Assembly (NCBI GenBank): GCA_949297285.1
Contig: CASFRL010000033.1
Coordinates: 1 to 64,000 of the forward strand
Reading direction: 5' to 3'
From: an uncultured Bacteroidales bacterium
Lineage (GTDB): Bacteria > Bacteroidota > Bacteroidia > Bacteroidales > Coprobacteraceae
Length of the DNA: 64,000 bases
Shown here: positions 1-64,000 of the stretch, piece after piece
Layout: each line of letters begins with the position of its first letter
Position numbering within the stretch: position 1 is the stretch's first letter
The notes under the pieces: model-generated
The model's input: only the letters and a program-made list of their open reading frames with translations
Told to the model about the DNA's origin: nothing
Databases searched by the model: none
Translations under genes and position numbers: made by a program

Positions 1-25
1 TTTTTGGGGAAGGTGATAGTTGTAT

Positions 26-937
26 TTATTTGTCTATAATATGCACATCCATTTGAGGGTATGGAATATTTAATCCATATTTTCCGAACTCTTTATATAC
101 TCTTTCGTTTATATCGAAGTATACATTCCAATAATCTGCAGAGGCGACCCATGCTCTGACAATAATATTTACCGAGCTGTCTCCCAGACTGTGAAGCGCA
201 ATAAAATAGGCCGGATCTTTAAATACCCGGGCATCTTCGTCGAGCATTTTCGACAACAGATTTTTGGCTTTATCATAATCATCTCCATATCCGATACCGA
301 AAGTCCAATCGATACGCCGTTTGCCCTCTTTTGAGTAATTGTTGATAATTCCGGTTGACAATCCTCCATTGGGCACAATAATAGTTTTATTATCAGGAGT
401 ATTTAAAATAGTGTTGAATATTTGTATCTCTTTAACTGTGCCGCTTTGTCCTTGTGCCTCGATAAAGTCGCCAACTTTATAAGGTTTGAACAGAAGTACC
501 ATGACGCCTCCTGCAAAATTTTGTAAAGTCCCGCTTAATGCCATACCTACGGCGATACCGGCAGAAGCGAACAAGGCGACAAACGAAGATGTATTGATTC
601 CGAGGATACCGATGACAATAACAAGCAATATCAACATGAGCGATATATTGATAAGGCTCAGTAAAAATGTGCGTAACGACAATTCTACATTTCTTCGGGT
701 TAAAATCCCCGAAACAAACTTGCGGATTTTTTTCATTAGCCATTTCCCTATCCAGAATATTGCCAACGCAATCAATATCTTTATGGTAAAGTGCATGAGT
801 CCGCTGATCATTTGTCCCAGCAATTCATGAAATGACATATCCGATGCACTGGAGAGTTTCTCAAAAAAAGAAGATATTTTTGTCGTGTCCGCAGGAACGG
901 TTGTCGGTTGATTTCCACTAATCAATAAATCAAGCAT
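26..937 (-). CDS. MscS-family mechanosensitive ion channel
   Basis: This 303-residue inner-membrane protein matches the small-conductance mechanosensitive channel family, which vents solutes on hypo-osmotic shock. Hydrophobic segments lie at about residues 45-67, 88-112 and 116-148. The third, glycine/alanine-rich segment leads into the family signature of the cytoplasmic beta domain (FKPYKVGDFIE, about residue 150). The mixed alpha/beta C-terminal vestibule follows. The length is ordinary for an MscS core protein without extra N-terminal helices. The start is the ATG at 937. A TACTTTTG match to the Bacteroidetes -7 element lies at complement(968..975). It is transcribed divergently from the TPR gene and stands alone. 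The function is a family assignment. Confidence 0.93.
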   Translation of the reverse strand: MLDLLISGNQPTTVPADTTKISSFFEKLSSASDMSFHELLGQMISGLMHFTIKILIALAIFWIGKWLMKKIRKFVSGILTRRNVELSLRTFLLSLINISLMLILLVIVIGILGINTSSFVALFASAGIAVGMALSGTLQNFAGGVMVLLFKPYKVGDFIEAQGQSGTVKEIQIFNTILNTPDNKTIIVPNGGLSTGIINNYSKEGKRRIDWTFGIGYGDDYDKAKNLLSKMLDEDARVFKDPAYFIALHSLGDSSVNIIVRAWVASADYWNVYFDINERVYKEFGKYGLNIPYPQMDVHIIDK

Positions 938-967
938 ATTCAGAGTATTTTAATGTTCGACTTACGG

Positions 968-975
968 CAAAAGTA
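968..975 (-). promoter_or_regulatory. Putative -7 element for the MscS gene
   Basis: Read on the minus strand this is TACTTTTG, matching the Bacteroidetes -7 consensus TAnnTTTG, about 31 bases before the MscS start. I see no clear -33 TTTG at 19-21 bases, so the call is tentative. Confidence 0.4.
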
Positions 976-1320
976 CTCAAAATCTCTGTAATAACCTTGT
1001 AAAATGGGTGAAATGACGCTAAATGGTTTAATATCAATACAATTAAAAGTGATAAACGGCTTTATCCCCCTTAACCGGAAAAATGTATGGAAAGAATAAA
1101 TTTATGGAAAATATTGTCTTTCAGATTATTATCTATAAAAAGAAAGGCTCAGAGTCTGTCGTATAAGGCTGCGTTGGTTGTCTTGGTAAGGAATATTCGA
1201 CATTTTTATAAAACAGATTCTTATAAAAATATAATTCTTATGAATTTAAGATGTTTTGATCTGTATTCTCTGTTAAAATAGATAATTTTGCTTCGGATAC
1301 TAAAAATACGCAATTCTGTT
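976..1320. other. Intergenic stretch without a supported gene
   Basis: This is the AT-rich divergent spacer between the MscS and TPR genes. A 64-codon open frame at 1087-1281 has a low-complexity basic composition, no domain and no ribosome-binding context, so I do not call it. Nothing else stands out. Confidence 0.5.
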
Positions 1321-2151
1321 ATGAGAGGGCTATTGTCTATTGTTTTTTTAATTTCGTTTCTCTTTTCCGTATCGGCTCAGACCTATGATGAGTGGATCGA
1401 TAAATCATTCGAATATATAGAATCGAAAAATTGGGAAGAAGCCGAAAAATCTTTGATTGAGGCTTTAAGAGCTCAACCTGCTAATCCGCAGAATGCCTTA
1501 TTGTTGTCTAATTTGGGAACCATTCAAAGACGTCTGGGGAAAAATGAGGACGCATTGCAGTCTTACACAAGTGCGTTGATGATTACTCCACGTTCGGTAA
1601 CATTGTTAATGAATAGAGCAGCCCTGTTTTCTGAAATGGAGCGATTGGATGACGCCTTGAATGATTATAATCAGGTATTGATACTTGATAATAAAGAAGA
1701 AGATGCACTTTATTATCGAGGATTGATTCGTTTAGAGAAAAATGATACGATTGCCAGCCGGAAAGATTTCGAACAGCTTCTTAAAATAAATCCGAAAAGT
1801 GCGAATGCCCGTATCGGATTGGCTACCTTATTGAAATCGAGAGGTTATTATACTGAAGCAATAGATCTTTATACACAAGTAATAAGAGTTAATCCCCAGC
1901 AAGTTTCGTTATATCTGAATAGGGGTGAAGCCTATTTCTTGGATCGGTGTTTAAATAAAGCGGATGAAGATGTTGCCAAAGCGTTGGAGTTCGATCCGGA
2001 CGATCCTTTGGCTTATGTTTTGCGCGCTAAATTAAAATTGGCACGTTATGAAAGAGAAGATGCCGCTCGAGATTTAGATAAAGCCGTTGCATTGGGCTTT
2101 GATAGAACCATTGCCGATTCTCTTCTGAATAAAGACCGGGAGAAGAAATAA
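1321..2151 (+). CDS. Exported tetratricopeptide-repeat protein
   Basis: This is a 276-residue protein with a clear N-terminal signal peptide (hydrophobic stretch ending in SVSAQ) followed by about six tandem TPR units. Their pattern of paired helices with conserved small residues and Pro at the repeat ends (for example NPQNALLLSNLGTIQRRLGK) runs nearly to the C-terminus. TPRs scaffold protein-protein contacts; the partner is unknown. The frame is open upstream to a TTG at 1288, but the ATG at 1321 places the signal peptide at the N-terminus and is preferred. It is co-directional with the SPOR-domain gene 65 bases downstream. The cellular location is inferred to be periplasmic. Confidence 0.85.
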   Translation: MRGLLSIVFLISFLFSVSAQTYDEWIDKSFEYIESKNWEEAEKSLIEALRAQPANPQNALLLSNLGTIQRRLGKNEDALQSYTSALMITPRSVTLLMNRAALFSEMERLDDALNDYNQVLILDNKEEDALYYRGLIRLEKNDTIASRKDFEQLLKINPKSANARIGLATLLKSRGYYTEAIDLYTQVIRVNPQQVSLYLNRGEAYFLDRCLNKADEDVAKALEFDPDDPLAYVLRAKLKLARYEREDAARDLDKAVALGFDRTIADSLLNKDREKK

Positions 2152-2206
2152 TTTGAATTTTAGAGAAAAAAACAGGATAAATACCGGCTGTTTTATAAAA
2201 AATCTT

Positions 2207-2214
2207 TACATTTG
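2207..2214 (+). promoter_or_regulatory. -7-like element immediately before the SPOR gene
   Basis: TACATTTG matches TAnnTTTG but ends only 2 bases before the ATG at 2217. If used, transcription would begin at or within the start codon pair, giving an essentially leaderless mRNA. No convincing -33 box is visible, so it may be coincidental. Confidence 0.35.
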
Positions 2215-2216
2215 TA

Positions 2217-3245
2217 ATGATGTTGGAATTGATAAGACATATTGAGTATTTATTGACGGAACATGATTGTGTCATTGTCCCGGGGTTGGGTGGCTTTGTT
2301 TTACAATATGTCCCGGCACACTTTAGTGATGACCATAATACATGGCAACCTCCCAGTAAACAAATCACATTTAATGCTTCGTTGTCGTATCATGACGGTT
2401 TGTTGGCTCAATCGCTGATGCAGGATTCCGGCATGAGTTATGAGGCCGCTGTCGCAGCCATAGAACATCAGGTTGCAGACATGAAAAAATGTTTGTCCGC
2501 CCCGGGGGATACTTATCTATTCGGGGAATTAGGAACTTTTGGCCTTTCGACCGAGAACACGTTGGTTTTTGAGCCAAATACCTCTTATCAATTTGCGATC
2601 TCGTCATTCGGATTAAAACCGATCAATATCCGGCCATTGTCGCAACTTCATAAAGAATCAGATGATGTTGCAGATACCGATCTGATAAAAAAGAAAAGAG
2701 ATGTCGTATATATTCCTATAAACAAGGGATTTATTCGCCAGTTGGTCGCTGCAGCAGCGGTTATTATCGTTTTGCTCATGATTTCAACACCGATAACAGA
2801 AATAAAGACCACATCCGATTATGCCGCCCTTGTTTCGTCTGAGTTGTTCGATGATAGAGATAAGATTGCCGTAGACAATAATGTTTTATCAAGTCAACAA
2901 GCAGAAGACACAACCTGCATTGTAACGGCAGAAGATATTCCCGATTCGAGTTCGGTGCAACAAGAAATACCTGCGACGGTTGACGATCAGTCGGACGCAG
3001 AACCCACACATTCTTACATTATTGTTGTTGCAACCCTATCCGGTAAGCAGGCAGCATTACGGCAATTAGATTACTTTAAACAACAAGGTTTGGATGCCGA
3101 TTTTAAAATTTATGAAACAGCCAATAAAGTCCGAATATATATAGAATCGTTTTCTGATAAAAAAGATGCCCAAGATTTTTTGATGTCCTTAAGAAACAGT
3201 GACTCTCCTTTTCCTGATGCATGGGTAATGCATATAAAAAAATAA
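2217..3245 (+). CDS. HU-CCDC81-like and SPOR domain membrane protein
   Basis: This 342-residue protein has an N-terminal domain (residues 1 to about 140) with the pattern of Bacteroidetes HU/CCDC81-like domains, including VPGLGGFV near residue 21 and a second copy-like segment around GELGTFGL. A linker and one transmembrane helix follow at about 174-193. The acidic periplasmic segment ends in a C-terminal SPOR domain (about 265-342). SPOR domains bind denuded septal peptidoglycan, so a cell-division or cell-wall role is likely, with the HU-like part in the cytoplasm. Two ATGs are adjacent at 2217 and 2220; both keep the conserved N-terminus. The domain order is seen in the sequence; the division role is inference. 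Confidence 0.85.
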   Translation: MMLELIRHIEYLLTEHDCVIVPGLGGFVLQYVPAHFSDDHNTWQPPSKQITFNASLSYHDGLLAQSLMQDSGMSYEAAVAAIEHQVADMKKCLSAPGDTYLFGELGTFGLSTENTLVFEPNTSYQFAISSFGLKPINIRPLSQLHKESDDVADTDLIKKKRDVVYIPINKGFIRQLVAAAAVIIVLLMISTPITEIKTTSDYAALVSSELFDDRDKIAVDNNVLSSQQAEDTTCIVTAEDIPDSSSVQQEIPATVDDQSDAEPTHSYIIVVATLSGKQAALRQLDYFKQQGLDADFKIYETANKVRIYIESFSDKKDAQDFLMSLRNSDSPFPDAWVMHIKK

Positions 3246-3290
3246 GGACGGTATATAAAAATATTTATTAATTAATAATAATCTGATTTT

Positions 3291-3794
3291 ATGATAAAGA
3301 AAGTCTTATGTCTATTTTTAGCCCTATCTATGCTAAATTTAGACCTTTTTGCTGCAGTACCACTTGATCGGGGAACAATGCTTGTTGTGAGATTACTTTC
3401 TTCTGTAAAAAGTAATTCAAAAGAATCTGCTTCAGTAATAATAGAGAATGACGTAAAAGGCAAGAATGGGGAAATTTTAATAAAAAAGGGGACATTGGTT
3501 CAAACATCTATAAAAAGAGAAAAAGCAAAGGGGTGTGGGCGACCAGGATCTGTGGACGTGAAATGTATATCTACTACGGCCGTTGATGGACAAACGATAT
3601 TGTTGGACGGTGGTTGTAGTGAAACCGGACGAAATAACAAAGGTCTTGCATTTGGCTTGGGTATAGGATTAGGGGCCACATTTTTACCTATAGTGGGGTT
3701 TGCATTTTTAGCGATACATGGTGAGTCGGCAACTATCGAACCCGGAATCATTTCTAATATATTTATTATGAATGATTATAATATTGAACTTTGA
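3291..3794 (+). CDS. Small exported protein of unknown function
   Basis: This 167-residue protein has an N-terminal signal peptide (about 1-22, ending DLFAA). A beta-rich central region follows with the pattern RGTMLVVRLLSSVKSNS, resembling proteins in which a secretion- or assembly-related beta domain sets ranges of expression-modifying motifs such as IENDV and GTLVQTSI. A glycine-rich hydrophobic segment (GLAFGLGIGLGATFLPIVGFAFLAI, split here as about residues 120-144) could be membrane-inserted. I do not recognise a named family with confidence. It ends in a strong terminator at 3822-3864 and is transcribed alone or as the tail of the SPOR gene transcript (45-base gap). Confidence 0.7.
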   Translation: MIKKVLCLFLALSMLNLDLFAAVPLDRGTMLVVRLLSSVKSNSKESASVIIENDVKGKNGEILIKKGTLVQTSIKREKAKGCGRPGSVDVKCISTTAVDGQTILLDGGCSETGRNNKGLAFGLGIGLGATFLPIVGFAFLAIHGESATIEPGIISNIFIMNDYNIEL

Positions 3795-3821
3795 GATTGA
3801 ATTTACCTGAAAAATTTTTCC

Positions 3822-3864
3822 ATGAGAGAGGCGCTAATTTTTAGTCGCCTCTCTCATTGTTTTT
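3822..3864 (+). terminator. Rho-independent terminator
   Basis: A 12-bp perfect stem (arms 3822-3833 and 3846-3857, ATGAGAGAGGCG and its complement) with a short AT loop is followed by TTGTTTTT. It closes the transcript of the small exported protein gene. Confidence 0.85.
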
Positions 3865-4043
3865 ATGGTCTTACTTAAATCTTAATATGATATGTATCTT
3901 ATTCAATTTTTCATCTGAATAGGTGCATACAAAAAACAATTTCCTTTGTGTATATATCGATTATTATCTTTTAACAGTTTGAAAATAGGGGTTTTTACTA
4001 TGTTTTATGTCAATATATGTGTATAAAGTAAAAGCCCGATTAT

Positions 4044-4559
4044 ATGAAAAAAACTAAAACCGATATCGATAAAATATTTAAATTATACTATCGGTCTTTA
4101 TGTATGTATATTCTTCACTATGTTCATGATATAGACGCTGCTGAAGATATTGCACAAGATTGTTTTACTGCTTTTTGGGAAAATACAGCTAAAGAGAATA
4201 TCGTCATTGAGAATATAAAGGCATATCTATATACCACAGCACGCAATCATAGTCTGAATTATTTAAAAAAGGAATCGGTTTATCGATCAATAATAACTCC
4301 TTCTGATTTGGAGGACATCTTAACCGATGATGAAACAGAAGAACGTTCTGTTATTGAAGCACGTATGTGGACCGCTATTGATGTATTGCCGGAGCGGTGT
4401 CGAGAGATATTCTTGCTTAACAAACGTGACGGAATGAAATATAAAGAAATCGCAGAAAAGTTACAAATCTCTGTAAATACGGTAGATAATCACATAAACA
4501 AAGCTCTTCGGTTGATTCGGGAAGGGATACATAAAACCTACATTTTTATATTTAACTAA
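4044..4559 (+). CDS. ECF-type RNA polymerase sigma factor (FecI-like)
   Basis: This 171-residue protein has sigma region 2 (about residues 8-75, with HDIDAAEDIAQDCFTAFWEN) and region 4 (about 114-160), whose helix-turn-helix contains MKYKEIAEKLQISVNTVDNH. This two-domain layout without regions 1 and 3 is that of extracytoplasmic-function sigma factors, and length and context fit the Bacteroidetes FecI-like group. It is followed 71 bases later by a FecR-type anti-sigma gene, then a TonB receptor with a signalling domain, so it is expected to be released when the receptor binds its ligand and to transcribe this same operon. The ligand is unknown. Confidence 0.93.
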   Translation: MKKTKTDIDKIFKLYYRSLCMYILHYVHDIDAAEDIAQDCFTAFWENTAKENIVIENIKAYLYTTARNHSLNYLKKESVYRSIITPSDLEDILTDDETEERSVIEARMWTAIDVLPERCREIFLLNKRDGMKYKEIAEKLQISVNTVDNHINKALRLIREGIHKTYIFIFN

Positions 4560-4630
4560 TTTACATAACATATAGATAATGAATGCCATAGAAGATCTGA
4601 CCTTAGGATGAAATTATTAAAATTTTGGAT

Positions 4631-5428
4631 ATGAAAGATTTGGAAGAAAAATGTTTGCGCTTTGTCCTGTGCTACTATCAGAAGAATAAAATAGATACTC
4701 AGAACGCATTGGAAACGTTTAAGAACAAACATCAAATAGGCGAGCGTAACAAGTCTGTCTATGTAGGCTGGTTGGTATCCGCTGCAGTGGCTGCCGTCTT
4801 TATCGGATTTTTCATTTATCCGCAATTCTGGCAGCGAGGGGAATGGATAACAGTGTCATCGGGAATATATCCGGTTTCTTATATGTTACCGGACAGCTCT
4901 TCTGTCGATTTGTTTCCGAATTCTGCTATTCGATACCGGGAAGATAAACAATGGTTTTCACATCGCGAAGTACAGATGAAAGGGAAAATCCGTTTTTCTG
5001 TTCGGCATCAAGCATCGCACCCGTTTCTGGTCGAGGGTCTATTGGCTCAAGTCAAGGTATTGGGAACAACTTTTATTATTGATGAGAGCCGGAAAGATAC
5101 GGCGATTGTAGAAGTTGAATCCGGGAAAGTGCAGTTTTCGGCCGTGGGGCAGTCTGAAGCTGTTGTATTGACCCAAAACATGAAAGCCCGGCTTGTAAAT
5201 AATCAGTGCAGGCCACAAATTGTGGAACAGTCGCTGACCGGAAGTTTTGTTTTTAATAATATGCCGCTGTGCGAAGTGCTTGAAAAACTGTCTCGATATT
5301 ACAAGGTGAAACTATCCGCAGATAAAGTAAATAAATGCCTGACAGCCAGCTTTGAAGATAAAAGTCTTGAAGAGATAATCACTCTTATTGAAAAAGTGTT
5401 GAATGTAAAAATAGAAAAGGCAAAATAA
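4631..5428 (+). CDS. FecR-family anti-sigma factor
   Basis: This 265-residue single-pass membrane protein has a short cytoplasmic N-terminus (about 1-40) that should hold the sigma factor and one transmembrane helix at about 43-61. A periplasmic FecR domain follows (about 75-175, including LPDSSSVDLFPNS and VLGTTFIID). The C-terminal DUF4974-type domain (about 195-265, FNNMPLCEVLEKLSRYY) is the usual contact for the receptor's STN domain. The frame opens at a TTG at 4625, but the ATG at 4631 is preferred. Its stop codon overlaps the next start by one base (TAATG), so translation is probably coupled to the receptor. Assignment rests on domain order and neighbours. Confidence 0.92.
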   Translation: MKDLEEKCLRFVLCYYQKNKIDTQNALETFKNKHQIGERNKSVYVGWLVSAAVAAVFIGFFIYPQFWQRGEWITVSSGIYPVSYMLPDSSSVDLFPNSAIRYREDKQWFSHREVQMKGKIRFSVRHQASHPFLVEGLLAQVKVLGTTFIIDESRKDTAIVEVESGKVQFSAVGQSEAVVLTQNMKARLVNNQCRPQIVEQSLTGSFVFNNMPLCEVLEKLSRYYKVKLSADKVNKCLTASFEDKSLEEIITLIEKVLNVKIEKAK

Positions 5429-8007
5429 TGAGATTCGTAATCACTACCGTTATATTATGTGTCTGTTTAAGTGTCAAGGCCCAACAAGCTCAGACCGAAA
5501 TGATAAGAATTATAGACGCTCTGCAAAAGAGCTATTCTGTTCATTTTATATATGAATCATCTTTGGCAAATGTTAAACCGGGAGGTATCTTGTTACAAAA
5601 CAGATCATTGGAGGAAAATTTGAAAAGCGTTTTTGGCCGAACAGGTATCCGATGGGAAGTTCAAGGAGAGACTGTTTTGTTATTCCGTCAGAATAACTAT
5701 ACATTTTCGGGGTATGTATGTGCCGATAACGGAGAAACGCTTATCAATGTAACTGTTTTTGATCTCACCACCCAAGTCGGTACGCTGAGTAATGCGCAGG
5801 GATTTTTCAGCATTACACTCCCTGAAGGGGGACATAAACTCCGTTTTTCTTATATAGGTTATCGGGATGTCATTAAAGAGTTTGATTTAAATTCGGATTA
5901 CAATAGTGTTGTTTATATGCAAGAGAGTACGACTTCTTTGCATGAAGTGGAAGTGGTTGCCGATCTGAATTCTCCGCTTCGCACTACACAGACAGGTAAG
6001 ATTTCGTTAGTCCCCGAACAATTAAATACAGAATTTTCATTGCTTAGTTCCCCGGATTTGGTCAAGGTACTCCAACAGATTCCCGGCGTATCTTCCGGGA
6101 CAGAATTATTGTCGGGTATGTATGTGCATGGCGGCAAAAATGATGAGAATCTTTTTTTGCTCGATGGTACGCCGCTCTATCAAGTTAATCATTTGGGCGG
6201 AATATTCTCAGCTTTCAATACCGATATAGTCAAAAATGTCGATTTCTATAAAAGCGGATTCCCTGCCCGTTATGGCGGAAGATTGTCTTCCGTTGTCGAT
6301 GTCCGTACAAAAGAAGGAAACATGAAAAAACTTCACGGAAATTTTTCTTTAGGGTTGCTTGACGGAAGATTTCAGTTAGAAGGGCCGATTATAAAAGAGA
6401 TGACCTCATTCAACTTTGCCATAAGAAGAAGTTGGGCGGACATTTTTACAACTCCTGCTATTTTTTTATTCAACCGGGCCAATCCAAAGGATAAAAAAAA
6501 TATACGTTATGCCTTTTATGACATCAATGGAAAAATTACCCACCGTTTTTCAGAAAAGCACAAACTTTCGTTCAGTGTGTATTCCGGGAAAGACCTGTTG
6601 AAGATAAAAGCCCGGCAAATATTCGATGAAAATATGTCTGATGTAAATGTGGAACGCTATAATTCGGATTTCAAGCTCAAATGGGGAAACACGACTACTG
6701 CTTTGACATGGAACAGCCAGTTTTCTCCGAAACTCTACGCAACTGTGGCGGGTATCTATTCGCGTAATATCTCATTATATGACTATGTCGAGGACGATCG
6801 TTTTTTCGATGAAGGAGAGCAAACCTCCATGAATAGGGTAGAACGTTTTAATCATTCCATGATCGACGACATCGGTTACCGTATAGATTTCGATTATCGA
6901 CCGATAGTGAATCATCATATTCATTTCGGAAGCAACTACTTGTATCACAGCTATCGGCCGCAAAATATAGTTTCCAGAGATCAAGATAACGGGAGTATTT
7001 TATCGAACGAAAATACAAACCGCTATAAAGGTAGCGAAATATCTTTATATGCAGAAGATGAGATGACATTATTGCCGCAGATGAAAATAAATGCGGGGTT
7101 ACATTATACCCTTTACCGTACGGATGGCATGACAAACCATTCTTTTGAACCGAGATTGGCCGTCGGTTATCAGGTTTCAGAAAAGGCCATGCTGAAAGCC
7201 TCCTATACAGAAATGAGCCAGTTTGCTCACCAACTCTCAAATACCTATTTAAATTTACCGACCGATAGTTGGGTGCCTTCTACACGCAAGGTGCGTCCTA
7301 TGCGTTCAAGACAATTCGCTGTCGGAGCGTATATGGAGCTTCCTTTACATCTTCGTTTAGATGTAGAAGGATATTACCGTACGACAAGTCGATTGATCGA
7401 ATATGATGGCGGGAACAATCTGATACTTCCTGCCGATAATTGGGACAATCTGGTTAAGAGTGGGAAAGGCCGGTCTTATGGTATGGAGTTGTCATTGGCG
7501 TATAAGGAGAATAACAATATTGTCGAAATGGGATATACTCTCTCGTGGAATCAGCAAAAATTTAAAGATTTCTATCCCGATTGGTATTTCAGTAAATTTG
7601 ACAACCGGCATAAGTTGAATATATCCTTCAGACATAAGTTTAATAACCGTATAGATGCTTATTCCGCTTGGACTTACCTCACGGGAGATCGTGCTACCAT
7701 TCCCACACATTATGCCAACGGACCATCTTTTCCAAAGGTCTCAGATTCTGATGAGCCGGAACTGATATATGGAAAACCAAATAACATCACTCTTCCGGCT
7801 TATCACCGTCTCGATGTGGGTATCAATTTCCGACGGTTCACCAAAAGAGGATTTGAGCGTATTTGGAATATTAGTATTTACAACGCTTATTGCCGCATGA
7901 ATGCTTTTTACACTCGGATAGAGCGCCTGCCTGATGGTAGTTTCAGGGGAAAAGGATTTGGTATTTTCCCGATCATTCCATCTTTTAGTTATACACTTAA
8001 ATTTTAA
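5428..8007 (+). CDS. TonB-dependent outer-membrane receptor with STN signalling domain
   Basis: This 859-residue protein has a signal peptide (about 1-18), then an STN/secretin-like signalling domain (about 20-85). A carboxypeptidase-regulatory-like beta-sandwich follows (about 90-170, YTFSGYVCADNGETLINVTV), then a plug (about 195-300) containing LLDGTPLYQVNHLGG and RYGGRLSSVVDVRT, and a 22-strand-type barrel ending in an aromatic Phe (YTLKF). The STN domain is what couples receptors to FecR/FecI pairs, and both genes are directly upstream. No SusD-like gene follows; instead a DUF4249 lipoprotein does, a known partner arrangement in Bacteroidetes. This suggests a substrate other than a classical SusCD glycan, which remains unknown. 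Confidence 0.93.
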   Translation: MRFVITTVILCVCLSVKAQQAQTEMIRIIDALQKSYSVHFIYESSLANVKPGGILLQNRSLEENLKSVFGRTGIRWEVQGETVLLFRQNNYTFSGYVCADNGETLINVTVFDLTTQVGTLSNAQGFFSITLPEGGHKLRFSYIGYRDVIKEFDLNSDYNSVVYMQESTTSLHEVEVVADLNSPLRTTQTGKISLVPEQLNTEFSLLSSPDLVKVLQQIPGVSSGTELLSGMYVHGGKNDENLFLLDGTPLYQVNHLGGIFSAFNTDIVKNVDFYKSGFPARYGGRLSSVVDVRTKEGNMKKLHGNFSLGLLDGRFQLEGPIIKEMTSFNFAIRRSWADIFTTPAIFLFNRANPKDKKNIRYAFYDINGKITHRFSEKHKLSFSVYSGKDLLKIKARQIFDENMSDVNVERYNSDFKLKWGNTTTALTWNSQFSPKLYATVAGIYSRNISLYDYVEDDRFFDEGEQTSMNRVERFNHSMIDDIGYRIDFDYRPIVNHHIHFGSNYLYHSYRPQNIVSRDQDNGSILSNENTNRYKGSEISLYAEDEMTLLPQMKINAGLHYTLYRTDGMTNHSFEPRLAVGYQVSEKAMLKASYTEMSQFAHQLSNTYLNLPTDSWVPSTRKVRPMRSRQFAVGAYMELPLHLRLDVEGYYRTTSRLIEYDGGNNLILPADNWDNLVKSGKGRSYGMELSLAYKENNNIVEMGYTLSWNQQKFKDFYPDWYFSKFDNRHKLNISFRHKFNNRIDAYSAWTYLTGDRATIPTHYANGPSFPKVSDSDEPELIYGKPNNITLPAYHRLDVGINFRRFTKRGFERIWNISIYNAYCRMNAFYTRIERLPDGSFRGKGFGIFPIIPSFSYTLKF

Positions 8008-8010
8008 ATA

Positions 8011-8991
8011 ATGAAATGTTTATATCGTATATTATGGTATGCTTATGTAGGGCTGTTAGCATCTTGTACGTATCATTTTAAATTGGATGACATGGCAGTA
8101 TCTCCTAAGCTGGTATTATACAGCTATCCGGGGGCTGGAGACACTACTGTCGTGCATCTCTCCCGAAGCTTGCCCCTTAATCAAAAAGGTGAAATTGAAT
8201 CGGGTTTGAGAGATGCAGAAGTATCTCTTACCGTAAATGATAAGACAACGCGGCTTGCGTGGACAAATGATTCTATACCGGGAGTCCCGGCACGGAGTTA
8301 TTATGCGGTACAAAAATACAAAGACGGAGACCGTGTCAGTATTTCCGTAGCAGCCGGAGATCAGAAAGTGGCATCTTCCGGTACGGTGATACCTCCTCCG
8401 TTTCCTTTAGAGTCGATTGAGTTGGTTCAAAAGCCCGAAAATCAGGGAACGATTCAATTTCGGATATGCTTTACCGACGATGTATCGACAAGAAACTGGT
8501 ATGCCTTGCAAGTAGAGCAGAAACAGATGTATTGGAGCAACGATGTATATACAGAAACAGTCTCCTCCATCAAGTTTGATTTGGATGACGAACCGTTATT
8601 GCATACTTCATCGGGATTGGACGATATTCTGATGATTGAGAATGAGTTTTACCGGAATCTTTATTTCTGGAATGACGAGAAAATACAAGGTAAAAGATAT
8701 ACGCTCCGACTTAACACAAATTTTAGGGATAATTATGAAAATGATTTCATAACTCCTGATGGGTTAGAGCATATTAAGAGCGTTGTGAAATATCGGGTCA
8801 TTATGTACAGCCTTTCAGAAGAGTTTTATAGATATTTGAAATCTTTGAATGATCAGAAAAACAACACTTTTGGAAGTTCAGAATTGGCTCCTATACGAGC
8901 TACTTATACCAATGTAAAAAATGGAATAGGAGTAGTAGGAGGATGTAGGATTTTCCAAACGCAATGGCTCGATAACTTACAGAAAAACTAA
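8011..8991 (+). CDS. DUF4249-family lipoprotein
   Basis: This 326-residue protein starts 3 bases after the receptor gene stop, so the two are in one operon. The N-terminus carries a lipobox (LLASC, Cys about residue 19), marking it as a lipoprotein. The order of a beta-rich N-terminal half (VLYSYPGAGDTTVVHLSRSL), a middle segment with YYAVQKYKDGDRVSISV, and a C-terminal half ending in GVVGGCRIF fits DUF4249, a family almost always found next to TonB receptors in Bacteroidetes. By analogy it may cap or assist the receptor at the outer membrane. No catalytic motif is visible and the biochemical role is unknown. Confidence 0.88.
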   Translation: MKCLYRILWYAYVGLLASCTYHFKLDDMAVSPKLVLYSYPGAGDTTVVHLSRSLPLNQKGEIESGLRDAEVSLTVNDKTTRLAWTNDSIPGVPARSYYAVQKYKDGDRVSISVAAGDQKVASSGTVIPPPFPLESIELVQKPENQGTIQFRICFTDDVSTRNWYALQVEQKQMYWSNDVYTETVSSIKFDLDDEPLLHTSSGLDDILMIENEFYRNLYFWNDEKIQGKRYTLRLNTNFRDNYENDFITPDGLEHIKSVVKYRVIMYSLSEEFYRYLKSLNDQKNNTFGSSELAPIRATYTNVKNGIGVVGGCRIFQTQWLDNLQKN

Positions 8992-8994
8992 ATA

Positions 8995-9190
8995 TTACTT
9001 TTTCTTCAGATTTTTAGTCATAAATAATTTATTGGCTATAAATGAGGTTTTTGCATGACGGACAGAGTGGCATACCATAACGCCAATTTCTGATAATCCG
9101 TCGAATTTTAAAAGCGGATTGGCTACTGAAGTGTGTCTTTCAGTGGCCAATTGTTTTGCCATTTGGGAGATTTGCCATAATTTCGTGTAT
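8995..9190 (-). pseudogene. Possible C-terminal gene remnant
   Basis: The minus strand holds an open frame that continues to about 9264, but only the part below about 9190 looks protein-like (for example VMVCHSVRHAKTSFIANKL followed by a lysine-rich end and a stop at 8995). It overlaps the start of the Crp/Fnr gene on the other strand and has no plausible start. I read it as the truncated 3' end of a lost gene at the left edge of the accessory region. The family is not recognised and it could be chance coding. Confidence 0.3.
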
Positions 9191-9231
9191 GCTAATGATT
9201 CCGATAAATAAATGAATGATTTAAATTTAAT

Positions 9232-9804
9232 ATGAAAGAATTTAATCTTCAATTTGCCAACCACTCGAAATTAAAACAGCTAAAGCAGTTTGTTTTGGAG
9301 CATGGCACTTATATCGAACTTAAAAAGGGCGAACAATTCTCTATTCAAGGTAAAACGAATCATCGGGGAGCCTATATAGAAAACGGCTTATTGAGATATA
9401 CCCATGTGGATGAAAATGGAAATATACATATAGTAGGATATACTTTCTCTGAAGAATTTGCAGGAAGTTTATGCACACTCATAGCACCAAACCAACCGTC
9501 ATTAGTAACTATTGAAGCTGTTTGCAATACAAAGATTTGTTACATACATTATTCAAAGTTGGAGGATTTCTTTACTACAAATGCTGATACCATACAAATA
9601 AAGTGTACTCTTGTTGAACAATCATACTTATTGATGTATAATAGATTATTGGATATGTATTGCAAGACGACAGAAGAACTATATCTTGACTTATTGAATA
9701 GATGCCCAAATATTCAAGACTACATTACGTTAAAAGAAATTGCTTCATTTCTTGGAGTTACTCCTGAAACGGTTAGCCGTATACGTCGCAAATTGAAAGA
9801 ATAG
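9232..9804 (+). CDS. Crp/Fnr-family transcriptional regulator
   Basis: This 190-residue protein has an N-terminal cyclic-nucleotide-binding-like beta-roll (about 10-110, with GEQFSIQGKTNHRGAYIENG), a dimerisation helix (about 115-145) and a C-terminal helix-turn-helix (about 166-186, LKEIASFLGVTPETVSRIRR). The cysteines are few and not arranged as the FNR iron-sulfur set, so it is probably a small-ligand or constitutive regulator rather than a true oxygen sensor. Immediately downstream lies a TTGAC-N4-GTCAA palindrome of the kind this family binds, overlapping the promoter of the next gene, so it probably controls that gene. The effector is unknown. Confidence 0.9.
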   Translation: MKEFNLQFANHSKLKQLKQFVLEHGTYIELKKGEQFSIQGKTNHRGAYIENGLLRYTHVDENGNIHIVGYTFSEEFAGSLCTLIAPNQPSLVTIEAVCNTKICYIHYSKLEDFFTTNADTIQIKCTLVEQSYLLMYNRLLDMYCKTTEELYLDLLNRCPNIQDYITLKEIASFLGVTPETVSRIRRKLKE

Positions 9805-9832
9805 CCTATCTTTTAACATCCATTATATTAGT

Positions 9833-9859
9833 GTCTTGACAATTGTCAAGACCTTTTTT
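9833..9859 (+). terminator. Palindrome plus T-run after the regulator gene
   Basis: A 20-bp perfect palindrome (9833-9852) with no loop beyond the central AATT is followed by a run of Ts (9854-9861). It can act as a terminator for the Crp/Fnr gene, but it also contains an FNR-box-like operator, described separately. Confidence 0.5.
9836..9849. promoter_or_regulatory. FNR/Crp-box-like operator
   Basis: TTGAC-AATT-GTCAA closely resembles the TTGAT-N4-ATCAA site of the Crp/Fnr family. It lies between a Crp/Fnr gene and an exported-protein gene and covers the presumed -33 region of the latter. Binding here would be expected to block RNA polymerase, so repression is the simpler inference. Confidence 0.5.
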
Positions 9860-9872
9860 TTAAATACTTTTG
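9842..9872 (+). promoter_or_regulatory. Promoter of the small exported protein gene
   Basis: The -7 element TACTTTTG is at 9865-9872, and an ATTG at 9842-9845 sits 19 bases upstream as a -33 box. The start codon of the exported protein is 50 bases further on. Confidence 0.55.
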
Positions 9873-9922
9873 TACTTTGTGCATGTCAAGATATCAATTT
9901 AATTACTTAAAACAGCAACAAT

Positions 9923-10360
9923 ATGAACAAAAAAATTGCAGTATTTATAGAAAAGTGTCTATTTGCATTATGTCTTCTACTATTCTCTGTAGGAAATACT
10001 TATGGACAGCAAAGATATTATTGTGAAGTAAAGGGCATTGAAAAAGATCTTTCTGCCGGACTAAAGATTATTTTTGATTTTGGCACAAAGGCTTCTTATA
10101 ATATCTGGGGAGACCTCAGCCGTCAATTAAAATTTGTAGATGACAAAGGAAAAGAAATCAAGTTCAATAGTATGGTTGACGCAGCTAACTATATGGTTGA
10201 AAGAGGTTGGAAGTTTCAACAAGCCTATTCCTCTATCTATTCCGGCAAACCTATTATTCACTGGATATTTTTTAAGGATGCCCCAAATATGGAAGAAGCT
10301 AAAGAAGGTATTATGACCAAAAAAGAATATCAGAAAATGAAAAGTGAACAAAGTGATTGA
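9923..10360 (+). CDS. Small exported protein, paralogue of the gene at 48232
   Basis: This 145-residue protein has a signal peptide (about 1-28, ending in NTYGQ) and a mature domain containing YYCEVKG, a FDFG motif, NSMVDAANYMVERGWKFQQ and a hydrophobic HWIFF strand. The same motifs occur in the 115-residue protein at 48232-48579 (YCEIIG, FFG, TSMLNALNYMAKEGWKLEQ), so the two are paralogues. The C-terminus here adds a charged tail. The function is unknown. It lies between a Crp/Fnr regulator and an outer-membrane receptor in a tRNA-linked accessory region, and a Crp-box-like site precedes it. Confidence 0.75.
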   Translation: MNKKIAVFIEKCLFALCLLLFSVGNTYGQQRYYCEVKGIEKDLSAGLKIIFDFGTKASYNIWGDLSRQLKFVDDKGKEIKFNSMVDAANYMVERGWKFQQAYSSIYSGKPIIHWIFFKDAPNMEEAKEGIMTKKEYQKMKSEQSD

Positions 10361-10844
10361 GACTGGAAAAATAAAGTGTAGATGCGACTAATCAGATAAT
10401 TGTAAACGCATGGAAATCAAAAGTACTTTTACCGTTTTTTTATTTCTTGACCACTTCATACACTAGTGTAAAATGGATGGATTCCCAACAATTCTGTTCG
10501 ATTAACTAAAATGTTGAATGAGAAACCTATCTATATTGATGATGCTTTTAAAAAGAAAATAAGAACAGTCTATTATTGGGCCATTCTATAAATGTTCAAC
10601 GAAATACGAACATTGCTATTCCTTTAAATAACAAGTTAAATTTTAATCTGTATAGAGACTATATATAGGATAAAAGGAATAGTGCTGTAATTTCTCCAAC
10701 GGTTATTCCATATTCTGCTGGGGGTAGATTTTTATATAGTGCCGGAAAAATATGTTTATTAATTATCAATATAATATCATTCAACAGGACTGGAAGTGGT
10801 TTTTAGAATTAAAGTTTTAAATGAACTTTTAAACAATAGATGTA
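10361..10844 (+). pseudogene. Intergenic stretch with a probable decayed membrane-protein gene
   Basis: Protein-like segments appear in shifting frames between about 10510 and 10822: MLNEKPIYIDDAFKKKIRT, then NTNIAIPLNNKLNFNLYRD, then SAVISPTVIPYSAGGRFLYS, and finally MFINYQYNIIQQDWKWFLEL ending in Lys-Phe and a stop. Stops and frameshifts separate them, and the terminal aromatic residue resembles the end of an outer-membrane barrel. I read this as one decayed gene. The first 150 bases (10361-10510) hold nothing I recognise. Confidence 0.4.
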
Positions 10845-13121
10845 ATGATGAAAAAGATTATAATATTCATATTATTCCTTTTTGTTGTACCTCCACTATC
10901 CCATGCACAAACGATTACGGGCAAGATAATAGACAATGAACGGCAACCGATAGAAGGTGCTACGGTCGTAATGCAAACGCTTGATTCCATTTTTATAGAT
11001 GCAACCATATCTGATACAAACGGTATATTTGTTTTGAGTGGTCAGCCCAATGAATACCTCCTGATAGTACAACATATTTTATTTCAGACCCAATATATAA
11101 CAGATAGCAAAAAAAATGTAGGTATAATCCGGCTTGTTCCACAAGATTATGCTTTGAATGAAATTGCGGTGAAAGCGGAGCGTCCTTATGTTAAAGCTGA
11201 AAATGGACGTTTAACCTATAATCTGTCTTTACTTCCTGGAAACAAAACAACAAATAATGCATACGAAGCGATAATCAAATTACCGGGTGTACGGCAAAAC
11301 CAAGGTACACTTACTTTAGCTGGAACGGAGAAACTGGCTATTATTTTAAATGGCAAACCAACAACAATGGATGCTGGACAAATGGAAAATCTCTTACGCA
11401 ACACTCCAACCGATCGGGTAGAGAAAGTAGAAGTTATGTATAGTGCGCCACCTGAATATCATGTAAAGGGTGCAGTGATAAATATTATATTGAAGCGTCC
11501 GGATGATCATGCCTTTCAAGGAGAAATAAATGCAGACTACAAAAATCAATATTTCAATAGTGGTGGAATGAATTCCAATTTTCACCATTCTACTTCCAAA
11601 ACCTCTTTGGATGTGATATATAGTGCCAATAACATTCACAATATGGAGTACATGAACTTGTATTCCCGACATTCTTTGGCGGAACAGGCATATCTTATCG
11701 AACAAAACGAACAACTTCGTAGTAAATATTGGAAACATAGCCTACAAACCTCATTTGCTTATCGCTTCAGTGACAAAAGCCACCTCAGTATATCCTATAC
11801 TGGCGATTATATTCCTAACCAACATAATAATAGCCAGACAATCGGAAACTTTCAGACAGGTAATGTAGATAAGTATGTGGACTCTTATATGCACAATGTC
11901 ACTTTGCAATATCAATCAGATTTTGGGCTAAATGTTGGCGGCGATTATACTTATTACCGTTCAGACAATAACCAATACTTCCAAACCTTTTTTCAGAGTG
12001 ACGAACAAAGTAGTTTTGATATGGTAAGCGGACAAAAGATAAATCGATATTCAATCTATGCCGACCAAAAACATCAATTAGCAAAAGATTGGAATGTGGG
12101 TTACGGTGTATCTTTCCGTTTGGCAAAAGATTATGATTATCAAATATATAATCAAGTGACGGGTAATCTTACAACTCAAGACATACAATCGAATTTGACA
12201 GAACAGACAACAAATTTCTATCTTTCAATCGGTAGAAATACGCAAACAAGAGCATCTTTTTCACTTTCTGCCACAGGAGAATATTATACGATTGGAAACT
12301 ATCACAAATGGGCTATCTATCCACAAGGTTCGTTTACTTACTCCTTAAATTCCAAACATACGTTCCTGTTATCACTATCTACCGATAAAATCTATCCGAG
12401 CTATTGGGCTATGCAATCTTCCGTCAATCATCTGAACGGCTATACGGAATTACACGGGACATCAGGATTAAAACCTATGACGACTTATAGCCTAAATGGA
12501 AACTATGTTTTACGTCAGAAATATATTTTCGGCTTGTTTTTTCTTCATTCAACGGACTATTTCGCACAAACGGCGTACCAATCCACCGAACGGCTTGTAT
12601 TAATTTATAAATATGCCAATTGGAACTATATGCAGTTGTTAGGAGCTAACATCATATTACCATTTAAGGTTGGAAATTGGTTGGATTCACGTTTGACTTT
12701 AACCGGTATGCAGATGCGTCAGCGATGTGACAATTTCTTTAATCTTCCATTTAATCGGAAACAATGGACGTTCAATGCAATGTTGGATAATACATTTAAG
12801 ATTAAGCAAAACCTGTTTTTTGAATTAATGGGGACTGTACAAACTCCGGCAATACAAGGAACATTTGATATTGAAACATCTTATAATTGCACAGCCGGGA
12901 TAAAATGGAATATGGCAAAAGACAAAATCAGCCTTTCCGTTCGTTGCAATGATATTTTCAATACGGGCAACCCCAATTTGAAAGTACGTTTCAAAGGGCA
13001 ATATTTAGATATGGACAACACCCATTATTCCAGAGCATTCAGCATACACCTTACCTATCGATTTGGTGGATATAAGAAAAAAGAAATAAAAGGTGTCGAT
13101 ACATCAAGGTTTGGACATTAA
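10845..13121 (+). CDS. Outer-membrane receptor-like beta-barrel protein
   Basis: This 758-residue protein has a signal peptide (about 1-21), a carboxypeptidase-regulatory-like domain (about 22-105, ITGKIIDNERQPIEGATVVM) and a plug-like domain (about 120-220, IIKLPGVRQNQGTLTLAG and VEVMYSAPPEYHVKGAV). A long barrel follows that ends HLTYRFGG plus a short charged tail. It fits the outer-membrane beta-barrel family related to TonB receptors but shorter, with no STN domain and no SusD neighbour. It lies downstream of the Crp/Fnr gene and the small exported protein and may be part of the same accessory unit. The substrate is unknown. Two ATGs (10845, 10848) are adjacent. Confidence 0.87.
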   Translation: MMKKIIIFILFLFVVPPLSHAQTITGKIIDNERQPIEGATVVMQTLDSIFIDATISDTNGIFVLSGQPNEYLLIVQHILFQTQYITDSKKNVGIIRLVPQDYALNEIAVKAERPYVKAENGRLTYNLSLLPGNKTTNNAYEAIIKLPGVRQNQGTLTLAGTEKLAIILNGKPTTMDAGQMENLLRNTPTDRVEKVEVMYSAPPEYHVKGAVINIILKRPDDHAFQGEINADYKNQYFNSGGMNSNFHHSTSKTSLDVIYSANNIHNMEYMNLYSRHSLAEQAYLIEQNEQLRSKYWKHSLQTSFAYRFSDKSHLSISYTGDYIPNQHNNSQTIGNFQTGNVDKYVDSYMHNVTLQYQSDFGLNVGGDYTYYRSDNNQYFQTFFQSDEQSSFDMVSGQKINRYSIYADQKHQLAKDWNVGYGVSFRLAKDYDYQIYNQVTGNLTTQDIQSNLTEQTTNFYLSIGRNTQTRASFSLSATGEYYTIGNYHKWAIYPQGSFTYSLNSKHTFLLSLSTDKIYPSYWAMQSSVNHLNGYTELHGTSGLKPMTTYSLNGNYVLRQKYIFGLFFLHSTDYFAQTAYQSTERLVLIYKYANWNYMQLLGANIILPFKVGNWLDSRLTLTGMQMRQRCDNFFNLPFNRKQWTFNAMLDNTFKIKQNLFFELMGTVQTPAIQGTFDIETSYNCTAGIKWNMAKDKISLSVRCNDIFNTGNPNLKVRFKGQYLDMDNTHYSRAFSIHLTYRFGGYKKKEIKGVDTSRFGH

Positions 13122-13141
13122 TATAATTGCATTTCAAAATA

Positions 13142-13431
13142 ATGATAAACGAAAATTTTAATAAATGGCAATATTATCGAAACCTCTCTTTCCATGGTAC
13201 ATCGTTTACAAGGTATTAATACTGATTTAAGAAATGAATTGCAAACCGGCACTACCCTCTCATGAAAAAGTATGTAATCGCTTCTTCAAAATTCAAAAGC
13301 TAGAACTATTGAGGAGGCTTCTCTACTTCCAGAAAATATGTCGTATAGAGAACAGAGTATAATTATACGGTAGCCCAAATATTAGTTAATGAAATGTTGT
13401 GTATTTACTGAACTTAATGAATCACAGTTAT
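13142..13431 (+). pseudogene. Decayed rteC-family gene
   Basis: Three frame-shifted blocks match the intact RteC-like protein at 14866-15459 in the same order. They are IIETSLSMVHRLQ (from about 13172), RFFKIQKLELLRRLLYF with KICRIEN (about 13289-13365), and VAQILVNEMLCIY (about 13390-13431). Their counterparts in the intact copy are IIETSLSMVHRLQ, LFFKTQKPEILVRLLFF and VVKIIANEMSRIY. Stop codons and deletions separate the blocks, so no full protein is made. It sits just before a hairpin and a tRNA-Lys-like fragment, repeating the order seen around 15.5 kb. Confidence 0.8.
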
Positions 13432-13490
13432 TAGAGAAAAGGCAACTTGCAAATGTCATCTTTGGAGTCAAATTCGCTAATAGGTAATAA

Positions 13491-13533
13491 AAACAAGTCC
13501 TACAAAATCAATATTTTGTGGAACTTGTTTTTT
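13491..13533. terminator. Hairpin related to the tRNA-Lys terminator
   Basis: An imperfect inverted repeat begins near 13491 (AACAAGTCCTACAAAAT) and closes with its near-complement ending at about 13530, flanked by A and T runs. It resembles the perfect hairpin at 15560-15591 (AACTCCTACAATATC arm), so it looks like an older diverged copy of the same terminator. Confidence 0.6.
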
Positions 13534-13559
13534 GTTGTCGCCTTTTGGCTTTTCTTTTG

Positions 13560-13582
13560 GTGATCCGCTTGGGTTATGAACC
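13560..13582 (-). repeat. tRNA-Lys 3'-end remnant (putative attachment-site scar)
   Basis: Eighteen of 23 bases match the 3' end of the tRNA-Lys gene (15626-15648), including an uninterrupted GTGATCCGC. It lies about 30 bases from a hairpin that resembles the tRNA-Lys terminator. This is what integration into the 3' end of a tRNA gene leaves behind, after divergence. No integrase is visible in the window. Confidence 0.6.
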
Positions 13583-13757
13583 AAACGTTATTTCTTCCTC
13601 AATATTAGTACTTTCAGAAATTTTGGCTTTGCATCCGTCACGCTTTAGTCCTTAAAAACTGTCTGCTGTTATCCGGTGTCTGTCTGCCAATATCTTGGGT
13701 TCAAATGTACGCATTATTTTTGGATTATGTAAGTTGTTAAAAATAAACATTCTAAGG
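13583..13757. other. Scar sequence between att-like remnant and palindrome
   Basis: The minus strand contains a short open stretch starting MRTFEPKILADRHRITADS that stops, then continues in another frame (GLKRDGCKAKISESTNIEEE) towards the tRNA-like remnant. It looks like a frameshifted fragment of a small gene that I cannot name. Confidence 0.3.
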
Positions 13758-13801
13758 TTAGTGCAAGGTGCAAGTATATATATACTTGCACCTTGCACTA
13801 A
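13758..13801. repeat. 44-bp perfect palindrome with nested heptamers
   Basis: Each 22-base arm is the exact complement of the other, with no loop. An arm contains GTGCAAG twice in tandem, then TATAT at the centre, so the unit reads heptamer-heptamer-TA core-heptamer-heptamer. It lies 29 bases beyond the 3' end of the HxlR gene. No T-run follows in either direction away from the stem, so it is not a typical terminator; an operator or recombination site is possible. Confidence 0.9.
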
Positions 13802-13830
13802 AAAATTAACTTGTACCAAACAACGGTTTA

Positions 13831-14214
13831 TTAGTTGGATTTAGTTGCGGAGTTCTCAAACTTTTTTCTGTGTGCCATTATTGATTTCATATTATTTTGC
13901 GCCCATTCTGTCAATGATATAATGATAGGAACAAGGCTTCTTCCTGTTTCTGTTAATTCATACTCCACCCTTATGGGAACCTCCGGGAAAACAGTTCGCT
14001 TTACCAATCCGTCAGCTTCTAATATGTGTAATGTATTGGATAATACTTTTGTTGATATATCAGGTATTTGCCTTGCTAATTGATTGAAACGAATTGAGCC
14101 ATTTTCATTCAATATGTAAATAACCAATAATGCCCACTTATTGCCAAAACGGGCAATAACATTCCGAATAGGACAAATTTCAATGATAGATTTTTTTTCT
14201 TCTTTTTTCGTCAT
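13831..14214 (-). CDS. HxlR-family winged-helix regulator
   Basis: This 127-residue protein contains the HxlR signature: CPIRNVIARFGNKWALLVIY near the N-terminus, then a winged helix (about 40-90) with RFNQLARQIPDISTKVLSNT and LTETGRSLVPII. The Cys before PIRNV is the position that senses thiol or electrophile stress in several family members. It is transcribed divergently from a cupin gene, with 185 bases of shared control DNA containing four GTAAC repeats. Regulation of the cupin by this protein is therefore likely. The effector is unknown; the family assignment is firm. Confidence 0.93.
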   Translation of the reverse strand: MTKKEEKKSIIEICPIRNVIARFGNKWALLVIYILNENGSIRFNQLARQIPDISTKVLSNTLHILEADGLVKRTVFPEVPIRVEYELTETGRSLVPIIISLTEWAQNNMKSIMAHRKKFENSATKSN

Positions 14215-14234
14215 TGTAATCTATTGTTTTTCTG

Positions 14235-14242
14235 CAAAAGTA
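14235..14242 (-). promoter_or_regulatory. -7 element of the HxlR gene
   Basis: Read on the minus strand this is TACTTTTG, 20 bases before the start codon. It overlaps the first of several GTAAC repeats, so binding there would affect the regulator's own promoter. Confidence 0.5.
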
Positions 14243-14329
14243 ACCTTTTGGTAACTATGATACATATTTGTAACTCCTTGTATGATAAATAAATGCTTTG
14301 TAGATTTGCAGTATCAAAAAGAAAGTAAC
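14240..14329. promoter_or_regulatory. GTAAC repeats, candidate HxlR operators
   Basis: GTAAC occurs at 14240-14244, 14251-14255, 14270-14274 and 14325-14329 within the divergent spacer. They surround both putative promoters. Repeated half-sites between a regulator and its divergent target are typical operators, but which protein binds is inferred only from position. Confidence 0.4.
14278..14308 (+). promoter_or_regulatory. Promoter of the cupin gene
   Basis: TAGATTTG at 14301-14308 fits TAnnTTTG, and TTG at 14278-14280 lies 20 bases upstream as a -33 box. The cupin start is 91 bases downstream of the -7 element. Confidence 0.55.
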
Positions 14330-14399
14330 AATCCTATGCAAAGTTAGCTAATTTGCGATATATAACCAATAGAAGTATTCACATTCAAAATTAAAAGCA

Positions 14400-14849
14400 A
14401 TGAAACAGATTGAGAAAACAACATCAGCAACAAACTTCGATGTTATCAACTTAGGTAAGTTAAATGAATTAGGAAATTACGTGTTGGAACTTACTCCCGA
14501 AATTAAAATTCTGGGTAAAGTATTCTGCGGTTCTGCACTTCAAGCCACAGGAAGTGAATTTTCATTCCAGCTATTCCAACCGGGAACAGAAACAGGATTT
14601 CTTCACACTCACAAAACACATGAAGAACTTTATTTTTTCCTTAGTGGAAATGGCGAGTTTCAGGTAGACGGTCAAGTATTTCCAATTTCGGAAGGAAGTG
14701 TGGTACGTGTAGCTCCTGAAGGAAAACGTTCTGTCCGCAATAATGGAACAGAGCCACTTGTAATGCTTTGCATCCAATATAAAAGCAATACCTTTAATTC
14801 AGAAGATGCGGCAGACGGCAACATTCTAAGTGAACCTGTAAAATGGTAA
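14400..14849 (+). CDS. Cupin-domain protein
   Basis: This 149-residue single-domain cupin has metal-ligand motif 1 at about residues 64-78 (GTETGFLHTHKTHEEL, with two His and a Glu) and motif 2 around PEGKRSVRNNGTEPL. Motif 2 lacks the usual clear His, so metal binding may use only the first motif. It has no signal peptide and is presumably cytoplasmic. Divergent pairing with an HxlR regulator suggests a role in handling a reactive or aromatic compound, but the reaction is unknown. It is 16 bases upstream of the rteC-like gene and probably cotranscribed. Confidence 0.87.
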   Translation: MKQIEKTTSATNFDVINLGKLNELGNYVLELTPEIKILGKVFCGSALQATGSEFSFQLFQPGTETGFLHTHKTHEELYFFLSGNGEFQVDGQVFPISEGSVVRVAPEGKRSVRNNGTEPLVMLCIQYKSNTFNSEDAADGNILSEPVKW

Positions 14850-14865
14850 TGATGTATGCTATACA

Positions 14866-15459
14866 ATGAAGAAAGAAGTAGATAAGATATTAGAACAGTT
14901 AGAGGTCGATATTTCAGAAATCGACCTCTACGGTTATGATATTATCGAAACTTCTCTTTCAATGGTACATAGATTACAAACAGTTCTTAATGATTTAAGA
15001 ATAAAAATACAGACCTATGTGTTTTCAACCAAAGAAGATGAAATCCTATTCTTCAAGACACAGAAGCCGGAAATACTTGTCCGGCTATTATTCTTCTATA
15101 AGATTTATCGGATAGAAACACAATGTCCTAACGGTAGCGATGAAGTGATTAGAAGTTATATCAACGGGGAACTGGATAATCTAACCTATTTCTTCAATCG
15201 CAATTTGGACTTTTATCAATACTACCGCTCACATTCAACAGTGTATGATGAATATTATTTTGTACGTGGAAAAGCAGATTTGCGTTTATGTACCGATAGT
15301 GCACAATTCGATAAAGACCCGAATTTCTCAACAGGATATGATTATAAGGTTGTTAAAATCATAGCCAACGAAATGTCGCGTATCTATCTGAACAAAAGAC
15401 TGATATTTGCAGTACGGACAAATCAAGACAACAAACCGTCAATTTGGGACATTCCGTGA
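14866..15459 (+). CDS. RteC-family protein, C-terminally shortened
   Basis: This 197-residue protein matches the N-terminal and middle part of RteC, the regulator that in Bacteroides conjugative elements controls excision genes. The pattern includes FFKTQKPEILVRLLFFYKI, NRNLDFYQYYRSHSTVYDEY and the YDYKVVKIIANEM segment. Family members I know are longer, with a C-terminal DNA-binding region after this point (LTWTGSKxALIELxYALH); here the frame ends soon after RIYLNKRLIFAV. It is therefore probably a truncated, possibly non-functional copy. No excision or mobilisation genes are adjacent. It directly precedes a repeat cluster and tRNA-Lys. Confidence 0.8.
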   Translation: MKKEVDKILEQLEVDISEIDLYGYDIIETSLSMVHRLQTVLNDLRIKIQTYVFSTKEDEILFFKTQKPEILVRLLFFYKIYRIETQCPNGSDEVIRSYINGELDNLTYFFNRNLDFYQYYRSHSTVYDEYYFVRGKADLRLCTDSAQFDKDPNFSTGYDYKVVKIIANEMSRIYLNKRLIFAVRTNQDNKPSIWDIP

Positions 15460-15555
15460 CCTAAAATCTTAGAGGGTGGACAGGTCACGAATTGGTCACG
15501 AAAGTGTGTCTTTTTGTGACCTTTTCGTGTCTTAGGTCACAGACATTATACAAAG
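15456..15555. repeat. Cluster of GGTCAC repeats between rteC and tRNA-Lys
   Basis: GTGACCTAA at 15456-15464 is inverted at 15532-15540. GGTCACGAA occurs in tandem at 15483-15491 and 15494-15502, and TTGTGACC (15514) with TTTCGTG (15523) are reverse copies. GGACAG (15477) also has inverted partners CTGTCC at 15601 and 15611. Arrays like this flank integrase attachment cores, but no integrase is present. Confidence 0.6.
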
Positions 15556-15591
15556 AAAAAACTCCTACAATATCTTGATATTGTAGGAGTT
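15556..15591 (-). terminator. Terminator of tRNA-Lys
   Basis: A perfect 15-bp inverted repeat (15560-15574 and 15577-15591) with a 2-base loop. Read on the minus strand it is followed by a run of Ts (complement of 15556-15561), so it terminates the tRNA-Lys transcript, whose 3' end is 36 bases upstream. Confidence 0.8.
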
Positions 15592-15626
15592 GTACATTTA
15601 CTGTCCATTTCTGTCCAGCGTTTCTG

Positions 15627-15699
15627 TGATCCGCCTGGGGCTCGAACCCAGGACCCCAACATTAAAAGTGTTGTGCTCTACCTGCTGAGCTAGCGAATC
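15627..15699 (-). tRNA. tRNA-Lys (anticodon TTT)
   Basis: The minus strand folds as a 73-nt tRNA: acceptor GATTCGC pairing with GCGGATC (one G-T pair), D-arm TAGCTCAGCAGGTAGAGCA, anticodon loop CTTTTAA with anticodon TTT, and T-arm GGGTTCGAGCCC. The discriminator is A and CCA is not encoded. A strong promoter lies at 15726-15756. Its 3' end is the apparent integration target of the accessory region. Confidence 0.97.
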
Positions 15700-15725
15700 A
15701 TCGAGTGCATTTTTCTAATGCGTTG

Positions 15726-15756
15726 CAAAGGTACGTTTTATTTTTATTCCTGCAAA
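15726..15756 (-). promoter_or_regulatory. Promoter of tRNA-Lys
   Basis: On the minus strand, TACCTTTG (complement of 15726-15733) with TTTG (complement of 15753-15756) 19 bases upstream. This is an exact match to the Bacteroidetes -33/-7 pattern. Confidence 0.8.
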
Positions 15757-16200
15757 TTTCAAAAGTGTTTTTTATCGCTATTTTATAATAAGTAGACTGT
15801 AATTTTTCAATCTATATTTCTCATACATATCCTTTCCGATTTATATCTTATAGGAATTCCTCTTTTGTATATTACAATATATTTATGTTTTTGATTGGTT
15901 TTATTTGTTATTGTTATTTGTTTGCTTGTTTTAATATCAAATTAATATGAAGAGTAGGTTTTTATAAAATCTCCTCTTTTTCTTTTTCTTTTAAAATACA
16001 TAAAGTTATACTTTTACGAAAAATATAAATCTAAAAGATGTTATTTGATTAATATTGTTATCGTTTTGTTTTTATATTCATATAATTTGAGTCTTTTTGA
16101 TTTTGTGATTTTAAATAAATTGTTTGTTTCTTAAAAAAATAGGGAAAGTACCGGTATTTCTCTACTTGTTTAAGAGTTGGAATTTTAATTGAAAGAGGTT
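15757..16200. other. T-rich intergenic stretch
   Basis: Very AT-rich spacer between tRNA-Lys and the porin-like gene. No open frame, RNA fold or mobile-element sequence is evident to me. It presumably holds the promoter of the porin-like gene, but I cannot single out a convincing -7/-33 pair. Confidence 0.4.
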
Positions 16201-16917
16201 ATGAAAAGGTTTAGGTTAAAGCATTGGATTGTTGTCATCGTTGTATTGTGTTTATTTTCTGATATAAAAGCAAACAAGAACAAATCTTTCGAAATTAATC
16301 CTGCTGCAGATTTGGTAAGTAGTTATGTTTGGCGAGGGATCTATCAAACCGGTCCGGCCATACAACCCTCTTTAACGTTATCTTATGCCGGATTTTCCTT
16401 AATCGCTTGGGGGTCTACCGATTTTGATTTTGATTCTCCGGGAAAGGAGTTTGACTTGTCTTTGGGATATTCTTACAAAGGGTTAAGTTTTGCAGTGACC
16501 GATTATTGGTGGTCGGGTGAGGGGGCTCGTTATTTTGATTACAAAGATAGTCACTATTTGGAAGGAAGTGTCGGCTATTATTTCGGAGATAAAATTCCGT
16601 TGTCATTAACTTGGAATACAATGTTCGGGCTTAATTCTGATAAAAAGTTGAATGGCGATAATTATTTCTCTACATATATCGAAGCCGGATATGATTTTTG
16701 CGTAAAAGGAGTAGATCTGACAGCAAGCATTGGTGTGATACCATGGACCGGACTTTACCATAGAGCCGGAACAGATGGTTTTGATGTCTCTTCTATTTCT
16801 TTAAAAGCCGGCAAAGAAATCGGCATAACCGACAAGTTTGTTCTTCCGTTATTTGTGCAGTGTATCTTTTCTCCCAATCAAGACAATGTCTATTTGGTTG
16901 TAGGGACCAGTTTTTAA
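16201..16917 (+). CDS. Porin-like outer-membrane beta-barrel protein
   Basis: This 238-residue exported protein has a signal peptide (about 1-25, ending in IKANK). The mature part alternates hydrophobic strands and turns typical of a small barrel (NPAADLVSSYVWRGIYQTGP, then SLGYSYKGLSFAVTDYWW) and ends in an aromatic Phe. The YVWRG motif resembles TorF-type putative porins. The frame opens at a TTG at 16189, but the ATG at 16201 is preferred. It lies upstream of gltB in a nitrogen-assimilation cluster, so it may admit small nitrogen compounds; that is inference. A long-loop terminator follows. Confidence 0.8.
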   Translation: MKRFRLKHWIVVIVVLCLFSDIKANKNKSFEINPAADLVSSYVWRGIYQTGPAIQPSLTLSYAGFSLIAWGSTDFDFDSPGKEFDLSLGYSYKGLSFAVTDYWWSGEGARYFDYKDSHYLEGSVGYYFGDKIPLSLTWNTMFGLNSDKKLNGDNYFSTYIEAGYDFCVKGVDLTASIGVIPWTGLYHRAGTDGFDVSSISLKAGKEIGITDKFVLPLFVQCIFSPNQDNVYLVVGTSF

Positions 16918-16933
16918 ATAAATTCATGATATT

Positions 16934-17008
16934 AAAAAGAGGCAGAATTCAGATAGTTTATAGTAGTAGTATAATCGGTTCGGTTTGTTGCAATAACTGC
17001 CTCTTTTT
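16934..17008 (+). terminator. Long-loop terminator after the porin-like gene
   Basis: Arms AAAAAGAGGCAG (16934-16945) and its exact complement (16997-17008) enclose a 51-base loop and end in a run of Ts. The loop is unusually long for a simple terminator and could also be the 3' hairpin of a small RNA. Confidence 0.6.
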
Positions 17009-17095
17009 ATTTATAGAGATCAAAAAATTTGAGATAATTAATAGGTTTGTAATACCGAGTAGTTGTTTATAACACGGCTTTAATAAATTGCTTTT

Positions 17096-17126
17096 AGCCC
17101 GGTTCTTTGGTTGGCCGGGCTTTTTG
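17096..17126 (+). terminator. Rho-independent terminator
   Basis: AGCCCGG (17096-17102) pairs with CCGGGCT (17115-17121), followed by TTTTTG. With the preceding hairpin it isolates the porin-like gene from gltB. Confidence 0.75.
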
Positions 17127-17310
17127 TTAATTAATCTATTTTTTTCTTTTTATTTTTTGATAGTGTCGTTTTGATACTAAAATACATAATTATGTTTTAT
17201 ATTGTAGCTTTATTTTGTAAAAATCAAACAATATGTAATGCTTGTTTTTTGTGTATAAATATTTTGCCATTTATCTTTATTCCTGTTGTTTCATAAAGAA
17301 ATAAAAATTG

Positions 17311-17318
17311 TACTTTTG
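17311..17318 (+). promoter_or_regulatory. Putative -7 element of gltB
   Basis: TACTTTTG, 40 bases before the gltB start. A TTGTTT stretch about 20-22 bases upstream could supply the -33 box. Confidence 0.5.
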
Positions 17319-17358
17319 TAGAGCAATTTGATATTATTATTGTTGATATAAAAATATA

Positions 17359-20300
17359 ATGCTTTATAAAATGAGAAAAAGTGATCAAATTGATATTTCT
17401 AAAGGGCTATATGATGCTTCTTATGAACATGATGCCTGCGGTGTTGGAATGTTAGTGAATATTCATGGAGGAAAATCCCATGAATTAGTTGAGTCGGCTC
17501 TTAAGGTTTTAGAGAATATGAGGCATCGGGGAGCAGAAGGGGCAGACAATAAGACCGGAGACGGAGCCGGAATTTTGCTTCAAATACCTCACGAGTTTAT
17601 TTTATTGCAAGGGATACCGGTTCCGGAAAAAGGGAAATACGGGACGGGATTGATCTTTCTTCCGAAAGATACCAAGTTGCAAGATACGATATTGAGTGTC
17701 ATGATCGACGAGATAGAGCGGGAGGGATTGACATTGATGCATTTGAGAAAAGTTCCTGTAAATTCTTCTATATTGGGACGTGAAGCCTTGGCGACAGAAC
17801 CGGATGTGCGTCAAGTGTTTATTACCGGATGCAATGACCAACCAGAATTGGAACGGAAATTGTATTTTATCCGTAAACGAATTGAAAAGAAAATTCGGAC
17901 ATTAGACGCATCCGTTCAAAAAGATTTCTATATCGTCTCGCTCTCTTCCCGAAGTATTGTTTACAAGGGAATGCTTTCATCTTTACAATTGAGACATTAT
18001 TATACCGATCTTACCAACCATTATCTTACCAGCGGCTTGGCTTTGGTACATTCTCGATTCAGTACCAATACATTTCCGACATGGAGTTTGGCTCAGCCTT
18101 TCAGGTTGTTGGCACATAATGGCGAAATCAATACGATACGGGGAAATCGGGCATGGATGGAAGCACGGGAAAGCGTATTGGAATCTTCCGTACTGAAAAA
18201 TATCGAGGATATCCGGCCTATTGTACAACCCAACATGAGTGATAGCGCCTCATTGGATAATGTGCTGGAATTTCTTGTCATGTCCGGATTGAGTCTTCCT
18301 CATGCAATGGCGGTTCTTGTACCGGAGAGTTTTAATGAAAAAAATCCCATATCGGAAGATTTAAAGGCTTTTTATGAATATCACAGTATTTTGATGGAGC
18401 CATGGGATGGTCCGGCAGCTCTTTTATTCTCGGATGGCCGTTATGCCGGAGGAATGCTCGACCGGAATGGCCTTCGTCCGGCGCGTTACCTGATCACCAA
18501 AAACGATATGATGGTGGTTGCGTCTGAAGTCGGAGTTATGGATTTCGAAGCGAACGAAATTAAAGAAAAAGGCCGTTTGCAACCGGGTAAAATTCTTTTG
18601 GTGGATACGGAGAAAGGGAAAATATATTATGATGGAGAATTAAAAAAACAATTGGCCGAAGCTCTTCCTTATCGGACATGGCTTGCTGCTAACCGGGTCG
18701 AACTCGATGAGTTGAAATCGGGACGTAAAGTCGAGCATCGGATAGCCGATTATGACCGAATGTTACGGGTTTTCGGCTATACTCGTGAAGATATAGAACG
18801 TATTATCATTCCGATGAGTATCAATAGTGCAGAACCTGTCTCTTCGATGGGAAACGATACCCCGTTGGCCGTTTTGTCTTCAAAACCGCAATTGCTGTAC
18901 AATTATTTCCGTCAACAATTTGCTCAAGTTACCAATCCTCCGATCGACCCCATAAGAGAAGAGTTGGTAATGAGCTTGACCGAATATATCGGTGCTGTCG
19001 GCAATAATATTCTCGACCCGAATGAGTCTCATTGCAAAATGGTAAAGCTCAACTATCCGATATTGAGCAACACACAACTCGATATATTATGCAACATCCG
19101 TTACAAGGGGTTCAATACGATAAAACTGTCTATGTTGTATGATGTAGAGAAAGGCAAGGACGGTATGCGCGAGGCTATTGCCTATTTGTGCAAGAAAGCC
19201 GAACAGGCAGTATCCGATGGAGTAAATTACATAATATTGAGCGACAAGAATGTAGATAAGACACATGCTCCCATTCCGTCATTGTTGGCCCTTTCGGCAG
19301 TCCACCATCATTTGATCTCTGTACAAAAGAGAGTTCAGACCGCTCTGATTGTCGAGACGGGAGAGATGAGAGAGGTAATGCATGCCGCCCTTTTGTTGGG
19401 ATATGGTGCGAGTGCGGTCAATCCATATATGGCATTTGCGATATTGGACGAGTTGGTTCGGAAGCAAGAGATTCAACTAAACTATGAAACGGCCGAGAAA
19501 AATTATATCAAAGCCATTTGCAAAGGCCTTTTCAAGGTGATGAGTAAAATGGGAATTTCTACAATTCGGAGTTATCGTGGTGCCAAGATATTTGAAGCCG
19601 TCGGATTGTCCGAAGAGTTAAGCAAAACCTATTTTGGATCTACGACAACACCGGTAGGCGGAATTCGGTTGGATGAAATAGCCGCCGATGTCGCAGCGTT
19701 TCATCAAGATGCTTTTGGAAAAGATGTCGATGCTTTATTGCCGAACAAAGGATTCTATTCGTATCGTAAAGACGGAGAAAAACATGCGTGGAATCCTGAA
19801 ACCATCTCATCTTTGCAATTGGCCACCCGACTGGGAAGTTATAAGAAATTTAAAGAATATACCCGCAGTGTAGATGAGAAAGAAGCCCCTGTATTTTTGC
19901 GAGATTTCTTAACATTCAAGAAAAATCCTATCCCGATCGAAAAGGTAGAGCCTGCGTCTCATATCATGAAGCGTTTTGTTACGGGCGCAATGAGTTTCGG
20001 CTCTATCAGTAAAGAAGCCCATGAAACGATCGCTATGGCAATGAATAAGATTGGGGGACGCAGCAACACCGGAGAGGGTGGAGAAGATTCAACCCGCTTT
20101 GTTCCCTTAGAAAACGGTCTCTCTATGCGTTCGGCAATAAAACAGGTTGCTTCGGGGCGTTTCGGTGTTACGACAGAATATTTGGTAAATGCCGACGAGA
20201 TACAAATTAAAGTGGCACAAGGAGCAAAACCCGGAGAAGGCGGACAGTTACCCGGTTATAAGGTAAATGAAGTTATCGCACGCACCCGCCATTCTATTCC

Positions 20301-21882
20301 CGGAATTTCGTTGATTTCGCCACCTCCGCATCACGATATTTATTCGATCGAGGATTTGGCACAACTTATATTCGACTTGAAAAACGTAAATCCGAAAGCT
20401 GAAATAAGTGTCAAATTAGTTTCAGAGAGCGGTGTCGGCACGATTGCTGCCGGTGTGGCTAAAGCCAAGGCCGATCGTATTATAATTTCCGGAGCCGAAG
20501 GCGGAACCGGGGCAAGTCCGGCAAGTTCGATCCGATATGCCGGGATGCCTCCTGAAATCGGTTTAAGTGAAACACAACAAACTCTCGTCTTAAATGGGTT
20601 GCGCGGACAAGTCAGATTGCAGACCGACGGTCAGTTGAAAACCGGACGTGACATTGTGCTGATGGCACTTCTCGGCGCCGAAGAGTTCGGCTTTGCAACG
20701 TCTGCGTTGATCGTACTCGGATGTGTTATGATGCGTAAATGTCATATGAATACTTGTCCCGTAGGGGTGGCGACACAAGACGAAGAGTTGCGCAAGCGAT
20801 TCCACGGTCGCTATGAGTATCTGGTAAATTTCTTCACATTCCTTGCCGAGGAAGTTCGGGAATATCTTGCCGAGATGGGATTTACGAGTTTAGATGAAAT
20901 TATCGGTCGTACAGACTTGTTGGAGCGAAAAGAAGTTCATGGAAATCCCAAATATGATTTACTCGATTTATCACGGCTGACTCATTATCCGGAACAGGCA
21001 GCGACGGTTGCCATTCGTCAAACAAAGGTTCAAGATCACCAAATAGATCATGTAAAAGATCGTGAAATTATTCAGCAGGCTGCAGATGCAATCGAATCGC
21101 AAAAGGAGATATCTCTGGATTATACGATTGCCAATACCGATCGTTCGGTCGGAGCCATGTTGTCGGGACATATCGCCTCTTTATATGGCGGTAAAGGCTT
21201 GCCTGAACATACATTGAATGTAAAATTCAAAGGCTCTGCCGGACAAAGTTTCGGAGCATTCTTGGTAAACGGAGTCCATTTCAAATTGGAAGGTGAGGCA
21301 AATGATTATCTCGGTAAAGGGTTGAGCGGTGGACGCATCAGTTTGATGCCTCCCATACGTTCTACATTTATTGCCGAAGAAAATACAATAGCCGGAAACA
21401 CACTGCTATATGGGGCGACATCCGGTGAAGTATTTATAAACGGGCGTGTCGGAGAGCGTTTTGCCGTCCGCAATTCGGGCGCGATAGCCGTTGTCGAAGG
21501 AGTAGGAGATCACTGTTGTGAATATATGACCGGCGGACGTGTGGTCGTTTTAGGAACTACCGGCCGAAATTTTGCTGCCGGAATGAGCGGTGGCGTGGCG
21601 TACGTATGGAATAAAAACAATGATTTCGATTATTTCTGCAATATGGAAATGGTTGAATTATCGTTGATCGAAGAGAGCTGTTATCGTAAGGAACTGCACG
21701 AATTGATTCGCATGCATTATTACTATACGGGGAGTAAATTGGCCAAAACTATGCTCGATGATTGGAGTAAATATGTTGATCAATTTATTCAAGTCGTTCC
21801 TATCGAATATAAGAAAGTACTGCAAGAAGAACAGATGCGCAAATTGCAACAAAAAATTGCAGATATGCAGAGAGATTATTAA
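17359..21882 (+). CDS. gltB: Glutamate synthase, large subunit
   Basis: This is a 1,507-residue alpha subunit of NADPH/ferredoxin-type glutamate synthase, which makes glutamate from glutamine and 2-oxoglutarate. The N-terminal class-II glutaminase domain has the catalytic Cys at residue 27 (HDACGVGM) after a short propeptide. The FMN-binding synthase domain (about 860-1230) includes the 3Fe-4S cysteines in CVMMRKCHMNTCPVG. The C-terminal beta-helix GXGXG domain follows (about 1280-1450). Length is normal for the family. ATGs exist at 17359 and 17371. gltD begins 62 bases downstream, giving the standard gltBD operon, followed by asnB. Confidence 0.98.
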   Translation: MLYKMRKSDQIDISKGLYDASYEHDACGVGMLVNIHGGKSHELVESALKVLENMRHRGAEGADNKTGDGAGILLQIPHEFILLQGIPVPEKGKYGTGLIFLPKDTKLQDTILSVMIDEIEREGLTLMHLRKVPVNSSILGREALATEPDVRQVFITGCNDQPELERKLYFIRKRIEKKIRTLDASVQKDFYIVSLSSRSIVYKGMLSSLQLRHYYTDLTNHYLTSGLALVHSRFSTNTFPTWSLAQPFRLLAHNGEINTIRGNRAWMEARESVLESSVLKNIEDIRPIVQPNMSDSASLDNVLEFLVMSGLSLPHAMAVLVPESFNEKNPISEDLKAFYEYHSILMEPWDGPAALLFSDGRYAGGMLDRNGLRPARYLITKNDMMVVASEVGVMDFEANEIKEKGRLQPGKILLVDTEKGKIYYDGELKKQLAEALPYRTWLAANRVELDELKSGRKVEHRIADYDRMLRVFGYTREDIERIIIPMSINSAEPVSSMGNDTPLAVLSSKPQLLYNYFRQQFAQVTNPPIDPIREELVMSLTEYIGAVGNNILDPNESHCKMVKLNYPILSNTQLDILCNIRYKGFNTIKLSMLYDVEKGKDGMREAIAYLCKKAEQAVSDGVNYIILSDKNVDKTHAPIPSLLALSAVHHHLISVQKRVQTALIVETGEMREVMHAALLLGYGASAVNPYMAFAILDELVRKQEIQLNYETAEKNYIKAICKGLFKVMSKMGISTIRSYRGAKIFEAVGLSEELSKTYFGSTTTPVGGIRLDEIAADVAAFHQDAFGKDVDALLPNKGFYSYRKDGEKHAWNPETISSLQLATRLGSYKKFKEYTRSVDEKEAPVFLRDFLTFKKNPIPIEKVEPASHIMKRFVTGAMSFGSISKEAHETIAMAMNKIGGRSNTGEGGEDSTRFVPLENGLSMRSAIKQVASGRFGVTTEYLVNADEIQIKVAQGAKPGEGGQLPGYKVNEVIARTRHSIPGISLISPPPHHDIYSIEDLAQLIFDLKNVNPKAEISVKLVSESGVGTIAAGVAKAKADRIIISGAEGGTGASPASSIRYAGMPPEIGLSETQQTLVLNGLRGQVRLQTDGQLKTGRDIVLMALLGAEEFGFATSALIVLGCVMMRKCHMNTCPVGVATQDEELRKRFHGRYEYLVNFFTFLAEEVREYLAEMGFTSLDEIIGRTDLLERKEVHGNPKYDLLDLSRLTHYPEQAATVAIRQTKVQDHQIDHVKDREIIQQAADAIESQKEISLDYTIANTDRSVGAMLSGHIASLYGGKGLPEHTLNVKFKGSAGQSFGAFLVNGVHFKLEGEANDYLGKGLSGGRISLMPPIRSTFIAEENTIAGNTLLYGATSGEVFINGRVGERFAVRNSGAIAVVEGVGDHCCEYMTGGRVVVLGTTGRNFAAGMSGGVAYVWNKNNDFDYFCNMEMVELSLIEESCYRKELHELIRMHYYYTGSKLAKTMLDDWSKYVDQFIQVVPIEYKKVLQEEQMRKLQQKIADMQRDY

Positions 21883-21944
21883 CTGTTACCGGAATTACAA
21901 TTTCGGGATATTGTTTAAATCGTTTATTAAAAAGAATAGATACA

Positions 21945-23360
21945 ATGGGAAATCCAAAAGCATTTCTTACTATACACCGACAAGAAGCCGGATATCGTCC
22001 GGTGCACGACCGCATCGAGGATTTTAGTGAAGTAGAACAGACATTGAACAGTGCTGACCGAAAAAATCAGGCATCGCGTTGTATGGATTGCGGTGTTCCG
22101 TTTTGTCATTGGGCTTGTCCTGTCGGAAATAAGCAACCGGAATGGCAGGATATGCTTTATAAAGGAAAGTGGCAGGAAGCATACATGATATTGGCAGAGA
22201 CCTGTGATTTTCCGGAATTTACCGGACGAATATGCCCTGCATTGTGCGAAAAAAGCTGTGTTTTGAAATTAAGTGCAGACGAACCTGTTACCATTCGGGA
22301 AAACGAAGCGGCAATTATGGAAGCTGCTTTTAGAGAGGGATATGTGAAACCGGTACACCCCGAACGCAACGGGAAGAGAGTTGCGGTCATAGGGTCTGGC
22401 CCGGCCGGACTTACGGTTGCCAATCGGCTGAATCATAAAGGTTATGAAGTGACCATATATGAGAAACATGAATTACCCGGTGGTTTGCTCCGTTTTGGCA
22501 TTCCCAATTTCAAATTGAGTAAAGTCGTGATCGATCGACGTATTCGCCTTATGAAAGAAGAAGGTGTAATTTTTGTTTTGAATACCGAGATAGGAAAAGA
22601 TATATCGACTAAGGAATTGATAGAAAAATATGATGCTGTATGTGTGGCCATCGGTTCAGAAGTTCCGAGAGACCTGCCTATCGAAGGGAGAGATTTGGAA
22701 GGCGTTCATTTTGCCTTGGACTTACTCGGACAACAAAACCGTATATTGGAGGGTATCATGCCACAGCCTGAAGATTTGATTTCGGCTAAAGGAAAGAAGG
22801 TCTTGATTATTGGAGGTGGAGACACAGGCTCGGATTGTGTCGGAACTTGCAATCGCCATGGCGCAACGAAAATAACTCAGATAGAGATTATGCCGAAGCC
22901 GCCGATACACGATAATCCGGCAACACCGTGGCCAATGTATCCGATGATATTGAAAACGAGCAGCTCTCACGAAGAAGGTTGTGAACGCCGTTGGTTATTG
23001 AATGCGACCCGCTTTATCGGAGATAAGAACAAACTGAAAGCTGTCGAGGTGGAAGAGGTCTCATGGGAGAAGACAGATGACGGGCGCATGCAAATGAAAC
23101 CGACAGGTAAAAAAGAGATTATTGAAGCTGATCTGGTATTTCTGGCTATGGGATTCGTTCATCCTATACAAGAGGGAATTATTTCGGAATTGGGGTTGGC
23201 TGTCGATAACCGAAAGAATATAGCGGTAGATGCTTCACAGAAAAGCAATATCGACAAAGTTTTTGCTTGCGGAGATGCGACCTCCGGAGCAAGTCTGGTC
23301 GTAAAGGCCATGGCCTCAGGTAAAAAGACAGCAGAAGCCATAATAAAATATTTAAAATAA
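21945..23360 (+). CDS. gltD: Glutamate synthase, small subunit
   Basis: This is the 471-residue beta subunit, which takes electrons from NADPH and passes them to the large subunit. The N-terminal region has two cysteine sets that bind 4Fe-4S clusters (CMDCGVPFCHWAC and CPALCEKSC). An FAD-binding GSGPAGL motif lies at about residue 147, and an NADPH-binding GGGDTGSDC motif at about 288. The C-terminus carries the FAD site segment FACGDATSGASLV. It directly follows gltB and precedes asnB, linking glutamate and asparagine synthesis. Confidence 0.97.
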   Translation: MGNPKAFLTIHRQEAGYRPVHDRIEDFSEVEQTLNSADRKNQASRCMDCGVPFCHWACPVGNKQPEWQDMLYKGKWQEAYMILAETCDFPEFTGRICPALCEKSCVLKLSADEPVTIRENEAAIMEAAFREGYVKPVHPERNGKRVAVIGSGPAGLTVANRLNHKGYEVTIYEKHELPGGLLRFGIPNFKLSKVVIDRRIRLMKEEGVIFVLNTEIGKDISTKELIEKYDAVCVAIGSEVPRDLPIEGRDLEGVHFALDLLGQQNRILEGIMPQPEDLISAKGKKVLIIGGGDTGSDCVGTCNRHGATKITQIEIMPKPPIHDNPATPWPMYPMILKTSSSHEEGCERRWLLNATRFIGDKNKLKAVEVEEVSWEKTDDGRMQMKPTGKKEIIEADLVFLAMGFVHPIQEGIISELGLAVDNRKNIAVDASQKSNIDKVFACGDATSGASLVVKAMASGKKTAEAIIKYLK

Positions 23361-23377
23361 TCTAATTGATAAGCAAT

Positions 23378-25045
23378 ATGTGTGGAATAGTAGCATTATT
23401 AGATATAAAACCCGAAGATGTTGCCGGGTTGCGTTCTCAGGTTTTGAAAATGTCTAACAAATTACGGCATCGGGGGCCCGATTGGTCTGGAATTTATACC
23501 GGACAAAAAGCAATCCTTGCACACGAACGACTTTCGATTGTTGACCCTCAGTCGGGAGGTCAACCCTTGAAAAGCAAAGACGGGAAAACCATCTTGACGG
23601 TAAATGGTGAAATTTACAATCATCAGGCAATACGGGAACAACTCAAAAACGAGTATGAGTTCCAGACTGGCTCGGATTGTGAAGTAATACTTGCATTGTA
23701 CCGAAAGAAAGGCATCGATTTTCTTGAAGACATCAATGGTATATTTGCATTCGTATTGTACGATGAAGAGAAAGACGAATACTTGATTGCACGGGATCCG
23801 ATAGGTGTCATTCCGCTATATATCGGGACCGATAAAGAGGGCCGTGTTATGGTTGCTTCAGAGTTGAAAGCATTAGAAGGGTATGCCGATCATTATGAAC
23901 CGTTTTTGCCGGGACACTATTATTATAGTAAAGAAAAAAAACTGTTGCGGTGGTATAAACGGGATTGGATGGAATATGATGCCGTAAAGGATAATCCTGC
24001 CAATATCTCGGATTTAAGGACCGCATTGGAAGCCGCTGTGCAACGGCAACTGATGAGTGATGTGCCCTACGGCGTTTTATTATCGGGAGGTTTAGATTCT
24101 TCGATCATTTCGGCCATTGCAAAAAAATATGCTGCAAAACGGATAGAAGATGATAGTAAGACCGATGCATGGTGGCCGCAATTACACTCTTTTGCCGTCG
24201 GATTGAAAGGTGCTCCGGATCTGGTTGCCGCCAAAAAGGTCGCCGATCATATCGGGACCGTACATCACGAAATCAATTATACCGTACAAGAAGGGTTGGA
24301 TGCTATACGGGACGTTATTTATTATATCGAAACGTATGATGTAACTACGGTCAGAGCCTCGACGCCGATGTATCTTTTGTCGCGGGTTATCAAATCTATG
24401 GGAATAAAAATGGTATTGTCGGGAGAGGGAGCCGATGAAGTGTTCGGAGGGTATCTTTATTTCCATAAAGCTCCGGATGCGAAATCATTCCATGAAGAGA
24501 CAATACGGAAAATCAGTAAACTCTATCTGTATGATTGCTTGCGGGCCAATAAATCATTGTCGGCATGGGGAGTCGAAGGTCGTGTACCTTTCCTTGATAA
24601 AGAATTCCTCGATGTTGCCATGAGACTGAATCCTAAGGCCAAAATGGCACCGGGAAAAGTTATCGAAAAGAAAATCTTGCGAGAGGCTTTCGCCGATATG
24701 CTTCCAGAAGAAGTCGTTTGGCGACAAAAAGAACAATTTTCAGACGGGGTAGGATATAGTTGGATCGATTCGTTAAAGCAATTGACTTCAAGCATGGTTT
24801 CTGACGAAGAGATGGCTCACGCTGCCGAAAGATTTCCCATACAGCCGCCGATGAATAAAGAAGAATATTATTATCGCTCGATATTTGAAGAATTGTTCCC
24901 GAGCAAAAGTGCAGCATTGTCGGTGCCTTCGGTTCCGTCTGTTGCTTGCAGTACGGCAGAAGCATTGGCTTGGGATGAAGCATTTAAGAACATGAACGAT
25001 CCTTCAGGACGTGCGGTAAAAGGTGTACATGCCGACAGTTATTGA
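23378..25045 (+). CDS. asnB: Asparagine synthase B (glutamine-hydrolysing)
   Basis: This 555-residue enzyme makes asparagine from aspartate, glutamine and ATP. Its mature N-terminus is MCGIVALL with the catalytic Cys at position 2, followed by the class-II glutaminase domain to about residue 190. The synthase domain has the PP-loop SGGLDSSIISAI near residue 232 and GEGADEVFGGY near 350. The frame also opens at a TTG at 23366, but catalysis needs Cys2, so the ATG at 23378 is the real start. It lies 17 bases after gltD in the nitrogen-assimilation operon and is closed by a terminator at 25076. Confidence 0.97.
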   Translation: MCGIVALLDIKPEDVAGLRSQVLKMSNKLRHRGPDWSGIYTGQKAILAHERLSIVDPQSGGQPLKSKDGKTILTVNGEIYNHQAIREQLKNEYEFQTGSDCEVILALYRKKGIDFLEDINGIFAFVLYDEEKDEYLIARDPIGVIPLYIGTDKEGRVMVASELKALEGYADHYEPFLPGHYYYSKEKKLLRWYKRDWMEYDAVKDNPANISDLRTALEAAVQRQLMSDVPYGVLLSGGLDSSIISAIAKKYAAKRIEDDSKTDAWWPQLHSFAVGLKGAPDLVAAKKVADHIGTVHHEINYTVQEGLDAIRDVIYYIETYDVTTVRASTPMYLLSRVIKSMGIKMVLSGEGADEVFGGYLYFHKAPDAKSFHEETIRKISKLYLYDCLRANKSLSAWGVEGRVPFLDKEFLDVAMRLNPKAKMAPGKVIEKKILREAFADMLPEEVVWRQKEQFSDGVGYSWIDSLKQLTSSMVSDEEMAHAAERFPIQPPMNKEEYYYRSIFEELFPSKSAALSVPSVPSVACSTAEALAWDEAFKNMNDPSGRAVKGVHADSY

Positions 25046-25075
25046 TCACTTTTTAGATTTTATAGTTGATGTGTC

Positions 25076-25109
25076 GACCGGTTTGCCTGTGACTGGCAGA
25101 CCGGTTTTT
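25076..25109 (+). terminator. Terminator of the gltB-gltD-asnB operon
   Basis: GACCGGTTTGCC (25076-25087) pairs with GGCAGACCGGT (25095-25105) around a 7-base loop, with one G-U pair, followed by TTTTT. Confidence 0.85.
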
Positions 25110-25182
25110 ATGATTTATTCTGATGCCTTATCTTTAAAATGAACCGTCTGTAATTCTTCTCTGTCAGAACGTGTGTTTTGTG

Positions 25183-25854
25183 CTATTTTAAGTTGAGCAT
25201 ATAAGATAATGCGACAGAGATTGTTTGATTCGATGATGTCGCAAAATAATCGGCTTTACGGTTTTTGAAAAAATCTCCAAGTCCGAAATAGTAACGTCCT
25301 TCGAGAATAAAACTGCTTTTCTTGGCTTTTATTTCGATGCCGCCTCCTCCACAAATTCCGTAATCGAATTTATTGGCGATAGGCATATTGTATTGTGTCG
25401 ATTCCCACGTTTGTGAAAATTTCGGAAGGTCTTTTAAGTCGAAACTGCTAATCTCTTTATCTGATATAAGAAATCCTACTTGAGGCCCTAAATTTACAAA
25501 TCCCCGGAAATTTTTATTTCCGAAAAAGATATGGGTCATAAATGGCAGTTCTATATAATTGAGTTTACGGCTGTAACTATAATCTCCTTCGTCACTGAAA
25601 TTTTCATTCCAACCATGTTGCGTATAATTCAATTCTATAATAAATCCGAAATATTTTTCTTCAATGTAGCGTACAGATAGTCCGCCGGTATAGCCTATTT
25701 CATAATTTTGCCTGACGCTTGGACGAAGAGTTACTTTTGAGAGTGTGGTACCGAACTTTCCGCCAATTGCAAACTCTGGTTTATAATTTCGTTGCGCAGA
25801 AGTTGTAATGATGCAACAAAATAAGATAAGGCTGCTTATGATAATCTTTTTCAT
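25183..25854 (-). CDS. Outer-membrane beta-barrel (PorT-like) protein
   Basis: This 223-residue exported protein has a signal peptide (about 1-20, ending TTSAQ) and an eight-strand-type barrel pattern: FAIGGKFGTTLSKV, then GFIIELNYTQHGW, RGFVNLGPQVGFL and SVALSYMLNLK at the end. These features fit the outer-membrane protein beta-barrel family common in Bacteroidales. It lies 4 bases downstream of the LysM gene in the same direction, so the two are probably cotranscribed. A role in the envelope is likely, but the exact function is not known. Confidence 0.85.
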   Translation of the reverse strand: MKKIIISSLILFCCIITTSAQRNYKPEFAIGGKFGTTLSKVTLRPSVRQNYEIGYTGGLSVRYIEEKYFGFIIELNYTQHGWNENFSDEGDYSYSRKLNYIELPFMTHIFFGNKNFRGFVNLGPQVGFLISDKEISSFDLKDLPKFSQTWESTQYNMPIANKFDYGICGGGGIEIKAKKSSFILEGRYYFGLGDFFKNRKADYFATSSNQTISVALSYMLNLK

Positions 25855-25858
25855 CTCT

Positions 25859-27805
25859 TTATTTTATTACCCGTTTTTCGATAATATATGAGGGTTTGAA
25901 ATAAACGAAGTAAAAACTCTTGTTTATAAAACCGCTCCGGTCATCAATTTTTTGGAATTTAAAATCTGTTTGCAGACTGGAAGAGGTGATTGTCTCGAGA
26001 TGGTTCTCAAAATCTTTTCCGTATTTTTTTAATGCGTTTAAGAAATACATTCCGGTATCGAATCCCAACAAACCGTATTTAGGATTGGCATTAATCAGAT
26101 CTTTGTTATACCAGAAATAGAATTTTTTTTGAAAATCTTTCCACTCGGAATCGGTTGGATTGGTGTAGAATCGGGTAAAAATAACGGTGTTCAGTTTGTG
26201 GAAATTGTTTAAATATTCTTTTGTGTAGGTTTGCCATTCCGGATACCCGAACAATGTAATCGAAAGATCGGGACGGTCATCTCTCAATTTCGATAGTGAT
26301 GCTAAGATTTTCCCTGCCGAATTTTTTGTCGATGAATTGTTGATGACTAAAATATCTGCATTTTCCGACAGATCATTGTTCAATGCCGTAAGTTCCGGAT
26401 CTGAGTCGATGTAATAATCTTTGAATTGAATATTTTTATGTTGCAATTCCGATTTTACCAGATTGATAAAGTCTTTCTTTTCATCCGGGATTTCATTGTC
26501 GATCAAAAATACTACTTGTTTGTCTCCGAATTGTTTTATCAATTCGTTTACCGTTTCCGAATACAGGAATGAATGGGGAATGTTGGTTTGGAAAACATTC
26601 GCGTTGCGGTTCGCTTCATCATTTTTCAATGAAAAAACATTTACCATGCCAATACCATTCTTCCGTGCAAAGGATGCGGTTTTCTGTATCAAAGAATTAT
26701 CTGCCGGCCCGATAATCAAATCGACCGAACTCATTTGCGGATCTGATAGGATATTGTCAAGAGTAGAGCTTTTCCCTTCAGTATCATAAGCATATACATC
26801 GATAGATGTGCCCTGTTTTTTCAGGCTATCTACTGCCAATAAAAATCCTTGGTAATATTCTAAGTAAAGAGCCGATCGGGTATTCTCCTTTTGAGAAAGC
26901 ATAAAGGGAAGTAAAACGGCAATATCGATTTTTCCCGTCTCATTTTCTGCATAGTTATATGCCTTTCCACCCATGTCCGATAAGGCTTGTGAATGGTCTG
27001 TTGAAGATTCTTTTTTTGGAATATTGATAATGATGTCTTTTTTTATTTCTCCGATTCCAGGATTGCAGGCTTTTATATCATCGATCGTAATTCCGAATTG
27101 TTGAGCAATACTATATAACGTTTCTTTTTTCTTTACCGTGTATGGGAAAGTCTCGGGAGTGTTTCGTTTAATACCGTTCTCAAGTCCTTTTTTCGGGGCA
27201 ATTTTTATGACTTTACCGATTGTAAAGTTAGATGAAGACAATTCTGGGTTTTGTTTCAATAAGTCATCTATGGTAATGCCATATTTCTTGGCAACAGAAA
27301 ATAAGGTTTCTTTAGGCGCAATCGTATGGTATATATATTGGCCGGTCATGTCTTGTTTCTGTGACTCGTTCGGGTTTACAGCCCCTGTTTGGGGAATTTT
27401 CAGTTTCATCCCGACACGTAACCCTTTTTCCGAATCCGGATTTAAAGCAATTATGGCATTCGGTGCAATGTGGTATTTTCGGGCTATTGCATATATTGTT
27501 TCGCCAACAGATACTGTATGGATAAAACTTGACGTATCTTCTTTTTTTTGAGTAACCCCTTTGATCGGAATCAGTAATTCTTGCCCGCTTTTGAGACCGT
27601 TTTTGGCCGATGGGTTATATTGAAGAATTTCCTCTTTGGTAGTATCGAATTTTTTGCAGATAGAATAGAACCCTTCTGCACTATTTACTTTATATAAGTA
27701 AAATCCTTTGCCATTTATTGATTTTTTCGGGAAATTATCAGCAAATAATGATAAATGTCCGATGAAGGAAACAAAAAGTATAAAAAAAATCTTTTTTACA
27801 ATCAT
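25859..27805 (-). CDS. LysM protein with periplasmic-binding-like domain
   Basis: This 648-residue exported protein has a signal peptide (about 1-22), then four LysM repeats at about residues 35-65, 93-125, 157-190 and 220-252, each with a YxVxxxETxYxIAxK(Y/F) pattern that binds peptidoglycan glycan. The C-terminal half (about 290-640) has the alternating beta-alpha pattern of a type-1 periplasmic-binding/ABC substrate-binding fold, for example IDIAVLLPFML and VDLIIGPADNSLI. This fusion is known in Bacteroidales but its role is not settled; ligand sensing at the wall is one inference. It heads a two-gene unit with the barrel protein. Confidence 0.87.
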   Translation of the reverse strand: MIVKKIFFILFVSFIGHLSLFADNFPKKSINGKGFYLYKVNSAEGFYSICKKFDTTKEEILQYNPSAKNGLKSGQELLIPIKGVTQKKEDTSSFIHTVSVGETIYAIARKYHIAPNAIIALNPDSEKGLRVGMKLKIPQTGAVNPNESQKQDMTGQYIYHTIAPKETLFSVAKKYGITIDDLLKQNPELSSSNFTIGKVIKIAPKKGLENGIKRNTPETFPYTVKKKETLYSIAQQFGITIDDIKACNPGIGEIKKDIIINIPKKESSTDHSQALSDMGGKAYNYAENETGKIDIAVLLPFMLSQKENTRSALYLEYYQGFLLAVDSLKKQGTSIDVYAYDTEGKSSTLDNILSDPQMSSVDLIIGPADNSLIQKTASFARKNGIGMVNVFSLKNDEANRNANVFQTNIPHSFLYSETVNELIKQFGDKQVVFLIDNEIPDEKKDFINLVKSELQHKNIQFKDYYIDSDPELTALNNDLSENADILVINNSSTKNSAGKILASLSKLRDDRPDLSITLFGYPEWQTYTKEYLNNFHKLNTVIFTRFYTNPTDSEWKDFQKKFYFWYNKDLINANPKYGLLGFDTGMYFLNALKKYGKDFENHLETITSSSLQTDFKFQKIDDRSGFINKSFYFVYFKPSYIIEKRVIK

Positions 27806-27855
27806 GAGATCGGATTATTTGTTCTTTTATTTCTGCCTTTTATACATACAAAAAA

Positions 27856-27886
27856 CAAAGGTACAAAATTTTCCTTGTTGCAACAA
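27856..27886 (-). promoter_or_regulatory. Promoter of the LysM gene
   Basis: TACCTTTG on the minus strand (complement of 27856-27863) with TTG about 20 bases upstream (complement of 27884-27886). The -33 region lies in a TTGTTGCAACAA palindrome (27875-27886). Confidence 0.55.
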
Positions 27887-27968
27887 CGACTTTAATGAAC
27901 TTCATTCGTATATATTGATTATAAAATCCTTTTTTGTTTTTTTATTTATTTCTTTCTGCGAAATACCG

Positions 27969-27976
27969 TATCTTTG
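27969..27976 (+). promoter_or_regulatory. -7 element of the CHU_C gene
   Basis: TATCTTTG, 26 bases before the start codon; the -33 box is less clear in a run of Ts. Confidence 0.5.
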
Positions 27977-28002
27977 ACGATTAACTGTTTAAGGAATGAT
28001 CG

Positions 28003-29289
28003 ATGAAAAGATTTTGTATTTTATCGCTATATTTTTTCTGGGTATTTTTATTGTGTGCACAAACCGTAGAAATCCCCGGAGCATATCGTTGGACGGGAGT
28101 AAATAAATCGGAAACCGGACTGGATTATGTTTTTGTTGTTCCTTCTTCATCACAAGCGACAATCCGTTTCAATACCACATCCGGATCGACCGTCAATTGG
28201 TATAAATTTCATCAAACAGGAATAAACGACAAAGATTTTTTTCATACGGGAAATGTATTATCTACGGCTGAAAAGGATTGTGGGTACGTAATCGAACAAG
28301 GAGATGTCTCAATATATTTGTGGGTATCGACATACAAAGAAGTTGCATCTTTATATCCGGATGAAGAGTTTACCGACCAATGTAATCAAGTGCGGTTGGC
28401 CGGAAGCGGTTTGGATATCCCGTATTATACTACCGATGGGAAATGGAAATCTGTAAACCGGGTCGTTACATTCAAGACATGGAAATGGGATGACATATTG
28501 AAGGATTTGAAAATGGTGGATGATACCGTACAATGTGAAGTCTCGAAAAGTGGAGAAACTATCAGTTTGTATGCTCCTGCGCCATACGAAAAGACACTGT
28601 TTACCGTGATCGATTCTATCCCTTATAAAGGATGGAATAGCGCGATAAAAAAAATTACGACATCCGAGGAGTATGATTCCCGGGCAATATTGGTGAAAGC
28701 AGTCGTTACCCAGCTTCGGGAGAAAGCGATAAACGAATTGCAATCGGATATGGAAGACGGCGTTTTCGGTGGCTCGGCACCCGTAGAAATGGAATTTAAG
28801 GCTTATGTAAGCGGAGACAATTATTATGCATGGGAATTTATGCAAGAAGATCCGAACGAGGTAGATGACCCGATAATCGATGCTATATATACCGACAAAA
28901 TATTGCGTTATACATTTAATAGTGAGGGGACTACATATGTTAGATTGAAAGCTACCAATTCTTATTGCAGTAAAGATACTTCTTTTACAATAACGATCGG
29001 GGAATCTTCTCTTGAAGCTCCGAATATTTTTTCTCCCGGGACAAGTCCTGGCGTAAATGACGAGTGGAAAGTCGCTTACAAATCGATCGTGAGTTTCAGA
29101 TGTTGGATATTCAATCGATGGGGCGTTGAGATGTTTCGCTTTACAGATCCGTCGCAAGGGTGGGATGGAAAATATAAAGGGAAATTGGTACCTCCCGGAG
29201 TTTATTACTATATAATAGAGGCTAAAGGTGCAGATAACCAAAACTATAAACTAAAAGGTAACATAAATATTTTAAGGCCTCGAAATTGA
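28003..29289 (+). CDS. Gliding-motility/CHU_C-type C-terminal domain protein
   Basis: This 428-residue exported protein has a signal peptide (about 1-19, ending LLCAQ). Its first 300 residues are beta-rich with PKD-like features (VRLKATNSYCSKDTSFTITI). The last 85 residues (NIFSPGTSPGVNDEWKV onward to FNRWGVEMF and GVYYYIIEA) form a CHU_C/gliding-motility-associated C-terminal domain, a signal recognised by the type IX secretion system. The protein is therefore probably secreted and attached to the cell surface. The substrate or partner is unknown. It lies 22 bases upstream of the lytic transglycosylase gene. Confidence 0.87.
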   Translation: MKRFCILSLYFFWVFLLCAQTVEIPGAYRWTGVNKSETGLDYVFVVPSSSQATIRFNTTSGSTVNWYKFHQTGINDKDFFHTGNVLSTAEKDCGYVIEQGDVSIYLWVSTYKEVASLYPDEEFTDQCNQVRLAGSGLDIPYYTTDGKWKSVNRVVTFKTWKWDDILKDLKMVDDTVQCEVSKSGETISLYAPAPYEKTLFTVIDSIPYKGWNSAIKKITTSEEYDSRAILVKAVVTQLREKAINELQSDMEDGVFGGSAPVEMEFKAYVSGDNYYAWEFMQEDPNEVDDPIIDAIYTDKILRYTFNSEGTTYVRLKATNSYCSKDTSFTITIGESSLEAPNIFSPGTSPGVNDEWKVAYKSIVSFRCWIFNRWGVEMFRFTDPSQGWDGKYKGKLVPPGVYYYIIEAKGADNQNYKLKGNINILRPRN

Positions 29290-29311
29290 AGCAAAACATA
29301 TAGATTGGAAA

Positions 29312-30274
29312 ATGAAAAAAAAATATATTAATATATCAATGGTATTGATTATACCGTTGTTGGTCATTTTGTCGATCGTTTCATTTAAAAATCCGCAAAG
29401 AGATCAGCTCGATACTTCGATTATAGTCAATGTCGTGCCCGATTTCCCGACAAAGGTAAAATGGGGCGGAGAAACCATCGAGTTGGATAGAATCGATATG
29501 AGAGAGCGATATGATCGGGAATTGACAAGCTTCTGTTATATGCATTCGAATACACTTTTAATACTGAAACGTGCTAATCGTTATTTCCCGATAATCGAAC
29601 CTATTTTGAAAAAAAACGGCATTCCTGAAGATTTTGTATACTTAGCAGCTATCGAGAGTTATTTGAATCCTCGAGCAGTATCTCCGGCAAAAGCTGCTGG
29701 GATGTGGCAACTCATGCCTTCTACGGCAAAAGAGTCGGGACTCGAAGTAAATGATTATGTCGATGAGCGATTCAATATTGAAAAATCTACTGAGGCGGCA
29801 TGTCGCTACTTGAAAACCGCTTATAAAAAATATGGAAGTTGGACAACTGTGGCGGCATCCTATAATGCCGGTATGGGAAGGATATCGAATGAGTTGACAA
29901 AACAACAACATGATTCTTCTTTCGACCTTTGGTTGAATGAAGAGACATCTCGCTATGTATTCAGAGCTTTGGTTTTAAAGGAAATTCTTGAAGAACCGTA
30001 TCGCTTTGGCTTTGCAGTAAAAAAACATCAATTGTATCATCCGATACGTACGCGTGAAGTTTTGGTTAATACTCCGATCGAAGACCTTGCCGTATTTGCA
30101 AAAAATCATGGTATTACGTATGCTCAATTGAAAGAGTTCAATTCATGGCTGAGAGATCGAAGTCTTCCGAATAAAAGCGGAAAAACGTATAAAATATTGA
30201 TCCCTGAAAAAGACGATTTGTTTTACAGCACGCGTCAGATACCTGTTTTTAATAAAAAATGGATAATCGATTGA
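29312..30274 (+). CDS. Lytic transglycosylase (SLT fold, MltD-like)
   Basis: This 320-residue exported enzyme has a signal anchor (about 8-24) and a transglycosylase SLT domain (about 90-235). The catalytic Glu is residue 115 in LAAIESYLNP, and GMWQLMPSTA and ASYNAGMG are the flanking motifs. The C-terminal 80 residues resemble a LysM-like wall-binding unit (PIEDLAVFAKNHGITYAQLK). It cleaves the glycan strands of peptidoglycan. It is cotranscribed with the CHU_C protein and is followed by uvrA. Confidence 0.93.
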   Translation: MKKKYINISMVLIIPLLVILSIVSFKNPQRDQLDTSIIVNVVPDFPTKVKWGGETIELDRIDMRERYDRELTSFCYMHSNTLLILKRANRYFPIIEPILKKNGIPEDFVYLAAIESYLNPRAVSPAKAAGMWQLMPSTAKESGLEVNDYVDERFNIEKSTEAACRYLKTAYKKYGSWTTVAASYNAGMGRISNELTKQQHDSSFDLWLNEETSRYVFRALVLKEILEEPYRFGFAVKKHQLYHPIRTREVLVNTPIEDLAVFAKNHGITYAQLKEFNSWLRDRSLPNKSGKTYKILIPEKDDLFYSTRQIPVFNKKWIID

Positions 30275-30323
30275 CATATCGTTAAACCTCGTTATTCGTA
30301 ATTTATAAAAATTTGAGTAGTTG

Positions 30324-33146
30324 ATGATTAATAAAGACGATAAGATAGAAGTACTTGGTGCACGTGTACACAACCTAAAAAATATAGATGTTGAGATTCC
30401 CCGGAATAGTTTTACGGTTATTACTGGATTAAGTGGCAGCGGAAAATCCTCATTGGCGTTCGATACAATATTTGCAGAAGGGCAACGCCGTTATATCGAA
30501 ACATTTTCTGCGTATGCTCGCAATTTTTTGGGAAATATGGAGCGCCCCGATGTAGATAAGATAACGGGATTGAGCCCGGTTATATCTATTGAACAGAAGA
30601 CGACCAATAAAAACCCTCGTTCGACCGTAGGAACAACTACCGAAATATATGATTTTCTAAGGCTTTTGTACGCCCGTGCCGGTGAGGCATATTCGTATAT
30701 ATCGGGAGAAAAGATGGTAAAATATACCGAGGAGCAAATTTTGTCTTTAATTCTTGAACGGTATAAGGGCCGGAAAACGTATATTTTGGCTCCATTGGTA
30801 AGAAACCGTAAGGGGCATTATAAGGAACTTTTCGAACAAGTTCGTAAAAAAGGTTATTTAACGGTACGTGTCGATGGTGAATTGCGCGAAATTCTGCGTG
30901 GGATGAAACTCGACCGTTATAAAAACCATAGTGTAGAACTGGTAATCGATAAGTTGATCGTTTCAGAAAAAGATGAACGACGCCTGAAAGAGAGCGTACA
31001 GGTCGCTATGAAGCAGGGTGACGGATTAATTATGATTTTAGATGTCGAAACCGGAGAGGTGCGACATTACAGTCGTATGTTGATGGATCCGAAAACCGGA
31101 CTTTCGTATAGTGAACCGGCACCACATAATTTTTCTTTTAATTCTCCACAAGGGGCATGTCCCAGATGCAAAGGGTTGGGCTATGTCAATGTTATTGATA
31201 AGAATAAAATAATTCCTGATCCTGAATTGTCGATATATCAAGGCGGAATCGTTCCGTTAGGAAAATATAAAAACGCCCTTTTATTCTGGCAAATAGAGGC
31301 CATTTGCGAGAAATATGGCGTTACGCTGAAAACGCCATTGAAAGATATTCCGGAAGAAGCTTTGGACGATATTCTAAATGGAACGGAAGAACGGTTGAAT
31401 ATAAAAAATCAATCGTTAGGAAACTCGAACTATTTCCTCTCTTATGACGGCTTGATAAAATATATTGAAATGCAGCAGCAAAGTGAAGCTACTGCGCAGG
31501 CACAGAAATGGGCGGGACAGTTTGTGAAAACGATCGTTTGTCCACAATGCAATGGACACCGATTGAATGAAGAGGCCTTGCATTATCGCATACAAGGAAA
31601 AAATATTTCCGATCTGGCCGAAATGGATATCGCTGAACTCTCTCGTTGGTTGGATACAATAGAGGAACAAATGTCCTCAAAACAGGCAGCAATTGCAAAG
31701 GAAATTTTAAAGGAAATACGAACAAGATTGCATTTTCTGGTAGATGTCGGGCTGGAGTATCTAAATCTGAATCGGCCATCGGCAACTCTTTCCGGTGGAG
31801 AAAGTCAGCGTATACGGCTGGCGACACAAATAGGTTCGCAATTGGTAAATGTCTTATATATATTGGATGAACCCAGTATCGGATTACATCAGAGAGACAA
31901 TACCCGATTGATACGGTCGCTAAAACAACTTCGGGATTCGGGTAATTCCATTATCGTAGTCGAGCATGACAAAGAAATGATGCTGGAAGCCGATTATATT
32001 ATCGATATGGGCCCCAGAGCCGGACGGCTTGGGGGAGAAGTTGTCTTTACGGGAACTCCGGAGGAGATGCTGAAAACGAATACTTTGACAGCCGCATATT
32101 TAACTGGAAATTTAAAAATACCTGTCCCGGAAAAGCGAAGAACCGGAAACGGAAAATCCATAGTCTTACAAGGTGCAACAGGGAATAATCTGAAAAACCT
32201 TACTGTCGAATTTCCATTGGGAAAGTTTATTTGTGTAACGGGGGTTTCTGGAAGTGGAAAATCGAGTTTGATCAACGGGACGCTGCAACCGATAATCAGT
32301 CACCTGTTTTACCGTGCACAGCGGGAACCTCTTCCTTATACAAACATAGAGGGTTTGGAATATATAGACAAGATTGTCAACGTCGATCAATCTCCGTTAG
32401 GACGTACACCCCGTTCGAATCCGGCAACCTATACGGGCGTATTTTCAGATATACGGAATGTCTTTGTCGATCTTCCGGAAGCAAAAATCCGAGGGTATAA
32501 ACCGGGGCGTTTTTCTTTTAATGTTGCAGGCGGTCGTTGTGAAGTCTGCGGAGGCAACGGATATAAGACTATCGAAATGAATTTCTTGCCGGATGTATTG
32601 GTCCCTTGTGAAGAGTGCCACGGAAAACGATATAATCGTGAAACGTTAGAGGTACGTTTCAAAGGTAAATCTATTGCCGATGTCCTTGATATGACGATCA
32701 ATCAGGCTGTCGAATTTTTTGAAAATATTCCGGCGATATTGAACAAGATAAAAGTACTTCAAGATGTCGGTCTGGGTTATATAAAATTGGGACAGCCATC
32801 TACAACTCTTTCGGGAGGTGAAAGTCAACGGGTGAAGTTGGCAACCGAATTATCTAAAAAAGATACGGGAAAGACTCTTTATATATTGGACGAACCGACA
32901 ACCGGATTGCATTTTGAAGATATACGGGTTTTATTGAATGTACTCAACCGTTTGGTGGATAAAGGAAATACCGTTTTAGTAATCGAGCATAATATGGATG
33001 TAATAAAATCTGCCGATTATATTATCGATATGGGACCCGAAGGCGGGCAGGAGGGAGGCCGTATTCTGGCTACCGGTACACCGGAAGAGATATGTAAGGT
33101 AACAAACTCCTATACTGCACAATATTTGAAAGAAGAACTAAAATAA
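30324..33146 (+). CDS. uvrA: Excinuclease ABC subunit A
   Basis: This 940-residue nucleotide-excision-repair ATPase recognises bulky lesions with UvrB. It has two ABC modules: Walker A motifs GLSGSGKSSL near residue 35 and GVSGSGKSSL near 637, and signature motifs LSGGESQRIRLA and LSGGESQRVKLA. Two zinc-binding cysteine sets are present (CPRCKGLG, and CEVCGGNG with CEECHGKRY). A TTG at 30321 is in frame, but the ATG at 30324 is preferred. Length is normal. Confidence 0.98.
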   Translation: MINKDDKIEVLGARVHNLKNIDVEIPRNSFTVITGLSGSGKSSLAFDTIFAEGQRRYIETFSAYARNFLGNMERPDVDKITGLSPVISIEQKTTNKNPRSTVGTTTEIYDFLRLLYARAGEAYSYISGEKMVKYTEEQILSLILERYKGRKTYILAPLVRNRKGHYKELFEQVRKKGYLTVRVDGELREILRGMKLDRYKNHSVELVIDKLIVSEKDERRLKESVQVAMKQGDGLIMILDVETGEVRHYSRMLMDPKTGLSYSEPAPHNFSFNSPQGACPRCKGLGYVNVIDKNKIIPDPELSIYQGGIVPLGKYKNALLFWQIEAICEKYGVTLKTPLKDIPEEALDDILNGTEERLNIKNQSLGNSNYFLSYDGLIKYIEMQQQSEATAQAQKWAGQFVKTIVCPQCNGHRLNEEALHYRIQGKNISDLAEMDIAELSRWLDTIEEQMSSKQAAIAKEILKEIRTRLHFLVDVGLEYLNLNRPSATLSGGESQRIRLATQIGSQLVNVLYILDEPSIGLHQRDNTRLIRSLKQLRDSGNSIIVVEHDKEMMLEADYIIDMGPRAGRLGGEVVFTGTPEEMLKTNTLTAAYLTGNLKIPVPEKRRTGNGKSIVLQGATGNNLKNLTVEFPLGKFICVTGVSGSGKSSLINGTLQPIISHLFYRAQREPLPYTNIEGLEYIDKIVNVDQSPLGRTPRSNPATYTGVFSDIRNVFVDLPEAKIRGYKPGRFSFNVAGGRCEVCGGNGYKTIEMNFLPDVLVPCEECHGKRYNRETLEVRFKGKSIADVLDMTINQAVEFFENIPAILNKIKVLQDVGLGYIKLGQPSTTLSGGESQRVKLATELSKKDTGKTLYILDEPTTGLHFEDIRVLLNVLNRLVDKGNTVLVIEHNMDVIKSADYIIDMGPEGGQEGGRILATGTPEEICKVTNSYTAQYLKEELK

Positions 33147-33173
33147 AGAGTTATTGCTTTATGCAATTTTATG

Positions 33174-33235
33174 GTTTGTGCTTGCGAAATATCGGTCTGA
33201 CAATATACAGAATCCGGAATAAGGCAAGCACAAAC
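33174..33235. repeat. Inverted repeat after uvrA
   Basis: GTTTGTGCTTGC (33174-33185) is exactly complemented at 33224-33235, enclosing 38 bases. No T-run follows, so it is not a standard terminator; a structured RNA end is possible. The rest of 33147-33407 shows nothing I recognise. Confidence 0.6.
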
Positions 33236-33407
33236 GAACCTATCTCGAATATAATTCGAGAAATTAATAGATGAATAAACTGTGGAAGTTTTTAAAGTTG
33301 GATTTTTATAAATCGATATTCTATCCTATATAAATTGGGTATTTCTATATTTAGTTACATACATTCCGAAATTCATTAATCTGGTATCGGGCTTTATCAG
33401 TACTTTA

Positions 33408-33731
33408 TTATAAAGTATCTTGATTTTCTTCAATATTGCCTTTCTCTGGAGAATTCTCCTTAATGTATGACATTACTTCATTGAGCCCAGTCGTAAATTT
33501 CTCAAAATCCTCTTGATACAAAAAGATCTTATGTTTTTCAAATTGAACGGTAGGATTGTTATCTTCCCCGGATATTATTTTTTTACTTTCCGTGATAGCC
33601 AGAAAAAATTCATCTTTCTTGTTCTTTTTAACATCTAAGTAATAGATTCTTTTTCCAGCTTTCAAGGTTTTGGTAAATACTATGTCATTTTCCTTTTTAT
33701 TGGAAGTGTCTTCCTTTCTTAGATTTTCCAT
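33408..33731 (-). CDS. DUF3276 (PUR-alpha-like) protein
   Basis: This 107-residue protein has the beta-beta-beta-alpha pattern of the PUR domain, seen in IVFTKTLKAGKRIYYLDVKK and FFLAITESKK followed by HKIFLYQEDFEKF. DUF3276 proteins are widespread in Bacteroidetes and bind single-stranded nucleic acid in the PUR fold by homology. It is encoded alone, opposite to nusB. Charged N- and C-terminal tails (residues 1-18 and 92-107) are probably disordered. Confidence 0.85.
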   Translation of the reverse strand: MENLRKEDTSNKKENDIVFTKTLKAGKRIYYLDVKKNKKDEFFLAITESKKIISGEDNNPTVQFEKHKIFLYQEDFEKFTTGLNEVMSYIKENSPEKGNIEENQDTL

Positions 33732-33921
33732 ATTAAGTAAAATTCTAATGTGTTGTAATGAAATATTTTATTAATTATATAATAAATGCAAATATGCTAT
33801 TTTATTTTGAAGAAACAAATATTTTGCAATAACATTTTAAAAATAAGAAGAGGCCGCATTTTTCTTATACCGGTTTTGCGAAAAAAACAGCTTTTTAAGT
33901 CGAACTACAACAAAAAAATAA

Positions 33922-33929
33922 TACCTTTG
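33922..33929 (+). promoter_or_regulatory. -7 element of nusB
   Basis: TACCTTTG, 31 bases before the nusB start; a TTTTT stretch about 21 bases upstream could serve as -33. Confidence 0.55.
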
Positions 33930-33960
33930 CAGCCGCATAATACAAAAAAGATCTTTTAAA

Positions 33961-34890
33961 ATGGTGAATCGAATTTTAATCCGAATCAAAATTGTACAAA
34001 TAGTTTATTCTCATTTACTGAATAAAGATAAAGATATAAATACTTCGGAAAAAGAGTTGTTTTTCAGTTTAGAGAAAGCATATGAGCTATATCACTATTT
34101 GTTGATTTTAATGATCGAATTAACAAATGCCCAAAGTAAACGCATAGAAAATGCCCGTTTTAAATATACGGCAACCGCAGCAGAGAAAAATCCGGATACC
34201 CGTTTGGTGAACAATCGATTTATCGCCCAATTAAGAGAAAACCGGATGTTGAATGAATATATCAACCGTCAGTCTCTGTCATGGGTAAACGAACCTGATT
34301 TTATCCGCATTATGTTAGATCGTATTCTGGCCTCGGATTTTTATAAAGCATACATAACCTCCGAAGAAGATTCATATGCAGTCGATCAAGATTTTTGGAA
34401 AAAGGTCTTTAAGCACATTATTGTAGAGGATGAAGATTTATCCGAAATTCTGGAAGCTAAAAGCCTTTATTGGAATGATGATTTGGAAACGATCTCAACT
34501 TTTGTACTGAAGACAATCAAGCGTTTCGACGAGAGCAAAGGGGCAGAACAGGAACTTCTACCGATGTTTAAAGACGATGAAGATATCGAGTTTGCCAAAA
34601 CTCTCTTCAGACAAACGCTCATGAATGTTGAAGCCAATAAAAAGCTGATCGATCAACACACCAAAAATTGGGAAATCGATCGGGTTGCGTTTATGGACAT
34701 TGTGATTATGCTGGTTGCCATTGCAGAGATAAAATCATTCCCGAGTATTCCGGTCAGAGTAACATTGAACGAATATATAGAAATTGCGAAATCGTATAGT
34801 ACCGTAAAAAGCGGACATTTTATAAATGGAATATTAGACGCGGTTATTTCACAATTGAAAAAAGATGGAGTTTTAATCGATAAAATGTAA
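33961..34890 (+). CDS. nusB: Transcription antitermination factor NusB
   Basis: This 309-residue protein carries the NusB all-helical fold mainly in its C-terminal half (about 180-300, FAKTLFRQTLMNVEANKKL and FPSIPVRVTLNEYIEIAKSY). It acts with NusE in rRNA antitermination. Bacteroidetes NusB proteins are about twice the length of the E. coli protein because of an extended N-terminal region, and this one is normal for the group. It begins the conserved nusB-yajC-ybbR-coaE cluster. Confidence 0.93.
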   Translation: MVNRILIRIKIVQIVYSHLLNKDKDINTSEKELFFSLEKAYELYHYLLILMIELTNAQSKRIENARFKYTATAAEKNPDTRLVNNRFIAQLRENRMLNEYINRQSLSWVNEPDFIRIMLDRILASDFYKAYITSEEDSYAVDQDFWKKVFKHIIVEDEDLSEILEAKSLYWNDDLETISTFVLKTIKRFDESKGAEQELLPMFKDDEDIEFAKTLFRQTLMNVEANKKLIDQHTKNWEIDRVAFMDIVIMLVAIAEIKSFPSIPVRVTLNEYIEIAKSYSTVKSGHFINGILDAVISQLKKDGVLIDKM

Positions 34891-34942
34891 ATATATATTA
34901 TTTCATTCTTATATTATTTTTTTTAATCTCACTTTTTTCTCA

Positions 34943-34950
34943 TATCTTTG
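34943..34950 (+). promoter_or_regulatory. -7 element of yajC
   Basis: TATCTTTG 51 bases before the yajC start, in AT-rich DNA; the -33 region is T-rich. Confidence 0.5.
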
Positions 34951-35001
34951 TTATTTATATTGATAATTAAATTTTAATCGTTTAACAAATAAATTGAAAT
35001 T

Positions 35002-35322
35002 ATGACGTTATTGACAATTTTATTGCAACAACAAGGACAAGGAGCCGGATGGTCAAGCATAATCATGATGGTTGCTTTAGTTGCCATTTTCTATTTTTTC
35101 ATGATTCGTCCTCAGACAAAAAGACAAAAAGAAATTCGGAAATTCCGTGAATCATTGAAAGTCGGAGACAAAGTCGTTACTGCCGGTGGTATTTATGGAA
35201 AAATTAAAGAAATAAAAGATAATATTATCGTATTGGAAGTTGCTGAGAATGTACGCATCCGCATCGACAGATCTTCGATATATGCTACTGCAGCAGATTC
35301 GACAACGACAACTCAAGCCTAA
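35002..35322 (+). CDS. yajC: Preprotein translocase subunit YajC
   Basis: This 106-residue protein has one transmembrane helix (about 18-36, SIIMMVALVAIFYFFMIRP) followed by the conserved cytoplasmic segment RPQTKRQKEIRKFRESLKVG. The beta-rich tail reads DKVVTAGGIYGKI. It associates with SecDF and YidC. The next gene is ybbR-like, as in related genomes. Confidence 0.95.
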   Translation: MTLLTILLQQQGQGAGWSSIIMMVALVAIFYFFMIRPQTKRQKEIRKFRESLKVGDKVVTAGGIYGKIKEIKDNIIVLEVAENVRIRIDRSSIYATAADSTTTTQA

Positions 35323-35411
35323 AGCTTAGGTTGACAGACGTTTTATAGAAGATTTTAAAATCATTGAAGATAAAGTTTTTTATTTATAATTCTATACTGA
35401 ATAAAAAACTT

Positions 35412-35419
35412 TATCTTTG
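35412..35419 (+). promoter_or_regulatory. -7 element of the YbbR-like gene
   Basis: TATCTTTG 24 bases before the ATG at 35444. It overlaps an upstream in-frame TTG, which argues for the ATG as the true start. Confidence 0.55.
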
Positions 35420-35443
35420 TTTTTATTAGAATCTGTTGTTCAC

Positions 35444-36457
35444 ATGAGAGAGACTATAAGACGTTATATTCAAATCAATGTAAAAAAATGGATGCATAAT
35501 GCAAACGTTTTTTTACATAGCAAAAGGAGTAAAGAAGTTATTACTTTTATCCTGTTTTTGGGTTTATCGTTTCTTTTCTGGATATTGCAATCGTTAAATG
35601 AAGAGGTTGAAGCCTCGTTTAAGATACCGATTCGTTTTGTCAATGTCCCGGACAAAGTAATGATTACAAACGATTATGCACAACATCTGGATATCCGAAT
35701 ACGGGATAATGGAACGACTATGATGAATTACATGATAGATCGTTTTGCTCCGATCGAAATAGACTTTAATCAATACCAAAACAAACGCGGACAGTTTACG
35801 ATCTCTCTATCGGAATTGAATACTTTAGTTCGTAAACGACTTAAAAACACGACGGCACTGGTTTCTGTATCGCCAGACTCTATATCTTTATATTATTCTC
35901 AAAATAAAGGAGCTAAATATAAATTGCGCTTGGTGGGCTCTGTATCGACAATACCGCAATGCGTTATCAATGGCGAAATATCATCTAATGTCGACTCCGT
36001 TACGGTATATGCTCCTTCGTATATTCTGAATTCTATTAAAACGATAGAAACCGATTCGTTTATTTTAAGGAATTTATCCGACACGGCAATCCATAATATT
36101 TCGATAAAAAAAATAAGAGGGGCTAAAATTGTCCCTGACAAAGTTAATGTTACAATTCCTGTGGAAGAAATAACGATGAAGAAAATGACACTTACCGTTA
36201 ATACCGAGAATATTCCGGATAATATGACAATGCTTCTTTTCCCAGCTACGGTTGAAGTCAGTTATATGCTTCCGATCAGCCATTTTTCGAAAATTACGAC
36301 AGGAGATGTGGAAGTCGGGATAGTCTATGAGCAAATAAAAAATGATAATTTAAAAAATAAATTGGCGGTAAAAGTTTTGAAACAGCCTCCGTTTATCAAA
36401 CATTTGCAAATATATCCGGATAGCGTAGAGTATATTTTGGAGGAAAAAGTAGAATGA
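35444..36457 (+). CDS. YbbR/CdaR-like membrane protein
   Basis: This 337-residue protein has one N-terminal transmembrane helix (about 30-50, EVITFILFLGLSFLFWIL) and extracytoplasmic YbbR-type repeats, for example IPIRFVNVPDKVMITNDYA and TLVRKRLKNTTALVSVSPDS. In Firmicutes YbbR/CdaR regulates a diadenylate cyclase; here no cyclase is adjacent, so the link is only familial. The start at ATG 35444 is preferred over an in-frame TTG at 35417 because that TTG lies in the -7 element. It overlaps coaE by 4 bases (ATGA), indicating coupled translation. Confidence 0.85.
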   Translation: MRETIRRYIQINVKKWMHNANVFLHSKRSKEVITFILFLGLSFLFWILQSLNEEVEASFKIPIRFVNVPDKVMITNDYAQHLDIRIRDNGTTMMNYMIDRFAPIEIDFNQYQNKRGQFTISLSELNTLVRKRLKNTTALVSVSPDSISLYYSQNKGAKYKLRLVGSVSTIPQCVINGEISSNVDSVTVYAPSYILNSIKTIETDSFILRNLSDTAIHNISIKKIRGAKIVPDKVNVTIPVEEITMKKMTLTVNTENIPDNMTMLLFPATVEVSYMLPISHFSKITTGDVEVGIVYEQIKNDNLKNKLAVKVLKQPPFIKHLQIYPDSVEYILEEKVE

Positions 36458-37035
36458 GATCGATAGGAATAACAGGGGGGATCGGATCGGGGAAATCAGT
36501 GGTCAGTCATTTCTTGCGAATATTAGGCTTTCCGGTATATGATAGCGATGCAGAGGCAAAAAAATTAATGAATACTCATCCGAAGATAAGAGAAAGCCTT
36601 ATTGGCATATTGGGAGCCGATATCTATACAGGTGATGAACTGAATAAAGCGATGTTGTCTCGTCTCATATTTACCGATCCGTTATTGCTGCAAAAAATCA
36701 ATGCAATTGTTCATCCTGTAGTGCGACAAGATTACAAGTCTTGGCGCTTACGACAAAAGACGGCTTTTGTTTTTATGGAGTCTGCAATTTTGTTCGAATC
36801 AGGATTTGAGTCTTCCGTCGATGAAGTATGGGCGGTTACAGCACCGGAAAATATACGCATTTATCGTGTAATGGCAAGAAATAATTGCGAGGAAAAGGAG
36901 GTGAGACAAAGAATGTCGGCTCAGTTGGATGAGACTGAAAAATGTAGAAAAGCAGATCGAGTTATCTTGAATGATGGTAAAATTCCTCTGATTCCGCAAA
37001 TATTAAATTGCTTAAGTTCTGAGGAGAAACTGTAA
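36454..37035 (+). CDS. coaE: Dephospho-CoA kinase
   Basis: This 193-residue enzyme catalyses the last step of coenzyme A synthesis. It has a P-loop at the N-terminus (GITGGIGSGKSVV, residues about 4-16), the DSDAEAKKLM motif that binds dephospho-CoA near residue 32, and a lid segment with RMSAQLDETEKCRKAD. Length is typical. The start codon overlaps the stop of the YbbR-like gene. Confidence 0.96.
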   Translation: MRSIGITGGIGSGKSVVSHFLRILGFPVYDSDAEAKKLMNTHPKIRESLIGILGADIYTGDELNKAMLSRLIFTDPLLLQKINAIVHPVVRQDYKSWRLRQKTAFVFMESAILFESGFESSVDEVWAVTAPENIRIYRVMARNNCEEKEVRQRMSAQLDETEKCRKADRVILNDGKIPLIPQILNCLSSEEKL

Positions 37036-37095
37036 TGTTAAGAATCTTTTGGCACAAAAAAGCCGACAACGATTGATAAATTAAATATTGAATAT

Positions 37096-37103
37096 TACAT
37101 TTG
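37096..37103 (+). promoter_or_regulatory. -7 element of the DUF5606 gene
   Basis: TACATTTG lies 34 bases before the start codon. The -33 box is not distinct. Confidence 0.5.
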
Positions 37104-37137
37104 CACCGATTTAATCTCTAAAAATTACTACAATATT

Positions 37138-37560
37138 ATGTTGAAAAAAATTCTTTCCATATCCGGAAAACCCGGATTATATAAATTGGTATCACAAGCC
37201 AAAAATATGTTGATTGTAGAATCTATTATTACCGGGAAACGAACTCCTGCGTATGCTCATGATAAAGTCATATCATTAGGCGATATCGCTATTTTTACCG
37301 AAGGTGGAGAGGTTCATTTAAGAGACGTATTGGCAAAAATCAAGGAAAAGGAAAATGGCGCAGTAGCGTCTATCGATCTTAAATCAGACCCGGAAACATT
37401 GCGAAAATATTTTGCAGAGATTTTACCAGATTTCGATCGAGACAGAGTTTATCCGACCGATATAAAGAAATTGTTGAGTTGGTATAATTTGCTCGTAGAA
37501 AAAGGCCTTGCCGAATTTTCTGAAGAAAAAGAGGAAACAGAAAAAGCAGAAAAAGAGTAA
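37138..37560 (+). CDS. DUF5606-family protein
   Basis: This 140-residue cytoplasmic protein has the family pattern near the N-terminus (ILSISGKPGLYKLVSQAK) and a C-terminal helical part (YFAEILPDFDRDRVY, then KKLLSWYNLLVEKGL). A Glu/Lys-rich tail ends it. The family is conserved across Bacteroidetes and found here beside coaE; its function is not known to me. A terminator follows at 37583. Confidence 0.85.
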   Translation: MLKKILSISGKPGLYKLVSQAKNMLIVESIITGKRTPAYAHDKVISLGDIAIFTEGGEVHLRDVLAKIKEKENGAVASIDLKSDPETLRKYFAEILPDFDRDRVYPTDIKKLLSWYNLLVEKGLAEFSEEKEETEKAEKE

Positions 37561-37582
37561 AATATCTTTATTATAAACCAGT

Positions 37583-37619
37583 AAAAGCCTGATTTCCAAC
37601 ATAAAAATCGGGCTTTTTT
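37583..37619 (+). terminator. Rho-independent terminator
   Basis: AAAAGCCTGAT (37583-37593) pairs with ATCGGGCTTTT (37607-37617) with one G-U pair, then T-run. It closes the nusB-to-DUF5606 region. Confidence 0.85.
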
Positions 37620-37648
37620 ATTATAAATCTTATATAAACCGATAGAAA

Positions 37649-38293
37649 ATGAGACAAAAGATTGATATCGATAATTGGGAAAGAAAAGAGAATTATCTCT
37701 TTTTTAAAGATTTTACAAATCCGTACTATACTGTAACATCTTTTGTTGACGTCTCGAATGCTTATGCCGCATCAAAACAATTAAATATAAAGTTTTCGCA
37801 ATTGGCGATGTACGCTTCTTTAAAAGCCGTGAATGAAATAGAGCCATTACGTTACAGGCAGATAGAAGGTAAAGTCTGGCTTTTCGATTCGATAAGGCTC
37901 AATACGGCAGTTTCGCTTCCTGATCATTCTTTTATTTCGGTAATAGTTCCTTACAAACCTTCGTTAAAAGAATTTGTCGCATCGATTCAAGAGCAGATCG
38001 ATCTTGCACAAAAAGGTTTAGGGGATGCATATAGCCTCGATTCAGAAAAAGATGTTGTCGTTATCAGTGTCAATCCGTGGTATAGCTTTACCGGAATGCA
38101 ATTCCAATTTCCGAAAAACGCAGGAGAAAATATGCCGTTGTCTATTTTCGGGAAAATAACCGAAGAGAACGGAGTTAAGAAAATGCCTGTTGCAATGAGT
38201 TTTCACCATGGTTTTGTCGATGGTTATTACGTAGGACAATACTGGGAAAAGTTTCAACAAAATTTAGATTCTTTCTATCATCGTGTCCAATAA
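37649..38293 (+). CDS. Chloramphenicol-acetyltransferase-like protein
   Basis: This 214-residue protein has the CAT-family active-site motif HHGFVDG (about 186-192) and the general trimeric CAT pattern, including DIDNWERKENYLFF at the N-terminus and INPWYSFT-like NPWYSFTGM. These enzymes transfer acetyl from acetyl-CoA to a hydroxyl. Such housekeeping-located CAT-like genes are common in Bacteroidetes and chloramphenicol as substrate is not shown here. It has its own transcript between two terminator-bounded regions. Confidence 0.85.
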   Translation: MRQKIDIDNWERKENYLFFKDFTNPYYTVTSFVDVSNAYAASKQLNIKFSQLAMYASLKAVNEIEPLRYRQIEGKVWLFDSIRLNTAVSLPDHSFISVIVPYKPSLKEFVASIQEQIDLAQKGLGDAYSLDSEKDVVVISVNPWYSFTGMQFQFPKNAGENMPLSIFGKITEENGVKKMPVAMSFHHGFVDGYYVGQYWEKFQQNLDSFYHRVQ

Positions 38294-38402
38294 GAAAAAT
38301 TTATATATCTCTAAGATTGAAGATTTAAAAAAGTAGAAATAATATAAAATTTCTGTATCTTCGTTTCCTTAATATTGTTCTTTCTAATACACACATATAA
38401 AA

Positions 38403-39878
38403 ATGATTATCATGAAAAATTTACTTTCAATTTTTATTTTTGGCATTCTGTTTTGTGCATGTACGCAACATAAGAATCCTTTAGTCGGATGGGTGAGTAC
38501 AACTGCTGATTCTCTGTTTGTCCCACACTCGGATATCGTGATGCTGGAGTCTGATGATAGTACAGATGTCGAAATTTTTGTAAATAATCCTATGCAGCAA
38601 ATAGACGGGTTTGGAGCTTGTTTTAATGAACTGGGATGGACATCATTGTCTGAGTTGAGCACAAAAGACAGAGAACAAATATTCAAAGATCTTTTCAGCA
38701 AAGAAGGGATGAATTTCAGTATGGGACGAATGCCGATAGGGGCAAATGACTTTTCGAGAGAGTGGTATTCCTATAATGAAACGGATAAAGACTTTGAAAT
38801 GAAAAATTTTTCGATTGCCAATGATAGAGAAACATTAATTCCGTTCATTAAATCGGCATTGGCTATTCGTCCCGATTTAAAGATATGGGCATCTCCTTGG
38901 TGTCCGCCTACGTGGATGAAGTATAATAAACATTATGCTTGTATGTATCAATCTCCGGAAACCGTACAGGAAAATCTGAAGCAATTGGGAGTCGATGATA
39001 ATTTGACGTCATTAAACCAACTGACACCCGATCAGCAAGGAGCTGAAGGAGCCGACATGTTTATTCAACAACCGGACTATTTACAAGCTTATGCACTCTA
39101 TTTTAAGAAATTTATCGAGGCATACAGAACAGAAGGTATCCACATCGATATGGTTGCTCCGCAAAATGAGTTTAACTCTTGTCAAATATTCCCTTCATGT
39201 ATTTGGACCGCAGAGTCTTTGGCCCGTTTTGTCGGACAATATTTAGGCCCGGAAATGCAGAAATTAGGAGTAAAGATTTTATTCGGCACAATGGAGCGGA
39301 AAAATGATCTGATGATCGATACCGTCATGAAAAGCGACGCCGGTAAATATATCTCGGCTATCGGATTTCAGTGGGCTGGAAAAGGAGCCATTAAAGCAAT
39401 TCATGAGAAATATCCGGATTTGAAATTGATGCAGACCGAAAGCGAGTGCGGTGATGGAAAAAACAGTTGGGATTATTGCTTTTATACATGGAATTTGATG
39501 AAACATTATTTCAGTAACGGAGCATCAGCCTATATGTATTGGAATATTTCATTGGAAGAGAACGGATTGAGTCATTGGTTTTGGCGCCAGAACTCTTTAA
39601 TTTCTGTCGATAAAGAGACAAAAACATTCAAATATACTCCGGAATATTATTTGATGAAACAATTCAGCCATTTTATACAACCTGGAGCACGAAGAATCGC
39701 AATTTCGGGAAAATATGATAATTTATTGGCATTCAGAAATCCGAATAACTCGATTGTAATTGTAACCGCAAATGAAGAAAATATTGGTCGTCCTCTGAAA
39801 ATAAGAATTGGGAAATTTGTATTATCGGTCGAGTTGTCACCCCGTTCGATAAATACGTTTGTAATACCTAAGAGATAA
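38403..39878 (+). CDS. GH30-family glycoside hydrolase, lipoprotein
   Basis: This 491-residue protein has a lipoprotein signal (lipobox FCAC, Cys about residue 20) and a GH30 (beta/alpha)8 catalytic domain. The acid/base Glu lies in VAPQNEFN (about 246-253) and the nucleophile Glu in LMQTESECG (about 345-353). The C-terminal beta domain includes YYLMKQFSHFIQPGARRI. GH30 enzymes act on beta-glucosyl ceramide, beta-1,6-glucan or xylan; which applies cannot be read here. ATGs at 38403 and 38412 are both possible. No SusC/SusD pair is adjacent, so it is not in an evident polysaccharide locus. Confidence 0.9.
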   Translation: MIIMKNLLSIFIFGILFCACTQHKNPLVGWVSTTADSLFVPHSDIVMLESDDSTDVEIFVNNPMQQIDGFGACFNELGWTSLSELSTKDREQIFKDLFSKEGMNFSMGRMPIGANDFSREWYSYNETDKDFEMKNFSIANDRETLIPFIKSALAIRPDLKIWASPWCPPTWMKYNKHYACMYQSPETVQENLKQLGVDDNLTSLNQLTPDQQGAEGADMFIQQPDYLQAYALYFKKFIEAYRTEGIHIDMVAPQNEFNSCQIFPSCIWTAESLARFVGQYLGPEMQKLGVKILFGTMERKNDLMIDTVMKSDAGKYISAIGFQWAGKGAIKAIHEKYPDLKLMQTESECGDGKNSWDYCFYTWNLMKHYFSNGASAYMYWNISLEENGLSHWFWRQNSLISVDKETKTFKYTPEYYLMKQFSHFIQPGARRIAISGKYDNLLAFRNPNNSIVIVTANEENIGRPLKIRIGKFVLSVELSPRSINTFVIPKR

Positions 39879-39896
39879 AATCGGATAATAAATATA

Positions 39897-39940
39897 AAAA
39901 AGACGTACATTTAAAATTTAAGAATGCACGTCTTTTTTTG
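39897..39940. terminator. Bidirectional terminator between GH30 and DUF4923 genes
   Basis: AAAAAGACGT (39897-39906) and ACGTCTTTTT (39928-39937) enclose a 21-base loop. Ts follow on the plus strand, and the A-run supplies Ts for the converging DUF4923 transcript. Confidence 0.75.
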
Positions 39941-39966
39941 TATCTTGTACCGAATAGGTATCTTTC

Positions 39967-40584
39967 TTACTTGCTTAACTCAAAACCGATCAGCATACCG
40001 TCATATCCTTCGGCGACAGATCCTATTGTCTTGATTGTTGCATTATTCGATGCCGATGATATTTTAGTCAGTATTTGTAATAACTTATCAGCATTGAACA
40101 ATAACAAGATGTTATTTCCCGATTTTTCTACCTTAGCTTCAGACTTTCCGATATTTATCAATCCTGCAATTTGGTATTGCAAGTCAATTTCTTGAGTCTC
40201 GGTATTTAGAGTATATATACCTTTAATATCGCGTCCCATAAATTTGTTTACGAATGTACTGTCGGCAAACGTGTAACCAAAATTTGTAGGGGTAATTCCT
40301 ATTTTTTCATATATATCGGATAATTTTTCACTGATTTCATTGGCGGCTAAAGCACCTCCGGCTTTCTTTAAAAAATCATCACTTATGAAAGCACATGCCG
40401 GATTCGCATATTTCCAAGTACCTTGCAAATCGGATTGTTTAATACCACTAACTCCCGATATCAAGTTCGATACGGCATCTTTTACGTTCGAAGAATTTAA
40501 CAAGTCTTTTAATCCTTGTGCATAAGACAAAACCGATGAGCCGAATAGTAAAATGACGGCAATAAATCCAACTCTTTTTATCAT
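39967..40584 (-). CDS. DUF4923-family exported protein
   Basis: This 205-residue exported protein has a signal peptide (about 1-23, ending LSYAQ). The family pattern follows: KQSDLQGTWKYANPACAF, DIYEKIGITPTNFGYTF and IKTIGSVAEGYDGMLIGFEL at the end. It resembles a lipocalin-like single beta-barrel fold in strand spacing, but that is my inference. Its function is unknown. It is 16 bases downstream of the cytidylate-kinase-like gene and is likely cotranscribed. Confidence 0.85.
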   Translation of the reverse strand: MIKRVGFIAVILLFGSSVLSYAQGLKDLLNSSNVKDAVSNLISGVSGIKQSDLQGTWKYANPACAFISDDFLKKAGGALAANEISEKLSDIYEKIGITPTNFGYTFADSTFVNKFMGRDIKGIYTLNTETQEIDLQYQIAGLINIGKSEAKVEKSGNNILLLFNADKLLQILTKISSASNNATIKTIGSVAEGYDGMLIGFELSK

Positions 40585-40600
40585 AATAAATAGAAATTTT

Positions 40601-41224
40601 TTATTTACTCAACTTCAGATCGATAAACCTTTTAATAAAAAGCGCCGTTTCTTCGGCTCCTAAAATAGAGGAGTCTATCGATAAATGGTAAGAGGCAGAA
40701 TTTCCCCATTCTTTATCGGTATAGAAATTATAATAAGCAGCACGACGTTTATTTATCTTTTCAGCCTTTTCAAGAGCTTCCTTTACATCAATGCCTTCTG
40801 CATTGACGATCCTTTCTACCCGGGTTTGCATAGGAGCTTGAATAAATATATTGAAGCAATTCGGAAGATCTCTTAATATATAATCGGCACATCGCCCAAC
40901 AATTACACAAGAGTGTTCGTGGGCTATTCGCTGGATAACATTAGATTGGTATTTGAAAATATTTTCATTGCATAATGAACCGTCACTGCCGACTGTGCTT
41001 CCCAAGGATGCCCAACTCATCGAAAGCATATGACGTAAAGACCCGGGAGCCTTTTCATCGGCTTTCTCAAAATACTCGGCATTAAGTCCACTCTCTTTCG
41101 AGGCCTCTTGTATCAACTCTTTATCATAATAAGCGATGCCGAACAGTTGTGCTAATTTTTTCCCGATTTCTCGTCCGCCGCTTCCATATTGACGACCTAC
41201 GGTTATGATAAATTTTTGCTCCAT
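40601..41224 (-). CDS. Cytidylate-kinase-like family protein
   Basis: This 207-residue protein has an N-terminal nucleotide-binding segment (ITVGRQYGSGGREIGKKLA, about 6-24) like that of the cytidylate-kinase-like family. It lacks the classic cmk GPAGSGKST P-loop, which is typical of this subfamily. Other segments are YDKELIQEASKESG, VIVGRCADYILRD and RVERIVNAEGI. The substrate in Bacteroidetes is not established. It is cotranscribed with DUF4923. Confidence 0.83.
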   Translation of the reverse strand: MEQKFIITVGRQYGSGGREIGKKLAQLFGIAYYDKELIQEASKESGLNAEYFEKADEKAPGSLRHMLSMSWASLGSTVGSDGSLCNENIFKYQSNVIQRIAHEHSCVIVGRCADYILRDLPNCFNIFIQAPMQTRVERIVNAEGIDVKEALEKAEKINKRRAAYYNFYTDKEWGNSASYHLSIDSSILGAEETALFIKRFIDLKLSK

Positions 41225-41765
41225 GATTAATTTATTTCTTTAAATTTTGTTCATTGCTTTCTAAAAAGCAGTAACAAATTTACGAAGATTAATCAGAAAT
41301 GATACTTTATGATCGGATAAATTTTTATTCTTCAACTTTCCTTTGTTATTTTAATAATTTTTTGATAAGAGTTGATATATCACATTTAAATATTGCAGGC
41401 GATTATGGTAATTTTTTATAATACTTTCATATTCCCGACAATAGTGCAATGAATAAGTTCGAAAAATAAAGGTTACAATAACAAAAAGGCAATGAATCAT
41501 GATTTTGTTTGTTTACAAGAAAGAAAAAGCTATAAAATATGATATTAGAATAAAATTTTATTCTACAAAATCCCTAAATTTGCAACTTTAATGCAGTCAA
41601 ATAGGTTTTTAGTGCATTTAAAATAAAAATTATTATGAAAACGTCAGTTCGAGAGATGACATTATTTTGATCGAGCTGCCTATTGCAACTTTTTTATGAG
41701 GCATCGAAAGATTTTGCAATAAAGCCTTTATCATAAAAAACATAAATAAAAAGAAATATCGAAGA
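41225..41765. other. Long divergent intergenic region
   Basis: AT-rich spacer between the kinase-like and TPR genes. TAAATTTG at 41575-41582 fits a -7 element for the TPR gene and would give a leader of about 180 bases. A tiny frame at 41635-41670 (MKTSVREMTLF) sits in that leader, and TATTGCAA (41684) pairs with TTGCAATA (41711). None of these is a supported gene. Confidence 0.4.
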
Positions 41766-43904
41766 ATGAATATACGGTTCCCTTATATAATATCTTTAAA
41801 AAAGATTATTTTACTGCTTTTCGGAATAATATGTTCGCTTATTTCACTTCACGCACAATTGAATACAGAACGTGTAATGAATATTGGGCGAAATGCGCTC
41901 TACTTTGAAGACTATATACTCTCGATACAATATTTCAATCAGGTCATAAAAGTTAAACCGTATATGGCAGAGCCTTATTTTTATAGAGCTGCCGCCAAAT
42001 TGAGTTTAGAGGATTTCAGCGGAGCCGAAGAGGATTGTAATTTGTGTATCGAACGTAACCCTTTCATTACAGGTGCATATCAGGTTCGGGGAATTGCCCG
42101 TCAGAATTTAGGCGATTATCAAGGTGCTATCGATGATTATAACGAAGGATTGAAATATGCACCCGAAGACCGGGTCTTTTTAGGAAACAAGGCAATAGCA
42201 GAGGTGCAATTAAAAAAATATGATGATGCCGAAAAGAGTTTTGAAAAACTCATCGAAACACACCCTTCCTATTACAACGGATATCTGAGCCGAAGCCAGT
42301 TCTGGCTGGAAAGGAAAGATACGTTAAAGGCAATTCAGGATATAGACAAAGCCATATCGTTAGACAAACATCTTTCTTATGCGTACGCACAACGGGCTAT
42401 TATAAAGTTTCAATATACAAAAGATTATCAAGATGCTTTGAACGACATGAACGAAGCTTTACGGCTCGATCCCAATATGTCTGCATATTATATCAATAGA
42501 GCATTGATAAAATACCACCTCGACGATTTAAGGGGGACAATGGCCGATTATGATAGAGTTATAGAAATCGATCCCAACAATTTGATGGCTCATTATAATC
42601 GGGGATTATTGAGAGCACAAGTGGGAGAAAGAAACAAAGCGATAGAAGATTTTGCTTTTGTGTTGAAATATGAACCGGATAATTATTTTGCATATTATAA
42701 TCGTGCAGTACTGTATGACGAACTGGGGAATTACAGAGCGGCGATTAAAGATTATGATAAAGTCTTAGATCAATATCCGGATTTTTATTCGGGATACTAT
42801 GCTCGATCTGAAGCCAAACGAAAATCCGGTGATATTTCCGGAGGAAAATCGGATTATCAAAAAGCTATAAATTTATATGAGCAGCAGAAAAAGCAGAGAA
42901 ATACGAACGATAATGATACCGAGCTTGCTGACAATATAGCTTCTGAGAATAACGAAACGGACAAAGATCCGGAAAAGGTGCGCAAAGAATCGGACAAGAA
43001 TATAAATAAATTCGATCGGTTGCTGGTTGCAGACAATACCGATATGAAGAGCAAATATACCAATGAGATAAGAGGTCGAGTGCAAGATAAAAACTTTAAC
43101 ATAGAAATCGCACCGGCATTTGTCCTTTCTTATTACGAAAAACCGGATCAACTAAAACCTACTGTCTCCTTTGTCGCTGAAGTAGAAAATTTAAATAGGG
43201 CTAAAATATTGCCGTATAAAGTTTTATTGACGAATGCCGAGCTTGCATTGGATTCGGCTAAGATCAATAAACATTTTGTATCGATCAATGATTATTCTAA
43301 ATTGATAGAGATAAATCCGCGTAATGCTGTACCGTATTTTGGAAGAGCTATCGATTTTATGCTGATACAGGATTTTGCCAGTTCTTTAGATGATCTTAAC
43401 CGTGTAATACAGTTGAGTGATAATTTTGTATTAGCTTATTTCATGCGAGCCGTAGTTCGATTTAAACAAATTGAGTATGAAACCTATACAAAAGATTTCG
43501 ATTCTCCGAACAACCGGACTTTTCCGGAAGCATTCGGCATGTCGAAAAAGACGTCCTCTTCAATATTGTCATCCAATTTGTCCCCGGATAAAAACAAATC
43601 TTTCGGAATAGATTATGAAATGGTCTTGCGTGATTATGATAAAGTCATAGAGTTAGCGCCACAATTTGTATATGCTTATTATAACCGGGCAAACGTCAGA
43701 TGTGCCCAGAAAGATTTCAAGGCAGCATTAGCCGATTACAATGAAGCGATTCGTTTACGTCCCGATTTCTCAGATGCCTATTTTAACAGAGGATTGGTAT
43801 ATGTCTTTTTAGGTGAAACACAAAAAGGTATTGCAGATTTGAGCAAAGCCGGAGAATTAGGAATCGTTTCTGCATACAATGTTATTAAAAGATTGAGCGA
43901 TTAA
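41766..43904 (+). CDS. Large exported TPR protein
   Basis: This 712-residue protein has a signal peptide (about 1-31, ending SLHAQ). A first block of about nine TPR units follows (about 35-380), then a charged linker rich in Asn, Asp, Glu and Lys (about 375-425). A second shorter block of three to four TPRs lies between about 480 and 712. Repeat units such as AYYINRALIKYHLDD and DAYFNRGLVYVFLG show the canonical positions. It is probably a periplasmic scaffold; partner unknown. A promoter-like -7 element lies at 41575. Confidence 0.88.
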   Translation: MNIRFPYIISLKKIILLLFGIICSLISLHAQLNTERVMNIGRNALYFEDYILSIQYFNQVIKVKPYMAEPYFYRAAAKLSLEDFSGAEEDCNLCIERNPFITGAYQVRGIARQNLGDYQGAIDDYNEGLKYAPEDRVFLGNKAIAEVQLKKYDDAEKSFEKLIETHPSYYNGYLSRSQFWLERKDTLKAIQDIDKAISLDKHLSYAYAQRAIIKFQYTKDYQDALNDMNEALRLDPNMSAYYINRALIKYHLDDLRGTMADYDRVIEIDPNNLMAHYNRGLLRAQVGERNKAIEDFAFVLKYEPDNYFAYYNRAVLYDELGNYRAAIKDYDKVLDQYPDFYSGYYARSEAKRKSGDISGGKSDYQKAINLYEQQKKQRNTNDNDTELADNIASENNETDKDPEKVRKESDKNINKFDRLLVADNTDMKSKYTNEIRGRVQDKNFNIEIAPAFVLSYYEKPDQLKPTVSFVAEVENLNRAKILPYKVLLTNAELALDSAKINKHFVSINDYSKLIEINPRNAVPYFGRAIDFMLIQDFASSLDDLNRVIQLSDNFVLAYFMRAVVRFKQIEYETYTKDFDSPNNRTFPEAFGMSKKTSSSILSSNLSPDKNKSFGIDYEMVLRDYDKVIELAPQFVYAYYNRANVRCAQKDFKAALADYNEAIRLRPDFSDAYFNRGLVYVFLGETQKGIADLSKAGELGIVSAYNVIKRLSD

Positions 43905-44219
43905 GAAAGACGGCGAATTGTCAGTAATTAAGAAATTGCAAATTCTTTTTTTTTGATGTGTTCGGCAATTTGCGTCAAGAGAAAAATACCACTTTTCTTT
44001 ATCGTTTTTTATGATGTCTGGCAAATCGAACAATCTATAATCATACTTAAATCATTTTCTTAAGAAAAGGATTCTTCAATATTAAAATAATTATTACTTT
44101 TGTGCTCTTGATAAAATAACTCTTGAAAAAGAGTTATAGAAAAAAAATTATAAAAACAATTGTAACATTTTGCGTGTTGTATTGCACATGTTGCTACACG
44201 CGACAAGAAAGCAAAGATT
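43905..44219 (+). promoter_or_regulatory. thrS leader with -7 element and hairpin
   Basis: TACTTTTG at 44095-44102 fits the -7 element, giving a leader of about 110 bases before thrS. GCGTGT (44172-44177) and ACACGC (44196-44201) form a 6-bp hairpin with an 18-base loop shortly before the start codon. It could affect translation, as thrS leaders do in other bacteria; no tRNA-like mimic is clear. The upstream part of the stretch holds nothing else. Confidence 0.45.
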
Positions 44220-46160
44220 ATGATAAAAATAACTTTTCCCGATCAATCGGTTAAAGAATTTGCCAAGGGCACTACTCCGTTACAGATAGCCGAAAGTATT
44301 AGCCCCCGATTGGCACAAGATGTTCTCGCTGCATCGGTAAACGGGCAGGAGTGGGACATCTCTCGTCCCATAAATGAAGATGCGACAATAAAATTGTTTA
44401 AATGGGACGACCCTGAAGGTAAACACGCATTCTGGCACTCTTCAGCGCACTTATTGGCAGAAGCTTTGCAAGAATTGTATCCTGGCATTAAATTCGGAAT
44501 CGGTCCGGCAATCGAAAACGGGTTCTATTACGATGTAGATCCCGGTGAAGCAACGATTAAGGAAGGTGATTTTGCTACTATCGAAGCAAAAATGGCCGAA
44601 CTCGTTGCCAAAAAAGAGCCGATTGTCCGTCAAGATATATCCAAGGCCGATGCCTTGAAGATGTTTGGAGACCGGAATGAAGAATATAAAGTAGAATTGA
44701 TTTCTGAGTTGGAAGACGGAACGATCTCTACCTATACACAAGGAAACTTTACCGATCTTTGTCGGGGTCCGCATTTACCGAATACCGCACCCATAAAGGC
44801 GATCAAAATAACATCACTTGCCGGTGCATATTGGCGTGGAGATGAAAAACGTCATCAACTAACTCGTATCTACGGTATCTCTTTCCCTAAAAAGAAAATG
44901 CTGGATGAATATCTGGCGTTGATGGAAGAAGCCAAGAAACGCGATCATCGGAAAATCGGAAAAGAACTTGAATTGTTTACTTTCTCTCCGGCCGTAGGGC
45001 AGGGATTGCCATTGTGGCTTCCGAAAGGAGCGCTTTTGCGTGACCGCCTCGAAAATTTCCTGCGCCGCATTCAAAAACGATTTGGATATCAACAGGTAAT
45101 AACTCCGCATATCGGAAATAAGTTATTATATGTAACATCTGGTCATTATGCCAAATATGGGAAAGATTCTTTTCAACCGATCCACACTCCAGAAGAAGGC
45201 GAAGAATTTTTATTGAAACCGATGAACTGCCCGCATCATTGCGAAATATATAAGGCATTCCCTCGTTCGTATAAAGAATTGCCTTTGCGGTTTGCCGAAT
45301 TCGGTACCGTATATCGCTATGAACAAAGCGGAGAATTGCATGGATTGACGAGGGTAAGAGGCTTTACTCAAGACGATGCTCATATTTTCTGCCGTCCCGA
45401 CCAATTGAAAGACGAGTTCTTAAAAGTAATGGACATAATTTTCATTATTTTCAAAGCCCTCGATTTTAAGAATTTTGAAGCTCAAATTTCTTTACGTGAT
45501 CCGAATAATCGGGATAAATATATCGGCTCTGATGAAAATTGGGAAAAAGCCGAACGTGCAATCGTCGAAGCTTGCCAGGAAAAAGGACTGAATGCCCGGG
45601 TAGAATTGGGCGAAGCCGCTTTCTATGGACCGAAACTTGACTTTATGGTAAAAGACGCTATCGGACGTCGTTGGCAATTGGGAACAATCCAAGTCGACTA
45701 TAATCTGCCGGAACGTTTCGAACTTGAATATACGGGAAGCGATAATCAGAAACATCGTCCGGTCATGATACACCGTGCACCTTTCGGATCGATGGAGCGT
45801 TTTGTCGCTGTACTTATCGAACACACAGCCGGAAAATTCCCATTATGGCTGACCCCGGAACAAGTCGTCGTGATGCCGATCAGTGAAAAATTCAACGATT
45901 ATGCCCATAAAGTCGCTGCACAGCTCGAAATGCAAGATATACGAACGACTGTGGACGATCGAAATGAAAAAATCGGACGGAAAATACGGGATAATGAATT
46001 GAAAAGAATTCCTTATTTGCTGATTGTCGGAGAAAAAGAAGAACAAAATGACGAAGTTTCTGTAAGAAAACAGGGTGAAGGTGATAAAGGTTCGATGAAA
46101 ATTACTACCTTTGCCGAGCTTCTGACTGAAGAAGTTGAAAAAATGATAACCCAATGGTAA
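44220..46160 (+). CDS. thrS: Threonine-tRNA ligase
   Basis: This 646-residue class-II synthetase has an N-terminal TGS domain (about 1-62) and the editing domain with zinc-type [12 protein letters not shown] near residue 75. The catalytic core includes [14 protein letters not shown] and the class-II motif 2 region [15 protein letters not shown]. The C-terminal anticodon-binding domain follows (about 545-646, [13 protein letters not shown]). It starts the thrS-infC-rpmI-rplT translation operon; infC begins 4 bases after its stop. Confidence 0.98.
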
Positions 46161-46164
46161 TTGA

Positions 46165-46734
46165 ATGGAGAAAAAAAACAATTTAGGAGTAAACAAAGAC
46201 TTCCCTTCCAAAAAGAATGAGGGAATGAAAGATTTGTACCGCACCAATGAAAAAATCAGAGTAAAAGAAGTTCGATTGGTGGGAGAAAATGTAGAACAAG
46301 GGGTCTATTCTATTCAGGATGCTTTGCAGATTGCCGAAGATCAAGGACTTGATCTTGTGGAAATTTCTCCAAATGCGGTTCCTCCTGTTTGCCGGATTAC
46401 GGATTATCAGAAATTCCTTTATCAGCAGAAAAAACGACTGAAAGAACAAAAAGCGAAATCGACAAAAGTCGTCGTAAAGGAGATACGTTTCGGACCACAA
46501 ACCGATGACCATGATTATAATTTTAAATTAAAGCATGCAAAAGGTTTTCTTGAAGAAGGAGCAAAAGTCAAGGCGTATGTCTTTTTCAAAGGTCGTTCTA
46601 TATTATTCAAAGAACAGGGAGAAGTCCTTCTGCTTCGGTTTGCCAATGATTTAGAAGATTATGGCCGGGTAGAGCAGTTGCCTGTTCTTGAAGGTAAACG
46701 CATGATTATCATGCTTACACCTAAGAAAAAATAA
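46165..46734 (+). CDS. infC: Translation initiation factor IF-3
   Basis: This 189-residue factor prevents premature subunit joining and checks start codons. The N-domain (about 22-90, [18 protein letters not shown]) and C-domain (about 100-185, [19 protein letters not shown]) are joined by the [17 protein letters not shown] linker helix. The start is ATG at 46165; IF-3 in other bacteria often uses a rare start codon, but not here. The first 20 residues are an extra basic extension, and an in-frame ATG at 46225 is an alternative start. Confidence 0.95.
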
Positions 46735-46794
46735 AAAAATTGAGGTAACTCAATCATATAAATAACAGTAATAAGTAAATTAAAATTTAGCAAA

Positions 46795-46992
46795 ATGCCA
46801 AAGATGAAAACTAACTCCGGTGCCAAAAAAAGGTTCGTCCTTACCGGATCAGGAAAAATCAAAAGAAAACATGCTTTCAAAAGTCACATTCTGACGAAGA
46901 AGACTAAAAAACAAAAAAGAAATCTTACTCACTTTACACTTGTATCTTCTGCAGATATCAATAATGTAAAAGAGTTATTGTGCATGAAATAA
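46795..46992 (+). CDS. rpmI: Ribosomal protein L35
   Basis: This 65-residue, very basic protein matches L35 ([20 protein letters not shown] and [14 protein letters not shown]). It binds 23S rRNA in the large subunit. It is between infC and rplT as in most bacteria. Confidence 0.97.
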
Positions 46993-47104
46993 GGCCATTG
47001 ATTTTTTAAAACAAAAAGCGAGTTTAAAATTTTATTAACCGAATGTTGTAGCTTAAAGATCATTCCGTGAGGAAGTGACGCTAACATTCAAAACAAGTAA
47101 AACT

Positions 47105-47455
47105 ATGCCAAGATCAGTAAATCACGTTGCTTCAAGAGCAAAAAGAAAGAAAATTTTAAAATTAACCAGAGGTTACTATGGTTCTAGAAAAAATGTTTGG
47201 ACCGTAGCCAAAAATACATGGGAAAAAGGTTTAACCTATGCTTACCGTGACCGCAAAGCTAAAAAACGCGAGTTCAGAGCATTGTGGATTCAACGTATTA
47301 ATGCCGCTGCCCGTTTGGAAGGAATGTCTTATTCTAAACTAATGGGAGCTTTACATAAAGCAGGTATCGAAATCAATCGTAAAGTGCTTGCTGATTTAGC
47401 TATGAATAATAACGAAGCATTCAAAGCTATTGTAGAACAGGCAAAAAAGGCTTAA
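47105..47455 (+). CDS. rplT: Ribosomal protein L20
   Basis: This 116-residue protein matches L20 ([20 protein letters not shown] and [17 protein letters not shown]). It is an early assembly protein of the large subunit and in some bacteria represses its own operon. The frame continues upstream to 47075 without an ATG, so the ATG at 47105 is used. A terminator follows at 47477 and a 6S-like RNA beyond it. Confidence 0.97.
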
Positions 47456-47476
47456 ATACCAATATTCAACATAAAA

Positions 47477-47517
47477 AAATAAGGTTTCTTAAGTAAGAAG
47501 CCTTATTTTTTATCTGA
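47477..47517 (+). terminator. Terminator of the thrS-rplT operon
   Basis: AATAAGGTTTCTT (from about 47478) and AAGAAGCCTTATT form a 13-bp stem with one G-U pair and a 4-base loop, followed by TTTTTT. Confidence 0.85.
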
Positions 47518-47521
47518 AAAG

Positions 47522-47552
47522 TTTGATTATTGAATGACTTTCACTATATTTG
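47522..47552 (+). promoter_or_regulatory. Promoter of the 6S-like RNA
   Basis: TTTG at 47522-47525 and TATATTTG at 47545-47552 are 19 bases apart, an exact -33/-7 pair. It would start transcription near 47559. Confidence 0.8.
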
Positions 47553-47558
47553 TAATAC

Positions 47559-47800
47559 TGAAAGTTGGTTAAGACATAAGGTTGCATCCTAGTAGATTGG
47601 GAAACTCATCAAATCTTATGAAATACCGAGAACTAAGCTTTCTCTTCTAATGGCGGGCCACGCCGAGAGGTATGCATTTATGCACGGTGGATTACAAAAG
47701 AAGGGGGCACTCAAATCCTGTTATTCGGAGTTTCATCGCATCCTAAGATGCAACCTTTCTTTATAAAAGGCAGACCATTCAAGGGTTTGCCTTTATTTAT
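47559..47800 (+). ncRNA. 6S-like RNA (Bacteroidales-1 motif)
   Basis: A strong promoter, an 11-bp terminal stem (AAGGTTGCATC at 47578-47588 with its complement at 47747-47757), a long internal part and a terminator hairpin (AAAGGCAGACC and its complement ending near 47793) enclose about 190-200 bases. Its position directly downstream of rplT is where the Bacteroidales-1 RNA occurs, a motif later treated as the 6S RNA of this order. 6S RNA binds housekeeping RNA polymerase holoenzyme and modulates transcription in stationary phase. The fold was read by eye; identity rests on location and terminal stem. Confidence 0.75.
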
Positions 47801-48231
47801 ATATATTCTATGGGAAAACTGTTTTAAGATGTCTCGAAAGTTTTGTAAGGGGGACAGTTCCGATAAAGAACATTGTAAGGAAAAGAAAGTTTTACCCTAA
47901 TTATGATCGGCAATTATGCGGAATATTTGCTGATTCCGATTAAGGCAAATACAACTTAGGAACAATGCCAAATTTATAAATTGATAATACATACTTATTG
48001 GCAGAGCTCGATGAAAATCTTTCATTTGATGTTTCTTTGAAAAAGATAAGTACGATTTCTGTTTTTGAAGTATTACTCAAGGGAAAATTTTTAGTAGTCT
48101 ATAAATTGATTTCAATAAAAAATTCGATATGATATAGAATAATAAAATAGGATTTAGTTTTGTTATTTTATTTTTTTTGTAAAATTGTGATTATTAATAA
48201 TAAATATATTTACAAACCAAAACATTAATTT
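47801..48231 (+). other. Intergenic stretch with a possible short remnant
   Basis: Between the 6S-like RNA and the exported-protein gene no intact gene is visible. An open stretch near 48005-48131 reads ELDENLSFDVSLKKISTISV and then a hydrophobic segment to a stop, without a plausible start upstream. It could be the end of a lost gene but I cannot name it. Confidence 0.35.
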
Positions 48232-48579
48232 ATGAAGAAACTATTTTTATCATTATTATTAATTATGAGTGTAGCATTATCTACTTACTGTCAAGAATCC
48301 CAAAATGGTCAATCCGTTTATTGTGAAATAATAGGTGAAGGAAATTTCTCAGGAAAGAAGATAAAGGTGGAAATTTTTTTTGGTGAAGTGACTAACAATA
48401 AAATTAAACAACAAGCAGAAAAAGTAAAATCTAAACAATTTACGTCAATGTTGAATGCATTAAATTATATGGCAAAAGAAGGATGGAAATTAGAACAAAC
48501 TTACGTTATAACAGAAACATCAGGAATGAATAGAGGTTGTTACTTTCATTATATTTTAAGTTCTAAGATATCAGAATAA
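48232..48579 (+). CDS. Small exported protein, paralogue of the gene at 9923
   Basis: This 115-residue protein has a signal peptide (about 1-20, ending STYCQ) and a mature domain with VYCEIIG, a short FFG, TSMLNALNYMAKEGWKLEQ and a terminal hydrophobic strand (CYFHYILSS). These align in order with the 145-residue protein at 9923, showing one family with two copies in this window. This copy lacks the longer charged C-terminal tail. Function is unknown. It lies between the 6S-like RNA and a pair of tRNA genes. Confidence 0.75.
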   Translation: MKKLFLSLLLIMSVALSTYCQESQNGQSVYCEIIGEGNFSGKKIKVEIFFGEVTNNKIKQQAEKVKSKQFTSMLNALNYMAKEGWKLEQTYVITETSGMNRGCYFHYILSSKISE

Positions 48580-48930
48580 CTTTTTGCAAAAAATTACTTT
48601 CTCTTGGCTGCTATAGCTTTTCGTATTTTTAATAGCTAAAAAGTAAATATATCTGCTATATACATAAATAAGTGATCCCCCTAAATTTATTTTATACTTG
48701 ATGGGTAATGTGTAGCCGATAGCTTAGGCTAAATGACATATTCATGGAAACAAAAACGGTCAATTCTGTATCTGAATCCGAATAACCGATTCGTCTTTTG
48801 TGTAGATTCGAATACTTTTTAAATGTTTTTTGATAAGAGCCGGGAATTCCAAAATCTTTAAATATTCAGACAGACATGTTCAGAATTAAAGGGTCTCTTG
48901 AAACTCACAAAAGTCGTACTGAAATAAATG
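48580..48930. other. Intergenic stretch
   Basis: AT-rich DNA between the exported-protein gene and the tRNA terminator. I see no gene, repeat or RNA fold. Confidence 0.5.
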
Positions 48931-48966
48931 AAAAAGAGGAAGCTAATATACTTAACTTCCTCTTTA
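48931..48966 (-). terminator. Terminator of the tRNA-Asp/tRNA-Pro transcript
   Basis: AAAGAGGAAG (48933-48942) and CTTCCTCTTT (48956-48965) form a 10-bp stem, with A-rich flank giving Ts on the minus strand. Confidence 0.8.
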
Positions 48967-48968
48967 TG

Positions 48969-49043
48969 TCGGGGTACCAGGATTCGAACCTGGGACCCCC
49001 TGCTCCCAAAGCAGGTGCGCTAACCGGACTGCGCTACACCCCG
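48969..49043 (-). tRNA. tRNA-Pro (anticodon TGG)
   Basis: The minus strand folds as a 75-nt tRNA with acceptor CGGGGTG pairing TACCCCG, anticodon loop TTTGGGA, and T-arm GGTTCGAATCC. The anticodon TGG reads proline codons. CCA is not encoded. It is 12 bases beyond tRNA-Asp on the same transcript. Confidence 0.96.
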
Positions 49044-49055
49044 AAATTTTGTTGT

Positions 49056-49132
49056 TGGCGGTGCGGACGGGACTCGAACCCGCGACCCCATGCGTGACAG
49101 GCATGTATTCTAACCAGCTGAACTACCGCACC
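49056..49132 (-). tRNA. tRNA-Asp (anticodon GTC)
   Basis: The minus strand folds as a tRNA with acceptor GGTGCGG pairing CCGCACC, anticodon loop CTGTCAC (GTC), and T-arm GGGTTCGAGTCCC. The 3' discriminator G is followed by an encoded CCA, included here. The promoter lies at 49171-49201. Confidence 0.96.
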
Positions 49133-49170
49133 ATTTTGCAAATAAAGAACGCTTTTTTTCTTTTGCGTTG

Positions 49171-49201
49171 CAAAGATAGTCACATTTTTTAATTTGACAA
49201 C
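49171..49201 (-). promoter_or_regulatory. Promoter of the tRNA-Asp/tRNA-Pro pair
   Basis: TATCTTTG on the minus strand (complement of 49171-49178) with a TTG about 19 bases upstream (complement of 49198-49200). Confidence 0.65.
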
Positions 49202-49306
49202 AGTATGGGATGAAAAATTTCGAGAAATAAATATGTTAAATATTATTTGATATATGAATGGGTTGATAATCAAATTTTAAAAGAGAAAATCCCCTCCACA
49301 GTGATA

Positions 49307-50074
49307 CTATTTTTGTTTTTCAGTCAAATATTTCCAATAGCGGACCGGCAAGTTTTGACGATGTAGCTTTGGATTATTTCGCTCTTTAATATTAATGGCA
49401 TTAAAATATTCTTTCCAAAGTTTTTGAAATAGTTTTTCGTCAGGATGCATCTGATTTTCACTTAGTAACCCGGATATATGATGAGCTTCTTTGTTTTGAA
49501 ATTGAAACTCTGATACATTTACAAGATCATAGTAATATCCGTATTGTCGCTTTAAATCGTAAATTACCCATTTCTGGTCAGAGAAGCGATCTTTACAATG
49601 TGGTACAATTAGAGACAATACATTATAAAGCGGCTCTATTGCCGCAAAAAATGTTCCGTCTGCAGCTTTTTGAAATCGCAGGAATTGGATTATATGATGC
49701 TGTTCACGATTTACCTTCTTCCATACATGAGAGAGCTCCAGAACATCCGGGTCGCCAAAATTCAGTTCGATAGAGTAGGGGGCATCTATTGCTTTCCGAA
49801 TGTAACGAAAGATCAGGATGTCTATTTTAGGAAGTTCGGATAACCAACTGGCAGCCAAACAAGACAAAGAGACTTTTGATATTTTTTTTTCTAATCCTTT
49901 CCATACCCGTTCCGCCTTGTCGGTGTCTGTATATACGGTATAAACTTCATCATAAAATAGCGGAAAAGAATCTCCCTCTTCCAAAAATATATCGGGAAAT
50001 GTCTTGCGGGAATAGGCATCGAAAACGGCTGTTAATAACCCGTCGAAAGTTTTATCATATACAAATATATTCAT
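49307..50074 (-). CDS. DUF4130/TIGR03915-type DNA repair protein
   Basis: This 255-residue protein carries the pattern of the TIGR03915/DUF4130 group (YDKTFDGLLTAVFDAYSRK at the N-terminus, and HRQNLPVRYWKYLTE at the C-terminus). Its middle part (HHIIQFLRFQKAADGTFFAA) resembles the nuclease or repair-associated fold seen with radical-SAM partners. It overlaps the upstream radical-SAM gene by 4 bases, and the pair occurs together in many genomes, so they probably act as one DNA-repair module. The reaction is not established. Confidence 0.88.
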   Translation of the reverse strand: MNIFVYDKTFDGLLTAVFDAYSRKTFPDIFLEEGDSFPLFYDEVYTVYTDTDKAERVWKGLEKKISKVSLSCLAASWLSELPKIDILIFRYIRKAIDAPYSIELNFGDPDVLELSHVWKKVNREQHHIIQFLRFQKAADGTFFAAIEPLYNVLSLIVPHCKDRFSDQKWVIYDLKRQYGYYYDLVNVSEFQFQNKEAHHISGLLSENQMHPDEKLFQKLWKEYFNAINIKERNNPKLHRQNLPVRYWKYLTEKQK

Positions 50075-51342
50075 GGAATATGATCTTCAAAAGATAATGT
50101 CAATTGTCGGGAATCTTTAATTTTAGGCTTATTGATCAAGAGCGCTCGTACATTTTCTGGCCTCAATTCATTTATTGTTTGCATCGGAAGTTCGTTACAA
50201 GTGATAAAATATCGGGCTTTTTTCATAACTACTCCAATTTTTTTTAGTTGAGCCGAACCTAAACGCGAATAACGGCGCGAAACAAGAATTATCTTTGCCG
50301 ATTTCACACCTATTCCGGGAACACGCAAAAGCAATTCATATTCTGCACGGTTTACATCTACCGGAAAAACTTCTGGATGCCGTAACGCCCATGCAAGTTT
50401 TGGATCGATCTCTAAATCGAGATTGGGGTAAGCATCATCGACAATTTCATTTACACTGAATTTATAAAATCGCAATAACCAATCTGCTTGATATAGCCTG
50501 TTTTCTCGTAATAACGGCGGCTGTTTCAGAACCGGCAGGCGATTATCATAATCGTTGACATGAATATATCCGGAATAATATACCCGTTTCATTGTCAGAC
50601 GTCTATATAGAGCCGAAGATATTTGCAAAATATCTTTATCCGTATCGGGGGTAGCCCCTATGATCATTTGTGTACTTTGTCCTGCAGGGACAAAACGGGG
50701 TGCGTGTCTGTACTTCTTTTTTTCTTCTATATTTTGCAAAATTCCCTGCTGTATGACGCGCATTGGTGAGAATATGCTCTTAAAGTTTTTTTCAGGGGCT
50801 AATGTTTTGAGACTTTCTTCGTTAGGAATTTCAATATTGACGCTCAGTCTGTCAGCATATAAACCAGCTTCGTTTACCAACTCTCGACTTGCTCCCGGAA
50901 TGCTTTTTAAATGAATATATCCGTTGTAATGGTACGTCAAGCGCAACTCTTTTACGACCCTGACAAGTCGTTCCATTGTGTAGTCCGGATTATTTACAAC
51001 TCCAGAACTTAAAAAAAGCCCTTCTATATAATTTCTCCTGTAAAATTCTATGGTAAGTTCTACAATTTCAGATACAGACAAAGTCGCTCTTTTTAAGTCA
51101 TTGCTTCTTCGGTTAATGCAATAAGCACAATCGTATATGCAATAATTGGTGAGCATGATTTTCAGTAGAGAAATACATCTCCCATCTTCTGTAAAGCTGT
51201 GACAAATACCCCAGCCCGAAGTATTCCCGATACCACCTTTTATCTTAGACCTCGATGTTCCGCTTGAAGCACAAGATACATCGTATTTGGCAGATTCGGC
51301 GAGAATCTTCAATTTCTCAAGGACTTTATCATTCATACTCAT
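50071..51342 (-). CDS. Putative DNA-repair radical SAM protein (TIGR03916-like)
   Basis: This 423-residue protein has the radical-SAM cluster motif CxxxCxxC (CIYDCAYC, about residues 72-79) and the following radical-SAM core. A helix-hairpin-helix-like DNA-binding region lies near residue 345 (LLLRVPGIGVKSAKIILVSR). The same protein order, with a DUF4130 gene overlapping downstream, is typical of the TIGR03916/TIGR03915 pair. It probably repairs or modifies DNA, but no substrate is proven. Starts at 51342 or 51336 are both possible. Confidence 0.9.
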   Translation of the reverse strand: MSMNDKVLEKLKILAESAKYDVSCASSGTSRSKIKGGIGNTSGWGICHSFTEDGRCISLLKIMLTNYCIYDCAYCINRRSNDLKRATLSVSEIVELTIEFYRRNYIEGLFLSSGVVNNPDYTMERLVRVVKELRLTYHYNGYIHLKSIPGASRELVNEAGLYADRLSVNIEIPNEESLKTLAPEKNFKSIFSPMRVIQQGILQNIEEKKKYRHAPRFVPAGQSTQMIIGATPDTDKDILQISSALYRRLTMKRVYYSGYIHVNDYDNRLPVLKQPPLLRENRLYQADWLLRFYKFSVNEIVDDAYPNLDLEIDPKLAWALRHPEVFPVDVNRAEYELLLRVPGIGVKSAKIILVSRRYSRLGSAQLKKIGVVMKKARYFITCNELPMQTINELRPENVRALLINKPKIKDSRQLTLSFEDHIP

Positions 51343-51493
51343 ACTTAACTGTGGTGACTACAAAAATAAATAAAGCCTTTGTTTTTAGATAGAAATCATC
51401 TCTTAAATTTTATCTTTGCATGAGTTAAATAAAATTCATTCCCGGTAAAAAAAGTACGCCTTCTTTATTTAAAAATATAGAAAGAAAAAATAT

Positions 51494-52081
51494 ATGGATA
51501 CAAATATAATTCCGGTAGAAAATCATCCGTTAAAACCGTTTGTTCTGCCCAATGCACAAGTATTGATGCTGGGAAGCTTTCCCCCGAAACAAATTCGTTG
51601 GTGCATGGATTTCTATTACCCGAATCTTCAAAACGATATGTGGCGCATTTTTGGTCAGATATTTTTTGAGAATAAAGACTTCTTTCTAAACGACGAAAAG
51701 AAATTTGATAAAAATCGTATTATTACTTTTCTGACAAAAAAAGGCATTGCGCTGAGCGATACGGCACACTCTGTAAGGCGGTTAAAAGATAATGCGTCAG
51801 ACAAATTCTTAGAAGTTGTTGAACCTCAAGATATCAATGCCTTGTTACAGCAAATGCCGCAATGCCGTGCGATTGTTACAACAGGTCAAAAAGCGACAGA
51901 GACATTGAGTGCATTATTCTCTTCTGAAATTCCGATTATCGGGTCTTTTACGGAAGTTGAATATCAAGGACGTAAAATTCTTTTTTACAGAATGCCCTCG
52001 TCTTCTCGGGCATATCCGATGCCTTTAGTCAAAAAAGCCGCGATATATGCCCGTATGTTCAAAGATTTAGGATTATTGTAA
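51494..52081 (+). CDS. Uracil-DNA glycosylase family protein
   Basis: This 195-residue protein fits a DNA-glycosylase-like alpha/beta fold: VLMLGSFPPKQIRWCMDFYY near the N-terminus, GIALSDTAHSV in the middle, and a C-terminal FYRMPSSSRAYPM segment equivalent to the conserved HPSP-type loop. The catalytic water-activating Asp of classical UNG (motif GQDPYH) is not seen; this is the divergent family common in Bacteroidetes. Its 3' end overlaps the convergent MBL gene by 9 bases. Confidence 0.82.
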   Translation: MDTNIIPVENHPLKPFVLPNAQVLMLGSFPPKQIRWCMDFYYPNLQNDMWRIFGQIFFENKDFFLNDEKKFDKNRIITFLTKKGIALSDTAHSVRRLKDNASDKFLEVVEPQDINALLQQMPQCRAIVTTGQKATETLSALFSSEIPIIGSFTEVEYQGRKILFYRMPSSSRAYPMPLVKKAAIYARMFKDLGLL

Positions 52082-52717
52082 ATAGGGGTTATGATCTTTT
52101 TCAAACCCTATTGTTGTGGTGGGTCCATGCCCCGAATAGAGCATTGTATTTTCGGGTAAGATTAACAGTTTTTTTTGAATTCCAGAAATCAGTTGATTGT
52201 AATTCCCTCCGGGAAGATCTGTCCGGCCGATACTGCCTCGGAAAAGTACATCCCCGACAAACGCCAAATTTTCTTCTCGACAATAATATACGACACTACC
52301 GGGAGAATGTCCGGGAACATGAATTACTTGTAATGAATAATTACCAATTTTGAAGGTGTCATTTTCATCGATATGTTGTTTAATGGGGATAGGAGCGTCT
52401 AATAGTTGAATACCGAACATCATGGCTTGTCCCTCCATATTTTCCAAAAGAAATTCATCTGCCGGATGAGCTGACAGCCCGACTTCAAAAGTCCGGGATA
52501 TGTATCTGTCGCCGAAACTATGATCGAGATGCAAATGTGTCGCCAACAAAAATTTTACTTTCAACTTATTGTCGATGATGTAATCTGATAATATTTTTTG
52601 TTCTTCAGGATAAAGACATCCGGCATCGATAATTGCGCATTCTCCGGTTTGAGTATCGGAAATGACGTATGTATTCTCAGAAAATGGATTGAATTGAAAA
52701 TTTTTAATGACTAACAT
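52073..52717 (-). CDS. MBL-fold metallo-hydrolase
   Basis: This 214-residue protein has the binuclear zinc motif THLHLDHSFGD (about 60-70), with further ligands His at HVPGHSPGSVVYY and in YSGHGPTTTIG. It resembles glyoxalase-II-like hydrolases. The substrate is not defined by the sequence. It lies 4 bases downstream of rsmG and is convergent with the uracil-DNA-glycosylase-like gene. Confidence 0.92.
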   Translation of the reverse strand: MLVIKNFQFNPFSENTYVISDTQTGECAIIDAGCLYPEEQKILSDYIIDNKLKVKFLLATHLHLDHSFGDRYISRTFEVGLSAHPADEFLLENMEGQAMMFGIQLLDAPIPIKQHIDENDTFKIGNYSLQVIHVPGHSPGSVVYYCREENLAFVGDVLFRGSIGRTDLPGGNYNQLISGIQKKLLILPENTMLYSGHGPTTTIGFEKDHNPYLQ

Positions 52718-52721
52718 ATGT

Positions 52722-53351
52722 TTATTTATTGATTATAGGGACATAAATAACTTTTTTTGTATCGAAATACTCTTCTTCAAAATAATCTTTCAAATCATAG
52801 ATAATCGATACTTTTCTAAAGGGTGCAACTTCGCTTTGGAGATCTCCGCCTTTCAGACAGATAAGGCCGTTCGGCATTGCATTCTGTTGTTCTTTCTTAA
52901 TGTTTTTACGGATTAGTTTCATTAAATCGCCCAACGGCATAACTGCACGGCTGACGATGAAATCGAATTTTGCTTTTTCTTCTTCTACACCACAATGTTT
53001 GCATGTTACATTTTGTAGACCGATAGACTGGGCTATTTCAGAGGCAACCTTAATTTTTTTACCGATACGGTCGACTAAATGGAAGTTACATTCGGGGAAC
53101 AAGATCGCCAAGGGAATTCCGGGAAATCCACCTCCGGTGCCGACATCCATTATACTACTTCCCGATGAAAATTGTATTATTTTAGCGATTCCTAAAGAAT
53201 GTAAGATATGATGAGTATATAAATTATCTATATCTTTTCGGGAAATCACGTTGATTTTGCTATTCCAATCGTTATATAGTTCGCCTAATGCAGCAAATTT
53301 CGCTTTTTGTTCTTCACTCAAAGAAGAAAAATATTTTTCAATAATTTGCAT
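52722..53351 (-). CDS. rsmG: 16S rRNA (guanine-527-N7)-methyltransferase
   Basis: This 209-residue enzyme methylates G527 of 16S rRNA with SAM. The SAM-binding motif DVGTGGGFPGIPLAI lies at about residue 70. Flanking family segments include WNSKINVISRKDIDNLY and IVSRAVMPLGDLM. Length is typical. It is followed 4 bases downstream by the MBL-hydrolase gene, which is probably cotranscribed. Confidence 0.96.
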   Translation of the reverse strand: MQIIEKYFSSLSEEQKAKFAALGELYNDWNSKINVISRKDIDNLYTHHILHSLGIAKIIQFSSGSSIMDVGTGGGFPGIPLAILFPECNFHLVDRIGKKIKVASEIAQSIGLQNVTCKHCGVEEEKAKFDFIVSRAVMPLGDLMKLIRKNIKKEQQNAMPNGLICLKGGDLQSEVAPFRKVSIIYDLKDYFEEEYFDTKKVIYVPIINK

Positions 53352-53493
53352 GGAATAATATCGATAATGGGTTATTTAATAAACTTGCTTTTGTATAAAT
53401 AGTTTAGTCCGGCTGATCTCTTTTTACAAAAATAAGTCAAAATACGAATATGCCAATAATTTATCGACAAATTGTTTACGGTACCTATACTAA

Positions 53494-53538
53494 AAAAGAC
53501 GGAGTCGGAATACTTAACGTAAAACGACTCCGTCTTTT
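53494..53538 (-). terminator. Terminator of the protease operon
   Basis: A perfect 14-bp stem (AAAAGACGGAGTCG at 53494-53507 with its complement at 53525-53538) around a 17-base loop. It is symmetrical, and Ts are available on the minus strand, downstream of the protease stop at 53561. Confidence 0.85.
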
Positions 53539-53560
53539 ATGCATTATATTTCAGAAAATT

Positions 53561-55699
53561 TTATTTGATAATCTTTTGCGTTTTGTAGATGCTATTCCCT
53601 TTAACTTGAATTACATATATACCTTTCATAAGATTCGATATGTCTAAAATCTCTTCTTGGCCGATAGCTGCCTCATTCAATTTCTGAGATTTCACGAGTT
53701 GTCCGTTTGTATTATATATAGCTATCGTAACCGAAGTATCCTTTTTGCCGAATAAAAGATGGCAATTCCCATCCCCCGGCATATAGACGGTAACATCAGG
53801 AATATTAGTCCCCTCGTTATCTATCCCGGCTGCCATTGTTACACACTCTTTAATGCCGTTCCATGCATCTATTTTACCAAATCCCCATGTATTACTACCA
53901 TTTTCCGGAATTGTCCCGGTATATTCATCCTTCCGTGCCGTCTTTTTTAGAACCGCTCTGACATCGTCCGGGCTAAGTTTCGGATTTGCTTGCAGCCATG
54001 TTGCCAATACACCTGTAATAAACGGAGCCGACATAGATGTCCCAGACATATAACCGTAATAATATTTCTTCCCGTTTACTACTGTATTGTCAGATATACC
54101 GCTATCCGAAGACTGTGCACTGGAGTATGACGAAATAATCATATTTCCGGGTGCTGTGATGTCCGGTTTTATGCGATTGTCTGCTGTCGGTCCAAGGCTT
54201 GAAAACTCGGTGATCATGCCTTCTTTTGATGCATAACTACCCGTACGAGTAGCATAAGCTCCGGCAGTGATTATTTTTTTCCCTGTGCCTCCAATTTCTC
54301 CGACAGTGTAATTTGAATCGCCGGCTTCCCATTGTGATAAACCGTTATTGGTAAACTGGCTATAATAATCATCGGCCCAGGCATGTACCGTCCCGCTTGT
54401 CGCTGTAATCGTAATGCCTATGGCATATCCCGGTCTTATACTGCTTACTTCAGAAATAATATACGCATTCGGTTTATTGTTATTAGCATACACTTCATAA
54501 TTAATTTCGACAATTCCACTTATTCCGTTTTTTAGGGTAATTGTTTTAGAACCACTTCCTGAAATATTGACTGTTTCAGAGTATTCTGATCGGTTTTGGG
54601 TAGTATTATACCGATCAATGGTAATTTTAAAAGTATGGTTAGGTTCACCCCAAACATCTATTGCTGCATATCGATTATTTGTATCCAAAAATTTGACAAA
54701 TGTCTTTAATGTATTATCCGACGCAGAGAATGTTTTGCTGATATGTATCGGATCACAGCCTTCATTCCCGGCAGATCCGACAAATAATCGTCCCGGGCCC
54801 TGCAAGTTGTCTGCCACTTGATCAAATGTCGAAGTTCCATCATGGGGCCCCGCATGAGAACCTAAACTCATATTGATAACACATGGCTTGCCTACCGACT
54901 CTGCATAATTATAGATGTATTTCATCGCATCCGAAAGGCTTACTTGATCGGTTGTGCCATCATTTAGATCATAACTTACTATCACAATATCTGCCTCTCC
55001 GGCTATTCCATAATAAGGTTTTGTATGATCTGCACCGGCAGCAATACCTGTCACATGAGTAGCATGAGTTTCATTTGTTGCGTCATATTTTGCTGCAAGA
55101 ATTGCTTCCGTAGTTTTGTATTCGGTACCATAAGAAAAACCGCTCGGAGCATCTCCTTTTTTATTTTGATCCCATACTCTCTTTACGCGCAATTCCGTCC
55201 CCGCTGTATTGTAAAAATTAATGTGCCCATATTCAAAGCCACAATCGACAATACCGACAACAACATCCTTTCCCAAGAAAGGCGTCGATAAATCTTTCCC
55301 GCTTTGCACATCGGTTACCAATGTCTCGGTTCTGGCTTTGTTCATTTTTTGATATATGGGTGTGCTGATCTGAACATATTTTACATCGTCCAAACGAGAT
55401 ATGTCTTCGATCTTATCCACGGGAATCTGCGCTGTAATCAAAGAATCGATACAGGTATTTACTTTTACATCATAACTCTCCAATGAATAAGGATCGACAC
55501 CAGATCTTAAATAAATATATGATTTAATATATTGGGTATCACCTATCTTTTTTAAATTAAATTTTGCAGAACCGGTTTTCGAAAATTCTGCTTGTTTTGT
55601 ATTATTTATAACATACTGAGTATAGGGTGATATTTTTGATTGTGCCAATATCAACATGGCAAAACAGAAGAATGAAAGAAATAAGGAAAATTTTTTCAT
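53561..55699 (-). CDS. Subtilisin-like (S8) serine protease with type IX-like sorting domain
   Basis: This 712-residue secreted protease has a signal peptide (about 1-19). A propeptide-like domain follows (about 45-117, YIKSYIYLRSGVDPYSLE and VNTCIDSLITAQIPVDKIED). The catalytic triad is Asp at about 152 (VGIVDCGFEYGH), His at about 215 (ATHVTGIAAG) and Ser at about 555 (SGTSMSAPF), with the oxyanion Asn in GSAGNEG near 312. A large beta insertion (about 325-470) lies between His and Ser. The last 75 residues (GNCHLLFGKKDTSV to GIYVIQVKG) match a type IX secretion C-terminal domain. The start is ATG 55699; a TTG at 55705 is in frame. The lipoprotein gene ends 2 bases upstream. Confidence 0.9.
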   Translation of the reverse strand: MKKFSLFLSFFCFAMLILAQSKISPYTQYVINNTKQAEFSKTGSAKFNLKKIGDTQYIKSYIYLRSGVDPYSLESYDVKVNTCIDSLITAQIPVDKIEDISRLDDVKYVQISTPIYQKMNKARTETLVTDVQSGKDLSTPFLGKDVVVGIVDCGFEYGHINFYNTAGTELRVKRVWDQNKKGDAPSGFSYGTEYKTTEAILAAKYDATNETHATHVTGIAAGADHTKPYYGIAGEADIVIVSYDLNDGTTDQVSLSDAMKYIYNYAESVGKPCVINMSLGSHAGPHDGTSTFDQVADNLQGPGRLFVGSAGNEGCDPIHISKTFSASDNTLKTFVKFLDTNNRYAAIDVWGEPNHTFKITIDRYNTTQNRSEYSETVNISGSGSKTITLKNGISGIVEINYEVYANNNKPNAYIISEVSSIRPGYAIGITITATSGTVHAWADDYYSQFTNNGLSQWEAGDSNYTVGEIGGTGKKIITAGAYATRTGSYASKEGMITEFSSLGPTADNRIKPDITAPGNMIISSYSSAQSSDSGISDNTVVNGKKYYYGYMSGTSMSAPFITGVLATWLQANPKLSPDDVRAVLKKTARKDEYTGTIPENGSNTWGFGKIDAWNGIKECVTMAAGIDNEGTNIPDVTVYMPGDGNCHLLFGKKDTSVTIAIYNTNGQLVKSQKLNEAAIGQEEILDISNLMKGIYVIQVKGNSIYKTQKIIK

Positions 55700-55701
55700 A
55701 A

Positions 55702-56163
55702 TCAACGTGTTTTTGGAATTTTCGGATTGACAGTTTTTGTTAGTTCTATACTTGAAATATTAGGTAAAGACACTAATTCAGATATTTGAGAAAGCTCACA
55801 TAAATAACTTTTTAATGTGTCGGAATAGGAAACAATCGATATTCCTGCTTTTTCATCTTTATTTATATCGAAATTCGATTTAGTATGTAAATATCCCTTG
55901 ATGTAATATTGCCCGTCCAAATATTTTAAACTATATTTTTTTTGAAGTTGTTCGGAAGGAATATAGTTTTTCTTAGACAAATCTCCTTTTGTCTCTTTTA
56001 ATAGATCATCCCATAACATTTTGAAATGATTTGAAAATCGAACTGTATCGGGAAGGGCATAAATAGTCATATAATTATCTTGCTTTGACTGGGATAAATT
56101 TTGTCGATGAGCACAAGAAATACAAAAAAATAGAATTGATGCTAAAATAACTCCTTTCACCAT
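55702..56163 (-). CDS. Propeptide-like lipoprotein paired with the S8 protease
   Basis: This 153-residue lipoprotein has a lipobox (CISCAH, Cys about residue 18). Its mature C-terminal region (about 75-147, YIKGYLHTKSNFDINKDE then SYLCELSQISELVSL and IELT) aligns over about 70 residues with the protease propeptide region at its residues about 55-117: shared YIK-Y, S--D, spaced I/V pairs, and a closing pattern of alternating hydrophobics. A free-standing propeptide-like protein could inhibit the protease or help it fold. Its stop lies 2 bases before the protease start. Similarity was judged by eye. Confidence 0.75.
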   Translation of the reverse strand: MVKGVILASILFFCISCAHRQNLSQSKQDNYMTIYALPDTVRFSNHFKMLWDDLLKETKGDLSKKNYIPSEQLQKKYSLKYLDGQYYIKGYLHTKSNFDINKDEKAGISIVSYSDTLKSYLCELSQISELVSLPNISSIELTKTVNPKIPKTR

Positions 56164-56177
56164 AAAAAGCCGTTAAT

Positions 56178-56185
56178 CAAATGTA
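56178..56185 (-). promoter_or_regulatory. Putative -7 element of the lipoprotein-protease operon
   Basis: TACATTTG on the minus strand, 15 bases before the lipoprotein start. No distinct -33 box; the leader would be very short. Confidence 0.4.
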
Positions 56186-56321
56186 ACCCAATTTAATTTT
56201 ATAAATTGACCTGAATTTTTTTGTTAAAAAGACAGTTTACAAAACTATGATTTTTTTGCATTCAATGGAGATATATAACTATTAAATATATATAATCTCA
56301 AATTTTATATTGATATAAAAT

Positions 56322-57623
56322 CTAAAATAAATAATTGATCCCAAGATCAATACTGTTTTCTCCATCCTCCCGGTTGAACGCTCTTCCCAATTCTGCAGAA
56401 AGGACAAAATTATGATTCATAACCAATTTCAACCCTATTCCTGCACTTGTATGAAAACGCTCTTTTTTGCCACTATATAGCAAAGGGTCATTACTCTCTT
56501 TTTGTAAATTCGACCGATAGGATTGCAACACTATCCCCGCATCGAAAAACGGATTTGTTCCAATATACCAATTTTGCTTTAAGAATCTGATTGTCTTTGA
56601 TCGTAATCTCAACTCGATATTTGTCCAACCGATTCCGTTTCCAACTATTCGATTGCGCAATATTCCCCTTAAACTGTTTGTCCCTCCCAATCCTTCAGAA
56701 TAGGTCTGCCTTATATAATAAGTATTTATATCAGATAAAAAATAAAATGGGACGTCTCCGAAAGGTGTAAATTGCAGGCCTATCCGTCCGGCAAGCGTCA
56801 ATCGTTCTCCCCAAAGAGGCTGAAAGTAACTTAGATTTAATGTGCTCCTTACAAAAGAGTAACCGTCTCTGTTTATCCAATCAGGAGACAATGCTAAAAT
56901 AAACTCGCCATACATCCCACGAGTCGGGTCAGCTTCTCTATCTCTTGAATCATAAACTAACCCGGCTTTCCATTGTAAAACATCGCCGCCATCGGCTTCA
57001 TCCCGATTTATTAATCCGGCTTCTATATACCGATTATAGAGATTATCAGCTCCGGCATATTTTTTTAATGTGACCGATTTTATAGCCATTCTTTGCCAAC
57101 TGATACCGGCCATCCAATTAAGTTTTCCGAAAATAACCCCTTGTAATCCGAAAATCATCCGAATTTGTTTACGATCTATTTTATAGAAAGAGGCATTAAG
57201 ATTCTCTATATAAGGTGCATTACGCCCATTATATCCATAAAAATCGCACATATTATCGGGTAGATATGCAATATCTAAAGATAATCTGTGATTTTTCCAT
57301 AATTGAGGAGAATCGTAAAAAAAGCAGTATGCTCCAGACCCTTTTGTATATCGGGCTATTTCAAAACAGAATTTATGTCTGTAATCAGGATAATTCGAAC
57401 CATCACCGAAATGATATAATTCGCAGTATATACCATATTGGAATCCTAAATCAGTATTATACGTAATCTCTGGGAATGGCATTATACTCCAGCCCTTCTT
57501 GTTCTCGGAATTTGTCAGTGAATCTTGTAATGCAGCATACCCTTTTTCTATATACAAAATCGACAATAATCCGAAAAATAATGCGATAAACCCTTTTTTA
57601 TGGCGTACTAATAATGTATTCAT
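56322..57623 (-). CDS. Omp85/BamA-type outer-membrane protein
   Basis: This 433-residue protein has a signal peptide (about 6-32 from the preferred start) and the beta-barrel of the BamA/TamA surface-antigen family: PEITYNTDLGFQYGIYCELY, GLGGTNSLRGILRNRIVG, and a C-terminal strand GINYLF. It lacks clear POTRA domains, so it is a POTRA-less Omp85-like protein. Its role is probably insertion or export, but that is inference. It is upstream of the protease operon in the same direction, with a 158-base gap. The start is ATG 57623; another ATG is at 57638. Confidence 0.8.
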   Translation of the reverse strand: MNTLLVRHKKGFIALFFGLLSILYIEKGYAALQDSLTNSENKKGWSIMPFPEITYNTDLGFQYGIYCELYHFGDGSNYPDYRHKFCFEIARYTKGSGAYCFFYDSPQLWKNHRLSLDIAYLPDNMCDFYGYNGRNAPYIENLNASFYKIDRKQIRMIFGLQGVIFGKLNWMAGISWQRMAIKSVTLKKYAGADNLYNRYIEAGLINRDEADGGDVLQWKAGLVYDSRDREADPTRGMYGEFILALSPDWINRDGYSFVRSTLNLSYFQPLWGERLTLAGRIGLQFTPFGDVPFYFLSDINTYYIRQTYSEGLGGTNSLRGILRNRIVGNGIGWTNIELRLRSKTIRFLKQNWYIGTNPFFDAGIVLQSYRSNLQKESNDPLLYSGKKERFHTSAGIGLKLVMNHNFVLSAELGRAFNREDGENSIDLGINYLF

Positions 57624-57923
57624 ACAACGAAAATACAATTTTTTTTTATCTGGTTCTTTTATACGAAGAAGAAGTTACAATAAAATGCTGCACTTAACAT
57701 AGATAAAAACTCTATAATTTTTATCAGTTTTTTATCATGTGCTTCATTTTAATATATATCTAATCCTATTTATAAAGAATTGATCTTTAATTATTGTATT
57801 TTATATCAATTTGTTTGTATTGTAAAATTTGTAATTACATTTTGCTTATAGACATTGATTTTTGAAAACAAAATGAAATATATTTGCGTATAAATATTTC
57901 ATAATGTTTAAAACAAATCTATT
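57624..57923 (+). promoter_or_regulatory. Spacer with promoter of amt
   Basis: AT-rich divergent region. TATATTTG at 57879-57886 fits the -7 element, with TTG at 57856-57858 20 bases upstream, 37 bases before the amt start. Nothing else is visible. Confidence 0.55.
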
Positions 57924-59273
57924 ATGCGAAAACGTTGGATTATATTATTTGGAGCTTTATTGTGTATCAGTTTTTTAGGATTATTTTATTCGAGTCATGA
58001 AGGTGTATTTACAGACAATGATCCTAATTTAAATTTTGCAGATATTGCTTGGATGATTACGGCAACTATCTTTGTTTTGATGATGACACCGGGTTTATCT
58101 TTCTTTTATGGAGGAATGGTTCGGTCTAAAAATGTCATATCTACTATGTTACAAAGTTTTATCGCAATGGGAGTAATCAGTATTATCTGGGTTTTTATAG
58201 GTTTCAGTTTGGCTTTCGGCGATGACATAGGACATTTTATCGGAAATCCTGGAACATTTTTTATGTTTATGAATGTCGGTGGAGATACAAACGAATTATT
58301 AGCTCCGACGATACCGTTGGCATTATACGCGCTGTTTCAAATGAAATTTGCGATTATCACCCCTTCTCTGATTACCGGTTCATTCGCTGAAAGAGTGCGC
58401 TTTTCGGCTTATTTAGTATTTATGATACTATTCTGCATATTTGTATATTGTCCGTTGGCTCATTGGACTTGGCATCCTGACGGCTTTTTGCGGCAGATGG
58501 GAGTTCTTGATTTTGCCGGAGGAATTGTCGTTCATGCATCATCCGGAGTTGCTGCTTTAGCCGGAGCCATATTTTTAGGGAAGAGAAAAGAATCGGGGCA
58601 ACCGGCCAATATTCCCTTTGTGTTGTTAGGTGCTGCGATGCTTTGGTTAGGCTGGTTTGGCTTTAATGCCGGCTCTTCCTTAGCGGCCAATGCTGTTGCC
58701 GTAAAAGCATTTCTAAATACCAATACAGCATCGGCAACCGCAATGATAACTTGGGTAGTATTCGATTGTTTAAGAGGACGAAAACCCTCGGCAATGGGAG
58801 CTGCTATCGGAGCAGTTGTCGGATTGGTTGCCATAACACCATCGGCCGGATATGTAACTGTTGGAGAGAGTATTTTCATTGCCTTAGTCGTAACGCTCAT
58901 CTGTAATATGGCTGTCTCATGGAAAAACAAGAAAAACTCTTTCGATGATGCGTTAGATGTGTTTCCTACACATGGCGTCGGAGGAATCATCGGAACAATT
59001 ATGACCGGTATTTTCGTTTATAATGCAGCGGAGAATATTACTTATTGGCAAAACTTATTGAATCATGTATTAGCTGTAATAATAGTTTGCGGATACACGT
59101 TTATTGTCACCTATATATTGTATTGGATTACCGACAAGATGATTCCGATGCGAGTATCTGAAAAAAGCGAAAAAATCGGATTGGATATGAGCCAGCACAA
59201 TGAAAAGTACGGTATTGAAACAAATAGAGAATTGGCTGAATATTTTGATCATGGGACAAATCTTAAACCTTAA
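57924..59273 (+). CDS. amt: Ammonium transporter
   Basis: This 449-residue membrane protein has about eleven transmembrane helices and Amt signature segments: FFYGGMVRSKNVISTMLQ, GFSLAFGDDIGHFI, and GWFGFNAGSSLAANAVA, with the twin-His positions HWTWH and DVFPTHGVGGIIG. It imports ammonium. The C-terminal tail is about 45 residues. No P-II (glnK) gene is adjacent; the gltB/gltD/asnB genes are 33 kb away in this window. A strong terminator follows. Confidence 0.96.
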   Translation: MRKRWIILFGALLCISFLGLFYSSHEGVFTDNDPNLNFADIAWMITATIFVLMMTPGLSFFYGGMVRSKNVISTMLQSFIAMGVISIIWVFIGFSLAFGDDIGHFIGNPGTFFMFMNVGGDTNELLAPTIPLALYALFQMKFAIITPSLITGSFAERVRFSAYLVFMILFCIFVYCPLAHWTWHPDGFLRQMGVLDFAGGIVVHASSGVAALAGAIFLGKRKESGQPANIPFVLLGAAMLWLGWFGFNAGSSLAANAVAVKAFLNTNTASATAMITWVVFDCLRGRKPSAMGAAIGAVVGLVAITPSAGYVTVGESIFIALVVTLICNMAVSWKNKKNSFDDALDVFPTHGVGGIIGTIMTGIFVYNAAENITYWQNLLNHVLAVIIVCGYTFIVTYILYWITDKMIPMRVSEKSEKIGLDMSQHNEKYGIETNRELAEYFDHGTNLKP

Positions 59274-59289
59274 GTATATTATATTTTAC

Positions 59290-59334
59290 AAAAAGCGAGG
59301 TTGCTCTAAACAAAAAAGAGCAACCTCGCTTTTT
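59290..59334 (+). terminator. Terminator of amt
   Basis: A perfect 18-bp stem (AAAAAGCGAGGTTGCTCT at 59290-59307 with its complement at 59317-59334) around a 9-base loop. It may act in both directions. Confidence 0.9.
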
Positions 59335-59542
59335 ATATGATTATTTAAAATACCTAATAAAAAATAATAATCCATGATTATTATAATCAACATGATTATT
59401 ATTTATGATTTAATTACTATATCTTTGTCTGTGCTGTTAAGATTTTAATAATGGCTATTCATCCGATAATAAATACAACTTTATCAAAGGGTATTATTAT
59501 ACGGCTTATTTTTATTATTCGTTAATTTGTCAACTGTCAGAT

Positions 59543-61216
59543 ATGCTGAATTTACAATCTATTTTGTTATATCTATGCATGGGGATATTACCCTTTTCAG
59601 AGCCTGCCACTTTTAATTTTACAATAGATTCACCTCTCCATAGGACGATGTTTCTGAGTGGAAATTTTGGAGAATTAAGAAATAACCATTTCCATTCAGG
59701 ATTAGATATAAAAGCGCAATCGGGAACTCCGGTATATGCTGTGGAAGACGGATTCGTTTCTCGAATAAGCGTTTCTCCATATGGTTTTGGACTTGCAGTA
59801 TATATAGACCATCCACAAAAAGGCATAACAACCGTATATGGTCATCTAAGTCGTTTTTCACCTTTGATAGACAAAGCTGTTAAGCAACAACAATATTCTC
59901 AAGAAAAATTTTCTGTAAATTTCTATTTAAAAGAGGATGAGATCAAGGTAAAAAAAGGCCAAATCATTGCTTATAGCGGGAATTCCGGCAGTTCAGGCGG
60001 TCCACATTTACATTTTGAAATAAGAGAGACAAAATCAGAATCTCCATTAGATCCAATGCCTTTTCTCAAATCATATTTAAAAGATACTCGACCGCCGCAA
60101 ATTCGCTCTATATCGGTATATCCAGTAGAAGGAATCGTTAATAATGGATATGTTCGTAAAAGTTTTTCTGCTATCCGTCAAAAAAGCGGAACGATGACCC
60201 TTGCATCACCCATAACGGCATGGGGGAAAATAATTCTTGGGGTCAAAGCCTATGATTATATGAATGAAACATCAAATATCTATGGGGTCTATTCTATTCG
60301 ACTATTTGTAGATAATAAAATGGTCTATTCTTCAGCTATCGAACGTTTTTCTTTTGATGAGAGCCGTACGATAAACTCTTATATAGATTATGAAGATTGG
60401 ATAAAACAACGCTCTTTCGTAATGCGATCTTATGTGGCCCCGGGAAACTATTTGCCTTTTTATAAAAATGTGGTCGATCAAGGGATAATAACAATCGACC
60501 AAGAACGAGCCTATAAAATCCGTTATGAATTGAGAGACCGATGTGGAAATCTGACAACATGTTCATTTACAATAAACGGGAAAAAGCGGAATATTTTGAT
60601 GGACCGTCCGAAAAACAATATCTGCTTATATGACCAGGATAATGCCATTAATACTAATGATATTTCTTTATTTATTCCTAAAGGTAGTCTCTATGAAAAT
60701 GTACAATTGAAATGTTCTCGGAATGATGACAATTCATACACTATCGGACAAGAATATATCCCATTACATTCATATTGTACGCTGAAAGTCAAAGTCCCAT
60801 CCGATACAATTATTAATAAACGGCAATACTATTTGGCTCGGGTTTCAAAAAACAGAGAGACACCCTATACCGGAATATATAAAAACGGATATTTGGAAGT
60901 TAAAATAAGAGAATTAGGGAAATTCGTCCTTAAATCGGATACAACCAATCCTGTAATTACTCCTTTATCATCTGCACAATGGGGAAATTTAGGGAAAATA
61001 CGTATTAAGATCGGAGACAGACATACCGGTGTCGAATCTTTCCGAGGTGAAATCGACGGGAAATTTGCTCTTTTTGAAATGGATGGAAAATCTGCAATTT
61101 TAAGTTGTAAACTTGATCCGAAACGAATAGAAAAGAACAAAAAACATTCTTTGAAACTTACCGTTGTCGATCGCTGTGGAAATCAGTCTGTTTATGAGAA
61201 TTCTTTCTATTGGTAA
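59543..61216 (+). CDS. M23-family peptidase (LytM-type)
   Basis: This 557-residue protein has an N-terminal hydrophobic segment (about 5-20) and a LytM domain (about 40-195). The zinc ligands are in HFHSGLDIK (His/Asp) and GPHLHFEI (second His motif). Such enzymes cut peptide cross-links in peptidoglycan or in other glycine-rich substrates. The long C-terminal region (about 200-557) is beta-rich and of unknown role. The next gene begins 19 bases after its stop. Confidence 0.9.
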   Translation: MLNLQSILLYLCMGILPFSEPATFNFTIDSPLHRTMFLSGNFGELRNNHFHSGLDIKAQSGTPVYAVEDGFVSRISVSPYGFGLAVYIDHPQKGITTVYGHLSRFSPLIDKAVKQQQYSQEKFSVNFYLKEDEIKVKKGQIIAYSGNSGSSGGPHLHFEIRETKSESPLDPMPFLKSYLKDTRPPQIRSISVYPVEGIVNNGYVRKSFSAIRQKSGTMTLASPITAWGKIILGVKAYDYMNETSNIYGVYSIRLFVDNKMVYSSAIERFSFDESRTINSYIDYEDWIKQRSFVMRSYVAPGNYLPFYKNVVDQGIITIDQERAYKIRYELRDRCGNLTTCSFTINGKKRNILMDRPKNNICLYDQDNAINTNDISLFIPKGSLYENVQLKCSRNDDNSYTIGQEYIPLHSYCTLKVKVPSDTIINKRQYYLARVSKNRETPYTGIYKNGYLEVKIRELGKFVLKSDTTNPVITPLSSAQWGNLGKIRIKIGDRHTGVESFRGEIDGKFALFEMDGKSAILSCKLDPKRIEKNKKHSLKLTVVDRCGNQSVYENSFYW

Positions 61217-61235
61217 ATACCTAACATATATTTTT

Positions 61236-62873
61236 ATGAAAAAATTGATCTTATTATGCGCATGCTGTTGGGGAATAATCATTTCTGATACGCAAGCATG
61301 TACAAGTTTTTTGGCTGGGAAAAATGCGACAGTAGACGGATCTACATTTATCACTTATGCTGCAGACTCCCATACACTATACGGTTCGTTAAAAATTATT
61401 CCGGCAGCAAGACATCCCAAGAACAGTACAATGGAAATTAGAGAATGGGATACCAATAAAACATTGGGACGTATTCCACAAGTTGAATACACCTATAAGG
61501 TTATCGGGAATATGAACGAACATCAATTATCGATAACCGAATCTACATGGGGCGGGCGTCCTGAACTTGTAGACAGTACAGGAATAATTGATTACGGAAG
61601 TTTAATATATATTGCTTTACAACGGGCAAAAACTGCACGGGAGGCAATTACGGTTATGACAGACTTGGTCGACGAATACGGTTATTACAGTTCGGGAGAA
61701 TCTTTCTCTATCGCCGATCCGGAAGAAGTTTGGATTATGGAAATGATTGGGAAAGGACCTCAAAATCATGGTGCAGTATGGGTTGCCGTACGTATTCCGG
61801 ATGATTGTATCGCCGCTCATGCCAATCAAGCCCGAATACATAAGTTCCCGTTAGAAGATAAAGAAAATTGTTTATATTCTCCAGATGTCATTTCGTTTGC
61901 CAGAGAGCAAGGCTATTTCAAAGGGTTAAATAAAGATTTTAGCTTCTCCGAAGCATATGCTCCGGCCGATTTCGGCACATTAAGAGGGTGTGAAGCAAGG
62001 GTATGGAGCTTTTATAACCGCTTTAATAGCTCTATGGAGAAATATTTGCCCTATATAAACGGGACATCTAAAGAGTATTTACCCCTTTACATAAAGCCCG
62101 ATCGTAAATTATCGGTACAAGATATGAAAGATGCCATGCGAGACCACTTTGAAGGTACCCCCTTCGATATGACAAAAGATGTGGGTGCCGGTCCCTTTAA
62201 ATGCCCTTATCGATTCCGGCCCTTGACCTTCACCGTAGACAGTGTAGAATATACGAACGAAAGGGCAACTGCGACACAACAAACCGCTTTTACGCTGGTT
62301 GCTCAGATGCGTTCATGGTTGCCGAATGCAATAGGTGGCGTTTTATGGTTCGGCGTAGATGATGCAAATACTTGTATATATGTGCCGTTATATACCTGTT
62401 TAAATGAAGCTCCCGAATGTTATAGCGAATCGAATGGCAGTATGTACGATTTTTCCTGGACCTCTGCATTTTGGATACATAATTGGGTTGCCAATATGGC
62501 TTATGCCCGCTATGATCAAATGATAGAAGACATTCGACCGGTACAAAAAAGTATAGAATCGACCTTTAATAGTCAACAACCGATTATAGAAAAAGTCGCT
62601 AATGACTTGTATCGTAATGATCCGATATCGGCAACACGCTTTTTGAATGCTTATAGCATTGCACAAGCCCAACAAACAACAGCCAGATGGAAAGAATTGG
62701 GAGAATTCCTGTTAGTGAAATATCTTGACGGGAATCGGAAAAAAGAAAAAAACGGCCGTTTTTTAGAAAATGGATATGGATTACCCGCCGAGCCTGATTT
62801 TCCGGGTTATTCAGAAGAGTATTATCGTGCAATAGCCAAAGATGCCGGAGATCGTTTAAAAGTTTCTTTTTAA
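61236..62873 (+). CDS. C69-family dipeptidase
   Basis: This 545-residue Ntn hydrolase has a signal peptide ending at residue 21 (DTQA), exposing Cys22 as the N-terminal nucleophile (CTSFLAGK), as C69 peptidases require. Other family segments are TYAADSHTLYGSL, ITESTWGGR and GAGPFKCPYRFRPL. It cleaves dipeptides in the periplasm or outside. The frame opens from 61164, but only the ATG at 61236 gives the signal peptide. It probably shares a transcript with the M23 gene. Confidence 0.93.
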   Translation: MKKLILLCACCWGIIISDTQACTSFLAGKNATVDGSTFITYAADSHTLYGSLKIIPAARHPKNSTMEIREWDTNKTLGRIPQVEYTYKVIGNMNEHQLSITESTWGGRPELVDSTGIIDYGSLIYIALQRAKTAREAITVMTDLVDEYGYYSSGESFSIADPEEVWIMEMIGKGPQNHGAVWVAVRIPDDCIAAHANQARIHKFPLEDKENCLYSPDVISFAREQGYFKGLNKDFSFSEAYAPADFGTLRGCEARVWSFYNRFNSSMEKYLPYINGTSKEYLPLYIKPDRKLSVQDMKDAMRDHFEGTPFDMTKDVGAGPFKCPYRFRPLTFTVDSVEYTNERATATQQTAFTLVAQMRSWLPNAIGGVLWFGVDDANTCIYVPLYTCLNEAPECYSESNGSMYDFSWTSAFWIHNWVANMAYARYDQMIEDIRPVQKSIESTFNSQQPIIEKVANDLYRNDPISATRFLNAYSIAQAQQTTARWKELGEFLLVKYLDGNRKKEKNGRFLENGYGLPAEPDFPGYSEEYYRAIAKDAGDRLKVSF

Positions 62874-62958
62874 AGAATATAAAACAATTTCTTCATTTCT
62901 ATTTCTCAATTGATTAAAAATAGAAATATGTTTTTCGAGATTAAACAAAACTTTTTTA

Positions 62959-62966
62959 TATATTTG
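62959..62966 (+). promoter_or_regulatory. -7 element of the phospho-sugar mutase gene
   Basis: TATATTTG, 38 bases before the start; the -33 region is T-rich without a distinct box. Confidence 0.45.
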
Positions 62967-63004
62967 TGTTATGATGTTATGAAATTTTTCTAAAACCGAA
63001 TTGT

Positions 63005-64000
63005 ATGGAAAATGAAACCTTATTGAAAGAAGTAACTGCGAAAGCACAAACATGGCTGGGTGAAGGCTATGATGATGCCACTAAAGCCGAAGTGAGAAGG
63101 ATGCTGGATAACGATGATAAAACGGAACTTATAGAATCATTTTATAAAGACCTCGAATTTGGGACAGGAGGTTTGCGTGGCATAATGGGTGCAGGGACAA
63201 ACCGAATGAATATATATACAGTAGGTGCGGCAACGCAAGGTTTGTCTAATTATCTGAAAAAAGAATTTACCGGAATCCCGCAAATAAAAGTAGTAATAGG
63301 ACACGACTGTCGCAATAATAGTCGTTTGTTTGCAGAAATTTCTGCAAACATATTTTCTGCGAACGGAATAAAGGTATATCTTTTCGAATCGTTGCGTCCT
63401 ACACCGGAAATGTCTTTCGCTATACGTGCTTTAGGATGCCAAAGCGGTATTATATTAACTGCTTCGCATAATCCTAAAGAATATAATGGATATAAGGCAT
63501 ATTGGAGTGATGGTGCACAAATGATTTCCCCACACGACAAAAATACGATTGCAGAAGTAAATAAAATCCGTTCTGTTGCCGATATTAAATTCGAAGCCAA
63601 TCCTGCCTTAATCGAAATAATAGGAGAGGAAGTAGATAAACTCTTCCTTGACAAAATCAAAACGTTATCATTGAATCCGGATGCCATCGAACGGCATAAA
63701 GATATGAAGATCGTTTATACTCCTATACACGGTACCGGTGTAAAATTGATTCCGGCATCGTTGAAAAACTTCGGATTTACAAACATTATTCATGTCCCGG
63801 AACAGGATGTCGTCAGCGGAGATTTCCCGACCGTTGTCTCTCCGAACCCGGAAGAACCGGCAGCATTAGATATGGCAATACGCAAAGGTATAGAAGTTGA
63901 TGCCGATATTATTTTGGCTTCAGATCCGGATGCTGACCGTATTGGGGTTGCCGTTAAAAACGATAAAGGAGAATTTGTCCTTATCAATGGAAACCAAATC
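63005..64000 (+). CDS. Phospho-sugar mutase (partial, runs off the window)
   Basis: From the ATG at 63005 an open frame continues to the last base. The visible 332 residues contain DLEFGTGGLRGIMGAGTNRM, the catalytic phosphoserine loop TASHNPKEYNGYKAYW with the active Ser in TASHN, and the metal site LASDPDADRIGVAV. These are the phosphoglucomutase/phosphomannomutase family motifs. The sugar preference cannot be told from this part. The C-terminal domain lies beyond the window. Confidence 0.95.
   Translation, partial: MENETLLKEVTAKAQTWLGEGYDDATKAEVRRMLDNDDKTELIESFYKDLEFGTGGLRGIMGAGTNRMNIYTVGAATQGLSNYLKKEFTGIPQIKVVIGHDCRNNSRLFAEISANIFSANGIKVYLFESLRPTPEMSFAIRALGCQSGIILTASHNPKEYNGYKAYWSDGAQMISPHDKNTIAEVNKIRSVADIKFEANPALIEIIGEEVDKLFLDKIKTLSLNPDAIERHKDMKIVYTPIHGTGVKLIPASLKNFGFTNIIHVPEQDVVSGDFPTVVSPNPEEPAALDMAIRKGIEVDADIILASDPDADRIGVAVKNDKGEFVLINGNQI

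Follow-up and report, generated by a model that had tools for sequence, protein, structure and literature searches.

In Bacteroidota, a close described parallel to the locus presented here comes from Tannerella forsythia, in which a small lipoprotein gene precedes every KLIKK protease gene (PMC4404884). The products, known as potempins (PotA-PotE), are specific inhibitors of the protease encoded downstream (PMC7296668) and display no significant sequence similarity among themselves (PMC4404884, PMC7296668). A second parallel is provided by stand-alone inhibitors with the I9 fold, five of which have been named (POIA1, yeast peptidase B inhibitor, Arabidopsis SPI-1, TgMIC5 and Plasmodium SUB1-ProM), from fungi, plants and apicomplexans, all eukaryotic, with SUB1-ProM encoded beside its protease (PMC6993865). 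In Aeromonas sobria, ORF2 is a separate chaperone-inhibitor of the S8 protease ASP, the active site of which is blocked by the C-terminal Lys end of ORF2 (PMC5638518), and in Bacteroides, C10 proteases are co-transcribed with staphostatin-like proteins (Bfi/Bti) that are partly lipid-anchored (PMC3462683).

The locus analysed here lies in a stretch of 64,000 nucleotides (hereafter the window) that corresponds to positions 1 to 64,000 of contig CASFRL010000033.1 (assembly GCA_949297285.1), from an uncultured Bacteroidales bacterium of the Coprobacteraceae, which is a gut bacterium. It consists of a lipoprotein gene followed by the gene of an S8 protease, the ATG of which (55699) comes 2 nt after the lipoprotein stop.

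55702 to 56163, minus strand: free-standing, predicted lipid-anchored, propeptide-like protein of 153 residues (P0001), recognised by its open reading frame, its homology to the protease propeptide and 15 free-standing relatives
55700 to 55701, minus strand: gap of 2 nt between the lipoprotein stop and the protease ATG, read from the sequence (-4 to +42 bp in 15 pairs)
53561 to 55699, minus strand: S8 protease precursor of 712 residues (P0002), matching Peptidase_S8 (E 1.9e-39) and Por_Secre_tail (E 1.7e-9)

These coordinates agree with the length of 153 residues and the two-base spacing that an earlier, sequence-only reading had given; the 55699-56163 that it assigned to the lipoprotein gene is right at its end and has to be corrected at its start to 55702, since the protease ATG begins at 55699. 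A promoter search upstream found only lone -7-like TAnnTTTG boxes, with no matching -33 box.

The pair in the window joins a potempin-type gene arrangement with a stand-alone I9 fold. As for potempins, a small lipoprotein gene is found directly upstream of the gene of a T9SS-exported protease, in the same phylum, and its product is, putatively in the window pair, a pair-specific inhibitor of the downstream enzyme. The partners of potempins, however, are KLIKK-tailed, whereas the window protease has an ordinary type A T9SS tail. Potempins are also beta-barrels (OB or up-and-down), in contrast to the alpha/beta propeptide fold in our model of the lipoprotein. With the stand-alone I9 inhibitors, the lipoprotein shares a free-standing propeptide fold, a C-terminal tail suited to the active site and a putative helix-capping Glu (and with SUB1-ProM, a gene next to the protease gene), but these inhibitors are eukaryotic, whereas the lipoprotein is bacterial, predicted to be lipid-anchored and encoded 2 nt from the protease gene. 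To our knowledge, none of the named eukaryotic inhibitors is lipid-anchored. ASP/ORF2, too, is a two-gene unit that combines an S8 protease with a second protein, but there the protease is made without a propeptide and its obligatory chaperone ORF2 is encoded downstream, whereas the window protease has its own propeptide and the lipoprotein is encoded upstream. Finally, Bfi/Bti and the streptococcal SpeB/Spi resemble the window pair in combining an exported protease with a small, often lipid-anchored predicted inhibitor, but the C10 enzymes are cysteine proteases as opposed to an S8 serine protease, and Bfi/Bti are predicted to be beta-sheet proteins of the staphostatin type, unrelated to the alpha/beta fold of the lipoprotein. 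A two-gene control unit is thus not the undescribed idea that the first reading took it for, because potempins, Aeromonas ORF2 and the eukaryotic stand-alone I9 inhibitors share its logic. In bacteria, the lipoprotein-beside-protease arrangement has so far been described only with unrelated kinds of inhibitors, and the literature searched (most subscription journals lie outside it) yielded no account of a stand-alone subtilase propeptide that is lipid-anchored and bacterial.

On balance, we favour the view that the lipoprotein is kin to subtilase propeptides, though free-standing and tethered to the membrane, and a putative inhibitor of the protease encoded behind it, which it would probably keep off until the enzyme is outside the cell. 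The structural and genomic parts of this interpretation are well supported, and the putative inhibitor function is plausible. The lipoprotein can be divided as follows.

56113 to 56163, minus strand: predicted lipoprotein signal peptide with Cys17 as the predicted lipidated residue, MVKGVILASILFFCIS-C
56035 to 56112, minus strand: flexible tether, residues 18-43, a presumed linker (AlphaFold2 pLDDT <50 at residues 18-32)
55720 to 56034, minus strand: I9-like propeptide domain, residues 44-148 (core pLDDT >90, PDB matches mostly subtilase propeptides)
55705 to 55743, minus strand: C-terminal tail, residues 141-153, LTKTVNPK(148)IPKTR, with Lys148 as the P1-equivalent by structure alignment

Kinship between the lipoprotein and the propeptide of its neighbour is apparent from several comparisons. 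BLASTP aligns residues 70-153 of the lipoprotein, ungapped over 84 residues, with residues 40-123 of the protease (21% identity, 50% positives, E 4e-4), and the Smith-Waterman score of 79 is reached by 0/2000 shuffles (maximum 73 against the whole protease and 55 against the propeptide). When the whole genome was searched in six frames with the lipoprotein, the sole other match was the propeptide of this very protease (E 0.07). Profile-profile alignment (hhalign) of 8 lipoproteins with 14 Bacteroidota S8 propeptides gives a probability of 99.35 and a score of 123.9 over 105 columns, as compared to a mean of 11.7 and a maximum of 19.4 for 200 column shuffles, which bears out the resemblance noticed at first sight. 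The extent of that resemblance, then put at a run of about 70 residues, was an underestimate, since the profile alignment spans the whole propeptide domain. Chance resemblance is ruled out by the shuffles and the profile comparison and, judging by sequence, the lipoprotein and the propeptide of the downstream protease are homologous across the whole domain. No family in Pfam (including Inhibitor_I9) or NCBIfam matches the lipoprotein, and the propeptide of the protease goes unmatched by the Pfam propeptide models as well, which indicates that Pfam does not cover this propeptide branch. Sequence searches of the PDB returned no match with the lipoprotein profile and nothing significant with the propeptide profile.

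An AlphaFold2 model of the lipoprotein, for which the input was 8 lipoprotein sequences only and no protease sequences, has the predicted fold of a subtilase propeptide (I9-like). It displays helices 45-57 and 71-76, strand 85-94, helix 100-104, strands 109-112 and 117-123, and towards the C-terminus, helix 124-131 and strand 136-141. When the model was compared to the PDB (Foldseek/VIA), the best matches were almost all subtilase propeptides, with Z-scores of 7.4 for Tk-SP, 7.0 for the CspB prodomain and 6.5 for the Tk-subtilisin propeptide, and lower down, 4.6 for the BPN' prosegment and 4.0 for the stand-alone inhibitor POIA1; the PAM protease propeptide and the PCSK9 prodomain are further matches. 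Z-scores from 4 to 7.4 are only middling because the domain is small, and the fold is therefore assigned on the ground that the match list consists nearly entirely of propeptides and that the sequence profile agrees. Potempins are absent from these PDB lists, which by itself excludes nothing. In a separate model of the protease (from 15 proteases), the N-terminal domain shows the same nine elements as the lipoprotein, one for one, with an offset that is constant at 49 residues from strand 31-33 onward, so that the predicted structures of lipoprotein and propeptide show the same fold; unrelated folds would, by the terms of the first reading, have refuted its proposal.

The protease itself has a readily recognisable layout, with a signal peptide, an N-terminal domain of ~100 residues, a Peptidase_S8 domain and a type A T9SS tail.

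55346 to 55642, minus strand: own I9-like propeptide, about residues 20-118, with a secondary structure that matches that of the lipoprotein
53924 to 55273, minus strand: catalytic domain, CspB/CspA-like, with an inserted beta-rich domain, residues 143-592 (Pfam and PDB match)
53564 to 53749, minus strand: sorting domain of the type A T9SS class at the C-terminus, residues 651-712 (scores exceed the cut-off for both PF18962 and TIGR04183)

Asp152, His212, Ser555 and Asn312 are invariant across 15 proteases, the C-terminus (QKIIK) is not of the KLIKK type, and SprA is present in this genome, with 12/12 genomes tested having it (PF14349 was used as the model instead of TIGR04189). In the PDB, the catalytic domain is closest to C. 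perfringens CspB, with a Z-score of 37.6 across 436 residues, which makes Clostridium CspB/CspA the closest solved catalytic fold, with a propeptide domain also among the closest (Z 7.0), but these are spore germination proteases with a cis propeptide, no such lipoprotein partner and no T9SS, unlike the window pair. Cleavage of the protease propeptide is possible at Lys118, which is the alignment equivalent of P1, or at the conserved Arg123; the pLDDT of the protease model is <50 at the propeptide junction (model residues 96-98).

That the protease has its own propeptide bears on what a second one might do, the need for which is not obvious, and this counts against inhibition. It also bears on the idea of a folding helper in trans, i.e. 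a tethered propeptide that would template protease folding near the T9SS and inhibit only transiently, like ORF2. Besides inhibiting their enzymes, subtilase propeptides have a chaperone role (PMC10580911), ORF2 acts as a separate chaperone with its C-terminal residues at the ASP active site and an IC50 of 84 nM (PMC5638518), and the tight gene pairing fits a helper equally well. However, ASP has no propeptide, whereas the window protease has retained its own in full, with a predicted fold like that of the lipoprotein, and close relatives of this protease exist without a lipoprotein neighbour, which makes an obligatory foldase unlikely. On these two grounds, folding assistance, although the main rival, is less likely than inhibition, and we consider it rather doubtful.

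The anatomy of the lipoprotein offers clues to where and how it would act. Its signal peptide suggests lipidation on Cys17, which comes directly after Ile-Ser, and a lipobox-type Cys preceded by S/A/G is found in 15/15 relatives. Surface-exported lipoproteins of Bacteroidota carry an acidic stretch after this Cys. Such a signal is absent in 15/15 relatives, where the residues at this place are polar or basic, and for this reason the lipoprotein would be expected at the periplasmic face of the outer membrane. At the other end, residue 148 aligns in structure with the last residue of the propeptide chains of Tk-subtilisin (69), BPN' (77) and POIA1 (76). Nine of the 15 lipoproteins have their C-terminus exactly at this P1 column, which is occupied by Arg/Lys in 13/15, and the remaining six extend 2-11 residues past it. 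The window protein, with 5 extra residues ending in KTR, is among the latter, which counts against inhibition in that its tail would have to be trimmed or bind otherwise. Glu140 (window numbering), which sits 8 residues before the P1 column, is invariant in 15/15 lipoproteins and in two related forms that are fused to an S8 domain (see below). In the BPN' propeptide, Glu69 is also 8 residues before the end and caps enzyme helices (PMC6993865), which it does together with Asp71, while the C-terminal tail lies product-like in the active-site cleft (PMC6993865, PMC10580911). By this spacing and the aligned ranges, Glu140 would be the equivalent of the helix-capping Glu69.

These features also help to weigh the notion that the lipoprotein does not inhibit at all but serves as an anchor or escort, binding the mature enzyme non-covalently and so retaining it at the outer membrane (where it stays cell-bound) or delivering it to the T9SS. 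The predicted lipid anchor and flexible tether would suit this role, and the two relatives fused to S8 domains without a T9SS tail resemble membrane-held proteases. Against this, the conserved helix-capping Glu and a tail that ends at the P1 column suit occupation of an active site, and T9SS cargo already brings its own sorting signal and surface attachment, so that such a role strikes us as improbable.

How consistently the two genes travel together was assessed with a profile of three lipoproteins, searched over 393 genomes of the order. Free-standing copies were found in three families (f1, f109 and f8), and the other strong matches were mostly N-termini of ORFs of 690-780 residues, which were S8 proteases in all those that were read. 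In the genus Coprobacter, lipoprotein and protease are side by side in 3/5 genomes and both missing in the other 2/5, whereas family f109 has the lipoprotein in 9/9 genomes. It is also present in a genome of another class of the phylum (G693) and, as found by examining the DNA upstream of protease genes, in a fifth group (f78, genome G081). In 15/15 pairs, which span five family groups and two classes, the lipoprotein gene immediately precedes the S8 gene on the same strand, at a distance of -4 to +42 bp, and the wider neighbourhood varies between groups. A search of 395 genomes of the class added four free-standing relatives (three in one genus, one in another family), none of which has an adjoining S8 gene. 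Conserved pairing in other genomes, on which the first reading had made its proposal depend, is thus borne out by the 15 pairs, but it is not exclusive: with 4/19 relatives unpaired, it is strong and not universal. Closely related S8 proteases without a lipoprotein neighbour exist, and many similar proteases have none; the latter, together with the four unpaired relatives, were counted against inhibition of the partner.

The unpaired relatives could be taken to mean that the lipoprotein is an inhibitor directed at subtilases other than its neighbour, either foreign ones or others that are secreted (from competitors, phages or the host), with adjacency to the protease reflecting shared regulation only. 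There might even be a precedent, as Tannerella PotA reportedly inhibits a host protease too. Nevertheless, 15/19 relatives have an S8 protease as their immediate partner, both genes are missing together from two Coprobacter genomes and no surface-export signal is found, and we give this possibility very little credence.

Coming back to inhibition of the partner protease, the homology, the predicted fold, the gene pairing, the invariant Glu140 and the geometry of the tail were counted in its favour, and so was the Tannerella precedent, where T9SS proteases are inhibited by lipoproteins from the genes that immediately precede theirs (PMC7296668). A reason for a periplasmic guard is that the protease bears a T9SS tail, that SprA is present and that T9SS cargo folds in the periplasm prior to export (PMC5445135). 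The mechanism we propose would run as follows: (i) lipoprotein and protease would both cross the inner membrane, (ii) assisted by its own propeptide, the protease would fold in the periplasm, there to await T9SS export across the outer membrane, (iii) the lipid and a linker of ~25 residues would hold the lipoprotein at the periplasmic face of the outer membrane, where it could capture protease that matured prematurely, (iv) its sheet would cap the catalytic domain, with Glu140 taking the place of Glu69 in the BPN' propeptide, (v) its tail (~141-148, basic at P1) would enter the active-site cleft like a cleavage product and (vi) export would leave the tethered inhibitor behind, the enzyme becoming free outside the cell.

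A bolder reading, which we put forward tentatively and with somewhat more doubt than belief, is that these proteins represent a new family of stand-alone subtilase propeptides in bacteria, anchored by lipid, which leash T9SS proteases, crossing of the outer membrane separating enzyme from inhibitor so that export would equal activation. If true, Bacteroidota would have reached the design in which a lipoprotein guards a secreted protease with at least two unrelated folds, the reported barrels of potempins and the propeptide. Stand-alone I9-like inhibitors, of which the five named ones are all eukaryotic (PMC6993865), would gain a branch in bacteria as well. Moreover, whether T9SS cargo needs periplasmic helpers has been stated as unknown (PMC5445135), and a family of tethered propeptides paired with T9SS subtilases would be a concrete answer to this question.

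As for the origin of these proteins, a tree of 56 domains (102 columns), which included the 15 free-standing lipoproteins, the two fused forms and protease propeptides, groups the free-standing and fused forms together (93/85), apart from nearly all protease propeptides. In the fused forms (G339 and G273), a lipoprotein-like lipid-anchored propeptide continues into an S8 domain, with no T9SS tail. Pro69, Gly90 and Phe98 are common to 15/15 lipoproteins and both fused forms, and are mostly missing in ordinary propeptides. Identity of the lipoproteins to the propeptide of their partner is 15-31%, and they are often closer to another propeptide. Recent duplication of the partner's own propeptide is ruled out by this low identity and by the grouping away from the partners. 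Tree and alignment thus portray the lipoproteins as an older, separate group with markers of its own, in which the two S8-fused forms are included, and origin by fission of a lipid-anchored protease, or the reverse fusion, seems more likely than recent copying from the partner.

Because the free-standing forms group with the fused ones, loss of a catalytic domain is plausible as an origin, and one could go further and regard the lipoprotein as a relic, i.e. the now functionless propeptide of a lipid-anchored S8 paralogue. We see hardly any chance of this, since the ORF, the lipobox, Glu140 and the position have been retained across five family groups and two classes, and neither persistence nor a lasting place next to the protease would be expected of a remnant that serves no purpose. 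A single origin of the free-standing forms that excludes the fused ones is not rejected (AU p 0.45, 102 columns). A single clade of the paired proteases is rejected (AU p about 1e-90, quick tree), and therefore either the pair was lost or the gene moved.

On the catalytic-domain tree, the unpaired S8 proteases at loci L087, L089, L091, L092 and L093 (families f109, f42 and f29) nest among paired ones, which suggests that the lipoprotein partner has been lost repeatedly. A second, diverged S8 protease in C. secundus, upstream of which there is no propeptide-like lipoprotein, represents a natural control for partner selectivity:

L062:3484-5619, (-) strand, second S8 protease of C. secundus (35% identity)

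In family f78 (genomes G339 and G273), a lipoprotein-like propeptide is fused to the S8 catalytic domain:

L057:4721-6760, (-) strand, fused form
L058, about 5950-8110, (+) strand, fused form

These fusions are apparently membrane-anchored proteases, the anchor being carried by the propeptide. Their catalytic domains have no T9SS tail.

Free-standing relatives of the lipoprotein are also found with no S8 neighbour:

L147:3861-4331, (+) strand
L148:1891-2361, (+) strand
L149:3707-4177, (+) strand
L150:900-1364, (-) strand

Three of these four are preceded by two genes, one PorP/SprF-like and the other with a C-terminal tail of T9SS type; the same three have Asp at the position of Glu140, the putative helix-capping residue of the window lipoprotein, and a C-terminal end eight residues beyond.

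The pair in the window is flanked by:

56322-57638, (-) strand, Omp85-family outer membrane protein, upstream
52073-53351, (-) strand, MBL-fold hydrolase and RsmG-like methyltransferase genes (assigned by eye), downstream of the protease

The Omp85-family gene adjoins the pair in genome G002 too, but not in C. secundus, and is therefore probably outside the lipoprotein-protease unit. For the hydrolase and methyltransferase genes, gene order matches G002.
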